From positions 1 to 64,000 of the forward strand of contig DASPVQ010000002.1 in the NCBI GenBank assembly GCA_035622275.1: 64,000 nt of DNA. The letters run 5' to 3'. Position 1 is the first letter of the stretch, and each line of letters opens with the position of its first letter. Below, in pieces: positions 1 through 64,000 of the stretch. This stretch comes from Thermoplasmata archaeon (lineage in GTDB: Archaea > Thermoplasmatota > Thermoplasmata > Lutacidiplasmatales > UBA184). The translations under genes were made by a program, and so were the position numbers. The notes under the pieces are model-generated. The model had not been told where the DNA came from. It did no database searches and saw only the letters and a program-made list of their open reading frames with translations.

Positions 1-1061
1 GCGACGGCGGGCGAGGTCGCGACCGCGAGTCCGATCAGCATGTAGCCGGCCTGGGAGATGCTCGAATACGCCAGCATCCGCTTCATCTCCGTCTGCTGCA
101 GGGCGAGGACGTTCCCGACCGTCATCGTGACGACCGCGAGGGTCCCGAGGGCGATCTGGACGCTCGGGCCGAGCGCGACCGACCCGCCGAAGAGTCCGTA
201 GCCGCTCGCGCCGGTCGGTCCGAGCGCGAGGACCGGTCCCAGGAACACGAGGAAGAAGGCGAAGACGCCGATCTTCTTCGTTCCACCGGCCAGGAACGCC
301 GACACGTCGTCCGGCGCGCCGTCGTAGACGTCGACCGCCCACGCGTGGAACGGCACGAGCGTGACCTTGAACGCGAGGCCGGCGATGAGGAAGCCGTAGC
401 CGAGGAGGACGAGGGTGGGGTACGCCACCGCGGTCCCGGCGGCGCGGATGAGGTAGAGGTTCGTCGTCCCGTAGGCACCGAAGAGGAGCGACGCGCCGAA
501 GAACGAGAGGACCGTCGAGAGCGCCCCGATGACGAAGAACTTCATGGCGGCCTCGAGCCCGCGGGCGTCCTTGCGGGTGTACGCGACCAGCAGGTACGAC
601 GCGATCGAGACCACCTCGATCGCGAGGAGGAGGAAAATGAGGTCGGTCGCGACGGCGACCAGCATCATCCCGAGCGTCGCGATGAGCAGGAGACCGAAGA
701 AAATCGGGGCCCCGCGCTCGGTGGTGGGGCGGCTCGTGGAGGAAAGTGCGACGAGAAGCGCGGCGAGGAGGAAGATCGCCTGGAAGATCAGCCCGAGCGA
801 CGTGAACGCCCAGAGCGGAGCGGTTCCGGGGGTGGGGACCTGGTCGATCTGACCGGGGCCGATCGTCGCGAGGAAGCCGAGCGGCGCGAATCCCAGGTCG
901 GCGACGACGATCCCGAGGGCCGCGAGGAGGACGGCGACGCTGACGCCGCCGGTGAGCTCGATCCGGCGCACCTTGAGGACGTCGGAGAGGAAGACGAGGA
1001 GCGCGCCGGCGAGCAGGAGGATCTCGGGCAGGAACGGGGCCGTGAACGAGACGAACGACAT
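1..1061 (-). CDS. nuoN: NADH-quinone oxidoreductase subunit N, 3' part missing at window edge
   Basis: Membrane antiporter-like subunit of complex I, last gene of the nuoA-N operon. The gene runs off the left edge, so only about 353 N-terminal residues are visible. They form a series of hydrophobic helices with the family's charged residues, for example an AIEVVS segment in helix 5 and an AFKVTLVPFHAW segment that matches the conserved lysine/histidine region of the proton-pumping subunits. The ATG lies 4 bp after the nuoM stop codon. The family is usually about 480 residues, so roughly a quarter is missing. The identity is secure from sequence and gene order. Confidence 0.95.
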   Translation of the reverse strand, partial: MSFVSFTAPFLPEILLLAGALLVFLSDVLKVRRIELTGGVSVAVLLAALGIVVADLGFAPLGFLATIGPGQIDQVPTPGTAPLWAFTSLGLIFQAIFLLAALLVALSSTSRPTTERGAPIFFGLLLIATLGMMLVAVATDLIFLLLAIEVVSIASYLLVAYTRKDARGLEAAMKFFVIGALSTVLSFFGASLLFGAYGTTNLYLIRAAGTAVAYPTLVLLGYGFLIAGLAFKVTLVPFHAWAVDVYDGAPDDVSAFLAGGTKKIGVFAFFLVFLGPVLALGPTGASGYGLFGGSVALGPSVQIALGTLAVVTMTVGNVLALQQTEMKRMLAYSSISQAGYMLIGLAVATSPAV

Positions 1062-1065
1062 CGAC

Positions 1066-2541
1066 CTACGTCCCCGGCCAGCCTTTGATCGGCGAGTTCA
1101 CGATCACGTTCACGAGGAGGCCGGGCAGGATCCCGAACAGCACGGTGAGGGCGACCAGGAGCCCCATCCCGACGCCTTCGTACCACGGGACGTCGTGCGC
1201 GCTCGGCGGCACATCCCGAGGGGGCCCGAAGAGCATCCGCTGCATCATCCACAGGTAGAACGCGGCGGTGACGACCAGGACGACGAGCGGGATCAGGACC
1301 CAGTAGCCCAGCGCGTTCCACGTCGCGAGGAAGGCGGTGAACTCGGCCGGGAAGCCGATGAGCGCCGGGAGTCCGAGCGACGCGAGCGAGCCCGCCATGA
1401 TCATCGTCGCGAGGGACGGCGCGCTGGGCGTGATGCCGGCGAGCGAGCTGATGTCGCGGGTCCCGTACTGGTGGTGGACGCTCCCCGACGCCATGAAGAG
1501 GAGCGCGCTCACGATCCCGTGGGCGAACATGAGCAGGACCGCCGCGACGAGCCCCAGCGACGAGTTCAGAGCGATCGCGAGGAGCACGATCCCCATGTGG
1601 TTGATCGAGGAGTACGCGACCAGTCGTTTCAGGTCCCGCTGGGCGAGCGAGAGCACCGACCCCCAGATGATCGTCAGGAACGCGATCACGAAGAGCAGCG
1701 GCTGGGTCGAGTGGAATCCGTCGGGGAGCACCTCCACCGCCCAGCGGATGAGCCCGTAGCCGCCGAGCTTCAGGAGGAGACCCGCGAGGAGGACGGAGCC
1801 GCCCGTCGGCGCCTCGACGTGCGCGTCGGGGAGCCACGTGTGGAACGGGACGACCGGGAACTTCACCGCGAAGCCGAAGAAGAGCGCGAGGAACAGGAAC
1901 GTCTGGACGACGGGGGAGAGCCCGCGCGCGGCGGCGTAGACCGCCGAGAAGTCGAACGACGTCGCGCCCGAGTAGAAGACCAGCGCGAGGAGGCCGACCA
2001 GCATCACGATCGAGGCGACGTGGGTGTAGACGAAGAATTTGATCGCGGCGTAGCGCCGATTCGGCCCACCCCAGTAGCCGATCAAGAAGAACATCGGGAC
2101 GAGGACGGCCTCCCAGAAGAGGAAGAAGAGCAGGATGTCGAGCGCGACGAAGACGCCGAAGCAGCCCAAACAGGTCAGCATCAGGAGACCGAAGTATCCA
2201 GCGGGCCGGTGCGTCTCGCCCCACGAGTAGACCACCGTCGCGATCTGCAGGACCGCGGTGAGCAGGATCAGGACGAGCGAGATCCCGTCGACCCCGACCG
2301 TGAAGTTCACGTGCATCCACGCGAGCGAAATCCACGTGTAGCTCTCGCCGTCCGAGAATCCGGGGACGAACGCCGAGGAGTAGCCGGGCCAGCCGGTATA
2401 GCTCCCCAGGAGAAGGCCGACCTCGAGGAGGAAGACGACCGAGGTCGCGAGCGCGACCCAGCGGGCCCGCGCGCCCGCGAAGAACGTCGCGACCGTGCCG
2501 ACCGCGAGGCTACCGAGAATGATCGACAGGATCGGCAGCAT
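1066..2541 (-). CDS. nuoM: NADH-quinone oxidoreductase subunit M
   Basis: Proton-translocating antiporter-like membrane subunit of complex I, 491 residues, the normal length. Visible family features are the FWEAVLVPMFFLIG segment with its conserved glutamate, the AVKFPVVPFHTWLPDAH motif, and the LVAYSSINHMG motif with conserved lysine/histidine neighbours. About 14 hydrophobic helices are present. It abuts nuoL directly (stop at 2542) and is followed by nuoN after 4 bp, so the three large pumping subunits are translated from one message. Confidence 0.97.
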   Translation of the reverse strand: MLPILSIILGSLAVGTVATFFAGARARWVALATSVVFLLEVGLLLGSYTGWPGYSSAFVPGFSDGESYTWISLAWMHVNFTVGVDGISLVLILLTAVLQIATVVYSWGETHRPAGYFGLLMLTCLGCFGVFVALDILLFFLFWEAVLVPMFFLIGYWGGPNRRYAAIKFFVYTHVASIVMLVGLLALVFYSGATSFDFSAVYAAARGLSPVVQTFLFLALFFGFAVKFPVVPFHTWLPDAHVEAPTGGSVLLAGLLLKLGGYGLIRWAVEVLPDGFHSTQPLLFVIAFLTIIWGSVLSLAQRDLKRLVAYSSINHMGIVLLAIALNSSLGLVAAVLLMFAHGIVSALLFMASGSVHHQYGTRDISSLAGITPSAPSLATMIMAGSLASLGLPALIGFPAEFTAFLATWNALGYWVLIPLVVLVVTAAFYLWMMQRMLFGPPRDVPPSAHDVPWYEGVGMGLLVALTVLFGILPGLLVNVIVNSPIKGWPGT

Positions 2542-4473
2542 CTACCCGCCTCCGAATTTCGCGAGGAGATACGGACCGACGACGAGCAAGAGGAGGAAGA
2601 GCGCGATCAATCCGGCGATGACGTACGCCGCGTAGTCGGAGACGACCCCGGACTGCAGCTGGCGGAGGCGGTTGCTCGCGACCGCGAACATCCGCTCCAG
2701 CCCCTTGACTGTCCCGTCGATGACGAACCGGTCGAAGAAGTCGGCCGCCCGCGCGATCGTGTAGACGCCGTCCTGGCCGATGCGGTCGTAGGCGACCTTG
2801 AAGTAGTAGCGGTTGAGGAGGAGGCGCCGCACCGGTTGGAGCGCGCTCGTCTCGCTGAGCGCGTAGACCTTCCCGTTCCCCCACATCGACCAGGCGAGCC
2901 CGATCCCGCCCGCCGCCAGGAGGACGCTCGTCGTGGAGAGCACGAGGTCGGTCGTGCCGTAGACGGGCGGAATGCCGGCGACGCCCGCCCCGCCGAGGAG
3001 GAGCGATTGGAATCCGGGGAGGAAGACGAACAGCCCCGCGACGACGGCGAACGCCGAGAGGATGACGAGCGGGACCCGCATGACCCACGGTCCCTCGTGG
3101 GGGTGCGGAAGGGTCGGGTCCCGGGGGCCGTCGCCCGAGAACGCGAGGAACCAGGCGCGGAAGATGTAGTACGCCGTCAGGAAGACGGTCGCGAACGCCA
3201 TCAGGAAGAACGGCCAGTACGCCGGATGGCTGCCGAGCTCGGCGTAGACGGAGGAGAGGATGTCGTCCTTGCTCCAGAACCCGGCGAACGGCGGGATCCC
3301 GCTCAGCGCGAGACCGCCGATCGCGAACGCGGCGGCGGTAAGCCGCATGTGCTTGCGCAGCCCGCCCATCTTGAACAGGTCCTGCGTGCCGACCGCGTGG
3401 ATGACCGAGCCGGCGGCGAGGAAGAGGAGCGCCTTGAAGAACGCGTGCGTGAAGAGATGGTACAGGCCGACCATCGCGAAGCCGGCGCCGATCGCGAACA
3501 CCATGTAGCCCAGCTGGCTGATGGTGGAGTAGGCGATCACCCGCTTGATGTCCGGGTGGACGAGCGCCATCGTCGCGGCGAAGAACGTGGTGAACCCTCC
3601 GACCGCGACGATCGCGAGCTGGTCGGTCGGCGTGAATCCGATGAAGACGGACGTGATCGCGAGGAGGTAGACGCCCGCCGCGACCATCGTCGCGGCGTGG
3701 ATGAGGGCCGAGACCGTGGTCGGGCCCTCCATCGCGTCGGGTAGCCAGACGTGGAGCGGGAACTGCGCGCTCTTCCCCGCCGCGCCACCGAGGATCAGGA
3801 GCCCCGCGATCGTGAGCGTGGTCGAGTTCGCCCCGGTCGTGCCGGCCAGGAACGGGGCATTGCCGTGAACGAAGACGAACCCGCTTGCCGCCCAGCCGCC
3901 GGTCCCCGCCGGGCCGGCGGTCGCGTACGTCGAGAAGTAGAGGAAGATCCCGAGGAGGAACAGAATGTCCCCGACGCGCGTGACGAGGAACGCCTCCTTG
4001 GCAGCGCTCGCCGCGCTCGGCTTCTCGTAGTAGAACCCGATGAGGAAGTAGGAGCAGACGCCGACCAGCTCCCAGAACAGGAAGAACTCCAAGAGGTTGT
4101 TCGCGAGGACGAGCCCCGTCATCGACGCGAGGAAGAGCGAGAGCTCGGCGTAGTAGCGGGGGAGGCCGTGGTCGTGGTGCATGTACCCGATCGAGTACAG
4201 CATCACGAGGAATCCGACGACCGTCACGACGATGAGCATCAGCGCCGAGAGCGGGTCGACGAGCGTTCCCATCACGAGCGAGAATCCGTTCGGGAACACT
4301 CCCGGCGCCGGCGGGAGGTGGAACCAGGTGAACTGTACGTTCGTGTACGTTCCCGGGTTCAGGGACTCCTCGACCCCGATCAGGACGCCGAGGACCATCG
4401 CCGCGCCGGAAAGGCCGACCGCGATCCACCCGCCCCACTCGAACGCTTTGAGGCGCGGGCCGGCGAGACCCAC
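2542..4473 (-). CDS. nuoL: NADH-quinone oxidoreductase subunit L
   Basis: Largest antiporter-like subunit of complex I, with the FWELVGVCSYFLIGFYYEK and SAQFPLHVWLPDAMEGPTT regions and a C-terminal extension with a long amphipathic stretch and final membrane helix. The interval uses the first normal in-frame start (GTG at 4473), which gives 643 residues. However, the reading frame stays open upstream to a TAG at 4551, and those codons encode a good first membrane helix (WAFVVPLLSVLSFVIV) right after a strong Shine-Dalgarno sequence at 4553-4559. The true start is therefore probably an ACG (4545) or another non-standard codon, or the site holds a sequencing error. Confidence 0.93.
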   Translation of the reverse strand: MGLAGPRLKAFEWGGWIAVGLSGAAMVLGVLIGVEESLNPGTYTNVQFTWFHLPPAPGVFPNGFSLVMGTLVDPLSALMLIVVTVVGFLVMLYSIGYMHHDHGLPRYYAELSLFLASMTGLVLANNLLEFFLFWELVGVCSYFLIGFYYEKPSAASAAKEAFLVTRVGDILFLLGIFLYFSTYATAGPAGTGGWAASGFVFVHGNAPFLAGTTGANSTTLTIAGLLILGGAAGKSAQFPLHVWLPDAMEGPTTVSALIHAATMVAAGVYLLAITSVFIGFTPTDQLAIVAVGGFTTFFAATMALVHPDIKRVIAYSTISQLGYMVFAIGAGFAMVGLYHLFTHAFFKALLFLAAGSVIHAVGTQDLFKMGGLRKHMRLTAAAFAIGGLALSGIPPFAGFWSKDDILSSVYAELGSHPAYWPFFLMAFATVFLTAYYIFRAWFLAFSGDGPRDPTLPHPHEGPWVMRVPLVILSAFAVVAGLFVFLPGFQSLLLGGAGVAGIPPVYGTTDLVLSTTSVLLAAGGIGLAWSMWGNGKVYALSETSALQPVRRLLLNRYYFKVAYDRIGQDGVYTIARAADFFDRFVIDGTVKGLERMFAVASNRLRQLQSGVVSDYAAYVIAGLIALFLLLLVVGPYLLAKFGGG

Positions 4474-4559
4474 GATGACGAACGAGAGGACCGACAGGAG
4501 CGGGACGACGAACGCCCAGTCGAAGAGCCCGTCCGCCGCGACCGTGACCTACCCCCTCC

Positions 4560-4877
4560 CTACAGTTTGAGGTCAGTCGCCCGGGCGACGTTGATCGTTC
4601 CCTTGAGTCGGTTCAACGCGAGCACGATCGCGAGCCCGACCGCCACCTCGGTGGCGGCGAAGCCGACCAGGACCACCGCGATCGACTGGCCGTTGAGACC
4701 GCTCGTCCCGGGGGCGAACGCGGCGAAGTAGACGAAGTTCAAGATCGCCGCGTTCATCGCGACCTCGATCGAGATGAGGAGCAGGATGAAGTTCCGACGC
4801 GTCAAGATGCCGAACAGCCCGATCCCGAACAGCGCGGCGGACAGCGCGACGAAGCCGGTGATCGAGAGGTCGGTCAC
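4560..4877 (-). CDS. nuoK: NADH-quinone oxidoreductase subunit K
   Basis: Small three-helix membrane subunit of complex I, 105 residues as is usual. The conserved glutamates of NuoK are visible in the ISIEVAMNAAILN and VGFAATEVAVGLAI segments. I chose the GTG at 4877 because it overlaps the nuoJ stop codon as GTGA, the same coupling used elsewhere in this operon. Longer upstream readings add only a low-complexity tail from another frame. Confidence 0.95.
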   Translation of the reverse strand: MTDLSITGFVALSAALFGIGLFGILTRRNFILLLISIEVAMNAAILNFVYFAAFAPGTSGLNGQSIAVVLVGFAATEVAVGLAIVLALNRLKGTINVARATDLKL

Positions 4878-5362
4878 TCGCGCCCCTCCCGGACGAGGTA
4901 GATCGCTCCCGCCACCCCCGCGAGCATGATGAGCCCCAGGAGCAAGAGCCACGGACCGTTCGGCCCGAACAGGTTCACGCTCAGCGCCTGAGGCGGGTAC
5001 GACTGGATCGAGGTCTCCGACTGCGGGAGCTCGCCGAGCGCGGAGACGAGGAAGATGAAGGTGACGAGCGCGAGCGCGACGGGGATCGGCCCCAGGCCGG
5101 TCGCCGCCTCGCGCGAGAAGATCCGCTTCCGGGTCGTCATGACACCGAAGAGGAGGAGGATCGTGACGGCCCCGGCGTACACCCCGAGCTGGAGGACGCC
5201 CAGGAACGGCGCGTCGAGCAGGAAGTAGATCGCGGAGAGGTCGACGAAGAAGATCGCGATCCAGAGGATCGTGTGCACCAGCTCCCGGACCAGGAGGGCG
5301 AGCGCTGCGGTGGCGACGGCGATGATCGCCAGGGCGAGGAACGCCAGTTCCTCGAGGCTCAC
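4874..5362 (-). CDS. nuoJ: NADH-quinone oxidoreductase subunit J
   Basis: Membrane subunit J of complex I, 162 residues with five hydrophobic helices. The family signature LQLGVYAGAVTILLLFGVMTT in helix 3 is clear. The GTG start at 5362 overlaps the nuoI stop as GTGA and the stop overlaps the nuoK start, so translation is coupled on both sides. Confidence 0.95.
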   Translation of the reverse strand: MSLEELAFLALAIIAVATAALALLVRELVHTILWIAIFFVDLSAIYFLLDAPFLGVLQLGVYAGAVTILLLFGVMTTRKRIFSREAATGLGPIPVALALVTFIFLVSALGELPQSETSIQSYPPQALSVNLFGPNGPWLLLLGLIMLAGVAGAIYLVREGRE

Positions 5363-6138
5363 TTGCGCGTCCCCCAGAACAGGCACTCTTTGGGACAGAC
5401 GCTGATGCAGGTGCCGCACCGGACGCAGTCGGAGTCGTTGATGACCGGCTCCTTCCAGATCCGCTTCGGGGGCTTCTCGCCCGGTTTCGGCTCGACCTTC
5501 GGGATGTCGAGCATCGTGATGCACTGCGTGGGGCAGTCGCGCGAGCAGGCGTTGCAGCCGATGCAGATCGGCGGGTCGAGGAGGATCGCGTCCTCGTTCT
5601 CCGGGCGCTCGACCCGGATCGGGTTCATCGGGAGCTTGGTGCGGAAGACGTCGTACAGCTTCTCGGGCGAGTAGACCATCTCCGAGCGCCGCGAGGTCGA
5701 CAGCTCGTAGCGCGTGGTCATCGTGAGGCACCCCTCGGGGCACGCGTCCGAACAGAACCCGCAGTAGCTGCACTTGCCGTAGTCGATCTCGGGGCACTTC
5801 TTCGGGTGCTTCGGGTCACCGCCCGGGACGTTCACCATCTCGATGCAAAGGTCCGGGCAGGAGAATGCGCAGAGATTGCAGCTGATGCACGTCGCGATGT
5901 TGAGCGCGTGGACGCCGCGGTAGTTGTCCCAGACGTGGCCGACCCCGATGGGTTTCCCCGACTCGACGGCGACGCGGTCGCGGAACTTCGGGTCCTCGAG
6001 CCGCTCGAACGGATAAACGATCGTGGAGGGGCGCACGAGGCTCTTCGCGAACTGCCGGGCCGCGGTCGCCATCGGGCGCGCGACGAAGAGAATGGGATTC
6101 TCGTTCGGTTTCTCCTTGGCCGTGATCGCGTCGGACAA
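5359..6138 (-). CDS. nuoI: NADH-quinone oxidoreductase subunit I with an extra 2x[4Fe-4S] ferredoxin domain
   Basis: Peripheral-arm iron-sulfur subunit that passes electrons towards NuoB. The N-terminal half has the two usual CxxCxxCxxxC motifs (Cys 84/87/90/94 and 123/126/129/133). A second ferredoxin-like half follows, with two more complete motifs (Cys 192/195/198/202 and 238/241/244/248). At 259 residues it is much longer than the usual 150-180. It lies between nuoH (9 bp gap) and nuoJ (GTGA overlap). With no nuoE/F/G genes next to the operon, the extra domain could be an electron entry point for ferredoxin or another donor. That role is an inference. Confidence 0.93.
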   Translation of the reverse strand: MSDAITAKEKPNENPILFVARPMATAARQFAKSLVRPSTIVYPFERLEDPKFRDRVAVESGKPIGVGHVWDNYRGVHALNIATCISCNLCAFSCPDLCIEMVNVPGGDPKHPKKCPEIDYGKCSYCGFCSDACPEGCLTMTTRYELSTSRRSEMVYSPEKLYDVFRTKLPMNPIRVERPENEDAILLDPPICIGCNACSRDCPTQCITMLDIPKVEPKPGEKPPKRIWKEPVINDSDCVRCGTCISVCPKECLFWGTRK

Positions 6139-6147
6139 GCGGACCTC

Positions 6148-7278
6148 CTACGACCCCACTCCGGGGACGCATCCCAGAAACCGCACGCACTTCACCGTGA
6201 CGAGGACGGCGGCGAGGAAGATCGACAGGAGGCTCAGCGGGATCATCCGATTCCAGCCGACCCGGAGGAGCTGGTCGGTCCGCACGCGGGGGAGGGAGGC
6301 CCGGACCCAGACGAAGAGCCCGAAGACGAGGTACGTCTTCACCATGAACCAGAAGATCCCGGCGAGCGGGAACGACGTGGCCGCGCTCGGGACCCAGGAG
6401 GGCATCGTCCATCCGCCCAGGAAGAGGAGCACGACCAGGATGCTGCCGACCAGGGCGCGGAGGTAATCGGCGAGCATGAAGAACGCGAAGAGCATCCCGC
6501 CGTACTCGGTGTTCCACCCCTCGACCAACTCCGCCTCGGCCTCGGGGAGGTCGAACGGGATCCGCTCCATCTCGGCGAGCATCCCCGCGACGAAGACGAT
6601 GAGCGCGACGACGAGCGGGCCCCAGAACCAGTAGTTCTGCTGCTCGTAGACGATCGTCGTGAGGTCGAAACTCCCGGAGAGGACCACGACCGCGACGACC
6701 GCGAGCAGGATCGGCACCTCGTAGGCGATCATCTGGGCCGCCGAGCGCATCCCGCCCATGAGGCTGTACTTGTTGTTGCTCGACCAGGCGCTGACGAAGA
6801 TGAACAGCGGGGCGAAGGAGAAGATCGCGAGCGCGAGCAGGAGCGTCAGCGGGAGCGCGCCCGAGTTCCAGCCCGAGGAGATCGGGAGGATCCCGAAGAG
6901 GATCAGCGACGTGACCATGTACGCCGTCGGCCCCGAGTAGAAGCCGAGGCTGTCCGCCTCCCGGGGCTGGAAGGTGTGCTTGCGGAACAGCTTGAGCCCG
7001 TCCGCGAAGTTCTGCAGGAGGCCGGCGAAGCCGACGTGCATCGCCCCCCGTCGGTCCATGAACCGGCCGAGCAGCTTGCGCTCCCACCAGATCAGGAGGA
7101 TCGTGTTGAGCATGCTTGCGGCGAGCAGGATCCCCGCGAAGACCAGGAGCGCGAGCCCGGTGACGAGATCGACGTTCGTGATCGCGCCGCGCGGTCCGGG
7201 CGGGAACAGCGAGCCGATGGCGCCGAGGAGCGCGCTCGACAGGTCGTACGACACCGAGTACAGGGTCGCGCCGGACAT
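6148..7278 (-). CDS. nuoH: NADH-quinone oxidoreductase subunit H
   Basis: Membrane subunit H of complex I, which forms part of the quinone chamber and links the arms. It has 376 residues and about nine hydrophobic helices. Conserved stretches include WWERKLLGRFMDRRG near the N-terminus, the EADSLGFYSGP loop, the PFDLPEAEAELVEGWNTEYGG loop rich in quinone-site acids, and a C-terminal WVRASLPRVRTDQLLR segment. It sits 4 bp after nuoD. Confidence 0.97.
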   Translation of the reverse strand: MSGATLYSVSYDLSSALLGAIGSLFPPGPRGAITNVDLVTGLALLVFAGILLAASMLNTILLIWWERKLLGRFMDRRGAMHVGFAGLLQNFADGLKLFRKHTFQPREADSLGFYSGPTAYMVTSLILFGILPISSGWNSGALPLTLLLALAIFSFAPLFIFVSAWSSNNKYSLMGGMRSAAQMIAYEVPILLAVVAVVVLSGSFDLTTIVYEQQNYWFWGPLVVALIVFVAGMLAEMERIPFDLPEAEAELVEGWNTEYGGMLFAFFMLADYLRALVGSILVVLLFLGGWTMPSWVPSAATSFPLAGIFWFMVKTYLVFGLFVWVRASLPRVRTDQLLRVGWNRMIPLSLLSIFLAAVLVTVKCVRFLGCVPGVGS

Positions 7279-7282
7279 CGGC

Positions 7283-8428
7283 CTAGCGGTCGACCTCCCC
7301 GACGCAGACGTCGACGCTCCCCATGATCGGCGGGATGTCGGCGACGTGGTAGCCGACGAGGTACTGCCGCGCCGCGCTGATGTTGCCGAAGACCGGCGAG
7401 CGGAACTTGACGCGGTACGGGTGCTGCCCGCCGTCGTTCACGACGTAGGCGAGCGCCTCGCCGTGCGGTTCCTCGACCGCGGCGAATCCGACCCCCTTCG
7501 GGTAGCTGCGCTTGAGCAAGTAGCCCTCGTTGCCGATCGGGGCGTACGGTGCGCCGAGCCATCGGGGGACGCGCTCGGCCATGACGGGGCCGGGGTGCCG
7601 GTCGAGCCAGTCGAGCACCTGACGCAGGATCCGGTTGGACTGACGCAGCTCCTCCATCCGGACGAGGTAGCGGGCGGTGACGTCCGCCGCGTCCGCGACG
7701 GCGACCTCGAAGTCGAGCTGCCCGTAGACCGAGTACGGGCGATCCTTGCGCAGGTCGCGCCGGCTCCCGGCGGCCCGGAGCATCGGGCCCGTGACGCCGT
7801 GGGCGACGCAGTCGTTCGCCTTGAGGACCCCGAGGTCGTCGCATCGCTCGCGGAAGATCGTCGAACCGAGGCAGAGCTGGTCGTACTCCCGGTAGCGGTC
7901 GTCGAGCCAGTCGAGGACCTTGCGCGCGCGGTCGGTGAACCCCGGCGGCAGGTCGTTGCGGACGCCGCCGACCCGCATGTACTCGTAGGTGAGGCGGGCG
8001 CCCGTGTAGCTCTGGAACAGGTCGAGGACGAGGTCGCGGTCCCGCATGCCGTAGAGGAACGGGCTCATGAGACCCAGGTCCTGGACGAACGCGGCGTACC
8101 ACATCAGGTGCGAGCCGATCCGCTGGAACTCGTCGCACAGCACGCGCAGGTACTCGGCGCGCTCGGGCGGGCGCACGTGGAGCGAGCGCTCGGCGGCCTG
8201 GATGTAGAGGTGCTCCCAGGCGAACCCGGCGACGTAGCAGCACCGGTCCATCAGGGTGATGACCTCGTTGAAGTGCCGGTCCTCGCTGATCTTCTCGATC
8301 CCCCGGTGGAGGTAGCCCATCTCGGGGTCGACGTCGAGGACCATCTCGCCGTCGATCTTCACCCGCAGGTTCCACAGCCCGTGGGTCATGGGGTGCTGGG
8401 GCCCCATGTTGATCCACATCTCAGACAC
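7283..8428 (-). CDS. nuoD: NADH-quinone oxidoreductase subunit D
   Basis: The 49 kDa-type subunit, related to hydrogenase large subunits, that builds the quinone-binding site with NuoB. It has 381 residues. The N-terminal GPQHPMTHG motif with the quinone-site histidine, the GYLHRGIEK motif and the C-terminal PIMGSVDVCVGEVDR end are all typical. The nickel-ligand cysteines of true hydrogenases are absent, as expected for complex I. NuoC is a separate gene that overlaps its start by 8 bp. Confidence 0.97.
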   Translation of the reverse strand: MSEMWINMGPQHPMTHGLWNLRVKIDGEMVLDVDPEMGYLHRGIEKISEDRHFNEVITLMDRCCYVAGFAWEHLYIQAAERSLHVRPPERAEYLRVLCDEFQRIGSHLMWYAAFVQDLGLMSPFLYGMRDRDLVLDLFQSYTGARLTYEYMRVGGVRNDLPPGFTDRARKVLDWLDDRYREYDQLCLGSTIFRERCDDLGVLKANDCVAHGVTGPMLRAAGSRRDLRKDRPYSVYGQLDFEVAVADAADVTARYLVRMEELRQSNRILRQVLDWLDRHPGPVMAERVPRWLGAPYAPIGNEGYLLKRSYPKGVGFAAVEEPHGEALAYVVNDGGQHPYRVKFRSPVFGNISAARQYLVGYHVADIPPIMGSVDVCVGEVDR

Positions 8429-8897
8429 GGCGGCTCTTCACCTCCAGCTCCTCGGGCTCGTGCAGCTTGAACGAGCGCAAGAGCGGGTGGAACGCGTAGC
8501 CGTCGGGCATCAGCAGGTGCCGCAGGTCCGGGTGGTGATCGAACGTGATGTCGACGAGCTCCCAGGCCTCGCGCTCGTGCCAGTTCGCGCTCGGCCAGAT
8601 CCCGCTCGCGGTCTCGATGTGGGCGGAGTCGGCGGGCAGATCCGCCGAGAGGATCGCGTACTGCTTGGCCGAGTCCGACCAGACGACGTAGAACACCTCG
8701 CGATGGTCGACCCAGTCGACCCCGCCAACGGTGGACAGGTGCGAGAAGCCGAGCTCGTCGCGCACGGCGCGGAACAGATCGAGCGCCGCCTCGCGGCGGA
8801 ACCGCACCCGGCCCGCGGTCCCCTCGAACGCGTCCACGCCGAGCAGGCGGTCGCCCAGCTTCGGTGCGAGCGCCCGCGCGAGGTCGTCCGGTTCCAC
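8421..8897 (-). CDS. nuoC: NADH-quinone oxidoreductase subunit C
   Basis: The 30 kDa-type peripheral subunit that stabilises the NuoB/NuoD core, 158 residues from a GTG start. The family segment WPSANWHEREAWELVDITF followed by HPDLRHLLMPDGY is clear near residues 103-135. It overlaps nuoD by 8 bp and follows nuoB after 34 bp. NuoC and NuoD are not fused here, unlike in E. coli. Confidence 0.94.
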   Translation of the reverse strand: MEPDDLARALAPKLGDRLLGVDAFEGTAGRVRFRREAALDLFRAVRDELGFSHLSTVGGVDWVDHREVFYVVWSDSAKQYAILSADLPADSAHIETASGIWPSANWHEREAWELVDITFDHHPDLRHLLMPDGYAFHPLLRSFKLHEPEELEVKSRRV

Positions 8898-8931
8898 CGT
8901 CCCCTCCTCGCTCGCCCGGCGACGAGGCCGC

Positions 8932-9549
8932 CTACTCCCCGCGCTCCCGGATCAGCCGCTCGAGCTCGAGGATCCCGTCGAGCATCGCCTCGGGCCGCGG
9001 CGGGCAGCCGGCGATGTAGACGTCGACGGGCACCAGCTTGTCGACGCCGGGGACGACCGAGTACGCGGTGCGGAACGGTCCGCCGCCGGTGGCGCAGTTG
9101 CCCATCGCGATCACCCACTTCGGCTCGGGCATCTGCTCGTACAGCGTGATCAGCTTGTGCGCGACCTTCCAGGTCACGGTGCCGTTGACGATCATGAGGT
9201 CGCACTGGCGCGGCGAGGAGCGCGGGACGACCCCGAAGCGCTCGGCGTCCCAGCGCGCCCCGAAGCCCGCCGCGAATTCGATCGCGCAGCAGGCGAGCCC
9301 CCAGTGGAGGGGAAACAGGGAGTTGCGTCCCGCCCAGTTGAACACCGGGCGGATCACCTTGCCCTCGCCCTGCTCCTTCAGGAGCGCGGCGAGCGTCTCC
9401 TTCGCCGCCGGGATGAACTCCTTGGCGCGGAGGGTCTCGATCTCGAACAGCGGCACGGCGGCGGGACCGGCCATCGGCAGCTCGCCCTCGAGGCGGTAGC
9501 CGTCGGGCGCGGCCTTCGCGGGGGCCAGATTCGCGGGCGGGCTGGTCAC
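8932..9549 (-). CDS. nuoB: NADH-quinone oxidoreductase subunit B
   Basis: Carries the terminal iron-sulfur cluster N2 that reduces quinone. Four ligand cysteines are visible: the tandem Cys 87/88 in ACCAIEF, Cys 152 in MGNCA and Cys 182 in AGCPP. The GTG at 9549 overlaps the nuoA stop as GTGA and gives 205 residues. About 60 residues precede the conserved core, so the N-terminus is somewhat long. The start could lie further in, but the GTGA coupling favours this one. Confidence 0.95.
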
Positions 9550-9911
9550 ACGACCCACCTCTTCTCGCCGCTGAGCGCGTAGTAGATGCCGGTGATCGCG
9601 AGCGCGGTGAACGCGACGGCGATGAAGATCGGGAACCAGGCGGAGTTCGCGCCCCGGAACGTCAGACCCCACAGCGCCAGGATGAAGCCGAGGACGTCGA
9701 CCGCCACGAAGACGATCGCGAAGGTGTAGTGCTGCGTCGGGAAGTCGATCTGCGCTTCTCCCTCGGCTTCCTCGCCGCACTCGTAGGTCGTCCGCTGCAG
9801 GTACGAGCGTCGACGCTTCGCGCCGAGCACCCGGTTCGCGACGATCGAGCCCACGCCGAAGACGCTGGCGAGCGCCGCGAACACGAGGAACGTCGTGATG
9901 CCCGCCTCCAT
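9546..9911 (-). CDS. nuoA: NADH-quinone oxidoreductase subunit A
   Basis: Three-helix membrane subunit A of complex I and first gene of the operon, 121 residues. The conserved [11 protein letters not shown] loop after helix 1 (with the NuoA cysteine) and the [15 protein letters not shown] helix with its acidic residue identify it. A strong Shine-Dalgarno sequence (GGAGGAGGG, 9916-9924) precedes the ATG, and the operon's TATA box lies about 50 nt upstream. Confidence 0.96.
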
Positions 9912-9957
9912 CGCGCCCTCCTCCCGCTCGCCGTTCTCGCCGGAAGGACCCCTGCCG

Positions 9958-9966
9958 TTTATTTAA
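9958..9966 (-). promoter_or_regulatory. nuoA: TATA box of the nuo operon
   Basis: AT-rich TTAAATAAA in otherwise very GC-rich DNA, about 50 nt before the nuoA ATG. This leaves room for a short leader of about 25 nt that contains the GGAGGAGGG ribosome-binding site. It is one of the few promoters here with a real leader. Confidence 0.75.
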
Positions 9967-10018
9967 CGGGCACCGGCGAGGCGAGGCGCGCGAGGAGCGC
10001 GCCGCGTTCCGCGAGGGG

Positions 10019-10024
10019 TTAAGC
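10019..10024 (+). promoter_or_regulatory. TATA-like element of the RimJ/L-type acetyltransferase
   Basis: TTAAGC, about 28 nt before the GTG start at 10049 and divergent from the nuo promoter. The spacing fits a leaderless transcript. Confidence 0.5.
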
Positions 10025-10048
10025 GAGGCTCCGGTTGCTAGCGCGGTC

Positions 10049-10699
10049 GTGCAGTCCTCGGCGTTCCGGGCGCGGATCCGGCTGCTCGGTCGGTACTGCG
10101 AGCTCGTCCCGCTCGCGCGCGCCCACCGCGAGGGACTGCACGCCGCGGCCGCGGACCCCGACGCGTTCCCGTTCCTGAGGATGCCACCGGGACCGGGGCT
10201 CGCCGAGATCGACCGGATGATCGACTACCAGCTCCGACAGCGGCGGCGCGGGGAGGACCTGCCGTTCACGACCCGGCTCGCCGAGAGCCATCGGATCGTC
10301 GGCATGACGCGATTTCTGCGGATCGATCGGGACAGCGAGTCGGTCGAGATCGGCGGTACCTGGCTCGACCCGGCGCTGCGCCGCACGCCGATCAACACCG
10401 AGACGAAGTACCTATTGCTCCGACACGCCTTCGAGTCCGAAGGGGCCCACCGGGTCCAGTTCCAGACCGACCTGCGGAACGAGACGAGCCAGCGCGCGAT
10501 CGAGCGGATCGGGGCCCGGCGGGAGGGGGTGCTGCGCGAGGACGTGCTCCTCTACGACGGCTACCGCCGTTCGTCCGTGTACTATAGCGTGCTCGCGGAG
10601 GAATGGTCGTCGCGGAAGGGCCACCTGGAGGCGATGCTCGCCCGACCGTGGCCTCCTCCGGCTACGGAGGGGGGAAGCGGGGCGGCCGCTTCTCCGTGA
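10049..10699 (+). CDS. GNAT-family N-acetyltransferase (RimJ/RimL type)
   Basis: Acetyl-CoA-dependent acetyltransferase, 216 residues, GTG start. The order of segments is typical of RimJ/RimL-like GNATs: a [11 protein letters not shown] start, a VGMTRFLRI strand, an [29 protein letters not shown] acetyl-CoA region, and a C-terminal [23 protein letters not shown] motif. The substrate cannot be told; relatives act on protein N-termini or small molecules. It stands alone and converges on the enoyl-CoA hydratase gene, with a 38 bp overlap of the 3' ends. Confidence 0.85.
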
Positions 10700-11450
10700 A
10701 CGCGCGGATCCCCTCGGGGAGCTCCGGGCCGGCCGCGGCGTGGACCGCGGCCCGCCGTTCCAGCATCATCTGGGACTCGAGGCTTCCGCCGAACGACGCG
10801 ACGATCAGCCGCTTGGTGGCGCCGTAGGCCCCGGTCGGCCCCTCGGCGAGCTCGCGCACGCGTGCCTCGGCACGCGCCGGCAGCTCGGCGTCGGCGACGA
10901 CCTCGTGGACCAGACCGAGGTCCCGAGCGCGCGCGGAGGTCAGTCGAGCGTGGGTGAACAACAGCTCCTGCGCCAGCCCGACGCCGAGGAAATGCGGCAG
11001 GAAGTAGGTCAGTCCCCCGTCGGGCACCGCGCCCAGGGCGGGGAACGCCGGGACGAGGGTCGCGGACTCGGCGGCGATCCTCCAGTCACAGGCGAGCGCG
11101 AGCGAGAGTCCCCCACCTGCCGCGACGCCGGGGAGGGCGGCGAGCACGGGCTTGGGCATGCCGACGAGCTCGCGGATCGCGCCCTCCATCTCGCCGGTGA
11201 GGGCGTGGAAGAGCGCCGCGAGCTCTCCGCGCGCGAGGTACTCGTCCATCACTGCGACGTCCCCGCCCGCGCAGAACGCCGCGCCCGCGCCGGTGAGCAG
11301 GACGGCCCGGACCGATGCGTCGGTGGCAATCGACTCGAGCACCGTCCTTAGCTCGCGCATCGCGGCGACGTCGAGGGCATTGCGCCGCTCCGGCCGGTCG
11401 ATCGTGACCGTCTCCACCGCCCCCGAGCGGGCGCGCCGGATCGAGCTCAT
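10662..11450 (-). CDS. Enoyl-CoA hydratase/isomerase family protein
   Basis: Crotonase-fold protein of 262 residues that probably hydrates or isomerises acyl-CoA esters. Visible are the N-terminal DRPERRNALD motif, the first oxyanion-hole segment GAAFCAGGDVAVMDEY, the second LPGVAAGGGLSLALACD, and the common C-terminal FTEKRPPRF. The usual catalytic glutamate pair is not cleanly present: the second glutamate region reads FPALGAVPDGG, with Ala/Asp. It may therefore be an isomerase or another crotonase rather than a classic hydratase. A TATA-like CTTTAGGT complement lies about 28 nt upstream (11476-11483). Confidence 0.87.
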   Translation of the reverse strand: MSSIRRARSGAVETVTIDRPERRNALDVAAMRELRTVLESIATDASVRAVLLTGAGAAFCAGGDVAVMDEYLARGELAALFHALTGEMEGAIRELVGMPKPVLAALPGVAAGGGLSLALACDWRIAAESATLVPAFPALGAVPDGGLTYFLPHFLGVGLAQELLFTHARLTSARARDLGLVHEVVADAELPARAEARVRELAEGPTGAYGATKRLIVASFGGSLESQMMLERRAAVHAAAGPELPEGIRAFTEKRPPRFPPP

Positions 11451-11475
11451 CGGCGCGCGCAGGCGCCCGGACGAA

Positions 11476-11483
11476 CTTTAGGT
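11476..11483 (-). promoter_or_regulatory. TATA-like element of the crotonase gene
   Basis: ACCTAAAG on the minus strand, about 28 nt before the ATG at 11450, consistent with leaderless transcription. Confidence 0.5.
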
Positions 11484-11604
11484 TTGGTCGCCGGTCGGGC
11501 TCGACCCCGCCTCGCCTCCGGCCTCAGAGGGTATCGCCGGCCCAACCGGTCATCGGGAACCCCCGTCCCGCCTCAGGAGGTCGCGGCGGGCGATGGGTCT
11601 CGCG

Positions 11605-12849
11605 CTAGCTGGGCGACGTCGGCGGGCGCTTGCGCGGATCCGTGCTCGGGGGGGGGCTCGAGGGCGGCGGGGGTCCGGCGGACGGCGGCATCGAGGTGGG
11701 GGCGGCGCGGCTCGCGGGGGGCGGAGCGATGTCGTCGGCCTCGGGCAGCTCGGGCACGCCGGCGCCCTTCGCGCCCTTGCCGTAGGAGCTGACCATGGAG
11801 GTCGACTCGTCGGACTCGGCCTTGATCTCGTCCTCGATGCTCTTGATCTCGGTCAGCAGTTCCTCCTGCTTCGGGATCGGGCCGAGGATGTTGTCCATCG
11901 TGCCGATGCGGGCCTCGAGCTCGTCGAGCGTGTTCAGGCCCCGGTCCGGTACCTGGCGGCTCGTGCCAAGGTACTCGGAGGCGCCCTCCATCAACCGCGA
12001 GAACTCGAACGGGAACAGGATCTTGGTCGCCTGGCCGTCGCCGACCTTGGTCACCGTGTCGAGCGAAAGGACGGTCAGCGCCTTCGCGTCGAGGGTCCCG
12101 GCCCCGAGCGCGAGGATGCGCAGGCGCTGGGACTCGCCCTGGGCCTCGAGGATCGTCGCGACCCGGGCGCCTTCGGCCTCAAGGATCTGGGACTGACGGA
12201 CGCCTTCCGCCTGGAGGATGCGCGAGCGCTTCTGCCCCTCGGCGACCAGGATGGCGCTGCGCTTCTCGCCGTCGGCTCTGAGCACCGCGGCGCGCCGCTG
12301 GCGCTCGGCCGCGGTTTGCTCCTCCATCGCGGACTTGACCGGGCCGACCGGGTCGACTTCCTTGATCTCGACCGCATCGACGCGCACGCCCCACTTGTCG
12401 GTGGACTCGTCGAGGATGTCCCGGAGGCGGGTGTTGATCCGCTCGCGGTTGTACAGGACCTCGTCGAGCTCCATGTCGCCGATGATCGAGCGCAGGGTCG
12501 TCTGGGCGAGCGCGACGGTCGCGACGTGGTAGTTCTGGACCTGGAAGATCGCCTTCGGCGCGTCGACGACCTTGATGTAGATGATCGCGTCGACGTTCGT
12601 CGGCGAGTTGTCCTTCGTGATCACTTCCTGGCGCGGGACCTCGAGCACCTGCGTCCGCAGGTCGATCTTCAGGACCTGCGCGAGCGGGCTGACGAGATTG
12701 AAGCCCGGGTTGATGATGCGCTTGTACGAGCCGAGCAGGGTGACGATCCCCTGCTGGTACGGCTGGATCGTGTAGATCATCCGCGTGAGGATCACGAGGA
12801 TGACGATGAACGCGAGAACGACCCCGATGATGATGCCCGTGTAATCCAT
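11605..12849 (-). CDS. Slipin (stomatin/SPFH family protein)
   Basis: Membrane-associated scaffold of the SPFH superfamily, 414 residues. An N-terminal hydrophobic hairpin (about residues 5-25) is followed by the stomatin signature YQQGIVTLLGSYKRIINPGFN, the SPFH beta domain (LEVPRQEVITKDN), and an alpha-helical part with ADGEKRSAILVAEGQ-type repeats. A C-terminal coiled coil and a Pro/Ser-rich tail of about 50 residues complete it. It lies 10 bp after nfeD, the classic archaeal/bacterial NfeD-slipin pairing. These pairs form membrane microdomains or protease-associated complexes; the exact role is unknown. Confidence 0.93.
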   Translation of the reverse strand: MDYTGIIIGVVLAFIVILVILTRMIYTIQPYQQGIVTLLGSYKRIINPGFNLVSPLAQVLKIDLRTQVLEVPRQEVITKDNSPTNVDAIIYIKVVDAPKAIFQVQNYHVATVALAQTTLRSIIGDMELDEVLYNRERINTRLRDILDESTDKWGVRVDAVEIKEVDPVGPVKSAMEEQTAAERQRRAAVLRADGEKRSAILVAEGQKRSRILQAEGVRQSQILEAEGARVATILEAQGESQRLRILALGAGTLDAKALTVLSLDTVTKVGDGQATKILFPFEFSRLMEGASEYLGTSRQVPDRGLNTLDELEARIGTMDNILGPIPKQEELLTEIKSIEDEIKAESDESTSMVSSYGKGAKGAGVPELPEADDIAPPPASRAAPTSMPPSAGPPPPSSPPPSTDPRKRPPTSPS

Positions 12850-12859
12850 GCTGTGGCTC

Positions 12860-13330
12860 CTATCCGGGCGGCGGCGATGCGATCGGCTGCACCGTCACCG
12901 AGACCCCCTCTCCGTGGATCACCCGCACGCGCGTACCGACGGGGATCATCTCGTCCGCCTTCGCCGACCAGACCTCGCTCTTGACCTTTACCTTGCCGCG
13001 CAGCGTGTTCGGGATGACCGGGGCGATCACGATCCCCTCCTCCCCCACGAGCCCCCCGCTCGTGGTGCTCATCGGACGATGCACGGGCGCGACCCAGCGG
13101 TAGTACGGAATCTCGACGAGCGCCCCAAGGATCGCCGCCACGATCACGATGACCGGTCCGATGTAGCTGTCGAGGAGGATGTCCGGCAGGAACAGGTAGA
13201 GGAAACCGGCCACCAGCAGGATCGAGCCGGGGATGATCAGTAGCGCGCCAGGGTGGATCAGCTCGAAGGCGAACAGCGCGATCCCGGCCACCACGAGGGT
13301 GATGCCGATCGCATCGTTGACGACGACCAT
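12860..13330 (-). CDS. nfeD: Short NfeD-family membrane protein
   Basis: NfeD1b-type partner of the slipin, 156 residues. Two or three membrane helices (about residues 8-30, 32-52 and 57-75) are followed by the soluble OB-fold domain (GGLVGEEGIVIAPVIPNTLRG ... EVWSAKADEMIPVGTRVRVIHGEG), which ends near residue 147. The ClpP-like serine protease domain of long NfeD proteins is absent, so this is the short form. It is the first gene of a two-gene operon with slipin. A TATA-like ACCTTATCT lies about 35 nt upstream. Confidence 0.92.
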   Translation of the reverse strand: MVVVNDAIGITLVVAGIALFAFELIHPGALLIIPGSILLVAGFLYLFLPDILLDSYIGPVIVIVAAILGALVEIPYYRWVAPVHRPMSTTSGGLVGEEGIVIAPVIPNTLRGKVKVKSEVWSAKADEMIPVGTRVRVIHGEGVSVTVQPIASPPPG

Positions 13331-13360
13331 GCTCGGGCCCTCCGCAGAGAGCGGATGCCG

Positions 13361-13369
13361 AGATAAGGT
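13361..13369 (-). promoter_or_regulatory. nfeD: TATA-like element of nfeD-slipin
   Basis: ACCTTATCT on the minus strand, about 31-39 nt before the nfeD ATG. Confidence 0.45.
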
Positions 13370-13400
13370 CCCCCCCGAGCGCCCGGGCCGCGGGCGGGCG

Positions 13401-13967
13401 CTACCGGATGTACGTCTGGGTGCTGGCGAGGTCGAACCGCGGCACGACCTTCAACCGGCGCCCGTCCCCGCCCGGCGCGTACGCCAGGAACGGGTAGAGC
13501 CGCCAGAGGTCGCCCTCGGCCATGCGGGTGGCCACGTGGTCCGGCCCGAACGCCTGCCGCGTGACGTACGCCGTCACCTTTCGGACCGCGTCCTCGTCCA
13601 GGTAGCCGAGCGCGTGCAGGTACTCGTGGGCGAGGATGACGTAGACGAAGCTGTTGAGCTCGAGCGGTCCCGATGCGTTGGCGCGCATCGTCTGGACGAG
13701 CCCCTCGTTGACGACGATCAGGTTGCCCGTGAGCTGCCAGTACGCCCCGACGCTCGGCGGCAGGTTGGACAGTCCCAGGCCGAGACCGGGCCGCTCGATG
13801 CCGAGCACCCGGTGCACGGCCTCCCGGACGACGCGGAAGACCGCGTCGTAGCTGGCCTCCTGCTCCAGGACGCGGCCGAAGGCGGCCGGCTCGCGCGCCC
13901 GCGCGACGTGGGTCGTCGGAGAGCGGATAGGAGAGGGAGGAGTTGGGGTCAGGCCGAAGAGCGTCAT
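13401..13967 (-). CDS. Putative HExxH zinc metalloprotease-like protein
   Basis: I do not recognise a named family. The 188-residue protein has an HExxH zinc-site motif (AHEYLHALG, His 114, Glu 115, His 118) in a predicted helix, preceded by a hydrophobic strand (SFVYVILA) as in gluzincin/metzincin folds. A later His 144 or Glu 151 could be the third ligand. No signal peptide or membrane helix is present, so it is probably cytosolic. It stands alone and is divergent from rio1. The TATA box GACTATATCC lies about 30 nt upstream. Protease activity is an inference from the motif alone. Confidence 0.75.
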   Translation of the reverse strand: MTLFGLTPTPPSPIRSPTTHVARAREPAAFGRVLEQEASYDAVFRVVREAVHRVLGIERPGLGLGLSNLPPSVGAYWQLTGNLIVVNEGLVQTMRANASGPLELNSFVYVILAHEYLHALGYLDEDAVRKVTAYVTRQAFGPDHVATRMAEGDLWRLYPFLAYAPGGDGRRLKVVPRFDLASTQTYIR

Positions 13968-13992
13968 GCCACCGTATCGACGCTTCCCAGGC

Positions 13993-14001
13993 GGATATAG
14001 T
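13993..14001 (-). promoter_or_regulatory. TATA box of the HExxH gene
   Basis: ACTATATCC on the minus strand, about 30 nt before the ATG at 13967; a good archaeal TATA match in GC-rich surroundings. Confidence 0.6.
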
Positions 14002-14112
14002 CACGCTGACGCACAGGCAACCGCAGGGGCCTCGCACGGCGCCCGGGGTCGGAGCGGGGGTGTGCGGCCCGGGGCCGAGAGCCTATGAGACGCCCCGGTC
14101 TCGTTCGAGGCG

Positions 14113-14904
14113 ATGCCCCGGGCCCACGACCTGGTCTTTCCCCGACGCCGCGAGCGCACGGAGGATCGCCGCAAGGAAGCGACCCAGCGCAAGCTCCTCG
14201 ACGAGTTCTTCGACCACGCGACGCTCCTCGCCGTCTCGCGTCTGGTCAACCAGGGGCAGTTCGGTTCGATCGACTTCCCCATCTCGACCGGCAAGGAGGG
14301 CGGGGTCTTCCGCGCGACGCGCGGCGGGGAGTTCCGGGCGGTCAAGATCTACCGCATCGGCAACACGACCTTCCGCCACCTCCCGGCCTACGCGCTCCAG
14401 GAGCTGCGGGAGACGACGAGCGTCCGCAACTTCGCGGGCCTGATCGCCGGCTGGACGCGACGCGAGCACACGATCCTCGGGCGTCTCGCCGACGTCGGGG
14501 TGCGGTCCCCCCGACCGTTCGGCCACCTGCGCAACGTCCTCGTCATGGAGTTCATCGGCGACGAGCGGGGCGCGGCGCCGCGCCTCATCGACGCCGTCGT
14601 CGAGGACCCGGCGGCGCTCTACGCGGACCTCGTGGCCCAGGTGCGCGCGATGCTCGTCGGCGCCCGACTCGTCCACGGCGACCTCTCGCCGTACAACACC
14701 CTGTACTGGAACGAGCACCCCGTGCTCATCGACGTGGCGCAGGCCGTGCGGGCCGAGCACCCGCAGGCTCGCGAGCTGCTCGAACGCGATCTCGGCAACT
14801 ACGCGAGGTTCCTCGGCCGCCTCGGCCACCCGGTGGAGCCCGAAGAGTTCCTGCGGGCCGTCGGGGGGCTCGAGCTCGCGGGCGCCGATCCCGAGGCGGC
14901 CTGA
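14113..14904 (+). CDS. rio1: RIO1-type serine/threonine protein kinase
   Basis: Atypical protein kinase that helps mature the small ribosomal subunit. The 263-residue protein shows the RIO1 nucleotide loop STGKEGGVFRA (about 58-68), the ATP-binding lysine in AVKIYR (Lys 78), the catalytic loop VHGDLSPYN (His 188, Asp 190) and the metal-binding IDVAQAV (Asp 207). The N-terminal basic helix region is also typical. It overlaps the KH-domain gene by one base (TGATG), the conserved archaeal pairing of two ribosome assembly factors. Confidence 0.95.
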   Translation: MPRAHDLVFPRRRERTEDRRKEATQRKLLDEFFDHATLLAVSRLVNQGQFGSIDFPISTGKEGGVFRATRGGEFRAVKIYRIGNTTFRHLPAYALQELRETTSVRNFAGLIAGWTRREHTILGRLADVGVRSPRPFGHLRNVLVMEFIGDERGAAPRLIDAVVEDPAALYADLVAQVRAMLVGARLVHGDLSPYNTLYWNEHPVLIDVAQAVRAEHPQARELLERDLGNYARFLGRLGHPVEPEEFLRAVGGLELAGADPEAA

Positions 14905-15473
14905 TGCCGGTCCTCTATGCCCGGATCCCCGAGGACCGGGTGGCGGTCCTGATCGGCGCCGGCGGCCGCACGAAGCGGGAGATCGCGGCGCAGACCGGCA
15001 CGACGGTCGACGTCGACGCGGAGGAGGGCGAGGTGCGCATCAGCGGGCCGGACGACGACCCGACCGGTGCCCTGAAGGCCCGGGACATCGCGATCGCCAT
15101 CGGTCGGGGCTTCTCGCCCCCGCGCGCCCTGCGGCTGCTGCGGGACAACGCCTACCTCGGGATTCTCGACATCAAGGTCACCACGGGGCGCCACGAGAAG
15201 TCCGCGCTCCGACGGATCCGGGCCCGCGTGATCGGGACCCGGGGGCGGGCGCGCGCCCGGCTCGAGGAGCTCAGCGGCTGCTCGGTGAGCGTCTACGGTT
15301 CGACAGTCGCGCTGATCGGCGACGAGGACCAGCTCGAGCGCGCTACGCGCGCCGTCGAGCTGCTCCTCAAGGGCAGCGAGCACTCGACGGTCTTCCACCT
15401 CCTCGCCCGCCTCCGGCGCGAGGCCGCCATCGACGAGCTCGGCGGCCGGGCCGCCGACCGCGCGACGGAGTAG
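14904..15473 (+). CDS. KH-domain RNA-binding protein (archaeal Dim2/Pno1-like)
   Basis: Two KH domains, the arrangement of the archaeal Pno1/Dim2 relative that binds the 3' end of 16S rRNA during small-subunit assembly. The 189-residue protein begins with VLIGAGGRTKREIAAQTG (first KH, GxxG at about residues 17-20). The second KH contains VIGTRGRARARLEELSGCSVSVYG. The start at 14904 is set by the TGATG overlap with rio1; longer upstream readings are the shadow of rio1. Primase follows after 5 bp. Confidence 0.92.
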   Translation: MPVLYARIPEDRVAVLIGAGGRTKREIAAQTGTTVDVDAEEGEVRISGPDDDPTGALKARDIAIAIGRGFSPPRALRLLRDNAYLGILDIKVTTGRHEKSALRRIRARVIGTRGRARARLEELSGCSVSVYGSTVALIGDEDQLERATRAVELLLKGSEHSTVFHLLARLRREAAIDELGGRAADRATE

Positions 15474-15478
15474 GCGGC

Positions 15479-16720
15479 GTGGCGAAGACCCTCCCGCTCG
15501 ATGCGTCGGCCCTAGACTGGGCGCGCGCGGTGTTCGCGGACTACTACGGGCGGGCTCGCGTGCCGCCGCCCGACCGGCTCACCCGTCGTGAGTTCGCGGC
15601 GTTCCCGTTCGCCGCCGAGACCCTCATGCGCCGTCACGCGACCCTGCGGACGCCCGAAGAGCTGGGCGCGTTCCTCGCCCGCGAGGTCCCGCGGCACGTC
15701 TACTACTCCTCGGCGTACTACCGTCGCCCGGCCGAGCCGACGATGGCCGCCAAGGAGTGGCTGGGCGCCGACCTGATCTTCGACCTCGATTCCGACCACC
15801 TCAAGGGCGCCGAGCGGCTCGACTACGCCGGGCAGCTCGAGCTGGTCAAGCACCGGCTCGCGGCGCTCTTCGACGACTTCCTCGTTCGCGACTTCGGCGT
15901 CGACCCGGGCGCGACGTCGCTCGTGTTCTCGGGCGGCCGCGGTTACCACGTGCACGTGCGGGACGAGCGGTTCCTGCCGCTCTCGAGCCCGGAGCGCCGG
16001 GAGCTCGTCGACTATGTCCTGGGCACGGGCGTCGAGCCGATGCGCGCCGTCACGAGCGAGCCCGCGGGCCCCGCCGAGCCCGACGGCGCCGCACCGGAGG
16101 GCGGGCCGCCGTCGCGCCGGCGGCGGGCCGCGAGCCGACACCTGGTGCCACCGGACGCCCCCGGCTGGTCCGGCCGGACCACGCGGGCCGTGCTCGAGGT
16201 CCTGTCGCGCTGGGACGGGGCGGGCGCGGAGGTCGCCGAGCGCGAGATGATCGAGGATGGCGTCCCTCCGAGGGCGGCGAAGAAGTGGGCGAAGCTCCTG
16301 GTGACGGACGGCGGCGGTCGCAAGATCCGCCGGACCCTCTCGCTCGACGTCTTCCCGAAAGAGGTGCCCGAGGAGCTGCTCGGCGCGGTCGTCCGCCGGG
16401 CCACGATCGAGGTCCAGGGCGAGACCGACGCACCGGTGACGACGGACATCCACCGCCTGATCCGGCTGCCGGGTTCGCTGCACGGGGGCACGGGCTTCCG
16501 CGTCGTGCCGCTCGAGCGGGACGCGCTGGAGGAGTTCGACCCCTTCCGCGACGCGCTCCTCGCCGCCCCCGACGAGGGGCGGACGCCGATCACGTTCACG
16601 GAGGCGGTCCGCTACCCGTTCGCGGGCGGGCTGCGCGGCGAACCGGGCTCGACCGACGAGCTGCCTACGCCGGTGGCGCTGTTTCTGGTGCTGCGGCAGG
16701 AAGCGACGCTTCGCTCTTGA
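15479..16720 (+). CDS. priS: DNA primase small (catalytic) subunit
   Basis: Makes RNA primers for replication with PriL. Catalytic motifs are present: LIFDLDSDH (Asp 102, Asp 104), VFSGGRGYHVHVRD, and VTTDIHRLIRLPGSLHGGTG. The protein (413 residues) contains no cysteine at all, so the zinc-binding knuckle of known archaeal PriS, which normally sits between the DxD and SGGRG motifs, is absent. There is also a Pro/Ala/Arg-rich insertion at about residues 186-228. The GTG start follows the KH gene by 5 bp; the 3' end overlaps the FAH-family gene by 56 bp. Confidence 0.93.
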   Translation: MAKTLPLDASALDWARAVFADYYGRARVPPPDRLTRREFAAFPFAAETLMRRHATLRTPEELGAFLAREVPRHVYYSSAYYRRPAEPTMAAKEWLGADLIFDLDSDHLKGAERLDYAGQLELVKHRLAALFDDFLVRDFGVDPGATSLVFSGGRGYHVHVRDERFLPLSSPERRELVDYVLGTGVEPMRAVTSEPAGPAEPDGAAPEGGPPSRRRRAASRHLVPPDAPGWSGRTTRAVLEVLSRWDGAGAEVAEREMIEDGVPPRAAKKWAKLLVTDGGGRKIRRTLSLDVFPKEVPEELLGAVVRRATIEVQGETDAPVTTDIHRLIRLPGSLHGGTGFRVVPLERDALEEFDPFRDALLAAPDEGRTPITFTEAVRYPFAGGLRGEPGSTDELPTPVALFLVLRQEATLRS

Positions 16721-17669
16721 CGGGGACGACGAGCCGCCCGATCCGCTCGATCGCCGCCTCGATCTTGTCGCCCGACTGGAGCTTGCGGCTCGGGCTGCCG
16801 AACTCGAAGCCCGGGACGCCGCCGAGGCTCCCGAGCGAGAGAACGTCGCCCGGCTCGAGCGTGATCCCGGTCGAGAGGTGCGCGAGGATCTCCGGCAGAC
16901 GGAAGAGGTAGTCGTTCGTGTCGCCCTGCTGGCGCACGGTCCCGTTGACCTTCAGCTCCATCCGCAGCGGGTAGACGTCCCCGACCTCCTCCTTCGGCAC
17001 GACCCACGGCCCGACCGCCATCGTCGAGTCGAAGCCCTTGCCCATCACCCAGTCGACCGGCCCCTCCGCGGGGTACTGAAGGTCCCGGTAGCCCATGTCG
17101 ACGGCGACCGTGTAACCGGCGACGTGCTCCATCGCCTGGGCCGGCGCGATGTGCTTACCGCGCTTGCCGATCACCGCGCCGAGCTCCACCTCCGCGTCCG
17201 GGAACGCGCCGGCGCTATTGAGCACGAGCGACTCGCTCGGCCCCACGAGGCTGTTGAAGAACCGGGTGAAGACGTACGGCTGCTTCGGCGCTTCCTTCTG
17301 CTGCTCGGCGAGGTGCGAGCGGGAATTCGACGCGAGGCAGTAGATCTTCGTGCCCCGGACGATCGGCGCGAGCAGCTTGACCCCCTCCTCGGCCTTGAAC
17401 AGGTAGCGGGCTCCGGTGGCGGCGCGCGGGGTCCAGCCCATCTTGCGACGCCGGTCGATGTATTCCAGGATCTTCTTGGTCACCTCGACGGAGTCGGCGC
17501 CGCCCTGGAAGAACTGCTGCATGTCGCGAAAGCGGCTGGGGTCGGCGCCCTTCACGGGATTCACGCCGTAGTAGTCCCGGCAGGCCGTGTCGAGGTCGAT
17601 GAACTCGTTCGCGTCGGTGATCATGCCGAAGTGGAACTGGTCGGAGAGGGTGAAGTGGACGAGCTTCAC
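16665..17669 (-). CDS. Fumarylacetoacetate hydrolase (FAH) family protein
   Basis: 334 residues with the FAH catalytic fold in the C-terminal two thirds: the acidic metal site in PDAEVELGAVIGKRGK and the aspartate in GYTVAVDMGYRDLQ. Later come the SFRLP-like NDYLFRLPEILAHLS and the LEPGDVLSLGSLGGVPGFEFGS segment. Family members hydrolyse or decarboxylate acylpyruvates and related 2-oxo acids in aromatic or sugar-acid breakdown. The substrate cannot be assigned, and no catabolic neighbours are present. The last 20 residues are Ala/Pro-rich. Confidence 0.9.
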   Translation of the reverse strand: MKLVHFTLSDQFHFGMITDANEFIDLDTACRDYYGVNPVKGADPSRFRDMQQFFQGGADSVEVTKKILEYIDRRRKMGWTPRAATGARYLFKAEEGVKLLAPIVRGTKIYCLASNSRSHLAEQQKEAPKQPYVFTRFFNSLVGPSESLVLNSAGAFPDAEVELGAVIGKRGKHIAPAQAMEHVAGYTVAVDMGYRDLQYPAEGPVDWVMGKGFDSTMAVGPWVVPKEEVGDVYPLRMELKVNGTVRQQGDTNDYLFRLPEILAHLSTGITLEPGDVLSLGSLGGVPGFEFGSPSRKLQSGDKIEAAIERIGRLVVPVKSEASLPAAAPETAPPA

Positions 17670-17700
17670 GGGCCGGCCTCCCGCCGGGGAGGCACGACGG

Positions 17701-17709
17701 CGGATAACG
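17701..17709 (-). promoter_or_regulatory. TATA-like element of the FAH-family gene
   Basis: CGTTATCCG on the minus strand, about 35 nt before the start at 17669. Confidence 0.4.
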
Positions 17710-17736
17710 AGTGCTCACCGCCGTCCCGCGCCCGGC

Positions 17737-18429
17737 CTAGTCCGGGTCGGGCGGGCGCGGCCGGTATGTCGCGACGAACCCTTCGCCCAGTCGCTCGACG
17801 CCCTCGAGCCGCAGGCGGACGGCGCCGGCCTCGTCGGCGGTCTCGCGCCCGGTCGCGACGGGGGGCGCGGTCCGGCCGCCGATGACGACCGGTGCGTGGT
17901 AGACCGTGATCCGATCGAACAGCCCCGCCCGCAGCACGCTCGCGATCACCTCCGCTCCGCCTTCGATCAAGAGCCGGCGCACGCCCCGCTCCGCGAGCCG
18001 CGCGAACAGGAGCGGGAGGTCGACCCGCTCGCGGCCGGCGACGATCACCTCGACCGCGGGCGGGAAGGCCCGCGCACTGCGCTCGCTCACCGCGACGATC
18101 GTTCGCAGCGACCCGTCGAGGACCTTCGCGCGCTCGGGGGTGCGGCCGAGCGAGTCGACGACCACCCGGGCGGGCGGGGTGCCGGCGGCGCGCTGGAGCA
18201 GCTCCCAGTGGACCCGCAGGGATGGGTCGTCGAGCAGCACCGTGCCGACGCCCACCAGGATCGCGTCGGACTGGGCGCGGATCTCCTGCACGCGAGCGAG
18301 ATCGGCGGCGTCCGACAGGCGTGCACGACGTCCCCCGGCATAGGCGAGCCGCCCGTCCGCCGAGCACGCGAAGTTCACCCAGACGGTCGGGCGCGCGGGG
18401 GGGCCGTCGAGCTCCACGATCGGGCTCAC
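17737..18429 (-). CDS. arfC: 2,5-diamino-6-(ribosylamino)pyrimidinone 5'-phosphate reductase (RibD C-terminal type)
   Basis: Archaeal riboflavin/F420-pathway reductase fold, 230 residues. Typical segments are VNFACSADGRLA, SDAADLARVQEIRAQSDAILVGVGTVLLDDPSLRV, and LLIEGGAEVIASVL, which match the NADPH- and substrate-binding parts of the RibD_C/DHFR-like family. There is no deaminase domain. The GTG start at 18429 overlaps the ftcD stop as GTGA, so it is translated with ftcD. Given the folate-enzyme neighbour, a pterin or folate reductase role is a possible alternative. Confidence 0.88.
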   Translation of the reverse strand: MSPIVELDGPPARPTVWVNFACSADGRLAYAGGRRARLSDAADLARVQEIRAQSDAILVGVGTVLLDDPSLRVHWELLQRAAGTPPARVVVDSLGRTPERAKVLDGSLRTIVAVSERSARAFPPAVEVIVAGRERVDLPLLFARLAERGVRRLLIEGGAEVIASVLRAGLFDRITVYHAPVVIGGRTAPPVATGRETADEAGAVRLRLEGVERLGEGFVATYRPRPPDPD

Positions 18430-19895
18430 GGGCTCGGACGCAGCCGCACGAGCGCGGCCTCGACCTCGGACGTCGCCTCGCCGGCCGAACGCAGGTCCTC
18501 GAGGTTGATCGCGACGTTCGCGACCGCGCCCTCGACCGCGGCACGCAGGAGCGCGAGCGCGGTCGTCACGTCGCTCGATAGCGCCCGCTTCGTCCGGGAC
18601 TGGACCCCTTCGAGGTCGACCCGGAGCTCCTCGGCGAGGCGGGCGGTCTCGAGCGGAACCGCGACCGCCCCACGGAGGGCGTCGCGGTAGGCGGTCTCCG
18701 CGCCGGCCGTGCCGCCGGCGTCCTTGCGCGTCCGTCGGGCGGCACGGACGGCCTCGTACGACCGGGCGTCCTCCTCGACGAGCCCGAGCAGGCGGCGGCG
18801 GCCCCCGGTGAGCCGCTCGCGCGTCCGGACGAGCTCCTCGGCCGGTGCCTTCGGGTCGATCGAGTAGGCGAGCACCATCTCGCCGAGCGCGGCCCCGAGC
18901 GCTCCGGCGGCCGCGCTCGCGCTCCCGCCCCCGGGCGTCGGCGTCCGCGCCGCGAGGCGGTCGGTGAACGCCGCGAGGCTCTCGTCGGTCATCGCCGGGG
19001 TGGAGCGGACCTTGCGCTCGAGGACGTTGGCCCGGTCGAAGGCGCGGAGTTGGAGATAGGACTGCGCGGCGTCGAACAGCGCGTCCTCCGGCACGAGCCC
19101 GACGATCTCGGACTCCTCGACGCCGACCCCCGAGGACTCCGCGGCCCGGCGGACCGCCTCGAAGGCGACATGCACGGGGGTCACGCGGTAGTCGGTGAGG
19201 TTCATCGACACCTGCGCGCGCTGCCGCTCGGGGATCTCGAAGCCGAGCGCCTTGACCTCGGGGAGACCGCCGTCCCGGGCCCGCACGGTGCGCGCGATCC
19301 GCTTCGCCACGCCGACGTCGCCGGTCGTCAGGTAGACGTTGTAGGCGATGAGGACCGGGCGGGCGCCGATCGCGACCGCGCCCGCGGTCGGATGCACGCG
19401 GGCGGGCCCGAAGTCCGGCGCGCGCGCCGGATCGGTCGCGATCGTCTCGCGGATCCCCTCGAACTGGCCCTCGCGCACCTTCGCGAGGTCGGCCCGCTCG
19501 GGCCGGCGCGCGGCCGCCGCGTACAGGTAGACCGGGATCCCGAGCTCGCTCGCGACCCGCTCGCCGAGGCGCTCGGCCAGGCCGACCGCCTCCGCCATCG
19601 ATGCGCCCCCGAGCGGCACGAACGGGACGACGTCCGTGGCGCCCATGCGCGGATGCTCGCCGCGGTGCTGCGTCAGATCGATCGTCGCGGTCGCCACGCG
19701 CATCATGCGGAGCACGGCGTCGACGAGCGCGTCGCCCTCGCCCACGAGCGTGATCACGCTGCGGTGGTGGGCGGGATCGCTCTCCACGTCGAGCACGGCG
19801 ACCCCGGGCACCTCGCGTGCGGCGTCGGCGATGCGCGCCACCTTCGCCGGGTCGCGACCCTCCGAGAAGTTCGGCACGCACTCGAACCGGCTCAT
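18426..19895 (-). CDS. ftcD: Bifunctional glutamate formiminotransferase / formiminotetrahydrofolate cyclodeaminase
   Basis: Moves the formimino group of formiminoglutamate (from histidine breakdown) to tetrahydrofolate and then releases ammonia. The N-terminal transferase starts ECVPNFSEGRD and has QHRGEHPRMGATDVVPFVPL. The cyclodeaminase domain begins near residue 300 with the TPTPGGGSASAAAGALGAALGEM signature region (ligand-binding glycine-rich loop). The protein has 489 residues, a full-length fusion. It overlaps fen1 upstream (ATGA) and arfC downstream (GTGA). It implies a folate-type C1 carrier in the host. Confidence 0.93.
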   Translation of the reverse strand: MSRFECVPNFSEGRDPAKVARIADAAREVPGVAVLDVESDPAHHRSVITLVGEGDALVDAVLRMMRVATATIDLTQHRGEHPRMGATDVVPFVPLGGASMAEAVGLAERLGERVASELGIPVYLYAAAARRPERADLAKVREGQFEGIRETIATDPARAPDFGPARVHPTAGAVAIGARPVLIAYNVYLTTGDVGVAKRIARTVRARDGGLPEVKALGFEIPERQRAQVSMNLTDYRVTPVHVAFEAVRRAAESSGVGVEESEIVGLVPEDALFDAAQSYLQLRAFDRANVLERKVRSTPAMTDESLAAFTDRLAARTPTPGGGSASAAAGALGAALGEMVLAYSIDPKAPAEELVRTRERLTGGRRRLLGLVEEDARSYEAVRAARRTRKDAGGTAGAETAYRDALRGAVAVPLETARLAEELRVDLEGVQSRTKRALSSDVTTALALLRAAVEGAVANVAINLEDLRSAGEATSEVEAALVRLRPSP

Positions 19896-20926
19896 TCCGG
19901 CGCGCCCCCGTAGGTCTCGAGCAGCGTCTGGTGCCCGCGCGCCTCCGTGGGGCTCGACGACGGCCGGGGGCGGCGTCGGGCGCGCGCGATGGCGGCGCGC
20001 ACCCGGGCCTCGGAGAAGGCGTGCTGGCCGACCAGCAGGCGCACCACCGCCTCCTCGTTCACCGGACCGAAGGCCGGCGGGCCGACCGACGTCGCGCTGG
20101 GGTGGCGAAAGATCTCCGCGACGTCGTCGGCTTCCTTCGGATCCAGGCCGACCTTCTCCATCGTCGCCGCGAAGCCGAGGTGCTCTTGCACGATCTTGAG
20201 CGCCTTCTTGGGACCATAGCCCGGCGCGCCCTCGTTGAAATCGGTGCCGATGATCACGCCGAGACGGATCAGCTCCTCGCCGTCGATGCCGAGCTGCGCC
20301 AGCAGCGCGTCACGGTCGATCAGCTGCGCGCCCTGCGTCGCGCCGGTGCGTCCTCGGGCCGCGAGCCCCCGCACCAGGCGCGGGGCCCCGAACAGCAGCG
20401 TGTCGTAGTCCTCCGAGGCGCTGGCCCAGACGGCACCGGCCGCCGCCATCGCGGCCGCCTGGGCCTCGCCCTCGCCGGGCGCGGGGACCGTGGGCACCCC
20501 GAGGGCGGCCAGCAGCTCGTCGAGCTCATCGACCATCGACCGGGTCAATCGGGAGGTCTGGGCCGCCTTGCGGCGCGCGGTTTCGAGGTCACCGGCCGCG
20601 AGGGCCTCCTGGTACTCACCTTCGGCCTTCTCCTTCGCCGCGATGCGCTGGCGGATCGTCCCGGCCTTGCGCTCGGGCGGGCGGCCGTCGAAGACCCAGA
20701 CCGGCAGCACGCCCTCCTGGAGGAGGGAGGTCGTGCGGTAGAAGACGCCCATGAGATGGCTGGTCACTCGGCCATCGGGGTCGCAGAACAGCTGGCCGTC
20801 CCGCTGGCGGATCGTCGCGAGGAACTGGTAGACCGCATTGTAGCCGTCGACCGCGAGCGTTCGCCCGGAGAGCGCCTCCCACGGGAGCTCCTGGGCGGTG
20901 ACGAGGTCGCGGAGCGGCAGCCCCAC
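19892..20926 (-). CDS. fen: Flap endonuclease 1
   Basis: Structure-specific 5' nuclease of Okazaki fragment processing, 344 residues. The N-domain has TLAVDGYNAVYQFLATIR (metal Asp 27), the VWVFDGRPPERK strand (Asp 80 region), and the I-domain GEGEAQAAAMA and ASEDYDTLLFGAP metal sites. The helix-hairpin-helix GTDFNEGAPGYGPKKAL follows. The C-terminus ends with GHQTLLETYG, a plausible PCNA-interacting peptide (QxxLxxY). It is first in the fen1-ftcD-arfC operon. Confidence 0.95.
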   Translation of the reverse strand: MGLPLRDLVTAQELPWEALSGRTLAVDGYNAVYQFLATIRQRDGQLFCDPDGRVTSHLMGVFYRTTSLLQEGVLPVWVFDGRPPERKAGTIRQRIAAKEKAEGEYQEALAAGDLETARRKAAQTSRLTRSMVDELDELLAALGVPTVPAPGEGEAQAAAMAAAGAVWASASEDYDTLLFGAPRLVRGLAARGRTGATQGAQLIDRDALLAQLGIDGEELIRLGVIIGTDFNEGAPGYGPKKALKIVQEHLGFAATMEKVGLDPKEADDVAEIFRHPSATSVGPPAFGPVNEEAVVRLLVGQHAFSEARVRAAIARARRRPRPSSSPTEARGHQTLLETYGGAPE

Positions 20927-20947
20927 GCCGCGCGTCGAGCGGGCTAG

Positions 20948-20955
20948 AGTACTTG
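20948..20955 (-). promoter_or_regulatory. fen: TATA-like element of fen-ftcD-arfC
   Basis: CAAGTACT-type AT-rich element about 25 nt before the GTG at 20926. It is divergent from the PAC2-gene promoter at 20989-20997 in the same 93 bp intergenic space. Confidence 0.4.
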
Positions 20956-20988
20956 GGGTTTCGCCGGCGGCGGACGCGCGAGAGGAGC

Positions 20989-20997
20989 CCTAAAGTA
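20989..20997 (+). promoter_or_regulatory. TATA-like element of the PAC2-family gene
   Basis: CCTAAAGTA, about 27 nt before the start at 21020; the same TAAAGT form is seen before the crotonase gene. Confidence 0.5.
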
Positions 20998-21019
20998 CCC
21001 TCGGACCGAGTCGGGGCCG

Positions 21020-21844
21020 GTGACGGCCGCGATGGAGTTCGCCTGGCAGGAGGAGGTCCCGGACGCGGAAAACTTCGGCCCCGGCTCCGTCGTGCTCTCC
21101 GCCTTTCCGAGCGCGGGACTCGCGACGATCATCGCGGGTCACTACATGGTCCGCGCGCTCAAGCTGCCGCGGATCGGGAGGTTCGAGTCGCCCGACCTCG
21201 CGCCCGTCGCGGTCGTGCAGGGCGGCGAGGTGCACCCGACGGTGCGGGCCTACGGCCGCCGTGACCTCGCGCTGGTCCTCTCCGAGTTCCCGCCGAGCCC
21301 CGCGCAGGCGAACGCGATCGCCCGCACGATCCTGGCGACCGCCGCGCGACGTCGCGCGCGGGCGATCATCTGCCTCGAGGGGGTCGTTCCGCATCCGGAA
21401 GGAGAGACCGAGGCCGCCGATGCGACCGAGGGCGGCGACGAGACCGGCGCCGAGCAGATCTGGGTGACGTACGCCCGGCGGGATCCGGCGTTCGCCGCTC
21501 CGTTCGCGGCGGCCAGGGCCCGGATCCTGGAGGAAGGCGTGATCGGCGGGGTCTCGGGGGCGCTCCTCGTCCAGGGGATCGGTGGCGCGGTGCCGGTCGC
21601 GGCGCTCCTGGTGAGCGCACGCATCGCCGAGGGCCTCCCGGACCACCGGGCCGGGGCTGCGCTGATCGAGACGCTCGATCGTCTTCTGCCCGAGCTCCAG
21701 ATCGACACGCTGCCGCTGCGGGCCCAGGCCGAGCAGATCGAGAAAGCGCTGAGGGCCGTGATCAAGTCGCAGCGGGCGGGCCCGCCCGAGCCCGGCGGCA
21801 CCGGCCCGGAGAGCGGACCGCCGTCGCCCGAGATGTACGGCTAG
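21020..21844 (+). CDS. PAC2 (proteasome assembly chaperone) family protein
   Basis: 274 residues of the archaeal PAC2/PbaB-like family. These relatives of eukaryotic proteasome assembly chaperones bind proteasome alpha rings or act as ATP-independent chaperones. Typical are the GSVVLSAFPSAGLATIIAGHYMVRAL segment (about 22-46) and the later ISGLLLVEG-like GVSGALLVQGIGGAVPVAALLV. An acidic insertion at about 127-142 and a Pro/Gly tail are peculiar to this copy. GTG at 21020 or ATG four codons later could be the start. No proteasome genes are nearby. Confidence 0.87.
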   Translation: MTAAMEFAWQEEVPDAENFGPGSVVLSAFPSAGLATIIAGHYMVRALKLPRIGRFESPDLAPVAVVQGGEVHPTVRAYGRRDLALVLSEFPPSPAQANAIARTILATAARRRARAIICLEGVVPHPEGETEAADATEGGDETGAEQIWVTYARRDPAFAAPFAAARARILEEGVIGGVSGALLVQGIGGAVPVAALLVSARIAEGLPDHRAGAALIETLDRLLPELQIDTLPLRAQAEQIEKALRAVIKSQRAGPPEPGGTGPESGPPSPEMYG

Positions 21845-21857
21845 CGCCGCCGCGGGC

Positions 21858-22025
21858 TCATGCGAACGACTCGGTGTACGAGAGCAGGTAGAGCGCGCCG
21901 GCGATCATCGCCGCGATCGCCGCGAAGATCGCGAGCGGGTTGGACGAGAACCAGACCACGGTCGCAGCGATCGCGACCACCGGCAGCACGAACAGCGCGA
22001 GAACCGTGAACCACCGGCCGTCCAT
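21858..22025 (-). CDS. Small two-helix membrane protein (55 aa)
   Basis: Hypothetical 55-residue protein with two predicted membrane helices (about residues 6-25 and 30-50) separated by a short SSNP turn. No family recognised. Support for a real gene is the ATG start, the strong TATA-like AGGTTTAAGA about 30 nt upstream (22051-22060), and coding-like base use. It lies just after the PAC2-family gene (opposite strand) and just after the FtsZ-like gene (same strand, with its own promoter). Confidence 0.7.
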   Translation of the reverse strand: MDGRWFTVLALFVLPVVAIAATVVWFSSNPLAIFAAIAAMIAGALYLLSYTESFA

Positions 22026-22050
22026 GCGACGGGGGGCGAGGCGGCTCCCG

Positions 22051-22060
22051 TCTTAAACCT
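22051..22060 (-). promoter_or_regulatory. TATA box of the 55-aa membrane protein
   Basis: AGGTTTAAGA on the minus strand, about 30 nt before the ATG. It lies in the 64 bp gap after the FtsZ-like gene, which supports independent transcription of the small gene. Confidence 0.55.
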
Positions 22061-22089
22061 GTGTCCCCCGGCGCGGCGCCCAGGGGCCC

Positions 22090-23010
22090 CTAGAGTGTCG
22101 GCGGAGGTCGGACCTCGGCGTCCACCTCGAACGTCAGCTCGGCTTCCGCCCCTGCGCGCGCCGCGGGCAGGATCGGCGGCAGCCCGGCGGGGAGCGGCGG
22201 CGCCGGCGGGACGATCCCGAGCGGCGTGGCCGCCGCGTCCGGCAGCTGGCTCATCGCCACGAGCTCGGCCGCGTGGGCCAGCTGGACCGCCTCGATCATC
22301 GCCTCGACCGGCGCGACGAAGGCGGTCTCGATGTGCTCGCGGATCAGATCGGCCCAGTGGCGGGGCACGCCGGCGAACGACCGGCCTCCGGCCCCCCGCG
22401 CGAGGCTCTCGTTGTCGAGGATCGTGAGACGGGCCTGGCCGCGCTCGTGGCGGTCGACGAACGACGGGACGAGCTGGAGGCGGCCGATCGCCCGGTCCGC
22501 GAGCGCCCGTCGCTCGCCCTCGCAGCGGAACGGCTTGATCACGAACGCGCTGACGACCTCGGCCTGCCGGCACGCGACATCGAGGACGTGCGGGAACGCG
22601 CCGCTGCCCGCGCCTCCGCCGAGGCTGCCGACGAGGATCACGAACGTGGCTCCTCGGAACACCCGCTCGAGCGCCGGTTCGGCCGCGCGCGCGAGCAGCC
22701 CTCCGACGAACGGCGAGCCGCCCGTGTCGGTCTCGATGCCGGTGTCCGGCCCGAGGTAGATTCGCCGATCGAACTCCTCGAACCGCTGGACCTGGGGATC
22801 GCAGTTGATCGCGACGGTCTCGACGTGGCGGACATGCTGGCGGGCGATCTGGGCTGCGACGCGGACCGCGCCGCCGCCGACGGCGACCAGGACGAAGCGG
22901 ACGTCCTGGCCGAGCCTCAGGTGTTCGGCCCACGACTCCGCCGGGCCGTCGTCCGGTCCGGCGGCCGGATCTCGATCGCTCACTCCGTGCTCGGCCTCGT
23001 AGCTTCCCAC
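22090..23010 (-). CDS. Divergent FtsZ/tubulin-superfamily GTPase-like protein
   Basis: 306 residues from GTG 23010 (GTG 22983 is the alternative, 297 residues). The N-terminal nucleotide-binding half matches FtsZ: a VRFVLVAVGGGA first loop (about 37-48), ETVAINCDPQ (FtsZ INTDAQ), and FVILVGSLGGGAGSGAFP (tubulin signature, 123-140; canonical GGGTGTG). A V.KPFRCEGERR strand/loop follows. The C-terminal half is not FtsZ-like: no T7 NxDxxD catalytic loop and no normal C-domain, then a Pro-rich tail from about residue 262. It is encoded 38 bp after a tandem RHH regulator. It could be a membrane-remodelling or regulatory FtsZ relative; GTP hydrolysis in a polymer is doubtful. Confidence 0.8.
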   Translation of the reverse strand: MGSYEAEHGVSDRDPAAGPDDGPAESWAEHLRLGQDVRFVLVAVGGGAVRVAAQIARQHVRHVETVAINCDPQVQRFEEFDRRIYLGPDTGIETDTGGSPFVGGLLARAAEPALERVFRGATFVILVGSLGGGAGSGAFPHVLDVACRQAEVVSAFVIKPFRCEGERRALADRAIGRLQLVPSFVDRHERGQARLTILDNESLARGAGGRSFAGVPRHWADLIREHIETAFVAPVEAMIEAVQLAHAAELVAMSQLPDAAATPLGIVPPAPPLPAGLPPILPAARAGAEAELTFEVDAEVRPPPTL

Positions 23011-23048
23011 AACCCACCCCGTTGCTGCATGTCGACCGTGCCGCCCGC

Positions 23049-23549
23049 CTACCGACCGACGACCCCCTTGCGCTCCAGGTCCTTCGCGCTGTCCTGGAGG
23101 GCGCCCGCCTGCGCCCGGCTCTCGACGGCCTCTCGCACGGTGGCCCGGGCGCGCGCCGTCAGCTCCTGGACCTTCAGCTCGGCCTCGCCGCGCCGGACGA
23201 TCTCGGCGAGGAGGTCCCTCACCGGCCGGCCGTTGGCGACGTGCCGCGCGTAGGTCTCGAAGACGGCGTACTCGTCCGGGCGCAGCCGCACGGGGACCTC
23301 GATGTAGCCCTCGGCGTCCACGGGGGGCGACGGTGCGGTCGACAGGGCACGGGAGCGCAGGAACGCGTGCAGCGCCGCCCGCACGAGCTCCGACCGGCTC
23401 TCGAACTCGCCGTTCGCGACGAACGAGTCGACCAGTCGAAGCTCCTTGCGGTTGCACCGTAGGGCGATGCGCGCGTCCTCCTCTTCCGTCGGGCCGCGGC
23501 CGGGACCCCGTGGGGGTACGCGAGCGCGGTCCGGTGCCTTGTCGAACAC
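23049..23549 (-). CDS. Ribbon-helix-helix DNA-binding protein with two RHH-like units
   Basis: 166 residues, GTG start. The first RHH unit (about 26-65) reads ARIALRCNRKELRLVDSFV then FESRSELVRAALHAFL. A second unit-like repeat (about 82-120) reads YIEVPVRLRPDEYAVFETYARHVAN then RPVRDLLAEIVRRG. A C-terminal helix of about 25 residues follows. A tandem RHH could bind DNA as a monomeric pair or use the second unit as a ligand or oligomer domain. It sits directly upstream of the FtsZ-like gene, a layout that recalls the haloarchaeal cdrS-ftsZ2 operon (known case), so a cell-division regulator is a reasonable inference. Confidence 0.82.
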   Translation of the reverse strand: MFDKAPDRARVPPRGPGRGPTEEEDARIALRCNRKELRLVDSFVANGEFESRSELVRAALHAFLRSRALSTAPSPPVDAEGYIEVPVRLRPDEYAVFETYARHVANGRPVRDLLAEIVRRGEAELKVQELTARARATVREAVESRAQAGALQDSAKDLERKGVVGR

Positions 23550-23577
23550 AGCCAGGCAAAGGCATGCAGATTGCTGC

Positions 23578-23585
23578 TACTTAAA
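23578..23585 (-). promoter_or_regulatory. TATA box of the RHH/FtsZ-like operon
   Basis: TTTAAGTA on the minus strand, about 30-35 nt before the GTG start. Several GTCGAA heptamer copies lie further upstream. Confidence 0.6.
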
Positions 23586-23646
23586 CAAGTCGATTCCCGG
23601 CTGACGGCAAAGTCCCGGTGCATCGTCGAGCCCAATTTTCTGACGT

Positions 23647-23686
23647 GTCGAACAAATACAGAAGGCCGTCGAACGGAGCGTCGAAT
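23647..23686. repeat. Cluster of three GTCGAA(C/T) heptamers upstream of the RHH gene
   Basis: GTCGAAC at 23647 and 23668 and GTCGAAT at 23680 (plus-strand reading), spaced 21 and 12 bp and so close to helical phasing. A further GTCGAAC overlaps the RHH start codon (23541). They lie in an AT-richer 195 bp gap with no gene and could be operator half-sites for the RHH protein. TCGA is common in GC-rich DNA, so chance is possible. Confidence 0.35.
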
Positions 23687-23744
23687 CCGGATCACCTCTG
23701 TATAACCCGCACGAAACTCGACGCGATCGGCGTGCCTTCGGGTC

Positions 23745-24437
23745 CTACGGGCGGACCTCGTTGGTCGGACCCACGGCCGCGGCTCCGGCCCGGGCCGGCG
23801 GCCCCCGGGCCACGGCGAAGTGGGCGTCGACGTACGCCGCGAGTAGGAGGAAGTACGAGATGAAGAGGAAGGAGGCCAGGTAGTCGATGGGCGCCACGAG
23901 GTCGGTGAAACCGAGGTTGCGGCTCGCGGCGAGCGCGACGATCGCGGGCAGGTCCCGGGCCACCGACTGCCCGATGTAGGCCGATACGATGAACGCCCAG
24001 ACGACGGAGGCGGCGAGCGCGATCTGACTCGGCCGGCGGACGAGGTGGAAGACGAGCTGGCCGTAGGTGAGGAAGGTACCGAAGACGAGCGAGCCGACGC
24101 TGGCCCCGAACAGGACGAGCGCCCAGGTTGGCTCTCCGATCGAGGGATAGGCGACCAGGACGCCGACCTCGCCGGCCCCGATGAATCCCCCCAGCAGGCT
24201 CAGGACGAAGATCAGGTTCGCCCGTCGCACCCGCTGCCGATGCAGTTCGTTCCACTCGTGGCGCCCGATGAGAAGGAACAGGAGTCCCAGGAACGTGATG
24301 ACGGTCGGGATCACGAACAACAGGCTGGTCCCGGGAAGGAGAGAACCGCGGGTCAGGAGCGAATACGCCTCTCCACCGCCCTCGATGGCGAAGCCGATCG
24401 AGAGCACCGTGAGGCTGATCCGGAGGTTCGTGGTCAT
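23745..24437 (-). CDS. Six-helix integral membrane protein, unknown function
   Basis: 230 residues from the ATG at 24437, which I prefer over a longer reading because the TATA-like GTTTATCG at 24521-24528 lies inside the longer form. Six hydrophobic segments are visible (about 5-22, 36-57, 70-92, 104-128, 138-158, 183-207). A cytosolic loop reads GRHEWNELHRQRVRR, and there is no known catalytic motif. I do not recognise a family. It stands between the RHH operon and the alcohol dehydrogenase gene. Confidence 0.75.
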   Translation of the reverse strand: MTTNLRISLTVLSIGFAIEGGGEAYSLLTRGSLLPGTSLLFVIPTVITFLGLLFLLIGRHEWNELHRQRVRRANLIFVLSLLGGFIGAGEVGVLVAYPSIGEPTWALVLFGASVGSLVFGTFLTYGQLVFHLVRRPSQIALAASVVWAFIVSAYIGQSVARDLPAIVALAASRNLGFTDLVAPIDYLASFLFISYFLLLAAYVDAHFAVARGPPARAGAAAVGPTNEVRP

Positions 24438-24520
24438 GCCCGTTGGCCCCTCGGCGAGACGGCGCCGACCTCCGACACCACCGTGGCCTCGCGCGCCGGA
24501 AGGACAGTCCGCCGGCTCCC

Positions 24521-24528
24521 CGATAAAC
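24521..24528 (-). promoter_or_regulatory. TATA-like element of the six-helix membrane protein
   Basis: GTTTATCG on the minus strand, about 88 nt before the preferred ATG. This implies a leader of about 60 nt, unusually long for this window. Confidence 0.4.
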
Positions 24529-24585
24529 GCTTGTGCCGACGAGCCCATCCGCTCCGGTCCGGTCGGGACGCGTTCCCGGGTGACG

Positions 24586-25578
24586 TCAGGGCACGAGGAC
24601 GGCCGAGCCTCGTATCCGGCCTTCGCGCAAGGCAGCGAGCGCTTCGTTCGCCCGAGCGAGAGGGAAGGCGGTGGTTGTGGTGCGGACGGGGATTTCGGCG
24701 GCCAGGCGGAGGAACTCGCGGCCGTCGTCGCGGGTGAGGTTCGCCACCGAGCGCACGACGCGTTCCCCCCACAGGAGGGAGTACGGGAAGCTCGGAATGT
24801 CGCTCATGTGGATGCCTGCGCACACGACGCTACCGCCCTTGCGGGTCGCTGCCAGGGCGAGGGGGACGAGCGATCCCACCGGAGCGAACACGATCGCCGC
24901 ATCGAGAGGCCGGGGAGGCCGCTCATCCGACCCTCCGGCCCACGTGGCCCCCAGCTCTCGGGCGAACTCCTGGCCCGCGAGGTCGCCCGGCCGCGTGAAC
25001 GCGTACACCTGCTGGCCCCGGTGGATCGCCACCTGGGCCACGAGGTGCGCGGAGCCTCCGAAGCCGTACATTCCGAGGGCGGGTCCCTCGCCGGCGAGAC
25101 GGAGGGCCCGGTACCCGACGAGGCCCGAACAGAGCAGTGGCGCCACCTCGACCGGCGAGCCGGCCGTCGGCATCCGCAAGACGTAGCGGGCGTCCGCCCG
25201 AGCGAAGTCGGCGTAGCCCCCGTCCACGGTGTAGCCGGTGAAGCGAGCTCGATCACACAGGTTCTCGCGCCCGGAGCGGCAGTACTCGCATTCCCCGCAG
25301 GTCCACGCGAGCCAGGGTACTCCGATGCGATCCCCCGACCGGTAGTCGGTCACCTGGACCCCCACCTCGCGCACGACCCCGACGATCTCGTGACCCGGGA
25401 CGAGAGGCAGCCGAGGGTCGGGGAGTTCGCCATCCACGACGTGGAGATCGGTGCGGCAGACGCCACACGCCTCCACTCGGAGGGTCACCTCGTGGGGCCC
25501 GGGATCCGACCGAGGACGATCGGTGACCTCGATCAGCCCGTCCTTCGGCCGTACCAGCTCCATCGCGCGCACGTGCAC
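24586..25578 (-). CDS. Zinc-dependent alcohol dehydrogenase (MDR family)
   Basis: 330 residues. Catalytic zinc ligands are Cys 41 in ACGVCRTDLH and His 63 in VPGHEIVGVV. The structural zinc lobe is the four-cysteine TCGECEYCRSGRENLC. The GMYGFGGSAHLVAQVA segment is the Rossmann nucleotide site. The closest described group is the AdhA/AdhP-like zinc alcohol dehydrogenases that use NAD(P) on primary alcohols or aldehydes. GTG starts at 25578 and 25572 or ATG 25563 are possible. No operon partners. Confidence 0.92.
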   Translation of the reverse strand: MHVRAMELVRPKDGLIEVTDRPRSDPGPHEVTLRVEACGVCRTDLHVVDGELPDPRLPLVPGHEIVGVVREVGVQVTDYRSGDRIGVPWLAWTCGECEYCRSGRENLCDRARFTGYTVDGGYADFARADARYVLRMPTAGSPVEVAPLLCSGLVGYRALRLAGEGPALGMYGFGGSAHLVAQVAIHRGQQVYAFTRPGDLAGQEFARELGATWAGGSDERPPRPLDAAIVFAPVGSLVPLALAATRKGGSVVCAGIHMSDIPSFPYSLLWGERVVRSVANLTRDDGREFLRLAAEIPVRTTTTAFPLARANEALAALREGRIRGSAVLVP

Positions 25579-25780
25579 TACCTGACGGTCCGGGAACCGG
25601 CCGTTGCGGCCGCCGGTCGACCCCCCGAGCGCTGGCCCCCCTATGACGTTCTTCCGCGGGAGGCGGTGCCCCGTCGGTGCCGCGGAGCGCAGATAGCGGG
25701 CGAGCGCTACGAGAAAGGCGGATGGGGCCGGTCGCGGACCGCCGGGATCGCTCGCGTGTCGTACCTCGACAGGGTGCGCG

Positions 25781-25788
25781 TTTATACG
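25781..25788 (+). promoter_or_regulatory. Distal TATA box of the pilin gene
   Basis: TTTATACG, about 32 nt before an in-frame ATG at 25816 and 137 nt before the preferred ATG at 25921. Confidence 0.5.
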
Positions 25789-25856
25789 TATTAGTGAGTA
25801 TTACGTCTCCTGTCGATGTCGAATGCGGCGGGCATCGATTCCGTAGACCTTAACGT

Positions 25857-25866
25857 TCATATACTA
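25857..25866 (+). promoter_or_regulatory. Proximal TATA box of the pilin gene
   Basis: TCATATACTA, about 60 nt before the ATG at 25921. It predicts a start near 25885-25890 and a short structured leader. Confidence 0.55.
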
Positions 25867-25882
25867 GGTCCCGGCCATAGCG

Positions 25883-25912
25883 TCCTCCGCGGGTCGAAGA
25901 CCCAACGGAGGA
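25883..25912 (+). promoter_or_regulatory. Hairpin in the pilin leader that buries the ribosome-binding site
   Basis: Outer stem TCCTCCG (25883-25889) pairs with CGGAGGA (25906-25912), which contains the Shine-Dalgarno sequence. The inner stem GGGTC/GACCC closes a GAA loop (25891-25903). The ATG follows 8 bases later. If transcription starts upstream of 25883 the ribosome-binding site would be masked; from the proximal promoter only the inner stem may form. Confidence 0.55.
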
Positions 25913-25920
25913 AACGCCGA

Positions 25921-26514
25921 ATGAACGTGTTTGGACACAGTGAGCGAAGCTGGAGAAAGGCGCGCAAGCGCGGAGTCTCGCCGATCATCGCGACGATCTT
26001 ACTCGTCGCGATCACGGTCGTGCTGGCCGCCGTGCTGTACGTGCTGATCTCGGGACTGACCAAGGGCCCGGGGACGTCCCCGCTCGGGACGGACTTCGGC
26101 TGGGGCCAGCCCAACAACGCGACGGGCACCACGCCGGTCGGATGCGCGGCCACCACGTTGTACTGCTACAGCGTTGAAATCGTAGGGATTGGCGGCGGAA
26201 TCACCATGTCGTCGCTCACGCTCTCGCTCCGAAACGCTCTCGGTTCCACCGTGGCGTGGCCAGGTGCGACCGCGCCGACGATCAGCCTGATCAGCCCGAC
26301 TACGGCCGCGGCGGTCGCGACCTACGCGACCGGCACGAGCTCGTGGACGCCGGTAGGCTCGTTCAACGGCCTGCTCGCGAGCGGCATGACGGTGGTCGTC
26401 TACCTCTCGACGGGTCCCGCGACGGGAACGCACATCGGTCTGCTCGGCGACTCGATCGTCGCGATCGGTGGCAGCGGCTGGTCGGGAACGGTCATCTCGT
26501 CTGCGTTCAGCTAG
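25921..26514 (+). CDS. Archaeal type IV pilin-like protein
   Basis: Secreted pilin of the archaeal Pilin_N type, 197 residues. A basic N-terminus (SERSWRKARKRGVSP) is followed by the hydrophobic helix IIATILLVAITVVLAAVLYVLI, the class III signal peptide cut by a prepilin peptidase before or near the VSPI segment. The rest is a Ser/Thr/Gly-rich extracellular beta-type domain with two cysteines (in GCAATTLYCYS). The start at 25921 has a good Shine-Dalgarno; an upstream in-frame ATG at 25816 is possible. A strong terminator follows the gene. Confidence 0.88.
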   Translation: MNVFGHSERSWRKARKRGVSPIIATILLVAITVVLAAVLYVLISGLTKGPGTSPLGTDFGWGQPNNATGTTPVGCAATTLYCYSVEIVGIGGGITMSSLTLSLRNALGSTVAWPGATAPTISLISPTTAAAVATYATGTSSWTPVGSFNGLLASGMTVVVYLSTGPATGTHIGLLGDSIVAIGGSGWSGTVISSAFS

Positions 26515-26529
26515 ACGCGACCGTTCGGA

Positions 26530-26583
26530 CCCTCTCGCTCGACTGCGAGAGGGGCGTTCAACCCCTTCCCCTTTCCCTTTTTT
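26530..26583 (+). terminator. Hairpin-plus-T-tract terminator after the pilin gene
   Basis: A perfect 9 bp stem CCCTCTCGC/GCGAGAGGG with a 6-base loop (26530-26553) is followed about 25 bases later by a pyrimidine run ending in six T (26578-26583). It begins 16 bp after the pilin stop. T-tracts are rare in this DNA, so a real terminator is likely. Confidence 0.75.
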
Positions 26584-26730
26584 CGTCCTTCGCGCTCGGA
26601 GTAAGCCACCCTCGGCCGGAGGAGGTCAGATCCTGGGGTCGGACCGACACTTGCGGTGGGCCCCGCGCGACCTGGCCCACGGACGTGAAGCTCGGTAGGT
26701 CGATTCGCCGGTCGGAGCGTTGCCAGAACG

Positions 26731-26739
26731 TCTAAATAC
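26731..26739 (+). promoter_or_regulatory. TATA box of the second pilin-like gene
   Basis: TCTAAATAC, about 43 nt before the ATG at 26778, after a 190 bp stretch in which I see nothing else. Confidence 0.6.
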
Positions 26740-26777
26740 GCCCGCCTTCCCTAATTGCCCTCACCAGAGGCTTCTAG

Positions 26778-28277
26778 ATGCTCCCCGGAGAACCGACGGC
26801 GTCCGAGGGCGCTCCCCCCAGCCGAGCCGGGCGTCTGCAGCAGCGCGCGCGACGCCGGCGATCGCGTCGCGCGGTCGCCGAAGTCGTCGCGACGATCATC
26901 CTGCTGGCGCTGACGGTGGTCCTGTTCGCCGCCATCTTCGCCTTCGTCACGAGCTTCCCCCCGCCGCCCCCCCAGAATTCAAACCAGTTCCAGGCGAAGC
27001 TCACCCTGGGGACGAACGCCTCCAGCGGATGCTCGAAGACCTCGACCACGTGCAACCCGGTGATCACCGCGGTGAGCATCCTTCACCTGGCCGGGCCGGT
27101 CGTCGTCCCCTCGGCCTTGGTCTATCTCAAGTCGTCCACGATTCCGATGAGCCCCCAGTTCAATTCGCCCTACACGCTCGCTCAGGGCGGCATCCCCTCG
27201 GGAACGGTGTGGAACCTCGGGCAGAGCTGGGTCTATGCCTTCCCGACGGGCCTGCAGCCCGTCACCACGGCGATCCAGCCGAACAACATCTCGGTCTACA
27301 TCATCAGCTCCAACTCCCTCCTCTTCAGCGTGACGCTGCCGGGTCAGTCGTTCTCGTTCCCACCCAGCTTCCTCGCCACGGCGGTGAGCCCGTCGACGCC
27401 CACCGTCGGGCAGGCGTTCAACGTCACCGCGACCGTCTCGGGAGCGACGTCGGGCTCGGTCTATGTCAACCTTCAGGGGATACCGGGCTTCACGTCGACC
27501 CCCGTGAAGAAGATGACCTACGCCGCGGCCACCGGTCAGTACTACCTGCTCGTGACCTCGTCGATCGGGGTGAGCACGTCGAACGGCACGTACTACCTCT
27601 TCTTCAATGCCTCCGGGACGGGGGGGACGAGCGGCTCGACCGCGCTCGCGATCACGATCAATCCCTCGACGACGACCGGCAGCACGACGGCCGCCCTCGC
27701 GGTATCGCCCACCCAGGGAGTTCCGGGCGGGACCGTGACCGTCTCGGGCTCGAACTTCGCCGATTCCGCTGCCGTTTCCATGACGTTCGGAGGGACGGCG
27801 CTCACGTTGAGCGCGTGCACTTTGGGGACGCTTGCGGGCGGTAAGGTGACCACGACGACGTCCGGCACGTTCAGCTGCAGCTTCACCATCCCGAGCCCCT
27901 CGGGTGGCGCGGGAACCTACCCGGTGGTCGCCAGCATCACGTCGCCATCTCAGTCGGCGACCGCCCTGTTCGCGGTCACTACCCCCGCCATCGTGGCCTC
28001 GCCGACGTCCCTAGCGCCGAGCGCCTCGCTCGCCGTCACCGGGACCGGATTCTCGGTCAGCAGCACCGTCCTGATCTACTTCAAGGACGGGGCCACCAAC
28101 ACGACGGTGGGAACGTCAACGAACCCCTGCACCTCCGGCTCGCTGATCACGACCGGGACGGGGACCTTCGCATGCACCTTCACGGTACCCTCGGGTGCCG
28201 GCAAGGCGACCGCCACGCTCTCGGTCGAGGACGTCGCGACCGGGAAGTGGGTCACCGAGTCGATCACCGTGACCTAG
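26778..28277 (+). CDS. Large pilin-like surface protein with Ig/IPT-type repeats
   Basis: 499 residues. A long basic N-terminus rich in Arg (about 1-31) leads into the class III-like signal RRAVAEVVATIILLALTVVLFAAIFAFV. A short Pro-rich linker and a Ser/Thr/Gly-rich extracellular region follow. At least three beta-sandwich repeats of the IPT/TIG or Ig-like kind can be seen (for example AVSPTQGVPGGTVTVSGSNF and IVASPTSLAPSASLAVTGTGF), each with a Cys pair (SACTLG...FSCSF; NPCTSG...FACTF). Probably a cell-surface adhesin or minor pilin. It has its own promoter, separate from the first pilin. Confidence 0.85.
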   Translation: MLPGEPTASEGAPPSRAGRLQQRARRRRSRRAVAEVVATIILLALTVVLFAAIFAFVTSFPPPPPQNSNQFQAKLTLGTNASSGCSKTSTTCNPVITAVSILHLAGPVVVPSALVYLKSSTIPMSPQFNSPYTLAQGGIPSGTVWNLGQSWVYAFPTGLQPVTTAIQPNNISVYIISSNSLLFSVTLPGQSFSFPPSFLATAVSPSTPTVGQAFNVTATVSGATSGSVYVNLQGIPGFTSTPVKKMTYAAATGQYYLLVTSSIGVSTSNGTYYLFFNASGTGGTSGSTALAITINPSTTTGSTTAALAVSPTQGVPGGTVTVSGSNFADSAAVSMTFGGTALTLSACTLGTLAGGKVTTTTSGTFSCSFTIPSPSGGAGTYPVVASITSPSQSATALFAVTTPAIVASPTSLAPSASLAVTGTGFSVSSTVLIYFKDGATNTTVGTSTNPCTSGSLITTGTGTFACTFTVPSGAGKATATLSVEDVATGKWVTESITVT

Positions 28278-28481
28278 GCCGGGGACCCCGTCCGGCCCCA
28301 ATGGTCCGCGCGCAGGGCCCGCCCCGGCTCGTTCTCGCAGCGCCCACCGGTCGGTCGACCGGACGCCGCGTCGTGGCACCGGACCCGCCTCGCGCTGCCG
28401 GCCGGGCCAGGATCGATCCCTGACCCGGTGCACCGCGGGAGGATCCGGGTGCCGGCCGCATCGGCGCGACCGTCGATTCCG
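28278..28481. other. Gene-free gap between convergent genes
   Basis: 204 bp of GC-rich DNA between the 3' ends of the large pilin-like gene and the zinc-ribbon membrane protein gene. No coding region, T-tract or clear promoter is seen. Confidence 0.5.
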
Positions 28482-29591
28482 CTAGCCCTTCGGGGCGGAG
28501 GGCAGCGGAGCGTCCTTCGGGGTCGCGGTGAGCGGCGAGCCGCACTTCCAGCAGGTCTTCTCGTTGGCGTAGACGACGGCGCCGCAATTGGGACACGCAC
28601 CCTCGGCGGCCGCCGCAGCCGCCGCGCCGGCCGCGGCGGCGCTCCCGGGGGGAAGGCCGGTCGTACCGGGCGAGGTCGAAGCCGGCGGGCCCGACGGTCC
28701 GGAAGCCGCCGCATCGGAGGGCGGTGGCCCGGACGCGCGCCGCGCCGCCTCCTGCCGGCGGCGCTCGCGGGTCTTGAAGATCATGTAGATCAAGAGGACG
28801 AAGTAGAACGGCGCGCCGAGGTAGAGGAACACGTCCACGTAGATCGCGAGGATCAGCGCGCCGAAGACAGTCCAGAACGAGCCCACGACGGGCCCCTCGA
28901 GGCCGTTGTACGTCGCGTCGCCGACGAGCGGGATGAAGCTCGTGTCGCCGCTCGTATTGTTGCGGAAGGCGAGCGACATCTGCCACTCCCAGATCCCGGC
29001 GGAGCCGATCACGAAATGGAACGTCGCGTTGGTCTCCCCCGTGATCCCCTTCACCGACGAATCGTTGAACGCCCAGAACGGATAGGGGCTCGAACAGGCC
29101 GGGGAGGTGTTTCCCGTCGCTCCGGGACAGCTCGAGACGAACAGATCGAGCCAGAGGACGGTCGCGTTGGATGCGGGCAGGTACTTCGGGTAGATCGTGA
29201 CCGTCCAGGTGAAGTTCGTCGCCGTGCCGCCCACGTACGGCGAAACGATCGCGTTCTGGAGCACGGCGCCGCCGTTGCCGTCCGGCAGCGCGGTGCCGGA
29301 AGTGGCCGGGGGCAACGGCTGGAGGATCTCCTGGGCGATCGCGGCGTTCGCGACCGGGGCCACGATCAACAGGACCACGAGGCCCGAGAGCGCGAGGTAC
29401 CGGGGCGCCTTGAGGCCCGACCAGATCGGGACGGCGAGCCCGAAGAGGAGGAACGCCGGGATGCCGACGAGGGCCTCCACGTAGACGAACGAACCGAAGA
29501 CCACCAGGATCGTGATCGCGATCCACAGCGCCTTGCCGGCCGGGGTCTGGAGGAAACGCCTAAAGCCGCGCCTCGACTGCTGCTGCTGCAC
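28482..29591 (-). CDS. Multi-pass membrane protein with an external domain and C-terminal zinc ribbon
   Basis: 369 residues, unknown function. Three N-terminal hydrophobic helices (about 20-86) are followed by an external Ser/Thr/Asn-rich domain (about 87-238, with Cys in SSCPG and PACSS). Two more helices (about 240-285) come next. The cytosolic tail has a basic stretch (TRERRRQEAARR), an Ala/Gly/Pro/Ser linker and a zinc ribbon (CPNCGAVVYANEKTCWKCG). It has a strong leaderless promoter (TTTAATAAA, 29618-29626). The layout suggests a surface sensor or assembly protein. Confidence 0.8.
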   Translation of the reverse strand: MQQQQSRRGFRRFLQTPAGKALWIAITILVVFGSFVYVEALVGIPAFLLFGLAVPIWSGLKAPRYLALSGLVVLLIVAPVANAAIAQEILQPLPPATSGTALPDGNGGAVLQNAIVSPYVGGTATNFTWTVTIYPKYLPASNATVLWLDLFVSSCPGATGNTSPACSSPYPFWAFNDSSVKGITGETNATFHFVIGSAGIWEWQMSLAFRNNTSGDTSFIPLVGDATYNGLEGPVVGSFWTVFGALILAIYVDVFLYLGAPFYFVLLIYMIFKTRERRRQEAARRASGPPPSDAAASGPSGPPASTSPGTTGLPPGSAAAAGAAAAAAAEGACPNCGAVVYANEKTCWKCGSPLTATPKDAPLPSAPKG

Positions 29592-29617
29592 GGAACGGGG
29601 GGCAAGGCCGAGGTCCC

Positions 29618-29626
29618 TTTATTAAA
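29618..29626 (-). promoter_or_regulatory. TATA box of the zinc-ribbon membrane protein
   Basis: TTTAATAAA on the minus strand, about 31 nt before the GTG start at 29591. It is only 4 bp from the apgM ATG on the other strand, so it cannot serve apgM. Confidence 0.65.
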
Positions 29627-29629
29627 CTC

Positions 29630-30964
29630 ATGCCAGCCTCGCCGCCGCCGCCGCTCCACGGGGCCTCGGGGGTCGCGCTCATCGTGCTGGACGGGCTCGC
29701 GGACCGGCCGCACCCGGACACCGCGGGCCGCACGCCGCTCGAAGCGGCGGCGACGCCCGCGCTGGACGGGCTCGCCGGGCGCGGGCGGCTCGGCGACGTC
29801 GTCGTGGTCGGACCCGGGATCGCACCGGAGTCCGATGCGGGCGTCTTCGCGCTCCTGGGCTACGACCCGGTCCACGACTCCCCGGGTCGCGGCGTGCTCG
29901 AAGCGCTCGGCGTCGGCCTCCCGCTCGCGCCGGGCGACGTGGCGCTCCGGCTCAACTTCGCGACCGGCGATGGTGCGGGAGGGATCACGGACTCCCGCGT
30001 CGGGCGCTCCCTCTCCACGAACGAGGCGCGGGACTTGGCCGACAGCCTGACGCGCGCCGACCTGCTGGCGGCGGACGGGATCCGCGCGGAGGTCCGGGCG
30101 ACGGTGGGCCACCGCGGCGTGCTCTGGCTGCACCCGACGAGCGGCGGCGGGCTCTCCCCCAACGTTTCCAACGCCGACCCGTTCTACGAGAAGGTCGGCG
30201 GGATGGGCCAGGCGCGGCGGCCGGAGACGCCCCAGGTCCGCGAGGTCACGCCGCTCGACGCGAGTCCGGAGGCGGCCCGCACGGCGCGGGCGCTCAACGC
30301 GTTCCTGCCCGCGGCCGCCGCTCGGCTCGCCGGCCACCGGGTCAACGCCCGGCGCGCGCTCGGGGGAAAGCCGGTCGCGAACGCGCTGCTCGTGCGCAAC
30401 GCCGGAGCGCTGCCGGCCGCTCCGACCGCGACGTTCGGGGCCGCACGGGGCGTGCCCGGCGCGGCCCTGACGGAGATGCCGGTCGAGCGAGGGATCGCCA
30501 AGGTCCTGGGGCTCGAGGACCGCTACGTCGGGCCGATGGGCGCCGACCGAGACGCCGGCTACCGGGACCGGGCCCGGATCGCGCGCGAGCTCCTCGGCTC
30601 CCACCCGTTCGTCTACGTGCATCTCAAGGGACCGGACGAGCCGGGGCACGACGGGGACGCCGCTGCGAAGCGCGCGATCGTGGAGGCGATCGACCGCTCC
30701 TTCTTCGGGCCGTTCCTCGAGGGTCTCGACCTCGATCGCTACCGGATCGCGGTGACGGCCGACCACGCCACCCCCTCCGCCCTCCGGGGGCACTCCGACG
30801 ATCCCGTCCCACTCCTGCTCGCGGGCGCGGGCGTGACGCCCGAGCGCGTCGGCACACCGGTGAAGTTCGGCGAGTCGGCCGCCGCGAACGGCACGCTCGG
30901 CCATCGGCGGGGCGGAGAGGTCCTAGCGCTCCTCTTCGGCCCGGACGGCTCGAGCGCTCCATGA
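29630..30964 (+). CDS. apgM: Archaeal-type cofactor-independent phosphoglycerate mutase
   Basis: Interconverts 3- and 2-phosphoglycerate in glycolysis and gluconeogenesis. Alkaline-phosphatase fold of 444 residues: N-terminal metal site LIVLDGLADRP, the PESDAGVFALLGYDP active-site serine loop, RNAGALP..., the VYVHLKGPDEPGHDGD metal cluster, and C-terminal VTADHATPSALRGHSDDPVP with the final metal histidines. It overlaps trm5 by 4 bp (ATGA), and ppsA follows, so two gluconeogenic genes flank a tRNA methylase. I could not place its promoter. Confidence 0.95.
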   Translation: MPASPPPPLHGASGVALIVLDGLADRPHPDTAGRTPLEAAATPALDGLAGRGRLGDVVVVGPGIAPESDAGVFALLGYDPVHDSPGRGVLEALGVGLPLAPGDVALRLNFATGDGAGGITDSRVGRSLSTNEARDLADSLTRADLLAADGIRAEVRATVGHRGVLWLHPTSGGGLSPNVSNADPFYEKVGGMGQARRPETPQVREVTPLDASPEAARTARALNAFLPAAAARLAGHRVNARRALGGKPVANALLVRNAGALPAAPTATFGAARGVPGAALTEMPVERGIAKVLGLEDRYVGPMGADRDAGYRDRARIARELLGSHPFVYVHLKGPDEPGHDGDAAAKRAIVEAIDRSFFGPFLEGLDLDRYRIAVTADHATPSALRGHSDDPVPLLLAGAGVTPERVGTPVKFGESAAANGTLGHRRGGEVLALLFGPDGSSAP

Positions 30965-31989
30965 GGGGCCCGGCGCTGCGCGTGCCGCGGGCTCGGGGCG
31001 AGGAGTCGCGCCGAGCCCTCATGGAATCGGGCGGCCTTCGCCGGGACCTCGCCATCCGGTCCGACGGGGAGTCCCTGCTGCTCCCGATCGTGGACGCGGC
31101 AAGCGTCCCCAACGGCCTCGGGGAGATCGTCGAGGCCGACTTCGAGCCGATCACCGCCGACGGCCCATCGGACTACCGTGAACTGCTGACGGCGTGGCCG
31201 CCCGACGAGGCCGCGCGGCTCCCCCGCTCGTTCGACGTGGTCGGCGACGTGGTCCTGGTTCGGCTCCCCCCCGAGCTGCGCCCGCGTGCGCGCGAGATCG
31301 GGGAGGCCCTGCGCCGGTTCGTGCCGGGGGCGCGGATCGTCGGGGCGGATCATGGCGTGAAGGGCACGGCCCGCCGCCGCGAGCTCGAGGCGCTCGCCGG
31401 AAGCGGCGGCTGGCGGACCCGCCACCGGGAGAACGGCATCGAGATCGAGGTCGACCTCGAGCGAGCGTACTTCTCTCCCCGCCTGGCCCGGGAGCACGCC
31501 CGCGTGGCGGCCGAGGTCGCGCGGGACGACCGGGTCTACGATCTGTGCTGCGGCGTGGGGCCGTTCGCGCTGACGATCGCGCGCGACGGGCGTGCCGAGC
31601 GGATCGTCGCCGTGGACTCGAACCCGGAAGCGATCGCGCTGCTGCGGGCGTCGCTGGCGCGCGAGCCGTTCGGAAGCCGGATCGACCCGGTCGACGCCGA
31701 CGTCGGGGCATTCGTGGCGCGCGCCCCGCCGGCGGACCGGGTCATCCTGAACCTTCCCCACGAAGGGATTAAGTACCTACCCTCGGTGGCACGGACGGTC
31801 GCGCGCCGAGGGCGACTGTACTACTACGAGGTGACCCTGCGCACGGACGGGCAGCGCAGGGCGGAGGCGGTCGTGGCGACCCTCGATCGGCCACGGGAGT
31901 GGGTGCTCGCCGACCAGCACGTGGTGCATCCGTACTCCCCGGCGGCCGATCTGCTCGCGTTCGTGTGGGAACGCGCCTCCGGGGGGTGA
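30961..31989 (+). CDS. trm5: tRNA (guanine37-N1)-methyltransferase, Trm5 family
   Basis: Makes m1G37 in tRNA, which prevents frameshifting and is the first step to wyosine; Taw1, the next enzyme, is encoded at 61366. The 342-residue protein has the Trm5 middle domain and a class I SAM domain: VYDLCCGVGPFALTIAR (motif I), IVAVDSNPEAI (motif II), and VILNLPHEGIKYLP (the NLPxxxxxFL Trm5 motif). The N-terminal region includes the GEIVEADFEP...YRELL segment. It starts inside the apgM stop (ATGA) and ends 9 bp before ppsA. Confidence 0.92.
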   Translation: MRGPALRVPRARGEESRRALMESGGLRRDLAIRSDGESLLLPIVDAASVPNGLGEIVEADFEPITADGPSDYRELLTAWPPDEAARLPRSFDVVGDVVLVRLPPELRPRAREIGEALRRFVPGARIVGADHGVKGTARRRELEALAGSGGWRTRHRENGIEIEVDLERAYFSPRLAREHARVAAEVARDDRVYDLCCGVGPFALTIARDGRAERIVAVDSNPEAIALLRASLAREPFGSRIDPVDADVGAFVARAPPADRVILNLPHEGIKYLPSVARTVARRGRLYYYEVTLRTDGQRRAEAVVATLDRPREWVLADQHVVHPYSPAADLLAFVWERASGG

Positions 31990-31998
31990 ACCGCGAGC

Positions 31999-34338
31999 AT
32001 GCCGCTGATCGTGGACCTCGAGGAAGTCTCGGAGACGGACCTCGCGTTGGTGGGCGGAAAGGCCGGCAAGCTCGGCGAGCTGATCCGAGAGGGCCTACCG
32101 GTGCCGCCGGGGTTCGTGGTAACGACGGAGGCCTACCAGGCGTTCGTCGACGCGACCGCGCTGCGATCGGAGATCCCAGCCGCGCTCGCCTCGATCCAGC
32201 CCAACGAGCCGGCGAGCGTGGAAGCCGCCTCCCGGCGACTGCGGGGGATCTTCGAGTCGACCGACTTCCCGCCGGAGCTGCGCGCCCCCGTGGCCGAGGC
32301 GTACGAACGATTCGTCACGGCGCATCACGTGCGCTTCTCGGCGGTGCGCTCGAGCGCGACCGCCGAGGACCTGGAGGGGGCCTCGTTCGCCGGCCTCCAG
32401 GACACCTACCTCAACGTCGCCGGCGTCGAGGAGATCCTGAGCGCGATCCGCAAGTGCTGGGGCTCGCTCTTCACGCCGCGCGTCCTCGTCTACCGCCAGC
32501 GCAAGGGCTTCGAGCACGCGAGCGTGCGGCTCGCGGTCCTCGTCCAGCAGATGGTCGATGCGACCGTCAGCGGCATCCTCTTCACCCGCGATCCGAACAC
32601 GGGCGAGAACCACATGATCGTCGAGGCCGGCCTGGGCCTCGGCGAGGCGATCGTGGGCGGCGAGGTCACACCGGACCATTACGTCGTCGACGGCGCGACG
32701 CAGAAGGTCGTCCACAAGCAGATATCCGAGCAGAAGGTTCGGCTCGTCCGGGCCGAGGGTGGAGGGAACCGGCGCGAGGAGATCCCGGCCGATGAGCGCC
32801 AGCGGCAGAAGCTCCCCGACCATCGCCTCGCCCGGCTCGTCTCCCTCGCCCGTCTCATCGAATCGCACTACCGTCGGCCGATGGACGTCGAGTGGGCCGG
32901 GGACGCGAACCAGCTCTACATCGTCCAGGCGAGGCCGGTGACGACGATCCCGACGTCGACCGCACCCGGGGCGGCTCGCGCCGGCGAGGCCGCGCCCCCG
33001 TCCGAGGGGGACGAGCGCCCCCTCCTGCGCGGGTTCGGCGCGAGCCCGGGCGTCGCGGTCGGCGCGGCCCGCATCCTGCACGGGGCCGCGGACATGGACA
33101 AGCTGCGCAGCGGCGAGGTGCTCGTCACGTCGATGACGACGCCGGACATGGTGCCGGCGATGAGCCAGGCCGCCGCGATCGTCACCGACGAGGGCGGCAT
33201 GACCTGCCACGCCGCGATCGTCTCGCGCGAGCTCGGCGTCCCCTGCGTCGTCGGGACGCGGGAGGCGACCAAGCTCCTCCTGGAGGGCGAGGAGGTCACG
33301 GTCGACGGCAAGGCGGGCACGGTCTACCGCGGAGCCGTGCACCGGGCGCGAGCGGCGCCGACGGCGAGCGCGTCCGCGGGGGCGGCCGCTGCCACGGCCG
33401 TCGGCCACGGCGCCGTGCCCGTCACCGCCACGAAGATCCTCGTCAACGTCGGCGTGCCCGAGAAGGCCGAGGAGTACGCGCGCCTGCCCGTCTCGGGCGT
33501 GGGCCTCCTTCGCATCGAGTTCATCTTCACCGCCCACGTCCGCGAGCACCCTCTCGCGCTGCTGAAGAAGGGGCGCAAGGACGAGCTCGTGCGACGGCTC
33601 GCGGACGGGATCGGCAAGGTCTGCCAGGCGTTCCACCCGCGGCCGGTGATCATCCGGACCTCGGACTTCAAGACGAACGAGTACCGCGGGATGCCCGGCG
33701 GCGAGGAGTTCGAGCCGTCCGAGGAGAACCCGATGATCGGCTGGCGCGGCTGCTCCCGCTACATCTCGCCGGTCTACAAGCCGGCGTTCCTGTGCGAGCT
33801 CGAGGCGATCCACCGCGTGCGGACCGAGATGGGCCTCAAGAACGCGATGGTGATGCTGCCGTTCGTCCGGAACACCTGGGAGCTCGAGGAGATCAGCGAG
33901 ATGATGCGCGCGCAGGGCCTGCGCCGCTCGCGGGACTTCCAGCTCTACCTGATGGCCGAGGTCCCGTCCACCGTTCTCCTCGCGCGCGAGTTCTCCAAGC
34001 ACTGCGACGGGTTCTCCATCGGCTCGAACGACCTCACCCAGCTCGTGCTCGGCGCCGACCGCGATTCCGAGATCCTGGGGCGGATGGGCTACTTCGACGA
34101 GCGCGACCCCGCGGTGCAGCACGCAATCCAGCTGCTGATCGAGGGGGCGCACGCGGAGGGTCGGACGGTCGGCATCTGCGGGCAGGGGCCGAGCGTCTAT
34201 CCGGAGTTCGCCGAGTTCCTCGTGCGCCAGGGGATCGACTCGATCTCGCTGAACGCCGACACCGTGGTCACGACGATCCGGACGATCGCCTCGCTCGAGG
34301 AGCGGATGAAGCTCGCGAGCCTCCGGCGCGGCGGCTAG
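31999..34338 (+). CDS. ppsA: Phosphoenolpyruvate synthase
   Basis: Converts pyruvate, ATP and water to PEP, AMP and phosphate; the committed step of gluconeogenesis from pyruvate. The 779 residues contain the N-terminal ATP-grasp part (VGGKAGKLGEL, AVRSSATAEDLEGASFAGLQDTYLNV) and the swivelling domain with phospho-histidine 404 in EGGMTCHAAIVSRELGVPCVVG. A C-terminal TIM barrel follows, with RTSDFKTNEYRGMPGG, SIGSNDLTQLVLGADRDS and catalytic Cys 727 in GICGQGP. Its 3' end overlaps an acetyltransferase gene by 71 bp. Confidence 0.97.
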   Translation: MPLIVDLEEVSETDLALVGGKAGKLGELIREGLPVPPGFVVTTEAYQAFVDATALRSEIPAALASIQPNEPASVEAASRRLRGIFESTDFPPELRAPVAEAYERFVTAHHVRFSAVRSSATAEDLEGASFAGLQDTYLNVAGVEEILSAIRKCWGSLFTPRVLVYRQRKGFEHASVRLAVLVQQMVDATVSGILFTRDPNTGENHMIVEAGLGLGEAIVGGEVTPDHYVVDGATQKVVHKQISEQKVRLVRAEGGGNRREEIPADERQRQKLPDHRLARLVSLARLIESHYRRPMDVEWAGDANQLYIVQARPVTTIPTSTAPGAARAGEAAPPSEGDERPLLRGFGASPGVAVGAARILHGAADMDKLRSGEVLVTSMTTPDMVPAMSQAAAIVTDEGGMTCHAAIVSRELGVPCVVGTREATKLLLEGEEVTVDGKAGTVYRGAVHRARAAPTASASAGAAAATAVGHGAVPVTATKILVNVGVPEKAEEYARLPVSGVGLLRIEFIFTAHVREHPLALLKKGRKDELVRRLADGIGKVCQAFHPRPVIIRTSDFKTNEYRGMPGGEEFEPSEENPMIGWRGCSRYISPVYKPAFLCELEAIHRVRTEMGLKNAMVMLPFVRNTWELEEISEMMRAQGLRRSRDFQLYLMAEVPSTVLLAREFSKHCDGFSIGSNDLTQLVLGADRDSEILGRMGYFDERDPAVQHAIQLLIEGAHAEGRTVGICGQGPSVYPEFAEFLVRQGIDSISLNADTVVTTIRTIASLEERMKLASLRRGG

Positions 34339-35173
34339 TCCGCGGCGGCCGCCAGCGCGGGGGGCCCGGGGGCCCCGGCGACGGGATCTCGAGCCGCGCC
34401 TCCGCGCCCAGCTCGTAGACGCGGAAGGAGAGCGCGCTGCGGAAGCCGAGGCGCTCGAGGCCCAGCCGCTGCCGGGCCGAGTCGGCGGTGATCGACGCCC
34501 GTCCTCCGGGTTCCGCGACCGCCCGACTGCGGGCCACGCGCACGAGCGCGGACGCGGCGCCCCGCCCCCGTGCGTCCGGCTGCGTCGCGACCGCCTGGAG
34601 GCTCGCGGTCGCCCGGTACCGGTAGAAGAGCGCGGCGGCGACCGGGGCGCCCGCCTCGAGCGCGAGCAGCGGCCGCAGCTCCTCGTCGGGGTTCGGGTGG
34701 TGCCAGGCGACGTCGAGCGCGCTGCGGAACTCGGGGCGCTCGCGCGCTTCGGTCCAGAAGGCCGATATCCGGTCGAGCTCCGAGGGCTCGGCCTCCCGGA
34801 TCTCCCGAGCGCCACGGGAGAGGACCGCGGGGCCCTCGCCGTCGTCGACGAGGACCTCGAGCGGTTCCTCGCGGGACCGGAACCCGAAGCGGCGGAGCCC
34901 GGCGTCGAGGTGCGCCGGCACCGGTCGCGGGAGACGGAACGTCGGCCGCAGCGCTCGCTGGAAGTAGTGGTCGAGGGCCCGTTCGAAGAACGCGGTCTGG
35001 CGCTCCGGCGAGATCGCCTCGACCTGGACGTAGTTGAACCGCGGGACCGGCAGCTTCTCGTGCGTCACCAGGACGGCGCCCGGGATCTGGAGCGCGAAGC
35101 CGCCGAGGGCGAGAACGAACTGGCGCTCGGACTCGAGCGCCGCCGCGCCCGCCCGCGCTCGCTCCTCGGCCAC
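34268..35173 (-). CDS. GNAT-family N-acetyltransferase
   Basis: 301 residues. An N-terminal substrate domain (VTHEKLPVPRFNYVQVEAISPERQTAFFERALDHYFQRALRPTF region) precedes a GNAT domain with acetyl-CoA motif ATQPDARGRGAASALVRVARSRA (about 196-218) and a C-terminal LGLERLGFRSALSFRVYELG strand. The last 40 residues are Arg/Pro-rich and lie partly over the ppsA end, so the true functional end may be earlier. Substrate unknown. TATA-like CCCATAAGC about 25 nt upstream. Confidence 0.82.
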   Translation of the reverse strand: MAEERARAGAAALESERQFVLALGGFALQIPGAVLVTHEKLPVPRFNYVQVEAISPERQTAFFERALDHYFQRALRPTFRLPRPVPAHLDAGLRRFGFRSREEPLEVLVDDGEGPAVLSRGAREIREAEPSELDRISAFWTEARERPEFRSALDVAWHHPNPDEELRPLLALEAGAPVAAALFYRYRATASLQAVATQPDARGRGAASALVRVARSRAVAEPGGRASITADSARQRLGLERLGFRSALSFRVYELGAEARLEIPSPGPPGPPRWRPPRTSRRAGGSRASSAPRARRSSGSS

Positions 35174-35193
35174 GGCGCCGGGGAGCCGCCGCG

Positions 35194-35201
35194 GCTTATG
35201 G
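35194..35201 (-). promoter_or_regulatory. TATA-like element of the second acetyltransferase
   Basis: CCATAAGC on the minus strand, about 25 nt before the GTG start at 35173; divergent from the dehydrogenase/hydratase promoter. Confidence 0.45.
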
Positions 35202-35232
35202 GCGCTCCGGCGGCCCGGGGGCCTTCCATACG

Positions 35233-35240
35233 ATTAATAC
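35233..35240 (+). promoter_or_regulatory. TATA box of the fused dehydrogenase/hydratase gene
   Basis: ATTAATAC, 54-61 nt before the ATG at 35294, giving a leader of about 30 nt. The leader holds a hairpin TCCCACC/GGTGGGA with a CCTC loop (35265-35282) and a GGAG ribosome-binding site. Confidence 0.6.
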
Positions 35241-35293
35241 CGTCCGCCCATCGCCCGCGCGGTGTCCCACCCCTCGGTGGGAACGGAGCACGC

Positions 35294-37201
35294 ATGGCCG
35301 CAGGGGACGGGCAGGAACGGCCGGTCGTCGCGGTCCTCGGCGGCGGCAACATGGGCAGCGGGATCGCCCAGGCCTGCGCCCAGGCCGGCGCGTCGGTCCG
35401 GGTCCGCGACGTCGACGCGGCCGCGATCGCCCGCGGTCGGGGCCTGCTCGAGAAGATGCTCCAGGGGGCCGTCGATCGCCGGAAGATGTCGGCGCCCCGC
35501 CGCGACGAGGTCCTGGCGCGGATCTCCTTCACGACGGACCTCGACGAGGCGGTCCGGGACGCGGGGATCGTGCTGGAAGCCGTCTTCGAGGACGAGGCGG
35601 TGAAGCGCGAGCTGTTCCGCGCCCTCGCCGTTCGCGTGCGCTCGGACGCGATCGTCGCGACGAACACCTCGTCCCTGTCGGTGAGCGCGCTCGCGGAGGG
35701 CTTTCCCGAGCCGGCGCGCTTCGCCGGGTTCCACTTCTTCTATCCCGCCGCGATCAACAAGCTCGTTGAGATCGTGGCCGGGAGCGCGACCTCGCCCGCC
35801 ACGATCGACGCGCTCGAGCGCTTCGCCTACCGGCTGCGCAAGATCCCGATCGCCACGCTCGATCGCGCCGGCTTCTGCGTGAACCGCTACTTCGTGCCGT
35901 TCCTGAACGAGGCGACCCGGCTCGTCGAGGAGGACGTCGCGAGCCTCGCCACCATCGAGGAGGTGGGGCGCGAGGCGTTCGGTGCAACCCTCGGGCCGTT
36001 CGAGCTGATGAACGTCACCGGCATCCCCATCGCCTTTCACGCGCAGACCTCGCTGTGCCGCGCCTTCGGGCCTGCCTACGCACCGTCCCCGCTGCTCGAG
36101 CGCCAGTTCCGCTCCGGCCGGCCCTGGGCCTGGCGCGAGACCCCGGTCGAGCCCGAGCGCAAGGCGGCCGTTCGGGAGCGGCTCGTGGGGCTCACGATCG
36201 GGATCGCCACGGAGCTCGTCGAAGAAGGGGTGGCGAGCGCGGAGGCGACCGACCGAGGCGCGACCGTGGGGCTGCGTCGCCGCTGGGGACCGTTCGCCCA
36301 GCTCAACGCGATCGGCCTCGCCGAGGGGCTCGGCCAGGTGGAGGCCTACGCGCGCCGCTGGCCGGGGAGCTTTCCGGTCGCCGCGAGCCTGCACGATCGG
36401 GCGGCGCGGGGCGAGCGTTCCTGGCCGCTCTCCTGCGTGCGCGTCGACCGAACGGGGGCGGTCGCCTGGGTGCTGCTCGATCGGCCCGAGGTCCTCAACT
36501 CGCTCAACTCCGAGCTCCTACGGCAGCTGGAGGCCGCCTTCCGCGATCTCGAGGACGAGCCCGGACTGCGGGCGGTCGTGCTGGCCGGCTCGTCGCCCGT
36601 GTTCGCCGCCGGGGCCGACATCGACGAGATGCGCGCCAAATCCCACGCCGAGGGCGTCGACTTCGGGTTCCGCGGCCAGCGGGTCGCCGAGCGCATCGAG
36701 CGCTTTCCCGCGCCGGTGATCGCGCTCGTCGAGGGCTACGCCCTCGGCGGCGGGCTCGAGCTCGCGCTCGCCGCCGACTTCATCGTCGCGGCGCAGGGCG
36801 CCGTGCTGGGCCTTCCCGAGGTCACGCTCGGGATCCACCCCGGGATGGGCGGCGCCACGCGCCTGACGCGGCTCATCGGCCGCGCCCGGACCAAGATGCT
36901 CGTCTTCACCGGGGCCCGGATCAGCGCCGAAGAGGCCTACCAGCTCGGCTTCGTCGCCCGGCTGGTGCCGGCCGAGTCGGCCCGCGACGAGGTCGCGGCG
37001 ATCGCCGCGACGATCGCCGCGAACGCGCCGCTCGCGGTGCGCTGGGTCAAGCAGGTGATCGATCGGGGGGCGGACGCGTCGACCGCGAGCGCCCTCCACC
37101 TGGAGGCCGAGTCGGCCGGCCACACCTTCGCCACGGCGGACCGGATCGAGGGGATGACCGCCTTCACCGAGAAGCGTCCCGCACGCTTCGAGGGCAAGTG
37201 A
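35294..37201 (+). CDS. Fused 3-hydroxyacyl-CoA dehydrogenase / enoyl-CoA hydratase
   Basis: Bifunctional beta-oxidation-type enzyme of 635 residues that hydrates enoyl-CoA and oxidises the 3-hydroxyacyl-CoA, or runs in the reverse direction. The N-terminal NAD domain has VAVLGGGNMGSGIAQACAQAG, the catalytic histidine in GFHFFYPA and NRYFVPFLNEA. The C-terminal crotonase part (from about residue 380) has DRPEVLNSLNSELL, SPVFAAGADIDEM, EGYALGGGLELALAADF and LPEVTLGIHPGMGG with both catalytic glutamates. The dehydrogenase-first order is the archaeal arrangement. The ATG at 35294 was chosen by the leader and the GGG motif position. Confidence 0.93.
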   Translation: MAAGDGQERPVVAVLGGGNMGSGIAQACAQAGASVRVRDVDAAAIARGRGLLEKMLQGAVDRRKMSAPRRDEVLARISFTTDLDEAVRDAGIVLEAVFEDEAVKRELFRALAVRVRSDAIVATNTSSLSVSALAEGFPEPARFAGFHFFYPAAINKLVEIVAGSATSPATIDALERFAYRLRKIPIATLDRAGFCVNRYFVPFLNEATRLVEEDVASLATIEEVGREAFGATLGPFELMNVTGIPIAFHAQTSLCRAFGPAYAPSPLLERQFRSGRPWAWRETPVEPERKAAVRERLVGLTIGIATELVEEGVASAEATDRGATVGLRRRWGPFAQLNAIGLAEGLGQVEAYARRWPGSFPVAASLHDRAARGERSWPLSCVRVDRTGAVAWVLLDRPEVLNSLNSELLRQLEAAFRDLEDEPGLRAVVLAGSSPVFAAGADIDEMRAKSHAEGVDFGFRGQRVAERIERFPAPVIALVEGYALGGGLELALAADFIVAAQGAVLGLPEVTLGIHPGMGGATRLTRLIGRARTKMLVFTGARISAEEAYQLGFVARLVPAESARDEVAAIAATIAANAPLAVRWVKQVIDRGADASTASALHLEAESAGHTFATADRIEGMTAFTEKRPARFEGK

Positions 37202-37217
37202 GGGGCGACGCGCCGGC

Positions 37218-37613
37218 CTAGGCTCCGGACTCGACGAGCGCCCGATACGCCGCGGCGTCCAGGAGCGTTCCGGGCGGCACCGGTCCCGCGAGCTCGATCC
37301 GCACGAGCCATCCGCGGCCGTACGGGTCCTGGTTCACGAGCTCCGGGTGGGTCTTGAGCTCGGCGTTCGCCTCGCGGACGGTGCCCGGTCCCGGGGCGTA
37401 GACGTCGGCCACGGTCTTGACCGACTCCAGGACGAGCACGCTCGCGCCGGCGCTGACGCTCTTGCCGGCGGCCGGCAGGTCCACGAAGACGATGTCGGTC
37501 AGCAGCGCCTGGGCGTGGTCGGTGATCCCGACGGTCGCCCGCGGGCCGTCGAGCTGCACCCACTCGTGCGTCTTGGTGTACTGGCGGTCGTCCGGCACGC
37601 GCTCGGCGCTCAT
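37218..37613 (-). CDS. gcvH: Glycine cleavage system H protein
   Basis: Lipoyl carrier of the glycine cleavage system, 131 residues. The lipoylated lysine is Lys 66 in VLESVKTVADVYAP. The core reads THEWVQLDGPRATVGITDHAQALLTDIVFVDLP. The start overlaps the S-adenosylhomocysteinase stop as ATGA, so the two are translated together. No gcvP or gcvT genes are in the window. It could also act as a lipoyl carrier in lipoate assembly. Confidence 0.95.
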   Translation of the reverse strand: MSAERVPDDRQYTKTHEWVQLDGPRATVGITDHAQALLTDIVFVDLPAAGKSVSAGASVLVLESVKTVADVYAPGPGTVREANAELKTHPELVNQDPYGRGWLVRIELAGPVPPGTLLDAAAYRALVESGA

Positions 37614-38848
37614 GTGCCGGACTCCCAGGCGGCCGCGTACTTCACCTGTTCCTGCGTCGGCGCATCGATCGCGATCCCCGCGGCCGGCAGGGCGGCGGCG
37701 GCCACCGCCCGGTCGATCGACGGTGGCACCGGGTGCACGCGCGGCTCCATCTCGCGCCCGTGGCGCGCGAGGTGCTCCGCGCTGAGCGCCTGGAGCGCGA
37801 ACGAGAGGTCCATCACCTCGACCGGGTGGCCCTGGCCGGCGGCGAGGTTGACGAGGCGGCCGTCGCCGAGCAGATAGGCGCGGCGGCCGTCGGCGAAGCG
37901 GAACTCCTCGACGTTCGGGCGAACGGCGCGGCGCTCTACCGAAAGCCCCGACAGCTCGCCGCGGGCGATCTCGACGTCGAAGTGCCCGGCGTTGGCGAGC
38001 AGGCAGCCGTCCTTGAGGACCTTGAAGTGCTCCCCGCGGACGACCCCGGTCTGGCCCGTCACGGTGACGATCAGGTCGGCCTCCCGGGCCGCGTCGAGCA
38101 TCGGCATCACCCGGAAGCCGTCGAAGCGCGCCTCGAGCGCGCGGACGGGATCGACCTCGGTCACGATCACGTCCGAGCCCAGACCTTTCAGCCGCGCGGC
38201 GACCCCGCGGCCGCACCAGCCGTAGCCGGCGACGACGGCCGTGCGCCCCGCGAGCAACAGGTTGGTCGCCGCGAGCACCCCGTCGATCGTCGACTGGCCG
38301 GTGCCGTAGCGGTTGTCGAACAGGTGCTTCATGTCGGCGTCGTTGACGTCGATCGCCGGGAACAACAGCCCCCGCGAGCGCTCGAGCGCGCGCAGGCGCG
38401 TGATGCCGGTCGTGGTCTCCTCGGTCGAGCCGCGCAGCCGGCCCCGCGCGCGCCGCTCCTCGTGGACGAGCGCCACCAGGTCCGCGCCGTCGTCGATGAT
38501 CACGTCCGGGTCGGCGTCGAGCATCGCCCGGATCCCCGCCCGGTACTCGGCGAGCGACTCGCCCTTGCGGGCGTGGGTGTCGACCCCCTCGGCCGCGAGG
38601 ACCGCGACCGCGTCGTCGTCGGTGGACAGCGGGTTGCCGGCGGCGAGGTGGACGCTCGCGCCCCCCGCCCGGAGCGCGAGCGCGAGGACGGCGGTCTTCG
38701 CCTCCGTATGCAGCACCAGCGACAGCGTGAGCTCCGCGAAGGGACGCTCCCGCTCGAAGCGGCGCCGGATCCCCTCGAGGACCGGCATGTGCGCGCGCGC
38801 CCAGTCGACCTTGAGGCGTCCGGCCTCCACGCTGCCGGCGGCGGTCAC
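37610..38848 (-). CDS. ahcY: S-adenosylhomocysteinase
   Basis: Splits S-adenosylhomocysteine to adenosine and homocysteine with bound NAD. The 412 residues show the substrate segment LSLVLHTEAKTAVLALAL, DDGADLV, EETTTGITRL, the DMKHLFDNRYGTGQSTIDG hinge with catalytic Lys and Asp, and the Rossmann motif VAGYGWCGRGVA. C-terminal NLAAGQGHPVEVMDLSFALQAL follows. The homocysteine it makes can enter the CBS pathway encoded at 44442-46977. GTG start, TATA CCTTAAGG about 27 nt upstream. Confidence 0.96.
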   Translation of the reverse strand: MTAAGSVEAGRLKVDWARAHMPVLEGIRRRFERERPFAELTLSLVLHTEAKTAVLALALRAGGASVHLAAGNPLSTDDDAVAVLAAEGVDTHARKGESLAEYRAGIRAMLDADPDVIIDDGADLVALVHEERRARGRLRGSTEETTTGITRLRALERSRGLLFPAIDVNDADMKHLFDNRYGTGQSTIDGVLAATNLLLAGRTAVVAGYGWCGRGVAARLKGLGSDVIVTEVDPVRALEARFDGFRVMPMLDAAREADLIVTVTGQTGVVRGEHFKVLKDGCLLANAGHFDVEIARGELSGLSVERRAVRPNVEEFRFADGRRAYLLGDGRLVNLAAGQGHPVEVMDLSFALQALSAEHLARHGREMEPRVHPVPPSIDRAVAAAALPAAGIAIDAPTQEQVKYAAAWESGT

Positions 38849-38870
38849 GGGCGCTCGGAAGCCCGAGCGT

Positions 38871-38878
38871 CCTTAAGG
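38871..38878 (-). promoter_or_regulatory. ahcY: TATA-like element of ahcY-gcvH
   Basis: CCTTAAGG, about 27 nt before the GTG at 38848; fits a leaderless transcript. Confidence 0.55.
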
Positions 38879-38928
38879 TTTGGTCGGCGGCGGGGGTGTT
38901 CCGGTCCGCGACGCGGGGTCGGGGGTCG

Positions 38929-41877
38929 TTACTGGGTCACCGCTCCGCAGAACGGGCAGACGAGGTACTCCGGAGGGATCTCCTTGCCGCAGTTCGGGCA
39001 CGGGCGGAGCGCCCCGCCGCCGCCGCTGGCCGCGGCGGCACCGCCCGCGGCCGGGGGAGCGGCCGCGGCCGCGCTGGTCGCGGTCGGCGCCGCGCTCGCC
39101 GAGGTCGTGCCGCGGCCCGCGCTCGGCGGCGGGCTGGCGCTCCCGCGGGGCGGTGGGGTGTCCGGGGCGATCGACTGGCTCGCGGCCGGTGGCTGGCTCA
39201 TGCCGGCCCGGGGCGTACCCTGGGACTGCTGGGCCTTCCACTGGCTGAACGGCACGTAGCTCGGCTGGCGCTTCCACCAGTCCCAGAACGCGCTCTCGGT
39301 GTAGTTGTCGCCGAGCTCCTTCTTCGCCTCGCCGCGGAAGCGCTCGGTGAAGTCGGCGTAGGCCTGGCGCTCGGGGTCGGCCTCGCCCTCGCCGGGCTTG
39401 CCCAGCAGCTGGGCGCCGCACTCGGGGCAGAACTGGGAGCTCGCGGGGATCGTCGAGGAGCAGCGGCTGCAGCGGACGAGATCGTTCTCGAACTCGGCCC
39501 CGCACTTCGGGCAGACCGTCGCGTCCTCGGGGATCAGCTCCCCGCACTCGCCGCACTCGACGAGCTTGCCCGCCGCCTGGCGGCGGAAGATGAGGAGGGC
39601 GGCGACGATCCCGACGACGATCGCGGCGGCGATCGCGAGCCAGATCCACAGCGGCAGGCCGAGGATCTTCTCGTAGAGGAAGCCGGTCGGGGCGACGCTC
39701 CCCGGCACCGAGAGCGGCGACGGGAAGTCGTAGGTGGCGCTCGCGGTCTTGTAGACCGCGGTCGCGACGAAGTTGTAGGTCGTGCCCGGCGTCAGCAGAC
39801 CGCTCAGCGAGTTCCAGAACAGGTCGAACGTGCCGTTCGCGACGAGGCCGCTCGCCACGGTGAGGGTCGAGCCGCCGCCGACCGGGGTCGCGGTGACCGT
39901 CAGGGTCGCGTCGCCCGGGCCGTTGATGAAGATCACGCCCGAGGAAGCGTACTGCTCCTGCAGGTCGAGGGGGCTCGTGGGCACGACGAACGAGACGAAC
40001 GACACGGCCGGCGGTGGCAGGATCACGATGACGTTGAGCCGGTCGGCCTTGCCGTAGCCGGGGGTGCCCGCCGCCACGCCCGTGGGATACGGGCTGACGG
40101 CGAAGGAGTGCCACTGGGCCGTCTTCGTGCCGGCCGGGATGACGCCGATGTTGTATCCGCCGAGGAACTGGCCGCTCGGCAACGTCACGTAGCCGAGCTC
40201 CGAGGACGCGAGCAGGACCGAGGCCTGGCCGGTCCGGTTGGAGACGCCGTAGCCCGAGATGCCGTGCCAGCGGTCCCAGAAGTTGACGTAGCCCCAGATC
40301 GCCGGGTTCGCGGTCTTGAGGTCGTTGAGCGCGTTCGCGGTCGCGTTCGCGAGCTGGTTGTCGTTGTAGGCGTAGAACGAGATCGCCCGAACGCCGTCGA
40401 GCGGCTGGTTCTCGGCGGACATGTTGAAATCGGCCCACCGGTAGAGGTAGATCGTGCTCAGCGCGTCGGGCAGGAAGGCGCTCGTGGAGAAGACCCCCGG
40501 GATCGGCGACGGGGTGGTGACGTTGGCGAGGTAGCCGGTCGCCCCGTTCTCGAAGAGGAACTTGTTGGAGAGCCACGGATACGGGCTCAGCTGGCTGAAG
40601 GGGCTCGCCGGTAGCGACTGGTAGGTCAGACCGAGCGCGGTGTCGACCGCCGAGACGGTCGTGCCCGCGCCGCCGGCGACCATGTCGTACTGGGCGGTCG
40701 GATAGAAGTCGAGCGAGACGAGATTGATCGCCGCCGCGGGCCCGTTGAGCAGGGTCACCTGCAGCGACAGCTCGCTCGGCAGCCCGAAGTCGCCGGTGTT
40801 GTTGAGGAACGCGAGGAGACCGCCCGCGTTGATCGCGTCGGTGAGGGCCGTCGGGATCGCGATCGTCGCGACGCCGAAGATCGTATCGTTCTGGAGGGTC
40901 AGGGTGCCGAGGGTGTAGGAGATGCTCTCGTAGGTCACCGCGACCGTCGCGTTCGTCCAGCCCGTTCCGTTGTCGAAGTAGTAGAAGTACGCGACCCCGC
41001 CGTCGAGGCCCGTCGCGTAGTACAGGTAGTCCAGCGTCAGGTTCGCCGAGTCGGTGGGCGTCGCGAGCTCGCCGACGCTGTAGGTCGGGGTGTCGACCGG
41101 CACGTCGGCCGCGGTGAGCGGGGCCGGGCCGGGGATGCCGTTGAGCAGCGTGTTGTCGGAGTAGGTCGCGTTGACGGTGCAGTTGAACAGGTTGAGGGCC
41201 GCGCCGCCGAGGACGCTGATCGACGGGGCGAACTCGGTGTCGCCCTGGATGATCGCCGGCTCGTTGACGAACGGGACGAGCGGGTTCGCGGTCACGACGG
41301 TGCTGTTGAGCGTGAGGTCGGCGGTGGCGCCGAAGTCCTGGATCCAGCCGGGGAAGCGCATCGAGGAGTTCAGGGCCGAGAAGGTGCCGGTGACGTTGAT
41401 CAGCAGCTTGGCGTAGGCGTTGAGGACGCCGAGGTCGGTGGTGATCGTGGAGTTCTTCATGACCACGGAACCGGCGTCGGCGAACGAGTAGATGTGGGCG
41501 AGGCGCTGGATCGGCGTGCCCGAGTCGCCGACGAACTCGACGAACACGAGGGTGACGTTGGTGATGAACAGCGTGCCGCCGGCCTCCACCGTGATGTTGC
41601 CGCCCTGGTAGTAGAACGGGCTGCCGTAGGTCGGCAGTATCGTGTAGTTCTCGCCCGGGCCGACGACGAGGTCACCGTGGGTGACGGCCGGCTGCGCGGC
41701 GGGGGCCGTCGGGGCGACGGCGCCGACCGCGGCCGAGGCGACGTGGGGGACCGCGAAGAGGCTGCTCCCGAGCAGGACCGCGAGGACGGCAACGACCGCG
41801 AGTCGGGATCGGATCGATCGGACGGAGTCGCGCGCCGGACCCCCGGGTACCGGGAGCCTGACCAAATGACGGCTCAC
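38929..41877 (-). CDS. Giant surface protein with one membrane anchor and three cytosolic zinc ribbons
   Basis: 982 residues, unknown function. A signal sequence (about 25-48, LAVVAVLAVLLGSSLFAVPHVAS) leads to about 690 external residues rich in Asn-X-Ser/Thr sites. Its first part looks like a right-handed beta-helix (repeated NVTLVF, NSTITTDLG, NSSMRF, NSTVVTAN turns). A C-terminal helix (about 738-762) is followed by two adjacent zinc ribbons (CGECGELIPEDATVCPKCG; CSRCSSTIPASSQFCPECG). Then come a helical FTERFRGEAKKELG / WDWWKRQPSY module, an Ala/Pro linker and a third ribbon (CPNCGKEIPPEYLVCPFCG). The GTG start is set by the TATA box 28 nt upstream. Confidence 0.85.
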   Translation of the reverse strand: MSRHLVRLPVPGGPARDSVRSIRSRLAVVAVLAVLLGSSLFAVPHVASAAVGAVAPTAPAAQPAVTHGDLVVGPGENYTILPTYGSPFYYQGGNITVEAGGTLFITNVTLVFVEFVGDSGTPIQRLAHIYSFADAGSVVMKNSTITTDLGVLNAYAKLLINVTGTFSALNSSMRFPGWIQDFGATADLTLNSTVVTANPLVPFVNEPAIIQGDTEFAPSISVLGGAALNLFNCTVNATYSDNTLLNGIPGPAPLTAADVPVDTPTYSVGELATPTDSANLTLDYLYYATGLDGGVAYFYYFDNGTGWTNATVAVTYESISYTLGTLTLQNDTIFGVATIAIPTALTDAINAGGLLAFLNNTGDFGLPSELSLQVTLLNGPAAAINLVSLDFYPTAQYDMVAGGAGTTVSAVDTALGLTYQSLPASPFSQLSPYPWLSNKFLFENGATGYLANVTTPSPIPGVFSTSAFLPDALSTIYLYRWADFNMSAENQPLDGVRAISFYAYNDNQLANATANALNDLKTANPAIWGYVNFWDRWHGISGYGVSNRTGQASVLLASSELGYVTLPSGQFLGGYNIGVIPAGTKTAQWHSFAVSPYPTGVAAGTPGYGKADRLNVIVILPPPAVSFVSFVVPTSPLDLQEQYASSGVIFINGPGDATLTVTATPVGGGSTLTVASGLVANGTFDLFWNSLSGLLTPGTTYNFVATAVYKTASATYDFPSPLSVPGSVAPTGFLYEKILGLPLWIWLAIAAAIVVGIVAALLIFRRQAAGKLVECGECGELIPEDATVCPKCGAEFENDLVRCSRCSSTIPASSQFCPECGAQLLGKPGEGEADPERQAYADFTERFRGEAKKELGDNYTESAFWDWWKRQPSYVPFSQWKAQQSQGTPRAGMSQPPAASQSIAPDTPPPRGSASPPPSAGRGTTSASAAPTATSAAAAAPPAAGGAAAASGGGGALRPCPNCGKEIPPEYLVCPFCGAVTQ

Positions 41878-41900
41878 GTCCGAAGAAAGGCCGTATCCAT

Positions 41901-41910
41901 CTATTTGAAT
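41901..41910 (-). promoter_or_regulatory. TATA box of the giant surface protein
   Basis: ATTCAAATAG on the minus strand, about 28 nt before the GTG at 41877. It overlaps the last codons of the upstream MDR gene. Confidence 0.6.
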
Positions 41911-42992
41911 ACTCCGCCACTCGCCTCCGAGAGACGGGAGGTTTTCGCCCCGCCGGGCTCGGTCTGTACGACGATCTTGCCGAACAGCTCCGGAGCGTCG
42001 AACCGGGCGAAGGCGCGGGCCGCCTCCTCCAGCGGATGGACCGAATCGATCACGGGCTGCAGGCGCCCCGAGGCGAGGTGCACGAGCATCTCGTCGAACT
42101 CCCGGGCGCTCGCCATCGTGCTGCCCCGGATCGAGCCCTGGCGCCAGAACAGCGTGCGCACGTCGATCTCCGCGATCGCGCCCGCCGTGGCGCCGATCAC
42201 GACCACCCGTCCGGCGCGGGCGAGGGCGCGGACCGAGCGCGGGAGGGTCGGCGCGCCGACCGAATCGAAGATCACGTCGGCGCCGTTCTTCTCGCTCCAT
42301 TGCCAGAGCACGCGGTCGAGCGGGTGGTCCGCGTCGTCGAACTGGAGCGCGTCGTCCGCGCCGACCGCGCGCGCCCGCTCCGCCTTCTCGAGCGAGCGGG
42401 CGGCGACCGCGACCCGTGCGCCGAGCAGCTTGGCGACCTGGACGACCGCCAGCGCGACCCCGCCGCCGGCGCCGATGACGGCGACACGGTCGCCCGGCCG
42501 GACCTCGCCGATCGTCTTCATGGCCCGCCAGGCGGTCTGGAAGGCGAGCGGCGCCGCCGCGCCCGCCTCGAAGGAGAGCGCGTCGGGGAGCTGGTGGACG
42601 TTGCGCGCCGGAACGACCACGAACTCGGTCGCGGTCCCTTGGGTGTGCTCGCCGACGATCCGGTAGTTGCGGCAGAGCGCCTCCTCGCCCCGCTGGCACG
42701 CCTCGCAGGTGCCGTCCCACAGACCCGGGTTGAGCAGGACCCTCTCGCCGGGGCGCAGCCCCGCGACCCCGTCCCCGAGGACGTCCACCACGCCCGAACC
42801 GTCCGAGCCGAGGACGTGCGGCCGCGGGATCGGTACCCCCGGGATGCCCGCGAGCGTGAACCGGTCGAGCCGGTTGAACGCGGCCGCCCGCACTCGGACG
42901 CGGACCTCGCCCGGGCCGGGCGACGGGTCCGGGATTTCCACGAATCCAAGCCGCTCGGGTCCGCCGTGCTCGAGGAAGCCGAAGCCCCGCAT
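41901..42992 (-). CDS. MDR-family oxidoreductase (quinone reductase/alcohol dehydrogenase-like)
   Basis: 363 residues of the zinc-type MDR superfamily, NAD(P)-dependent. The GroES-like N-domain has AAAFNRLDRFTLAGI in place of the usual catalytic-zinc cysteine, so catalytic zinc is absent, as in quinone reductases. The structural-zinc lobe is partly kept (GTCEACQRGEEALCRN). The Rossmann motif is VAVIGAGGGVALAVVQVA. It begins 7 bp after the cysS stop. It may be co-transcribed with the CBS-CGL-cysS operon or use a weak TTTGAGG box at 43011-43020. Substrate unknown. Confidence 0.88.
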   Translation of the reverse strand: MRGFGFLEHGGPERLGFVEIPDPSPGPGEVRVRVRAAAFNRLDRFTLAGIPGVPIPRPHVLGSDGSGVVDVLGDGVAGLRPGERVLLNPGLWDGTCEACQRGEEALCRNYRIVGEHTQGTATEFVVVPARNVHQLPDALSFEAGAAAPLAFQTAWRAMKTIGEVRPGDRVAVIGAGGGVALAVVQVAKLLGARVAVAARSLEKAERARAVGADDALQFDDADHPLDRVLWQWSEKNGADVIFDSVGAPTLPRSVRALARAGRVVVIGATAGAIAEIDVRTLFWRQGSIRGSTMASAREFDEMLVHLASGRLQPVIDSVHPLEEAARAFARFDAPELFGKIVVQTEPGGAKTSRLSEASGGVFK

Positions 42993-42999
42993 CGGCCGA

Positions 43000-44439
43000 T
43001 CAGCCCGACCCCTCAAAGGTCCAGCGGCTGGAGTCGGGGGAGTCCTCGAGCCGGATCCCGAGCCCCCGCAGCTCGTCGCGGATCCGATCCGCCTCGACGA
43101 AATCGCCACGCGCGCGGGCCCTCGCCCGAGCGTCGAGCAGGAGCGGGACGACGCGATCCCAGCCGCCGCGCGCGGTCCGCGGCGGCTCGAACAGGCCGAG
43201 AACGTCTGTCGCCCAGCGGTACGGCTCGGCGAGCGTCTCGAGCCCCTCCCCCGAGAGGTGGTCGAGATGCGCGAGCGTCTCGCCCAGGCGCCGCGACCAG
43301 CCGAACAGATGCACGATCGCCTCCCGGGTGTTGAGGTCGTCCGAAAGGGTCGCGTCGAGCCGGTCGACGAGCTCCTCCGATTCCGCGGCCAGACCGTCGG
43401 GCACCGGGTCCCCGGCACGCTCGGGACCGTCCCGCGCGAGCAGCTCGTCGATCCGCCGCGCCGGCTGGGCCAGCCGATCGTAGGCGGCCTTCGCCTCCTC
43501 GAGGCTCTTGCCCGGCACGAAGTCGAGCGGGCTGCGGTAGTGCGCGTTGAGGTAGTAGAAGCGCAACGCGCCGGGCCCGACCGCCTGGATCGCCTCCTCC
43601 AGCCCGAAGACATTGCCCAGCGACTTCGACATCTTCTCCCCCTGGAGCACCACGAAGGCGACGTGCATCCAGTAGTTGACCATCGGAGATTCGCCGGTCG
43701 CCGACTCGCTGAGCGCGATCTCGGCCTCGTGGTGCGGAAAGATCAGGTCCTCGGCGGCGCCGTGGAGGTCGTAGCGGGCGCCCAGGAGGCGGCCGGTCAT
43801 CGCCGTGTCCTCGACGTGCCAGCCGGGGCGGCCCGGACCCCACGGGCTCTCCCAGCTCGGCTCGCCCGGGGTGGCCGCCTTCCAGATCACGAAGTCCTCG
43901 GGCGCGCGCTTGCGCGCATCGACATCGACGCGCGCCCCGGGCTGGAGGTCCGCGACCTTCTGGCCCGAGAGGCGGCCATACCGGGGGAACTTGGCGATCT
44001 CGAAGTAGACCGATCCGTCGGAGGCGACGTACGCGAAGCCGCGGTCGATCAGGGCCTGGACCTGTGCGATGATCTCGGGAACGTAGTCGGTCGCGAACGG
44101 GTAGTAGTTCACCGAGCGCACGCCCAGCTCCGCCATCGAGCCGAGGAAGCCGAGGAAGTTCCGCTCGGCGAGCTCGAGCGGGTCGTCCTCGGTCTCGGCG
44201 GCCCGGGCGATCAGCTTGTCGTCGAGGTTCGTGACGTTCTGCACGTAGAAGATCCGGTACCCCCAGCGGCGGAGCGCCCGCGCGACGACGTCGAAGACGA
44301 CGAACGTGCGGCCGTGCCCCACGTGCGCCGGCGCGTACGGGGTGAGGCCGCAGACGTACATGCCCACCCGGGGGGGCTGGATCGGCGCGAAGACCCGCGG
44401 GCCGCGGCTCATCGTGTCGTAGAACGTGACGCGCCGCAC
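43000..44439 (-). CDS. cysS: Cysteinyl-tRNA synthetase
   Basis: Charges tRNA-Cys, 479 residues. The HIGH-type motif is HVGHGR (about 39-44) after the zinc cysteine in MYVCGLTPY. KMSKS is intact in GEKMSKSLGN. The second zinc cysteine of bacterial enzymes is replaced: GWHVEDTAM has Glu-Asp where bacteria have Glu-Cys, while the FPHHEAEIA ligands remain. The GTG start at 44439 lies 2 bp after the cystathionine lyase stop; longer upstream readings are that gene's shadow. Supply of cysteine and its use in translation are thus in one operon. Confidence 0.95.
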   Translation of the reverse strand: MRRVTFYDTMSRGPRVFAPIQPPRVGMYVCGLTPYAPAHVGHGRTFVVFDVVARALRRWGYRIFYVQNVTNLDDKLIARAAETEDDPLELAERNFLGFLGSMAELGVRSVNYYPFATDYVPEIIAQVQALIDRGFAYVASDGSVYFEIAKFPRYGRLSGQKVADLQPGARVDVDARKRAPEDFVIWKAATPGEPSWESPWGPGRPGWHVEDTAMTGRLLGARYDLHGAAEDLIFPHHEAEIALSESATGESPMVNYWMHVAFVVLQGEKMSKSLGNVFGLEEAIQAVGPGALRFYYLNAHYRSPLDFVPGKSLEEAKAAYDRLAQPARRIDELLARDGPERAGDPVPDGLAAESEELVDRLDATLSDDLNTREAIVHLFGWSRRLGETLAHLDHLSGEGLETLAEPYRWATDVLGLFEPPRTARGGWDRVVPLLLDARARARARGDFVEADRIRDELRGLGIRLEDSPDSSRWTFEGSG

Positions 44440-44441
44440 GC

Positions 44442-45587
44442 TCAGAGCCTCCCGAGCGCGCGGCGCACGTCGTCGACCAGGTCCGCCGGATCCTCGATCC
44501 CGCAGGAGAGCCGGACGAGCCCGTCCGTGACCCCATGGGCCTCCCGCTCGGCGCGCGGGACGCTCGCGTGCGTCATCGACGCCGGGTGCTCGGCGAGCGA
44601 CTCCACGCCGCCGAGGCTCTCGGCGAGGGTGAACCAGCGCAAGCCGCGAAGGAATCGCAGCGCCGCGGCGCGACCGCCGGGGACCTCGACGGACACGATC
44701 CCGCCGTAGCCGTCCATCTGCCGGCGCGCGAGCGCGTGTTGCGGGTGGTCGGCGAGCCCCGGATAGTGGACCGCGTGTACCCGCCGATGCCCCTCGAGCG
44801 CTCGCGCCACCGCGCGCGCCCCGGCGCCGTGAGCCCGCATCCGCAGGCCGAGCGTATGCAGTCCCCGCAGCACGAGGAAGCAATCGAACGGGCTCGGAAC
44901 CGCGCCGACGGCGTTCTGCAGCCAGGCGAACCGCTCGGTGTCCCGACGGCGGGCGAGGACGAGCGCCCCGCCGATGATGTCGGAGTGGCCTCCGAGGTAC
45001 TTCGTGGTCGAGTGGAGGACGATATCGGCCCCGAGCTCGATCGGACGCTGGAGCGCGGGCGAGGCGAAGGTGTTGTCGACGGCGACGAGCGCGCGAGCTT
45101 GGTGCGCGCGGCGTGCCAGCGCGCGGATGTCGATGATGCGCAGCAGCGGGTTCGTCGGCGTCTCGAGGTAGACGAGGTCGGCCGGCCCCGCCTCGAGCGC
45201 GGTCGCGAGCGCGTCGGATCGTGTCAGGTCGACATAGTCGATGCGCAGGCCGAACTGCCGCCGATGGTGCTCGAATAGGCGCCAGGTGCCACCGTAGAGG
45301 TCGTCCACGGAGACGATGCGGCTGCCCCGGGGCAGCGACTCGAGCAGCGTGGTCAGCGCGCCCAGACCCGAGGCGAAGGCCAGCCCGCCGTCCCCGCCCT
45401 CGAGGGCCGCGAGCGTCCGCTCGAGGACCGTCCGCGTCGGGTTCGCCGTCCGCCCGTACACGTAACCCTGGTTGCGGTCCGGGCCCTGCTGTCGGAACGT
45501 GCTCGACAGGTAGATCGGCGGGTTCACCGCCCCCGTCAGCGGGTCCGGCGGCTGGGCCTCGTGGAGGAGGCGCGTGTCAAACCGCAT
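44442..45587 (-). CDS. Cystathionine gamma-lyase/synthase (PLP, Cys/Met metabolism family)
   Basis: PLP enzyme of 381 residues. PLP lysine is Lys 196 in LHSTTKYLGGHSDIIGG, with the cofactor site LETPTNPLLRIIDI and the N-terminal GYVYGRTANPTR. The family includes cystathionine gamma-lyase and gamma-synthase. Because it overlaps by 11 bp with a cystathionine beta-synthase-like gene and precedes cysS, gamma-lyase (making cysteine) is the best guess. Confidence 0.9.
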   Translation of the reverse strand: MRFDTRLLHEAQPPDPLTGAVNPPIYLSSTFRQQGPDRNQGYVYGRTANPTRTVLERTLAALEGGDGGLAFASGLGALTTLLESLPRGSRIVSVDDLYGGTWRLFEHHRRQFGLRIDYVDLTRSDALATALEAGPADLVYLETPTNPLLRIIDIRALARRAHQARALVAVDNTFASPALQRPIELGADIVLHSTTKYLGGHSDIIGGALVLARRRDTERFAWLQNAVGAVPSPFDCFLVLRGLHTLGLRMRAHGAGARAVARALEGHRRVHAVHYPGLADHPQHALARRQMDGYGGIVSVEVPGGRAAALRFLRGLRWFTLAESLGGVESLAEHPASMTHASVPRAEREAHGVTDGLVRLSCGIEDPADLVDDVRRALGRL

Positions 45588-46977
45588 GCGAGCCTCCCTG
45601 CTCGGACAGGAATCCGACGAGGTCGTGGCGGGTCAGCAGGCCGATCGGGGCGCCGGTGGCGGGGTCCCGGACGAGGAGCGCCTTCTCCTCCTTCAGGCGG
45701 TGGAGCACGTCGGCGACGGGGGTGTCGGCCGCGACCTCGGGGAACGGCGGCTGCAAGACGCTCGCGACCGTCCGCTCGAGCACGGTCTCGTCGGCGAGGC
45801 TGCGTCGCAGGACCTCATCCTCCTGCAGGCTGCCGACGTTGTCGACCCCCGCGAGGATCGGCATCTGGGAGATGCCGTGGTGCCGCAGCAGCTGGAGGGC
45901 GTCGCCGACGATGGTCGTCGGCTCGACGGAGACGAGCGCGGGGGTGCCCGATTTGCGGGCGAGCAGGTCGCGCGCGGTCGAACCGATGTCCAGGAAACCC
46001 TTCTCCCGCATCCAGTCGTCCGAGTAGAACTTGGAGAGGTACCGGTCGCCGGAGTCCGGTAGGATCACGACGACGGTCGCCCCGTCGGGCAGAGGGCGCT
46101 TCCCGAGCCAGCGCAGCGCCCCGGCGATCGCCGAGCCGCTGGATCCGCCGGCGAACAGGCCCTCCTCGCGCGCCAGGCGTCGCGCCATGAGGAACGACTC
46201 GCCGTCCGTCACCTCGACGAACTCGTCGAGGTACTGGAAGTGGATCGACTTCGGGATGATGTCCTCGCCGATCCCTTCGACGAGGTATGGCGTGGCCTTC
46301 GCGAGCTGGTGCGTCCGGAAGTACGGACCGAGGATCGAGCCGGCCGGGTCGACCCCGACGATGCGGACCGACGGCCGGCGCTCCTTGAAGTAGCGTCCCA
46401 CACCGCTCATGGTGCCGCCTGTCCCGACCGTTCCCACGACGGCGGCGAGTCCGGCCCCCGCATCGCGGTCGATCTCGGGCCCGGTCGAGCGGAAGTGCGC
46501 CTCGGGGTTCGACTGGTTCTCGTACTGGTTCGGGTAGTAGGCCCCCGGGATCTCGGTGGCGAGGCGCCGCGCGACGGAGTAGTGGCTCATCGGGTGGTCG
46601 GGGGGCAGCCCGCTCGGGGTCACGACCACCCGAGCGCCGTAGGCGCGCAGCAGCCGGATCTTCTCCGAGCTCATCTTGTCCGGCAGCACGAACACGACGC
46701 GGTACCCACGGACCGCCGCGACCAGCGCCAGCCCGACGCCCGTGTTGCCACTCGTGGCCTCGACGATCGTCCCGCCGGGCTTGATCCAGCCCTCCTGTTC
46801 CGCCCGGTCGATCATCGCCGGACCGATCCGGTCCTTCACGCTGCCTCCGGGGTTCAGGAACTCGAGCTTCGCCAGGACCCGGTACGGCAGCCCGCGCGCC
46901 ACGCGGCGCAGGGGCACGAGCGGAGTGTCGCCGACGAGGTCGAGGATCGACTCCGGCGCGCGCGGGCCTTCGGGCAC
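45577..46977 (-). CDS. Cystathionine beta-synthase with C-terminal CBS domain pair
   Basis: 466 residues. PLP-binding lysine is Lys 48 in NPGGSVKDRIG. Then come the EATSGNTGVGLALVAA phosphate loop, VVGTVGTGGTMSGVGRYFKE, and VVVILPDSGDRYLSKFYSDDW, the CBS-type end of the catalytic domain. Two CBS domains (about 345-465) follow, as in eukaryotic and archaeal cystathionine beta-synthases, where they sense adenosyl ligands. It condenses homocysteine with serine. First gene of an operon with the lyase and CysRS. Confidence 0.92.
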   Translation of the reverse strand: MPEGPRAPESILDLVGDTPLVPLRRVARGLPYRVLAKLEFLNPGGSVKDRIGPAMIDRAEQEGWIKPGGTIVEATSGNTGVGLALVAAVRGYRVVFVLPDKMSSEKIRLLRAYGARVVVTPSGLPPDHPMSHYSVARRLATEIPGAYYPNQYENQSNPEAHFRSTGPEIDRDAGAGLAAVVGTVGTGGTMSGVGRYFKERRPSVRIVGVDPAGSILGPYFRTHQLAKATPYLVEGIGEDIIPKSIHFQYLDEFVEVTDGESFLMARRLAREEGLFAGGSSGSAIAGALRWLGKRPLPDGATVVVILPDSGDRYLSKFYSDDWMREKGFLDIGSTARDLLARKSGTPALVSVEPTTIVGDALQLLRHHGISQMPILAGVDNVGSLQEDEVLRRSLADETVLERTVASVLQPPFPEVAADTPVADVLHRLKEEKALLVRDPATGAPIGLLTRHDLVGFLSEQGGSHAV

Positions 46978-46998
46978 GCGCCCGCGAAGCGGGTCCCG

Positions 46999-47006
46999 CC
47001 ATAAAC
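46999..47006 (-). promoter_or_regulatory. TATA-like element of the CBS operon
   Basis: GGTTTATG on the minus strand, about 25 nt before the GTG at 46977. Confidence 0.5.
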
Positions 47007-47047
47007 CATTGCGGCGGCGGGCGACGACGCGCCACCGAAGTCGGGCC

Positions 47048-47064
47048 GGTTCGTACTGGTTCGT
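47048..47064. repeat. Direct repeat GGTTCGT x2 upstream of the BlaI-like gene
   Basis: Two GGTTCGT copies at 47048 and 47058, exactly 10 bp apart (one helical turn), about 17 bp before the TATA-like TCTTAAGC. It is a possible operator for the BlaI-like regulator or for control of the divergent CBS operon. Confidence 0.35.
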
Positions 47065-47080
47065 TCCCCTCCTCCCTCGC

Positions 47081-47088
47081 TCTTAAGC
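47081..47088 (+). promoter_or_regulatory. TATA-like element of the BlaI-like operon
   Basis: TCTTAAGC, about 29 nt before the ATG at 47114. Confidence 0.5.
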
Positions 47089-47113
47089 CGACCGCGGGGG
47101 TGATTGCCTCGGG

Positions 47114-47473
47114 ATGCTCGGTTCGCTCGAGACCGAGGTGATGGCGTCGCTGCGCCGCCTCGGCGAGGCCCCCGCCCGGGGGGTCCGCCAACAGCTCGAG
47201 CGCCAGGGGGTCCGCGTCGCCTACACGACCGTGGCCACGATCCTGTCCCGGCTCTACGACAAGGGCCTCGTCCAGCGGCGGCGGGAAACCTGCCGCGGAG
47301 GCGAACGGTACCTCTACCGGCCGGCAGAGGTCGAGCAGAAGTACCTGCGCAACCTGCTCCGCGGGGTCGTGGCGATGTTCGGGCCGTCCGGCGTCGTGCA
47401 CCTCAACGAGGAGATCGCCAAACTCCCGTCGAGCGAGGAGCGCGAGCTACGGCGGCGGCTGGGGCTCGATTGA
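47114..47473 (+). CDS. BlaI/MecI/CopY-family winged-helix regulator
   Basis: 119 residues. Begins LGSLETEVMASLRRLG and contains the recognition-helix segment RVAYTTVATILSRLYDKGLVQRR followed by the wing RYLYRP, the classic BlaI/Penicillinase_R pattern. The C-terminal helix region (EQKYLRNLLRG) would dimerise. In bacteria such repressors pair with a BlaR1/MecR1 membrane metalloprotease that cleaves them. Here a membrane metalloprotease gene follows after 16 bp, and then a secreted anchored protein, so the same logic is plausible. Confidence 0.88.
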   Translation: MLGSLETEVMASLRRLGEAPARGVRQQLERQGVRVAYTTVATILSRLYDKGLVQRRRETCRGGERYLYRPAEVEQKYLRNLLRGVVAMFGPSGVVHLNEEIAKLPSSEERELRRRLGLD

Positions 47474-47489
47474 AGTCGGGGGACGGAAC

Positions 47490-48386
47490 GTGACGACGCC
47501 GGGCGTCGGGGCGCTGCTCCTGGTCCCGGCGCTGTGGGCCGGTGTCGGCCTCGGGTTGCTGCTCGCGTTCCGGCGGTCGGCGTCGACGGTGGTCTTCCGC
47601 CTGGCCGCCGGCTTCCTCGCGGTCTGGGCGCTCATCGCGACCACGGCCCTCGCCTGGGTCCTGGCGAACGGCGGCCTCTCCGCGATCGCCACGCTGATCG
47701 CGTCGCCGCTGACGATCCTCGAACCCCGGTTCGTCGGCCTGTGGGCCGTCGGCGCGGTCGGAGCGTTCGGGATCTTCCTGACCGCCTTCTTGCTGAGCCA
47801 GGCGGTCGGGCGGGGCTACCTGGCGCTGCGAAGGCCCCGCGAGCTCGACTGGCCGGCTCGGCTCCCCACGCCCGCGACCCCGACCGACCTCCTCGCCTTT
47901 CCGTCGCCCCACGTCGAGGCGTTCTCGTTCACGCTGCTCGAGCCGGAACGCGCTCGCTGGCTTCGCCGGCGCGACGTGATCCTGCTGTCCGACGGCCTCC
48001 TCGAGCGCCTGAGCCCCGGGGAGGTCGAGGCGGTGGTCGCGCACGAGCTGGGCCACATCCGCGAGCTCGACGGACGCTACCTCACCTTCTTCCGTACGCT
48101 GGCGCGACTCGTTCGATGGGACCCGATCCTCGCGTACCTCGCCGACCGGCTGACCGAGCGCGAGGAGTACCGCGCGGACCTCGACGCGGTCGAGCTGACC
48201 GGACGGCCGCGCACGCTCGCTCGCGCCCTGTTCAAGGCGGGGGGGCTCGACGGCGCGGGTCGGCCGGGTGCGGCGGGCCTGCTCGGGGCGGGGGGGCGGC
48301 GCGGCCGGCGTCAGGCGATGGAGCGCATCCGGCGACTCGTCGCGCTCGCGGAGAGCGGGCGGTTCCCGGAGGAGCCCGGTGCCTAG
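47490..48386 (+). CDS. Membrane metalloprotease, M48/M56 (BlaR1-like) type
   Basis: 298 residues. Three or four hydrophobic helices in the first 115 residues, then a cytosolic peptidase domain. The zinc site is HELGH (His 185, Glu 186, His 189), preceded by the substrate segment FSFTLLEPERARWLRRRDVILLSDGLLERLSPGEVEAVVA. The third ligand is likely the glutamate in EEYRADLDAVEL, as in M48 and M56 enzymes. No penicillin-binding sensor domain follows. Located between a BlaI-like gene and a secreted protein gene (8 bp overlap), a regulatory protease role is inferred. Confidence 0.87.
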   Translation: MTTPGVGALLLVPALWAGVGLGLLLAFRRSASTVVFRLAAGFLAVWALIATTALAWVLANGGLSAIATLIASPLTILEPRFVGLWAVGAVGAFGIFLTAFLLSQAVGRGYLALRRPRELDWPARLPTPATPTDLLAFPSPHVEAFSFTLLEPERARWLRRRDVILLSDGLLERLSPGEVEAVVAHELGHIRELDGRYLTFFRTLARLVRWDPILAYLADRLTEREEYRADLDAVELTGRPRTLARALFKAGGLDGAGRPGAAGLLGAGGRRGRRQAMERIRRLVALAESGRFPEEPGA

Positions 48387-49179
48387 CGCCCCCCGCGCGG
48401 TGGTGCGCCCCCTCGCCCTCGCCGTCGTCGTCGCGGTCGCGATCCTCGGCGCCGTCGTTCCCGGCGGGGCCCTCGGCGCCGCGTACCCGACGCTGCCCGT
48501 CGGCGACGACCGGGGATTGCTCGCGAACCTGTCCGGACCGGTCCTGGCGCCCGGAGCATCGGGCGCGATCTCGTTCTCCGTCGGTGACCCGCTGCCCGTC
48601 CCCCTCGTCGGCGCGTCGGTGGAGCTCGACGTCTACGCCTTCTCGCCGTCGCCGGGCGGAACGAGCTCGAACGTGACGGTCGCCGGCGCCCCCGTCCTGT
48701 CGAACGCGACCGCCTCCGGCCCGCTCGTGGTCGTGCCCATCGGGACGGTCCTGCCGTCCGGGTCCGTGCGCGCCTCGGTCGGTGTCACGACCGGAGCCTC
48801 GGCGCCCGCGGGAACGTTCGTGGTGCGGACCGCGCTCGCGTTCCTGATGAACGGCTCGAGCTACCTGCTCGAGTCCCGCGGCTGGTTCAGCGCCTCGGTG
48901 TGGGCGGCCGCGACCCAGCTGCCCAACGGCAGCGCGACCCTGAACCTGACCGTCCTCGGCGTCTCGGGCGTCACACCGGAGACCTCGGTCGTTCTCACGA
49001 GCTCGCAGTACCCCTGGGTCCTCGCCGGCGTGCTCGGCGCCGGCCTGCTGCTCGTCGGGCTCGGTGCCTTCGTCTACTTCCGGCGCGGGGCTGCCTCGAG
49101 ATCGGGCACGCGCAGGGCCGGGGACGACCAGAAGGCGCCGACCGCCTTCGGCAAGAGGCGGACGAGGGACGGGGACTGA
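48379..49179 (+). CDS. Secreted, C-terminally membrane-anchored protein
   Basis: 266 residues, no recognised family. Signal peptide (about 8-33) and an external Val/Ser/Thr-rich beta-sheet-like domain with several Asn-X-Ser/Thr sites. A membrane helix (about 214-237, VLAGVLGAGLLLVGLGAFVYF) and a basic cytosolic tail follow. The GTG at 48379 overlaps the metalloprotease gene by 8 bp, so it is translationally coupled. It could be the external sensor or the target of the protease. Its 3' end overlaps the geranylgeranyl reductase gene by 106 bp. Confidence 0.78.
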   Translation: MPSAPRAVVRPLALAVVVAVAILGAVVPGGALGAAYPTLPVGDDRGLLANLSGPVLAPGASGAISFSVGDPLPVPLVGASVELDVYAFSPSPGGTSSNVTVAGAPVLSNATASGPLVVVPIGTVLPSGSVRASVGVTTGASAPAGTFVVRTALAFLMNGSSYLLESRGWFSASVWAAATQLPNGSATLNLTVLGVSGVTPETSVVLTSSQYPWVLAGVLGAGLLLVGLGAFVYFRRGAASRSGTRRAGDDQKAPTAFGKRRTRDGD

Positions 49180-50318
49180 CGCAGGAGGCGGCGCGCCACG
49201 TGCGTGGGAAAGTCGATGTCGCCGAACGCGACGATCGTCTCGGTGAGGCCCGCGCCGCCCAGCGCCGCGACCACCGCGTCGAGGTCGCCGTCGCTCAGGC
49301 GCGCGAACACCCGGCGCAGGTAGAGCGCCCGGCGGAACTCCTCCCCCAGCTCGCCGCGCCAGCGCCGGTCGTACTCCGCGAGCCGGGCGTCGGACAGGTC
49401 CCCGCGTCGTAGCCCGTCGTCGGCGACGTCGGCGAGGATCTCCGCGCAGCGCATGCCGGTGAAGATGCCGCCGCCGCTGAGCGGCTTGACCTGGGCGGCG
49501 GCATCGCCGACGAGCGCCACCCCCGGCCCGTGCGTCCGGGGCACCGCGCCGATCGGGATCCCCGAGACGAGGTAGGCCGTCGGGTTCTCGAGGCGGGCGC
49601 CGAAGCGTCGGACGAGGTGATCGATCAGGCGGTCGAAGTAGGCGCGGGCGCTCGTGCCGTCCGCGTCCGCGGCGACCCCGACCCGGGCGCCGCCGCTGCC
49701 GTCCGGGATCCACCAGCCGAACAGACCCGGAGCGATACGTCGGCCGAGGTAGACCTCGACCAGGTCCGGCTCGCCCGGGCTCGCCGGGAACTCGGCCTCG
49801 AACGCCGGCAGGATCTCCACGGGGCGGCGCAGCCGGAACGCCCGCGCGACCGCGCTCGCCACTCCGTCGGCCCCGACGACCAGGCGCGCGGCGACCTCCT
49901 CCGCGCCCCCGTCGGTGCCTTCCAGCCGGACGACGGCGCGATCCGGGCGCCGTTCCACGAGCCGATCGAACCGCGTGGCGGTCCGGAACTCGGCGCCGGC
50001 GCGGGCGGCCCGATCGGCCAGGTGGATGTCGAGTCCCGCGCGATCGATGACGAACGCGCGCGCGTCGGGCGCCCGGAACGTCACCGAGCCGAGGCCGGGC
50101 CCGAAGACGTTGGCGCCCCGCACGGAGGTCCGCACGAACGCGGTCGAGCCGGCGAGCTCCAGGACCCGGCGCGAGACGAGCCCGGCGCACTGCACCGGCA
50201 GCCCGACGCGCGCGTGCTCCTCGACGACGAGGACGCGGTGCCCGCGCTCGGCGAGCCGACGCGCCACGGTCGAGCCCGCCGGGCCGGCCCCGACCACGAG
50301 GACGTCCACCTCGCGCAC
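49074..50318 (-). CDS. Geranylgeranyl reductase family FAD enzyme
   Basis: Saturates the isoprenoid chains of archaeal membrane lipids, 414 residues. The FAD dinucleotide motif is VVGAGPAGSTVARRLAERG (about 8-26), then the GLPVQCAGLVSRRVLEL substrate-site segment with its conserved cysteine and GADGVASAVARAF. The PRTHGPGVALVGDAAAQVKPLSGGGI FAD motif is the hallmark of the family. The start GTG is 24 bp from the kae1 stop; a CTTAGTATC box lies over that stop. The last 35 residues are under the end of the secreted protein gene. Confidence 0.93.
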   Translation of the reverse strand: MREVDVLVVGAGPAGSTVARRLAERGHRVLVVEEHARVGLPVQCAGLVSRRVLELAGSTAFVRTSVRGANVFGPGLGSVTFRAPDARAFVIDRAGLDIHLADRAARAGAEFRTATRFDRLVERRPDRAVVRLEGTDGGAEEVAARLVVGADGVASAVARAFRLRRPVEILPAFEAEFPASPGEPDLVEVYLGRRIAPGLFGWWIPDGSGGARVGVAADADGTSARAYFDRLIDHLVRRFGARLENPTAYLVSGIPIGAVPRTHGPGVALVGDAAAQVKPLSGGGIFTGMRCAEILADVADDGLRRGDLSDARLAEYDRRWRGELGEEFRRALYLRRVFARLSDGDLDAVVAALGGAGLTETIVAFGDIDFPTHVARRLLRQSPSLVRLLPKAVGAFWSSPALRVPDLEAAPRRK

Positions 50319-50338
50319 GGAGCCGCCAGGGGCCTCGG

Positions 50339-50347
50339 GATACTAAG
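50339..50347 (-). promoter_or_regulatory. TATA box of the geranylgeranyl reductase gene
   Basis: CTTAGTATC on the minus strand, about 25 nt before the start. It overlaps the stop codon of kae1, so the reductase seems to be transcribed independently. Confidence 0.5.
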
Positions 50348-51347
50348 CGGCGCCTCGCCCGGCGCCGTCCCGCCACGGGGTCGCGACCCGGTCGGTCCGC
50401 TGCCGGGGCTCGACCGCCGAGGCGGCGATCGGCACCGCGCCGCCGGCGTCGAAGGCGAGGCGACCGGTCCAGGCGATCATCGCGCCGTTGTCGACGCACA
50501 TCGCGCGCGGCGGGGCGAACATCGTTCCCCCGCGCTCCTCGACCATGGTGCGCACCATGCCGCGGAGCCGCTCGTTGCACGCGACCCCGCCGCCGAGGAC
50601 GACCGAGTCGCGGCGGCGGTGCGCGAGCGCGCGCTCGGTGATCTCCGTGAGCATCGCATAGGCCGTCACCTCGACCGAGTACGCGAGGTCGGGCCGGCGC
50701 GCGCCCTTCGCCCGCAGCGCGAGCGCGGCGGTCAGCATCCCCGAGAACGCGACGTCCATCCCGTGCACGGAATACGGCAGGTCGTACAGCTCGGCTCCGG
50801 CGCGGGCCTCCTGCTCCAGCGCCGGACCGCCGGGGAACGTGCCACCGAGCTCGATCCACAGCTTGTCGAGGAAGTTGCCGATCCCGATGTCGAGCGTCTC
50901 GCCGAGCACGCGGTAGCGGCCGCGGCCGTAGGCGATCACCTGGGTGTTCCCGCCGCTCGCGTAGAGCAGGAGCGGGTCCTCGAGTCCGCTGAGCACCCGA
51001 GCGATCTCCACATGGGCGACGCAGTGGTTGACGGGAACGAGGGGCTTCTCCCACAGGAGCGCGAGCGTCCGTGCGACCGTGGCCCCGGCCCGCAGGCACG
51101 GCCCGAGGCCCGGGCCTTGCGAGAAGGCGACCGCCTCGATCTCGGTGGCTCGGACCTGCGCTGCGTCCAGCGCCCGCCGCACGAGCCCCGGGAACCGCTC
51201 GACGTGGTGGTTCGCCGCCTCGCGCGGGTGGATCCCGCCGGACGGCGGGCGGTACATGTCGGAGGCCAGCCCCAGCACCTCCGCGCCCTCGCCGACGATC
51301 CCGACCGACGCGGTATGCGCCGTCGACTCGATCCCGAGGATCACCAT
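50343..51347 (-). CDS. kae1: Kae1/TsaD tRNA threonylcarbamoyladenosine transferase subunit
   Basis: KEOPS complex subunit that makes t6A37 in ANN-decoding tRNAs, 334 residues. Starts MVILGIESTAHTASVGIV and has the iron/zinc histidines in VNHCVAHVEIAR, LLLYASGGNTQVIAYG, and the DNGAMIAWTG C-terminal nucleotide site. It ends soon after that, so it is not fused to the Bud32 kinase as in some archaea; Bud32 must be elsewhere. Probably transcribed with the 76-residue gene 52 bp upstream. Confidence 0.95.
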   Translation of the reverse strand: MVILGIESTAHTASVGIVGEGAEVLGLASDMYRPPSGGIHPREAANHHVERFPGLVRRALDAAQVRATEIEAVAFSQGPGLGPCLRAGATVARTLALLWEKPLVPVNHCVAHVEIARVLSGLEDPLLLYASGGNTQVIAYGRGRYRVLGETLDIGIGNFLDKLWIELGGTFPGGPALEQEARAGAELYDLPYSVHGMDVAFSGMLTAALALRAKGARRPDLAYSVEVTAYAMLTEITERALAHRRRDSVVLGGGVACNERLRGMVRTMVEERGGTMFAPPRAMCVDNGAMIAWTGRLAFDAGGAVPIAASAVEPRQRTDRVATPWRDGAGRGAA

Positions 51348-51399
51348 GCTCGGACCTCGCGGCGGCCGCGACCCGCCCCTCGCCCGCGTCGCGGGCGGC

Positions 51400-51630
51400 C
51401 TACTCCTCGGACGACTCGATCCGGAATCCGACGCGCTTGCCGCGCAGCGCCTCCTGGATCCGGTCGGCGAAGTCGAGCGTTTCGGCGACGGTCGCCGGGC
51501 GCCCCCATTCGTAGACGAAATCGTACCCCTCGGTCTCGGGCCGGAACCCGAGGTCCTCGAGCAGTTCGGCCACCTCGGCGTACGGCGCGCCCTCGCTGTC
51601 GAGCTGGAGGAGGAGGAAGGTCCGGGTCAT
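51400..51630 (-). CDS. Small conserved-looking hypothetical protein (76 aa)
   Basis: 76 residues, mixed alpha/beta, cytosolic: a strand RTFLLLQLD, helix AEVAELLEDLGF, aromatic strand YDFVYEWG, helix TVAETLDFADRIQEALRG and strand VGFRIES. I know of no assigned function, but the compact fold-like pattern and position before kae1 suggest a real gene. The ATG at 51630 overlaps as ATGA the end of an eight-codon leader reading frame (51627-51653). Confidence 0.72.
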   Translation of the reverse strand: MTRTFLLLQLDSEGAPYAEVAELLEDLGFRPETEGYDFVYEWGRPATVAETLDFADRIQEALRGKRVGFRIESSEE

Positions 51631-51653
51631 CGCTCACGGCCGATGCGCGGCAT
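51627..51653 (-). other. Eight-codon leader reading frame before the 76-aa gene
   Basis: ATG, seven further codons (MPRIGRER) and TGA, overlapping the next ATG as ATGA. It begins about where transcription from the GTTATCAG box (51675-51684) should start, so ribosomes on a leaderless message would meet it first. Confidence 0.35.
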
Positions 51654-51674
51654 CGCGGCTCCACGGGCGGGGTC

Positions 51675-51684
51675 CTGATAACGC
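51675..51684 (-). promoter_or_regulatory. TATA-like element of the 76-aa gene/kae1
   Basis: GCGTTATCAG on the minus strand, about 27 nt before the small leader frame and about 50 nt before the 76-aa gene. Confidence 0.45.
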
Positions 51685-51712
51685 TCACGTGCGGCGCAGG
51701 GCCGGCCGGGCG

Positions 51713-53644
51713 CTAGTGGCTCGGCTCGTCGTCCTCGGTGCCCATCGGGCGCCGCGCGTGCGCCGTGACGCGGCCGGCCACGCCGCGATCGAGCGCGCGC
51801 ATCTCGTGCGGGGCGAGCAGGAGGCGCCCGATCCCAAGGAGGCGGTCCGAGGCATCGACGAGGAGCGCGCTTGCGTTCGGCACCAGCTCGGGATCCGCCC
51901 GCACGACGAACCGGGCGAAGAGGCTCCGGCCGTGCGCGACGAACGACGCGGCGTCCTCCGCGACCACGACGCGACCCCGGTCGCCGTCGAGGCACTCGCG
52001 GAGCGCCGCCCCGCCGAAGAGGGTGGGCCGCGCGAGGCCGTCGGTGCCCACGTGGAATCGCACGCGTCCCTCGCTCGAGATCGCCCGCAGGCGGCCCGAC
52101 GCGCGGGAGCGCTCTCCGCTCGCGTCCGCCGCGAGGGCGTCGGCGGCCTCCCGACCGTACTCCCACTCGAGCAGGGCGAGGAGCTGTCGGGCGGTCCACT
52201 CCGGCGTCCAGTCCCGGTCGAGGTCGGCCTCGAGCGACCGGCGCGCCGCCAGCTCGTCCGTTACCGACGTCGGCGGCCGGTGGCGAGGCCGCTCGAGGAA
52301 CTCGTCGACCCCGAGGTACGGTCCGACCGGATAGACCTCCGTGAGCTCGAGCGGGACGGGCCCGAGGGGCGTGGCAACCTGCCAGGCGAGCTCGCGGTCC
52401 GAGCGGTCCCGCACCGGCACGCGGCCCAGGTACTCCGGCCGCAGGGCGATCCGGCCGATCGGCTCGGCGAGGGGCCGATGACGCAGGAACTCCTCCAGCC
52501 GGCGGCGGAACCGGACGACCGCCGGTCGCTCGCGGCTCGCGGGCGAGATCTCCCGGAAGGAGCGGCGGGCGGCCGGCTCGGTGGGAAGGAAGACCTCGGG
52601 GTGTCGCACGGCCTCGACCAGGCCCGCCCGCAGGGCCGGGTGGGAGGCCGCCCGCCGTTCTGCGAGCTCCCAGAGGCTGCCCTCGCGGATCGCCTGACGC
52701 ACCCGGGCCATCTCCTCGGCCGACATGGCGAGGTTGTGGAGCGCGATCGCCCGCTCGCGCTCGGCCGCCGGCAGGCCGGCCACCTCGACGAGCGGCCGCT
52801 CGCCGCAGAGCGCGCAGCGACAGATCGCCTCGCGGACCTCGTCGATCGGGACGGTGCCTTCCGCGAACAGGAGCGCGCCGCGGCGCGCGAACTTGTGGTA
52901 GGCCGAGGAGTCGAGAAGGTCGACCCCCCACAGCGCCGCGAAGGCGAAGGTCATCGGATGGCCCGTGCCGAACAGGTGCACCGCCGCGCCGGGCGCGAGC
53001 GACGGTCGCGCGGCCGCGAGGGCGCGGGCGAGCTCGGCGAACCGGTACTGCTCGAGCAGCGGGACCACGCCGCCCACGGCGAGGACGTCGCCGAAACGTG
53101 ACGCCTCGGCGGCGGCCCGGGCGCGCAGGTCCTCGTGGGACCCGCCCTGGACCGGGACCGCGAGCAGTCCAGGGCGGGCGTCACGGGCGCGGGCCGCCCG
53201 CTCGATCGTCGTGCGGAGCGCGGCCTCGGCCGAAGCGAGCTCGCTCTCGGGCTCCGTGAACTCGTCGAGGACGGTCGCGACGTCGGACCCGATGCGCTCC
53301 TGGAAGGCGATGATCTCCTCCGCGCCGACCTCGACGGCGCCGTAGGCGTGCTGCTGAAAGGCGCCGGAATCCGTCATCACCGGCCCGTCGAACGCGAGGA
53401 GCCCGTGGAGGCCCCGTTCGACGGCGGCCGATCGCAGCGCGGGTGTCCTCCACACGATGTACGATGAGGTGATGACGGCGGAGTATCCGAAGCGCGCGCG
53501 CAGCTGCGCGGGCGCGATCGGCTGACGTTCCGGGTCCGGGTGGACCACGGGCAGGAGCGCCGGCGTCTCGATGATGCCGTGAGGCGTCCGAAGGCGCCCG
53601 AGCCGGGCGAGACCGTCGCGATCCCGCACCTCGAACGCGTTCAT
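51713..53644 (-). CDS. tgtA: Archaeosine tRNA-guanine transglycosylase
   Basis: Exchanges guanine 15 of archaeal tRNAs for the archaeosine precursor preQ0. The 643 residues form a TGT TIM barrel with nucleophile-region MTDSGAFQQHAYG (Asp 92), VPVQGGSHEDLR, HLFGTGHPM and the zinc site CRCALCGERP with a later His. C-terminal domains C1-C3 follow. The last is a PUA domain (VVVAEDAASFVAHGRSLFARFVVRADPELVPNASALLVD). It follows the UDG gene by 13 bp and probably shares its promoter. Confidence 0.95.
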   Translation of the reverse strand: MNAFEVRDRDGLARLGRLRTPHGIIETPALLPVVHPDPERQPIAPAQLRARFGYSAVITSSYIVWRTPALRSAAVERGLHGLLAFDGPVMTDSGAFQQHAYGAVEVGAEEIIAFQERIGSDVATVLDEFTEPESELASAEAALRTTIERAARARDARPGLLAVPVQGGSHEDLRARAAAEASRFGDVLAVGGVVPLLEQYRFAELARALAAARPSLAPGAAVHLFGTGHPMTFAFAALWGVDLLDSSAYHKFARRGALLFAEGTVPIDEVREAICRCALCGERPLVEVAGLPAAERERAIALHNLAMSAEEMARVRQAIREGSLWELAERRAASHPALRAGLVEAVRHPEVFLPTEPAARRSFREISPASRERPAVVRFRRRLEEFLRHRPLAEPIGRIALRPEYLGRVPVRDRSDRELAWQVATPLGPVPLELTEVYPVGPYLGVDEFLERPRHRPPTSVTDELAARRSLEADLDRDWTPEWTARQLLALLEWEYGREAADALAADASGERSRASGRLRAISSEGRVRFHVGTDGLARPTLFGGAALRECLDGDRGRVVVAEDAASFVAHGRSLFARFVVRADPELVPNASALLVDASDRLLGIGRLLLAPHEMRALDRGVAGRVTAHARRPMGTEDDEPSH

Positions 53645-53657
53645 CGACCCTATTCCC

Positions 53658-54380
53658 TCAAACGGAAGCGCCGGCGGGGGCGCGGTGGCGCGGCCGCGCG
53701 TCGAGCGAGGCCCGGATCCGCTCGAGCAATCCCACGAGCATCGGCATCGTCAGCTTGCCGGTGTTCGTGTTCTGAGGGCTGGGGTGGTACGAGCCCCACA
53801 GCAACGGTCCGCCGGCTCCCAGGACCGCGCAGGCACCGTGCGCGAACGCGGTCGAGGAGCGATCGCCGCCGTACACCCGAGGCGCCGCCTCGCGGACCGC
53901 GTCCCAGGCGAAGCCGCCCAGGGCGAGGATGGCCCGCGCGTTGGTCAGGGAGCGCAGCTCCCGTTCCAGGAACGGGCGGCACCGAGCCGTCTCGTCCGGC
54001 CGGGGATGGTTGCCGGGCGGCGCGCAGCGGACCGCCGCGGTGACGTACAGGTCCGTGTACCGCAACCCGTCGCCCCGTCGGAGGGACGTGGACTGGTTCG
54101 CGAATCCGGCGGCGTGGAAGGCGCGGACGAGGAACCCCGCGGAGCGGTCGCCGGTGAACACGCGGCCGGTTCGATTGGAACCGTGCGCGGCCGGCGCGAG
54201 CCCGACCGCGACCAGGCGCGCCTGCGGATCCCCGAACCCGGGGACCGGCCGGGCCCAGTACTCCTCCTCGCGGAACTCGCGCTTGCGCTCGCGGGCGATA
54301 CGCTCGCGGTAGTCGACCAGACGCGGGCAGCGGCGGCAGGCGATCACCTCGGCGCGGATGCGGGCGAGCGAGTCCTCCAC
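53658..54380 (-). CDS. Uracil-DNA glycosylase, family 5 (UDGb)-like
   Basis: Removes uracil and other deaminated bases from DNA, 240 residues. The family-5 type motif VGLAPAAHGSNRTGRVFTGDRSAGFL is clear (about 58-83), with Ala where family 1 and 4 enzymes have catalytic polar residues. The iron-sulfur cysteines are CRRC near the N-terminus and the pair in RCAPPGN...ARCRPFL. The C-terminal GSYHPSPQNTNTG motif holds the histidine. Leaderless promoter (CCTTAAGC, 54401-54408). Confidence 0.92.
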   Translation of the reverse strand: MEDSLARIRAEVIACRRCPRLVDYRERIARERKREFREEEYWARPVPGFGDPQARLVAVGLAPAAHGSNRTGRVFTGDRSAGFLVRAFHAAGFANQSTSLRRGDGLRYTDLYVTAAVRCAPPGNHPRPDETARCRPFLERELRSLTNARAILALGGFAWDAVREAAPRVYGGDRSSTAFAHGACAVLGAGGPLLWGSYHPSPQNTNTGKLTMPMLVGLLERIRASLDARPRHRAPAGASV

Positions 54381-54400
54381 GACGCGGGGAGGGAGACGGG

Positions 54401-54408
54401 GCTTAAGG
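54401..54408 (-). promoter_or_regulatory. TATA-like element of the UDG-tgt operon
   Basis: CCTTAAGC on the minus strand, about 24 nt before the GTG at 54380. Confidence 0.5.
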
Positions 54409-54462
54409 GGTTCCGAACGGTGTCGCGGCCACCCGACCGGTGCTCACCCGGCGTGACCTACG

Positions 54463-54470
54463 GGTATAGA
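54463..54470 (+). promoter_or_regulatory. TATA box of the bactofilin-like operon
   Basis: GGTATAGA, about 27 nt before the ATG at 54494. Confidence 0.55.
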
Positions 54471-54493
54471 GGGGAGGGGCGGTAGCGCGGGCG

Positions 54494-55711
54494 ATGCCGG
54501 AGACCCAGGTTCCCCGGGGCGCGCACGTCCGCCTCGGAACCATCGACGGGGATCTGCGCGTCGGCGCGAACGCCCACCTCGAGGCCGACGGTCGGATCGT
54601 CATCAGCGGCGAGGCCCGCTTCGACGGGTCCGCCGACATCGCCGGTGGCCTGGAGTGCGCTCGGCTGCGCTCGGAGGACGGTGTGCTCGCGATCCGCGGT
54701 GATCTGCTGGTCCACGGGGACCTGGAGACGCACGACGGCGCGATCCAGATCGAGGGTTCCCTGCACGCCCGGCGCGTCGACGTGGACCGTGTCCTGCGCG
54801 TCGGGGGTCCGGCCGAGGCGGAACGCTTCGACATCGGAGGCGTGCTCGAGGGGGGCGCCACGCTCACGGCGACGACCGTGTCCGTCGGGGGCCGGATACG
54901 GCTCGCAGGACGGATCCGGGCCGACCACGTCGAGGCCGGGGGCTCGGTCGAGCTGGGGGAGATCGAGCTCGGCTCGCTCGAGGTCGGCGGGACGATCCGG
55001 GTCGTCGGCGGCACGGTCGCGCGATCGATCGAGGTCGGAGGTCGATTCCTGGCCCAGGGCCCGATCCGCTTCGGTTCGCTGGACGTGGGCGGTCTCGTCG
55101 AGTTCCGCGAGCCGGCGAAGGGCGGGTCGATCGACGTCGGCGGGGCCCTCACCGCGATCAAGGACCTGGAGTTCCAGCGCCTCGAGGTCGGCGGCCTGGG
55201 GCGGATCGGTGGGAACGGCAAGGGCGATCGTGTCTCGGTCGGCGGGCGATTCGATGTCACGGGCTCCTTCGACCTCACCGGCGCGGTGGATGTCGGGGGT
55301 GCGATCCACGTCGGGGGCCAGTTCACGGGTGAGCAGCTCGAGGTCGCCGGGAAGCTCGAGGGTCGACGCGTGGTGTTTCGCGGCGCCGTCGATATCGGGG
55401 GCGTCGCCCACACGAGCGAGGGCCTCAAGGCGGCGCGGATCCGGCTCGGTCACCGCTCGAAGGCGCTGGGACCGCTCGTCGGCGGCGAGGTGCAGCTCGG
55501 CCGGGGGGCGCGAGCCGAGGAGGTCTACGGCGAGCGGATCGAGCTCGCCGAGCGCAGCGAGGCGACCCGGATCGTGGGCGCCGTCGTGCGCGTGCGCGAC
55601 GCGGCGACCGTCGGCGAGATCGTCTACTCGCAGTCCGTGGAGATCGAGCGGGGCGCCCGCGTCGCGTCGCCGCCGCGGAAGGTCGACTCCCTGCCGCCGT
55701 TCCCCCTGTGA
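54494..55711 (+). CDS. Bactofilin-like beta-helix (polymer-forming) protein
   Basis: 405 residues made almost wholly of short beta-helix turns of 17-20 residues with the pattern of bactofilin/polymer-forming cytoskeletal proteins: repeated IxVGG or LxVGG steps such as VSVGGRIRL, LEVGGTIRV, IEVGGRFLA, LDVGGLVEF and VDVGGAIHV. No signal peptide or membrane helix, so cytosolic. Bactofilins are known bacterial filament scaffolds; related archaeal proteins are little studied. It overlaps a winged-helix gene by 4 bp (GTGA). Confidence 0.85.
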   Translation: MPETQVPRGAHVRLGTIDGDLRVGANAHLEADGRIVISGEARFDGSADIAGGLECARLRSEDGVLAIRGDLLVHGDLETHDGAIQIEGSLHARRVDVDRVLRVGGPAEAERFDIGGVLEGGATLTATTVSVGGRIRLAGRIRADHVEAGGSVELGEIELGSLEVGGTIRVVGGTVARSIEVGGRFLAQGPIRFGSLDVGGLVEFREPAKGGSIDVGGALTAIKDLEFQRLEVGGLGRIGGNGKGDRVSVGGRFDVTGSFDLTGAVDVGGAIHVGGQFTGEQLEVAGKLEGRRVVFRGAVDIGGVAHTSEGLKAARIRLGHRSKALGPLVGGEVQLGRGARAEEVYGERIELAERSEATRIVGAVVRVRDAATVGEIVYSQSVEIERGARVASPPRKVDSLPPFPL

Positions 55712-56067
55712 TCGACCGGGGTCCGGGGATGCTCAACGGGGGGAGGGAGGAGGCGGGGGAGCCTCCCCGACGTCGCGAGCCCACCGACCTGTATGCGACC
55801 GTCCTCGAGGTCGTCAAGCGCTACCATGGCGCCGCGCGGATCACGCGCGTCTCCTACGGCGCGGGCATGCCGGTCGATCGGCTCCGGGCGCTCGTCGAGC
55901 GGCTGACCTCGCTCGGGCTGCTCACGAGCGAGGAGGTCGAGGGTCGACCGACCTACGACATCACCTCGCGGGGCCAGGAGTTCCTGAACACGTACTGGAA
56001 GATGCGGGCGTACATCGAGGTTCTCGAGTCCGACGACACGGGGCGTCCGCGGCGCCGACGCGGCTAG
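55708..56067 (+). CDS. Winged-helix DNA-binding protein
   Basis: 119 residues. A basic, charged N-terminus (about 1-26) leads into a winged-helix fold: TDLYATVLEVVKRYHGAARITRVSYGAGMPVDRLRALVERLTSLGLLTSEE with the wing RPTYDITSRGQEFLNTYWKMRAYIEVL. This is the arCOG-type predicted archaeal regulator pattern; no ligand domain. Translationally coupled to the bactofilin-like gene through a GTGA overlap, which suggests it regulates or works with that filament protein. Confidence 0.82.
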   Translation: MIDRGPGMLNGGREEAGEPPRRREPTDLYATVLEVVKRYHGAARITRVSYGAGMPVDRLRALVERLTSLGLLTSEEVEGRPTYDITSRGQEFLNTYWKMRAYIEVLESDDTGRPRRRRG

Positions 56068-56076
56068 ACCGGGGGC

Positions 56077-56403
56077 TCAGTCGTAGCGGGGGACCTTCGG
56101 GTCCACCGTTCGGGACCAGGCGTCGATCCCGCCGGCGAGGTTCGCGACGTTCGCGTAGCCCCGCGATTCGAGAAACCCCGCGATCATCGCGGAGCGGGCG
56201 CCCCCGTGGCAGTAGACCACGATCGCGCGGTCCCGCGGGATCTCGTCGAGGCGCTCGGGCACCTCGCGCATCGGGATGTGCAGGGAGGGTTCGATCGCGG
56301 CGAGATCGCGCTCGTAGGGCTCGCGCACATCCAGCAGGACCAGCTCGGCCGGCGACCGCTGGCGCCGGGCCGCGACCTCGGCGGCCGACAGCTCCTCCAC
56401 CAT
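56077..56403 (-). CDS. Single-domain rhodanese-like sulfurtransferase
   Basis: 108 residues. Rhodanese fold with the active-site cysteine loop VYCHGGARS (Cys 65) and the LLDVREPYERDLAAI start. It moves sulfane sulfur, for example to cyanide, thiols or tRNA/cofactor assembly. Divergent from the small YHS gene with separate TATA boxes (minus box CGATAAGC at 56426-56433, about 26 nt upstream). Confidence 0.92.
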   Translation of the reverse strand: MVEELSAAEVAARRQRSPAELVLLDVREPYERDLAAIEPSLHIPMREVPERLDEIPRDRAIVVYCHGGARSAMIAGFLESRGYANVANLAGGIDAWSRTVDPKVPRYD

Positions 56404-56425
56404 CGCCCCTTCGACCGCGTTCCGA

Positions 56426-56433
56426 GCTTATCG
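56426..56433 (-). promoter_or_regulatory. TATA-like element of the rhodanese gene
   Basis: CGATAAGC on the minus strand, about 26 nt before the ATG at 56403. Confidence 0.5.
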
Positions 56434-56462
56434 ACTTTCCGCGGAGCCACGCGGGCGGAGGA

Positions 56463-56469
56463 GCCATAA
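56463..56469 (+). promoter_or_regulatory. TATA-like element of the YHS/Cu-ATPase genes
   Basis: GCCATAAC region, about 27 nt before the ATG at 56493. Confidence 0.5.
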
Positions 56470-56492
56470 CCCGGACCGGGCTGGACGCCGCG

Positions 56493-56639
56493 ATGAAGGT
56501 CACGGACCCGGTCTGCGGCATGGTCATCGAGAGCTCGAGCGCCGCCGCCCGTGCGAGCTACGGCACCGAGACGGTCTACTTCTGCTCGGTCGCCTGCCAG
56601 AAGACCTACGAACGGCGGCGTGCGCCCGGCTCGGCCTAG
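56493..56639 (+). CDS. Small YHS-domain metal-binding protein (48 aa)
   Basis: 48 residues consisting of one YHS domain: DPVCGM near the N-terminus and VYFCSVACQKTYERR, with cysteines placed as in YHS proteins that bind copper or other heavy metals. It starts 35 bp before the P-type ATPase gene, which carries the same domain at its own N-terminus, so it is likely a metallochaperone for that pump. Confidence 0.85.
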   Translation: MKVTDPVCGMVIESSSAAARASYGTETVYFCSVACQKTYERRRAPGSA

Positions 56640-56674
56640 CCGGGACTCGACGCGGCCACGGGGGCGCAGCCGCC

Positions 56675-58783
56675 GTGGCGACCGACCCGGTCTGCGGCAT
56701 GTGGGTACAGGAACGAGCGTCCTCGCTTCGCCTGGTCCGCGACAATCGCACCTACTACTTCTGCTCGGAGACCTGCCTCCACCAGTTCGCCGAGCCCGAT
56801 CGATCGCAGGGACGGCTCGGCCGTCGCCTGCTCGTCGCCTGGCCGCTCGCGGTCTCGGTCGTGGTCCTCACCTACGGGCTCGGGACGACCGCCGCGATCG
56901 TCGCGGGCGCCGTCCTCGCCGCCATCGTCCAGTTCTACGCGGGGGCGCCGTTCTACGCGGGAGCGCGCGACGCCGTGCGCGACCGCTCCTGGAACATGGA
57001 TCTGCTCATCGCCGTCGGCTCGACGACCGCGTTCGTCTACAGCGCGTTCGCGCTCGCGCTCCCCGACCGCCTGGCGCATGACTACTACTTCGACGCGTCG
57101 GCGCTCATCGTCACCCTGATCCTGACGGGTAACTACCTCGAGCACCGGACGCGGGGTCGCGCCGGCTCAGCGCTGCGACGCCTCCAGGAGCTCCTGCCGG
57201 CGGGCGCCTCGCTGCTTCGAGACGGGCGCGAGGTCTGGGTTCCCGCGACCGAGGTCCGCGCGGGGGATCGACTTCGAGTTCGCCCCGGCGCGCGCTTTCC
57301 CACGGACGGCGTCGTGCGGGCGGGCTCGAGCAGCGCGGACGAGGCGATCCTGACCGGCGAGGGGATGCCGGTCCCGAAGCGTCCGGGCGACCCGGTGCTC
57401 GCGGGCGCGACGAACCTCGAAGGTCCGCTCGAGGTCGAAGCCACCTCGATCGGCGCCGACACGTTCGTCGCGCAGGTCGGCCGTCTCCTCACCGACGCGG
57501 AGATGTCGCGCGTCCCACTCCAGCGCGCCGCCGACCGGATCGCGTCGGTCTTCGTACCGCTCGTCCTGGCCCTCGGCGCCGTCGCGGGGATCGCCTGGGG
57601 ACTCCTCGGCGGGGCGGGGCTCACGGTCGGGGTTCTGGTGTTCGTCTCCGTGGTCATCACCGCGTGCCCCTGCGCGTTCGGAATCGCCACGCCGGCCGCG
57701 ATCGTCGTTGGTACCGGGCGGGCGGCCGAGGCGGGGGTCCTCTTCCGCGGCGAGGAGTCGATCGAGCGGGCCGCGCGGATCGATTATGTCGTCACCGACA
57801 AGACCGGGACCCTCACCCGCGGGCGCCCGTCGCTCACCGACGTCCGACCGCTCGGAGGGATCTCGGCCGAGGAGGCCGTCGCCCTCGCCGCCGCCGTCGA
57901 GGCGGGCTCGGAGCATCCGTTCGCGCGCGCCGTCGAGGAGGCCGCGCAGGCCCACGCCCTCACCGTTCCCCTCGCGCTCGACCTCCGCGCGCAGCCGGGA
58001 CGCGGTGTCACCGGCACCGTGGGCGGGGCCGTGGTCGAGGTCGTGCGCGCCACCCCCGGCGCATCGGTGCGCCCGGTGGATCCCGACCCCGCGGCGGCCA
58101 TCGCGCGGGAGCTCGCCGACGCGGGCCGCAGCTGCTCGGTCGTTCGCCGGGATGGGGCTGCGGTGGCCGTCCTCGGCTTCGCCGACGAACTCGCGCCCGG
58201 GGCCCGCGAGGCCGTCCGGGCGCTGGCGGCCGACGGGATCCCGGTGGCGATCGCGACGGGCGACCAGGCGCCGGCGGCCCGTGCGGTCGCCGCCCGGCTC
58301 GGCATCACGGACGTACATGCCGGTCTCCTCCCCGCGGAGAAGCTCGCCCTGATCCATCGACTGCAGGCGCAGGGCCGCCACGTCGCGTACGTGGGGGACG
58401 GGATCAACGACGCCCCGGCGCTCGCGAGCGCGGACCTCGGCATCGCGATCGGTTCGGGGACAGACGTGGCCCGAGAGGCCGGGGGAGTGCTCCTCGTCCG
58501 GGCCGACCTTGGCGGGGTCCCGCGGGCCCTCCGCCTTGCCCGGCGCATCGTACGCAAGGTGCGCGCCAACATCGCGTGGGCCGTGGCCTACAACGCGGTC
58601 CTGTTGCCGATCGCGGCGGGCGCGCTCGTCCCGCTCTTCGGCCTCGGTATCTACGCCGTCCTACCGATCGCCGGGGCGATCGCGATGGCCCTTTCCTCCA
58701 CCTCGGTGGTCGTGAACTCGCTCAGTCTGCGCTGGACCCCGCTCGTATCGCCCGGCGGGCGGCCGGCGGCGCAGGTATTATGA
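56675..58783 (+). CDS. copA: Cu(I)-type P1B ATPase with N-terminal YHS domain
   Basis: Heavy-metal pump of 702 residues. An N-terminal YHS domain (DPVCGM ... YYFCSETCLHQF) replaces the usual HMA domain. Then come the P-type core: A-domain LTGEGMPVPK, membrane CPC in TACPCAFGIATP, phosphorylation site DKTGTLTRG, nucleotide-domain SEHPFARAV and hinge VGDGINDAPAL. Late helices AVAYNAVLLP and AMALSSTSVVVNSLSL carry the Tyr-Asn and MxxSS features of Cu(I) pumps. Its TGA stop lies inside the TetR operator. Confidence 0.93.
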   Translation: MATDPVCGMWVQERASSLRLVRDNRTYYFCSETCLHQFAEPDRSQGRLGRRLLVAWPLAVSVVVLTYGLGTTAAIVAGAVLAAIVQFYAGAPFYAGARDAVRDRSWNMDLLIAVGSTTAFVYSAFALALPDRLAHDYYFDASALIVTLILTGNYLEHRTRGRAGSALRRLQELLPAGASLLRDGREVWVPATEVRAGDRLRVRPGARFPTDGVVRAGSSSADEAILTGEGMPVPKRPGDPVLAGATNLEGPLEVEATSIGADTFVAQVGRLLTDAEMSRVPLQRAADRIASVFVPLVLALGAVAGIAWGLLGGAGLTVGVLVFVSVVITACPCAFGIATPAAIVVGTGRAAEAGVLFRGEESIERAARIDYVVTDKTGTLTRGRPSLTDVRPLGGISAEEAVALAAAVEAGSEHPFARAVEEAAQAHALTVPLALDLRAQPGRGVTGTVGGAVVEVVRATPGASVRPVDPDPAAAIARELADAGRSCSVVRRDGAAVAVLGFADELAPGAREAVRALAADGIPVAIATGDQAPAARAVAARLGITDVHAGLLPAEKLALIHRLQAQGRHVAYVGDGINDAPALASADLGIAIGSGTDVAREAGGVLLVRADLGGVPRALRLARRIVRKVRANIAWAVAYNAVLLPIAAGALVPLFGLGIYAVLPIAGAIAMALSSTSVVVNSLSLRWTPLVSPGGRPAAQVL
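58775..58782 (+). promoter_or_regulatory. TATA-like element of the tetR-ABC operon
   Basis: GTATTATG, about 37 nt before the tetR ATG, partly over the end of the ATPase gene and directly next to the palindromic operator. Confidence 0.55.
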
Positions 58784-58800
58784 ATGAACGGTTCATTCAT
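58780..58800. promoter_or_regulatory. Perfect 21 bp palindromic operator upstream of tetR
   Basis: Half-sites ATGAATGAAC (58780-58789) and GTTCATTCAT (58791-58800) around a central G, with no mismatch. It lies between the TATA-like box and the expected transcription start of tetR. The TGAATGA half-site resembles operators of many TetR repressors, so autorepression of the tetR-ABC operon is likely. Confidence 0.85.
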
Positions 58801-58814
58801 CCCAAGGCCTTCCC

Positions 58815-59519
58815 ATGCCCCGCTCGGCGAGCGCCAACCGTGCCATCCAGGAGCGCCAGCGCGCGAACCTGCTCATGGCAGCGCAGCGCGTGTTCTTCCG
58901 CGAGGGCTCGGTCGGAACGATGGCCGAGCTGGCCCGCGAGGCCGGGGTCAGCCAGGGCCTCGCCTACCGTTACTTTCCCAGCAAGACGGCGATCTTCCGC
59001 GCCCTGATCGCCGAGTTCGTCTCCGACGCGGAGCCGGTGGGCGTGCGCCTCCGGCGCCTCCCGGGGGGCCCGCGCGCCCGGCTCGAGGCGATCGTGCGCG
59101 GGATCCTCGAGCGTCGTCGTCAGGGACCCGAGTTCTTCCGGTTCTTGCTGCGGGCCCTGCGGACGGGCGATCTGCCGGCGAGCGTGCGTCGCCGCCTGCG
59201 CGCGCGCTTCCGGGAGATCCGACGCCAGATCCGCGTCCTGATCGTCGCCGGGCAGCGGCAGGGCGAGATCGCACCGGACGACCCGGACGAGCTCGCGACC
59301 GCCCTCCTCGCGGCCCTCGAGGGGCTCTGGCGGCGCTCGGCGCGCGTCGGGGATGCCAGCGCAAACGACAAAATCCCCCGCGCGGAGGTCCTGCTCCGCA
59401 TGCTGGGCAGTCCACCGCCGTCGGCGTCGGTCGCCTCGTCGCGTCGGGTGGGCGCGTCCCGCACGACCGGGGCCCGTCGGCGCGGGGTCCGCCGGCGAGC
59501 GCGTGAGGGCGTTCGATGA
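58815..59519 (+). CDS. TetR-family transcriptional regulator
   Basis: 234 residues. The N-terminal TetR helix-turn-helix is clear: RANLLMAAQRVFFREGSVGTMAELAREAGVSQGLAYRYFPSKTAIFRALI. The C-terminal ligand domain is variable, and the last 40 residues are a basic Arg/Ser tail. A perfect palindromic operator precedes it. It overlaps the ABC permease start by 4 bp (ATGA), so it probably regulates its own exporter operon. Inducer unknown. Confidence 0.93.
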   Translation: MPRSASANRAIQERQRANLLMAAQRVFFREGSVGTMAELAREAGVSQGLAYRYFPSKTAIFRALIAEFVSDAEPVGVRLRRLPGGPRARLEAIVRGILERRRQGPEFFRFLLRALRTGDLPASVRRRLRARFREIRRQIRVLIVAGQRQGEIAPDDPDELATALLAALEGLWRRSARVGDASANDKIPRAEVLLRMLGSPPPSASVASSRRVGASRTTGARRRGVRRRAREGVR

Positions 59520-60349
59520 GCTCCGCCGAGCTCCCGACGGACGTCCAGCACTGGTGGACCGCCACCCGCTACCAGCTCCGCTTCTACCTGAGGACCTGGC
59601 GCTTCCTCGGCCTGCTGCTGTTCTTCCTGATCGTCGGTGGGGCCGCGACCGGCGTCGAGATCTACCTCAACGCGAACGGCGGCTCGGCGGCGGCGTTCCT
59701 CGCGAGCGGGCTCGGGAACCTCGGCATCTTTGGCATCATCATCGCCGCGTTCATCGGAGGCGACGCGATCGCGATGGACTTCGGCAGCGGGACCGGCTAC
59801 TACATGCTCGTCCTGCCGGTACGTCGCCCCGCGATCCTCCTCGGGCGCTTCGCCGCGGCGTTCGCGACCGGCCTGTGCCTGGTCGGTGTCTACTACGTGA
59901 TCAGCATCTTCGGGGCGGTCTACTTCTGGGGGTTTGCCGGCCTCCCGTGGCTCGCACTGGGCGAGTCGTTCCTGCTCGCGGTCCTCTACGGGGCGGCCGT
60001 CCTGTCGACGGCGTTCTTCTTCAGCTCGCTCTTCCGCAGCCCGGCGGTCAGCATCGTCCTCACGATCCTGATCCTGTTCCTGGGATTCCTGATCGTCGAC
60101 GGGGTCGTCGGGGCCGACCTGGGCTACGAACCGTGGTTCTCGGTCCTGTATGCGGGCGGCGTGATCGGCCTCGTGCTCGTCGGCCAGCCGCACTACCTCG
60201 CGTCGACCTCGCACGTGGGCGGTCGGGTGATCACCACCCACGTCTGGAACCCGTACATCTGGGAAGGGACCGTGATCATGCTCGCCTACTTCGTGGTGTT
60301 CCTGCTGCTGAGCGGCGTGATCTACCAGTTCAAGGAATCGAAGGGATAG
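59516..60349 (+). CDS. ABC-2 type transporter permease
   Basis: 277 residues with six membrane helices: TM1 after an N-terminal RYQLRFYLRTWRF coupling helix, then GIIIAAFIGGDAIAMDFGSGTGYYMLVLPV between TM2 and TM3 (the ABC-2 family loop) and further helices to the C-terminus. It forms the membrane part of an exporter with the ATPase encoded 4 bp downstream. Substrate unknown; TetR control suggests a drug, lipid or other small hydrophobic molecule. Confidence 0.87.
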   Translation: MSSAELPTDVQHWWTATRYQLRFYLRTWRFLGLLLFFLIVGGAATGVEIYLNANGGSAAAFLASGLGNLGIFGIIIAAFIGGDAIAMDFGSGTGYYMLVLPVRRPAILLGRFAAAFATGLCLVGVYYVISIFGAVYFWGFAGLPWLALGESFLLAVLYGAAVLSTAFFFSSLFRSPAVSIVLTILILFLGFLIVDGVVGADLGYEPWFSVLYAGGVIGLVLVGQPHYLASTSHVGGRVITTHVWNPYIWEGTVIMLAYFVVFLLLSGVIYQFKESKG

Positions 60350-60353
60350 CGCC

Positions 60354-61295
60354 ATGGCGAAGATCGAGGTCCGCGGGCTGTCGAAACGCTACGGCGGCAG
60401 CCCGTTCGCGCTGACCGACGCCTCGTTCACCTACGAGGGATCGGGTGCGATCGGCTATCTCGGACCGAACGGCGCCGGCAAGACCACGACCCTGAAGCTC
60501 CTGACCGGGCTGCTGCGCCCGAGCGGGGGATCGGCGCTCATCAATGGGGTCGACGTCCAGCGGGACCGCAAGCACGCGCTCGCGGACGTCGGGGCGGTGA
60601 TCGAGACCCCCGAGCCTTACCCGACCCTGACCGTCCAGGAAGCGATCCAGATGGTCAGCGAGTTCCGAGGCGGGCCGGTCGCGGACTTCGCCCCGCTCGT
60701 CCGCGACCTCCACGAGAAGCTCGACCTGCCGCCCTTCTCGGCCCGGACCGGCCGCCTCTCCAAGGGTCAGCGCCAGCGGGTCGTGATCGCCGGCTCGCTC
60801 GTTCGAGACCCGCACGTGATCATCCTGGACGAGCCGACGAGCGGCCTCGATCCGAAAGAGCGGATCCTGATCCGCAACCTCCTCGTGGACCTCAAGCGCG
60901 ATCACCTGATCCTGATGAGCTCGCACCTGATGCAGGAGGTCACCGAGATCTGCGATCAGGTGATCTTCATCAACGACGGGAAGATCCTGCTCCGAGACTC
61001 GGTCGACCGCATCGGCGAGCTGTTCCGGACGCGATCGGTCGAGGTCGAGTTCTCAAGCCCCGTGCTCATCGACAAGATCACGGCGATCGGCGGGCTCGTG
61101 AAGGGCGCCCGGGTCGTCGGCGAGCGTCGCTTCCGGATCGACTTCGACGGCACGACGTCGGCCCGGGCCGAGCTCTTGCAGCAGCTCGTCAAGCTCGGCC
61201 CCGTGATCTCCTACACCAGCGGCACGCTCGCGCTCGAGGACGCGTACCTCGCGCTCATGGGGGCCCGGGAGCCGTCCGGCGCCTCGGCGAACTGA
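60354..61295 (+). CDS. ABC transporter ATP-binding protein
   Basis: 313 residues. Walker A GPNGAGKTT (about 37-45), the LSKGQRQR signature, Walker B VIILDEPTSGLD and the switch histidine in LMSSHLMQEV. About 80 residues of C-terminal regulatory domain follow. It is of the CcmA/DrrA exporter type, matching the ABC-2 permease encoded 4 bp upstream. Confidence 0.95.
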   Translation: MAKIEVRGLSKRYGGSPFALTDASFTYEGSGAIGYLGPNGAGKTTTLKLLTGLLRPSGGSALINGVDVQRDRKHALADVGAVIETPEPYPTLTVQEAIQMVSEFRGGPVADFAPLVRDLHEKLDLPPFSARTGRLSKGQRQRVVIAGSLVRDPHVIILDEPTSGLDPKERILIRNLLVDLKRDHLILMSSHLMQEVTEICDQVIFINDGKILLRDSVDRIGELFRTRSVEVEFSSPVLIDKITAIGGLVKGARVVGERRFRIDFDGTTSARAELLQQLVKLGPVISYTSGTLALEDAYLALMGAREPSGASAN

Positions 61296-61329
61296 CCGCC
61301 GGCCCGCGCTCGGGCGCCCACCTCGCAAA

Positions 61330-61338
61330 CGCTTATCC
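61330..61338 (+). promoter_or_regulatory. taw1: TATA-like element of taw1
   Basis: CGCTTATCC, about 31 nt before the ATG at 61366. Confidence 0.5.
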
Positions 61339-61365
61339 CTCGCCCGCCGCTCGAGCGGTCGGGCG

Positions 61366-62343
61366 ATGGGCGACCAGGACCTCTCCACCGAGCTCCTCGG
61401 CCAGGGCTACCAGCTCGTGGGGAAGCACAGCGCGGTCAAGCTCTGCTACTGGACCCGCGAGTCGATCACGCGGGGTCGCGACTGCTACAAGGGCCGCTTC
61501 TATGGCATCGAGAGCCACCGGTGCCTGCAGATGTCACCGGCGATCGACTCCTGCAACCTCGCCTGCCGATTCTGCTGGCGGAACCAGGGCTGGGAGAACG
61601 ACGCGGTCATGCCGGAGTACGACGACCCCGAGACCCTGCTCGATCGCTCCATCGAGGCGCAGCGACGGATCGTCTCGGGGTTCAAGGGCGACCCGCTCGT
61701 GCGCCCGGAGCGCTGGGAGGAGTCCCAGACGCCGCGCCACATCGCGATCTCGCTGACCGGCGAGCCGACCCTGTACCCGAAGATGAACCGTTTCCTCGAG
61801 CTGTGCCACGCGCGCGGCATCACGACGTTCCTCGTGACGAACGGCACGAACCCGGATGCGCTGCGGCATCTCGACCCCCTCCCGACGCAGCTGTACGTCA
61901 GCGTCACGGCGCCGAACGAGGCGGTGTTCCGACGCCTGACGCTCCCGGCCCACGCGGACGCCTGGGCGCGCCTCGAGGAGTCGCTCGCGATCCTGCGCGG
62001 GCTGCGCACGCGCCGGGTCGTCCGGCACACGCTCGTCCGCGGCTGGAACCTGGGATGGGTCGACGCCTACGCGGCGCTCGACCTCACCGCCCGACCGGAC
62101 TTCATCGAGCCGAAGGGCTACGTCTACATGGGACGCTCGCGCCAGCGCCTCTCCCGCGACCACGTTCCCACCCACGAGGAGATCGGGGGGTTCGCGCGCC
62201 GGCTGGCCGAACGCACCGGCTACCTCTCCCTCGACGAGTCGCCCGAGTCGAAGGCGTACCTGCTCGCCCGGACCGCCGAGGGCCGCTACCTCTCCGGACA
62301 CGCCCCCGAGGCGGGGGCCCCGCCACCGATGGCGACCGCCTAG
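61366..62343 (+). CDS. taw1: tRNA 4-demethylwyosine synthase (radical SAM, Taw1/TYW1 type)
   Basis: Builds the tricyclic wyosine base on m1G37 of tRNA-Phe using pyruvate. The 325 residues have the radical-SAM motif CNLACRFC (Cys 63/67/70) and three upstream cysteines (27, 40, 53) that hold the second cluster. SLTGEPTLYPKMNRFLELCH and the ASP-like domain VTAPNEAVFRRLTLP follow. No flavodoxin domain, as in archaeal forms. The m1G37 substrate is made by Trm5 (30961-31989). Confidence 0.95.
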   Translation: MGDQDLSTELLGQGYQLVGKHSAVKLCYWTRESITRGRDCYKGRFYGIESHRCLQMSPAIDSCNLACRFCWRNQGWENDAVMPEYDDPETLLDRSIEAQRRIVSGFKGDPLVRPERWEESQTPRHIAISLTGEPTLYPKMNRFLELCHARGITTFLVTNGTNPDALRHLDPLPTQLYVSVTAPNEAVFRRLTLPAHADAWARLEESLAILRGLRTRRVVRHTLVRGWNLGWVDAYAALDLTARPDFIEPKGYVYMGRSRQRLSRDHVPTHEEIGGFARRLAERTGYLSLDESPESKAYLLARTAEGRYLSGHAPEAGAPPPMATA

Positions 62344-62350
62344 CGCGGCG

Positions 62351-62509
62351 CTACACCCGCCAGCTCAGGATCTCGACGAGCACCGCGGCCGCGATCCCCA
62401 TGCCGATGACCAGGTACGGGTTCAGCTTGAGCGCCCGCGTCTCCTCCATGTCGTAGTACTGGATGAGACCGGCCGCGCTCGAGAAGCCGGACCGCCGATT
62501 GTCGGGCAT
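62351..62509 (-). CDS. secG: Sec61-beta subunit of the protein translocase
   Basis: 52 residues. The Sec61-beta pattern is evident: SSAAGLIQYYDMEETRALKLNPYLVIGMGIAAAVLVEILSW, with the short charged lead and one C-terminal membrane helix (about 31-50). It completes the SecYEG/Sec61 channel. ATG start; strong TATA box 27-30 nt upstream; 3' end lies 7 bp from the taw1 stop on the other strand. Confidence 0.92.
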   Translation of the reverse strand: MPDNRRSGFSSAAGLIQYYDMEETRALKLNPYLVIGMGIAAAVLVEILSWRV

Positions 62510-62534
62510 CGCGGCTGGAGCGAGCGCGGCGGCG

Positions 62535-62542
62535 GTATATAA
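62535..62542 (-). promoter_or_regulatory. secG: TATA box of the Sec61-beta gene
   Basis: TTATATAC on the minus strand, about 27-33 nt before the ATG; one of the best archaeal TATA matches in the window. Confidence 0.7.
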
Positions 62543-62563
62543 CCCGCTCGCGCGCCGTCCCGG

Positions 62564-63358
62564 CTATCGAAGGAGGCCCGGCCCGCCGAGCTCGTAGATC
62601 GAGTCCTCGAGCGCGTCGGCGAGGCGCCCGGTGATCCCGCCGGCGACGGCGCTCGCGCCGCCGCTGAGCAGGCGCTCGAGGAACGGACGGGGCGGGGCGA
62701 GCCGCAGGGTCTTCCCCGACGGCACCCCGGTCGCCCGGGCGAGCTCCTCGAGGGCGAACTCGCGGTCGCCGAGCGCGTCGACCAGGCCGAGCTCGAGGGC
62801 CTTCGCCCCGCTCCAGAACTCGCCGGTCGCGAGCGCGCGGATCTCCTCGACCGGGCGCTTTCGCTCGCGCGCGACGGCCGCGACGAAGACGTCGTAGCTC
62901 TGCTGCGCGACCGCGAGCAGCTTGCTTCGCTCCTCGTCGGTCAGGGGCCGGTACCCTTGGTAGGCGTCCTTGTGGACGCCCACGTGGACCAGCTCGAGCC
63001 CGATGCCGAGCCGTCGCAACAGCTCTCGGGTCGCGAGGTGCGGCAGGACGACGCCGATCGAGCCGACACCGGACTCGGGATAGGCGAAGATGCGCCGGGC
63101 GCCCAGGGCCGCGAGGTAGGCGCCGGACGCGCCGAGCGCCCCGATGGTAGCGAAGACCGGCTTCTCCGCGTCGAGCCGCTTCACGGCGAGATAGAAGTCC
63201 ATGGAGGCGATCGCCTCCCCGCCGCCGCTCGAGATGTCGAGGAGCACGCCCCGGATGCGGCGGCGCTGCCGCAGCCCGCGCAGCAGCCGCAGGAACGGCT
63301 CGACCGAGCGGTCGCGGATCGTGCCGCGGAAGCTGACGTGGGCGAGGCGCTCGCGCAT
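62564..63358 (-). CDS. sppA: S49-family signal peptide peptidase SppA-like serine protease
   Basis: 264 residues. The catalytic dyad can be placed: Ser 78 in ALGASGAYLAA and Lys 130 in GVHKDAYQGYRPLTDEER. The 52-residue spacing equals that of the characterised Thermococcus SppA (Ser162/Lys214, family knowledge). DISSGGGEAIASMDFYLAVK is the conserved front of the domain. Unlike typical SppA, the protein starts right at the protease fold and has no N-terminal membrane anchor, so it may be cytosolic. TATA box 30-37 nt upstream. Confidence 0.9.
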   Translation of the reverse strand: MRERLAHVSFRGTIRDRSVEPFLRLLRGLRQRRRIRGVLLDISSGGGEAIASMDFYLAVKRLDAEKPVFATIGALGASGAYLAALGARRIFAYPESGVGSIGVVLPHLATRELLRRLGIGLELVHVGVHKDAYQGYRPLTDEERSKLLAVAQQSYDVFVAAVARERKRPVEEIRALATGEFWSGAKALELGLVDALGDREFALEELARATGVPSGKTLRLAPPRPFLERLLSGGASAVAGGITGRLADALEDSIYELGGPGLLR

Positions 63359-63387
63359 GGTCCGGGACCGGCGCGAGCGCCGGCGCG

Positions 63388-63395
63388 GATATAAT
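63388..63395 (-). promoter_or_regulatory. sppA: TATA box of sppA
   Basis: TTATATCC on the minus strand, about 30-37 nt before the ATG at 63358. Confidence 0.65.
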
Positions 63396-63453
63396 CCCGG
63401 CCGCGGGGTCGCCCACGGGACCTTTCAAGTAGGGCGTTACCCGAGTCGACGGC

Positions 63454-64000
63454 GTGCGCATCCTGATCCGGCCGCGCGGGCCCGTCGTCGCCCTGCTCCT
63501 GCTCGCGCCCACGATCCCCGAGCTGCTGACGGGCTCGACGCCCGTTTCGGAGATCGTCTACGCGCCGCTGACGTTCGCCTTCGGTTTCGCCGGCATCGTC
63601 GGGCTGTACGGCTGCGGCGCGCTCCTCATCCGAGAGTTCGCGGTCTACTTCGGGAAGGGCTGGGGGTCGATCCTCCTGCTCGGGGCCGCGTACGGCATCG
63701 CCGAGGAGGGGCTGGCCGTGCACACCTTCTTCGAGCCCGCCGGACGGCCGCCGGTGGGCGTGCTGGGGGCCTACGGCCACGCCTTCGGGGTCAACTGGCT
63801 CTGGGCGCTCGGGCTCACCGCGTTCCATGCCGTGTACTCGATCGCGCTCCCGATCCTGCTGGCCCGACTCTGGTTCCCGGCGATCCGGGACGAACGGTGG
63901 CTGGACCGGGGGGCGGTCGCCCTGGTCGCGGCGATCTACGTCCTCGTCGTCGTCTTCTTCGCCCGCATCGCGCCGTTCGCCCCGAGCCCGGAGCTGCTCG
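63454..64000 (+). CDS. Multi-pass membrane protein, cut at the window edge
   Basis: The first 182 residues of a membrane protein with GTG start and at least five hydrophobic helices. A GAAYGIAEEGLAVHTFFEPAG loop holds two adjacent glutamates followed by a histidine, and two more histidines lie in YGHAFGVNWLW and AFHAVYS. That pattern is loosely like intramembrane CPBP-type proteases, but I cannot confirm a family. A TATA-like TTTCAAGT lies about 28 nt upstream. The 3' end is outside the window. Confidence 0.72.
   Translation, partial: MRILIRPRGPVVALLLLAPTIPELLTGSTPVSEIVYAPLTFAFGFAGIVGLYGCGALLIREFAVYFGKGWGSILLLGAAYGIAEEGLAVHTFFEPAGRPPVGVLGAYGHAFGVNWLWALGLTAFHAVYSIALPILLARLWFPAIRDERWLDRGAVALVAAIYVLVVVFFARIAPFAPSPELL

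Follow-up and report, generated by a model that had tools for sequence, protein, structure and literature searches.

A half-length FtsZ-like GTPase encoded behind a ribbon-helix-helix regulator in Lutacidiplasmatales, with short FtsZs in further families of Thermoplasmata

FtsZ is understood as a two-surface machine: the GTP bound by one subunit meets the T7 loop of its neighbour, and the active site is thereby completed. What could an FtsZ do that has kept only one of these surfaces? The question is raised by a gene in a 64,000-nucleotide stretch of DNA from a Thermoplasmata archaeon (contig DASPVQ010000002.1, positions 1 to 64,000; hereafter the window). The gene lies in a minus-strand series in which a ribbon-helix-helix (RHH) regulator is followed after 38 nt by the short FtsZ and after a further 64 nt by a 55-aa mini-protein:

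23049..23549, minus strand: RHH (CopG/CdrS-like) regulator of 166 aa with a GTG start, assigned from RHH_1, the CdrS model, profile comparison, alignment and a structural model
22090..23010, minus strand: short FtsZ-like GTPase of 306 aa, assigned from PF00091, a loop census, AlphaFold, Foldseek and family alignments
21858..22025, minus strand: 55-aa mini-protein with two hydrophobic helices, MDGRWFTVLALF...YLLSYTESFA, assigned from conserved position, codon pattern and hydropathy

A convergent PAC2-like gene (21020-21844, plus strand) adjoins the module in the window and likewise in many relatives.

The short FtsZ gene most likely starts at GTG 23010 and ends with the stop codon at 22090-22092. 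This start was preferred to the alternative GTG at 22983 because the Shine-Dalgarno-like GGGGTGGG closely precedes it and most relatives are arranged similarly. The initial annotation had described a truncated FtsZ-like protein, and this description was borne out. The product scored 45.7 bits against Pfam Tubulin/FtsZ (PF00091; cut-off 33) and 77 bits against TIGR00065 FtsZ (cut-off 295), aligning with profile positions 17-161 of 353. The loop census revealed that T1 (AVGGGAVR), T2 (AINCDPQ), T4 (GGGAGSG) and T6 (LDNESL) were kept; T3 and, in part, T1 have changed in the window family. The T7 motif NxDxxD was absent from the protein and from all aligned relatives, and 62 residues follow the T7 column, compared with 100-130 in full-length FtsZ. 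All complete window-family members of named genomes measured 294-331 aa; the truncation is therefore no frameshift, frame or assembly error, and no C-terminal domain appeared on start or frame correction. Pocket residues were invariant within the family, with a mean column identity of 49-63%.

An AlphaFold model of the short FtsZ, built with 36 family sequences, had pLDDT values mostly >90 across the GTPase core. The chain runs from the GTPase half through a long H7 helix (residues 211-253) into a Pro-rich disordered linker, and closes with the peptide AELTFEV, which is conserved in the family alignments. The disordered tail comprises approximately 55 residues, and the model contains no second (C-terminal) domain. 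Foldseek matched FtsZ crystal structures over approximately 195 columns of about 305 residues (E ~1e-12), with an rmsd of ~2.1 A to S. aureus FtsZ. With PF00091 above its cut-off and this structural match, the protein is a member of the FtsZ/tubulin superfamily that has neither the T7 loop nor the C-terminal domain of canonical FtsZ. Its sequence shows that it has retained the GTP pocket and lost the bottom surface formed by T7 and the C-terminal domain. The earlier suggestion that it could bind GTP without hydrolysing it by itself agrees with the loop census.

The initial annotation had also read two RHH-like units in the regulator. The first unit was supported by a near-threshold match: it scored 17.4 bits against RHH_1, slightly below the cut-off of 20.5, and the best NCBIfam model was CdrS (23.3 bits; cut-off 100). 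The window RHH profile matched other RHH genes with an E of 2e-12. Its alignment with the RHHs of other short FtsZs spanned both repeats (score 75, 99 columns), that with the RHHs of long FtsZs a single repeat (score 41, 44 columns). Two helix-helix pairs were present in the structural model (pLDDT 82, pTM 0.37), at 33-44/51-69 and at 90-102/109 onward; the latter pair runs on into a long helix, and in the alignment a conserved helical tail ending in DLERKGVVGR extends past the DNA-binding units. Foldseek returned no significant fold match for this model, and weak matches of ParD type. Two RHH units in one chain are likely from the model and the profile alignment; owing to the pTM and the lack of a significant fold match, the second unit is graded as likely and not as proved.

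The gene pair was conserved in relatives, as the initial annotation had proposed to check: among named loci with enough flanking sequence, the RHH gene lay directly upstream of the short FtsZ in 58 of 58. A mini-membrane gene followed on the same strand in 54 of the 58 family loci; the gap was usually no more than about 120 nt and measured 0.3-1.2 kb in several. Its changes were distributed over codon positions 1, 2 and 3 as 35, 22 and 43%, consistent with coding sequence. Upstream of the regulator, the following elements were recognized:

23668..23674, minus strand: second upstream GTTCGAC copy, approximately 20 nt more distant; about half of the relatives have it
23641..23654, minus strand: promoter element TGTTCGACACGTCA, a putative operator, approximately 103 nt 5' of the RHH start
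23578..23585, minus strand: TATA-like box TTTAAGTA, at -36 from the RHH start
23540..23548, minus strand: TGTTCGACA over the RHH start codon (GTG TTC GAC A), a putative second operator site

The conserved element TTGTTCGACACGTCAG lies approximately 103 nt before the RHH start, and a TGTTCGACA-like core was found in 50 of 50 family loci. TTTAWGTA stood at -36/-35 of the RHH start in 46 of 50 relatives, and GTTCGAC at +2 of the start in all 50. Conservation of the start-codon copy may partly reflect the encoded MFD in a GC-rich genome. The promoter element together with the start-codon copy suggests autoregulation by the RHH protein as the natural reading. In the genome, the exact TGTTCGACACGTCA occurred as a single copy, at the RHH promoter. 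Near-exact copies on G000:C7 were considered as regulon targets and rejected, because they lie inside an aminotransferase-like ORF. The third gene and the promoter element, like the class-wide spread of short FtsZs described below, go beyond the initial annotation.

The relatives that carry names, among them SubAcS, AcS and UBA184, are Thermoplasmata MAGs of Ca. Lutacidiplasmatales, which has approximately 69% GC (PMC9287336); the GC content of the window is 66-76%. These carriers of the gene set are soil archaea. The host genome (97% complete) carries four FtsZ-superfamily genes: L001, L002, L003 and the window gene. A search for canonical FtsZ elsewhere in this genome found two, L001 and L002, both with T7 and the C-terminal domain. 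L003 is a divergent full-length FtsZ directly behind its own 121-aa tandem RHH. SepF is present, and ESCRT-III gave no match in this genome. The L003 pair fits cdrS-ftsZ2 better than the window pair does, and the window pair is therefore a second RHH-FtsZ locus, in agreement with the earlier proposal, separate from the L003 pair and from both canonical genes. Also in this genome, an inverted repeat CGTCAGACAA / TTGTCTGACG lies in the promoter of L003's cdrS-like RHH gene (L003:1030-1058), and CGTCTGACAA in that of the canonical ftsZ L002 (L002:1331-1337). From these sequences, the L003 regulator may control ftsZ L002.

CetZ proteins have a full C-terminal domain, unlike the short FtsZ, and membership among them was ruled out because a PDB search with the window profile found FtsZ structures and not CetZ structures. 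The likeness is that CetZs, too, are FtsZ/tubulin-family proteins which archaea have in addition to FtsZ1 and FtsZ2 (PMC9856176). The cdrS-ftsZ2 locus of Euryarchaeota (PMC7439475, PMC8406309) resembles the window pair in that an RHH regulator gene lies directly 5' of an FtsZ-family gene and is probably co-transcribed with it. CdrS, however, is a short protein containing a single RHH unit, and its FtsZ2 partner has full length, whereas the window regulator is probably tandem and its FtsZ has no T7 or C-terminal domain. The regulator was not accepted as CdrS at 23.3 bits, below the model's cut-off although this was its best model, nor the FtsZ as FtsZ2, being truncated and on a long separate branch. 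With canonical archaeal FtsZ1 and FtsZ2 (PMC8178401), the short FtsZ shares the GTPase fold, the nucleotide loops and a linker ending in a conserved peptide. It differs in having no T7 or C-terminal domain and in its end peptide, which is AELTFEV and not the SepF-binding GID type of archaeal FtsZ given there. FtsZl1 and FtsZl2 (Makarova and Koonin 2010, PMC2875224) are likewise divergent superfamily members beside conventional FtsZ, and FtsZl1 is without elements required for standard filaments. FtsZl1, however, carries an additional helical domain besides a coiled coil and is found among other neighbours, and FtsZl2 has a 300-aa extension. Membership in either was ruled out by a Pfam Tubulin_2 score of 13.5 bits, below the cut-off of 27, and by the disordered tail present instead. 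The passages found in open-licence papers on CdrS, SepF, FtsZ/tubulin evolution, FtsZ-like families and Lutacidiplasmatales contained no description of a half-length FtsZ behind an RHH gene.

The short FtsZ was detected in 60 of 71 sampled window-family genomes of at least 80% completeness, representing all seven genera, at one copy per genome; one genome holds two pieces on two contigs. Across the class, the window profile weakly matched two other kinds of gene. One is full-length FtsZ, in most cases preceded by a tandem RHH of the TERITVRIP type; the other is the short FtsZ of further families, roughly 230-290 aa long and behind another tandem RHH. Strong short matches to the other-family short-FtsZ profile were obtained in families f5, f7, f8, f19, f26, f27, f29 and f30; with the window family, short FtsZs span nine families. 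Outside the window family, 40 short-FtsZ loci were read; every one had an RHH gene upstream, and the mini-membrane gene was absent beside the short FtsZs of other families. The short FtsZs examined kept T1, T2, T4 and T6 and had all lost T7; T4 was degenerate in two (GGEAGTE in L090, GGHAGTE in L195). The phylogeny that the initial annotation had called for set the window family apart on a long separate branch of the GTPase tree, and neither supported nor rejected one clade of all short FtsZs (p-AU 0.166). The case for their kinship is made by the RHH profiles and by the truncation that they have in common. MCR was carried by the tested genomes of f7, f19, f26, f27 and f29, which are therefore methanogens, and not by those of f1, f5 and f8.

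A contig scan with window-type patterns returned Thermoplasmata-type loci (three labelled bacterium, one Euryarchaeota) and one weak Lachnospiraceae match (E 3e-6). A viral origin of the window short FtsZ was rejected, as IMG/VR held no window-type relative. About 75 IMG/VR contigs (L213-L287), many freshwater by look, encode an FtsZ of ~310 aa that is approximately 40% identical to the short-FtsZ query, mostly with T7 and without the long tail; these may be phage genes or bacterial carry-over. A same-strand gene with VGLVINPIAGMGGSVGLKGTDG, which resembles ATP-NAD kinase relatives, comes next after the short FtsZ in several other families (L136, L138, L140, L146, L183, L184, L186 and L187). 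In family f16, several 99%-complete single-contig genomes of genus g31 (G127 and others) gave no FtsZ match at E 1e-30, and G127 gave no SepF or Snf7/ESCRT-III match either.

Family f7, which we infer to be Methanomethylophilaceae from MCR and position, was sampled by scanning 18 genomes with PF00091, eight of which are single contigs at 98-99% completeness. Each of the 18 contained one short FtsZ, the copy of G114 (L195) being that with the degenerate T4. A second PF00091 match was present in 13 of the 18, marginally so in two. Of these second genes, eight were read (L188-L194, L196): they kept C-domain-like sequence and had no T7 NxDxxD, and in most the nucleotide pocket was eroded, for instance by loss of T2; an RHH gene also stood ahead of six. 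No T7-bearing FtsZ was found in the 18 genomes by the PF00091 scan and the reading of eight second genes. Among eight f7 genomes tested, ESCRT-III was absent from all and SepF was clear in two. The short FtsZ and its degenerate paralogue look like complementary loss from one ancestral protein. A possible but rather unlikely reading concerns the whole class: a GTP-binding-half FtsZ, always behind a tandem RHH, would work without T7 and the C-terminal domain, and in f7 would be the main FtsZ, as if split over two genes beside a degenerate partner.

How a one-surface FtsZ may act can be considered from the filament. Hydrolysis of GTP by FtsZ takes place in a composite site. A new monomer is proposed to attach, top surface first and with GTP bound, to the filament end where T7 is exposed, and mutants of the bottom interface are toxic (PMC8936486). 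With the top kept and the bottom missing, the short FtsZ should join the growing end and halt growth. We tentatively favour, at somewhat below even confidence, the reading that the window pair is the Lutacidiplasmatales version of a widespread Thermoplasmata pair of tandem RHH and GTP-half FtsZ, whose short FtsZ caps filament ends. Its GTP-loaded top surface would dock on the exposed T7 end, the proposed growing end, of full-length filaments, and the next subunit would be blocked, since the short FtsZ offers no bottom surface. As a dose-dependent cap it would tune the division ring. The amount made would be set by the RHH protein through the putative operators that precede or overlap the start codon of its own gene, and the Pro-rich linker and conserved end peptide, perhaps with the mini-membrane protein, could tether the short FtsZ to the membrane or divisome. 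Capping is favoured because the GTPase half stands alone in a confident model, T7 is lost, all complete family members are short, operon and promoter are conserved, and two canonical FtsZs and SepF are available as targets in the host genome. Counted against it are the missing mini-membrane gene in other families, the altered T3 and parts of T1 in the window family, and other targets that the RHH protein could have. Since f7 yielded no T7-bearing FtsZ, capping cannot be the sole role there. Confidence in capping is held at this level mainly because f7 would need its degenerate long paralogue or a new interface as partner; for genomes that also have full-length FtsZ, it is the leading hypothesis.

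The strict conservation of the mini-membrane gene in the window family, the unusually long H7 helix and the place of the short form as main FtsZ in f7 could instead point to polymerisation or clustering via a new interface (H7 or the tail), alone or on the mini-membrane protein, giving a GTP-dependent membrane scaffold apart from the Z-ring. This is rather unlikely, as the bottom surface required for standard filament contacts is missing and other families have no mini-membrane gene beside their short FtsZs. The linkage of the pair in every locus with enough flank (58/58, and 40/40 elsewhere) and the long conserved helical tail of the RHH chain would also suit a short FtsZ that senses GTP and alters the DNA binding of its RHH partner, the pair forming a nucleotide-responsive switch for division genes. 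Operon linkage equally fits plain co-expression, as in cdrS-ftsZ2, and the exact operator at the pair's own promoter only leaves no regulon visible; we consider such a switch unlikely. Gene order and the putative start-overlapping operator resemble RHH antitoxin operons, e.g. ParD, to which the regulator model had its weak matches. A toxin-antitoxin-like pair, with the RHH as antitoxin and autorepressor and the short FtsZ as a division-blocking growth inhibitor, is nevertheless very unlikely given one copy per genome, vertical spread through 60 of 71 family genomes of at least 80% completeness, no mobile context seen and none in viral contigs. The degenerate nucleotide loops of L090 and L195 would be expected of a decaying, functionless paralogue, an explanation made highly improbable by the invariant pocket residues and column identities of the window family, the conserved operon and promoter, and the presence in nine families.

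RHH-linked FtsZ was already known; what is unusual here is the loss of half the FtsZ protein, with short forms through a class. Either a conserved one-surface FtsZ serves the cell as its own regulator of filament ends, or it is a sign that FtsZ can work in another way. As no complete FtsZ was found in f7, FtsZ may not always need its second half, and the division mode of such archaea is directly testable.
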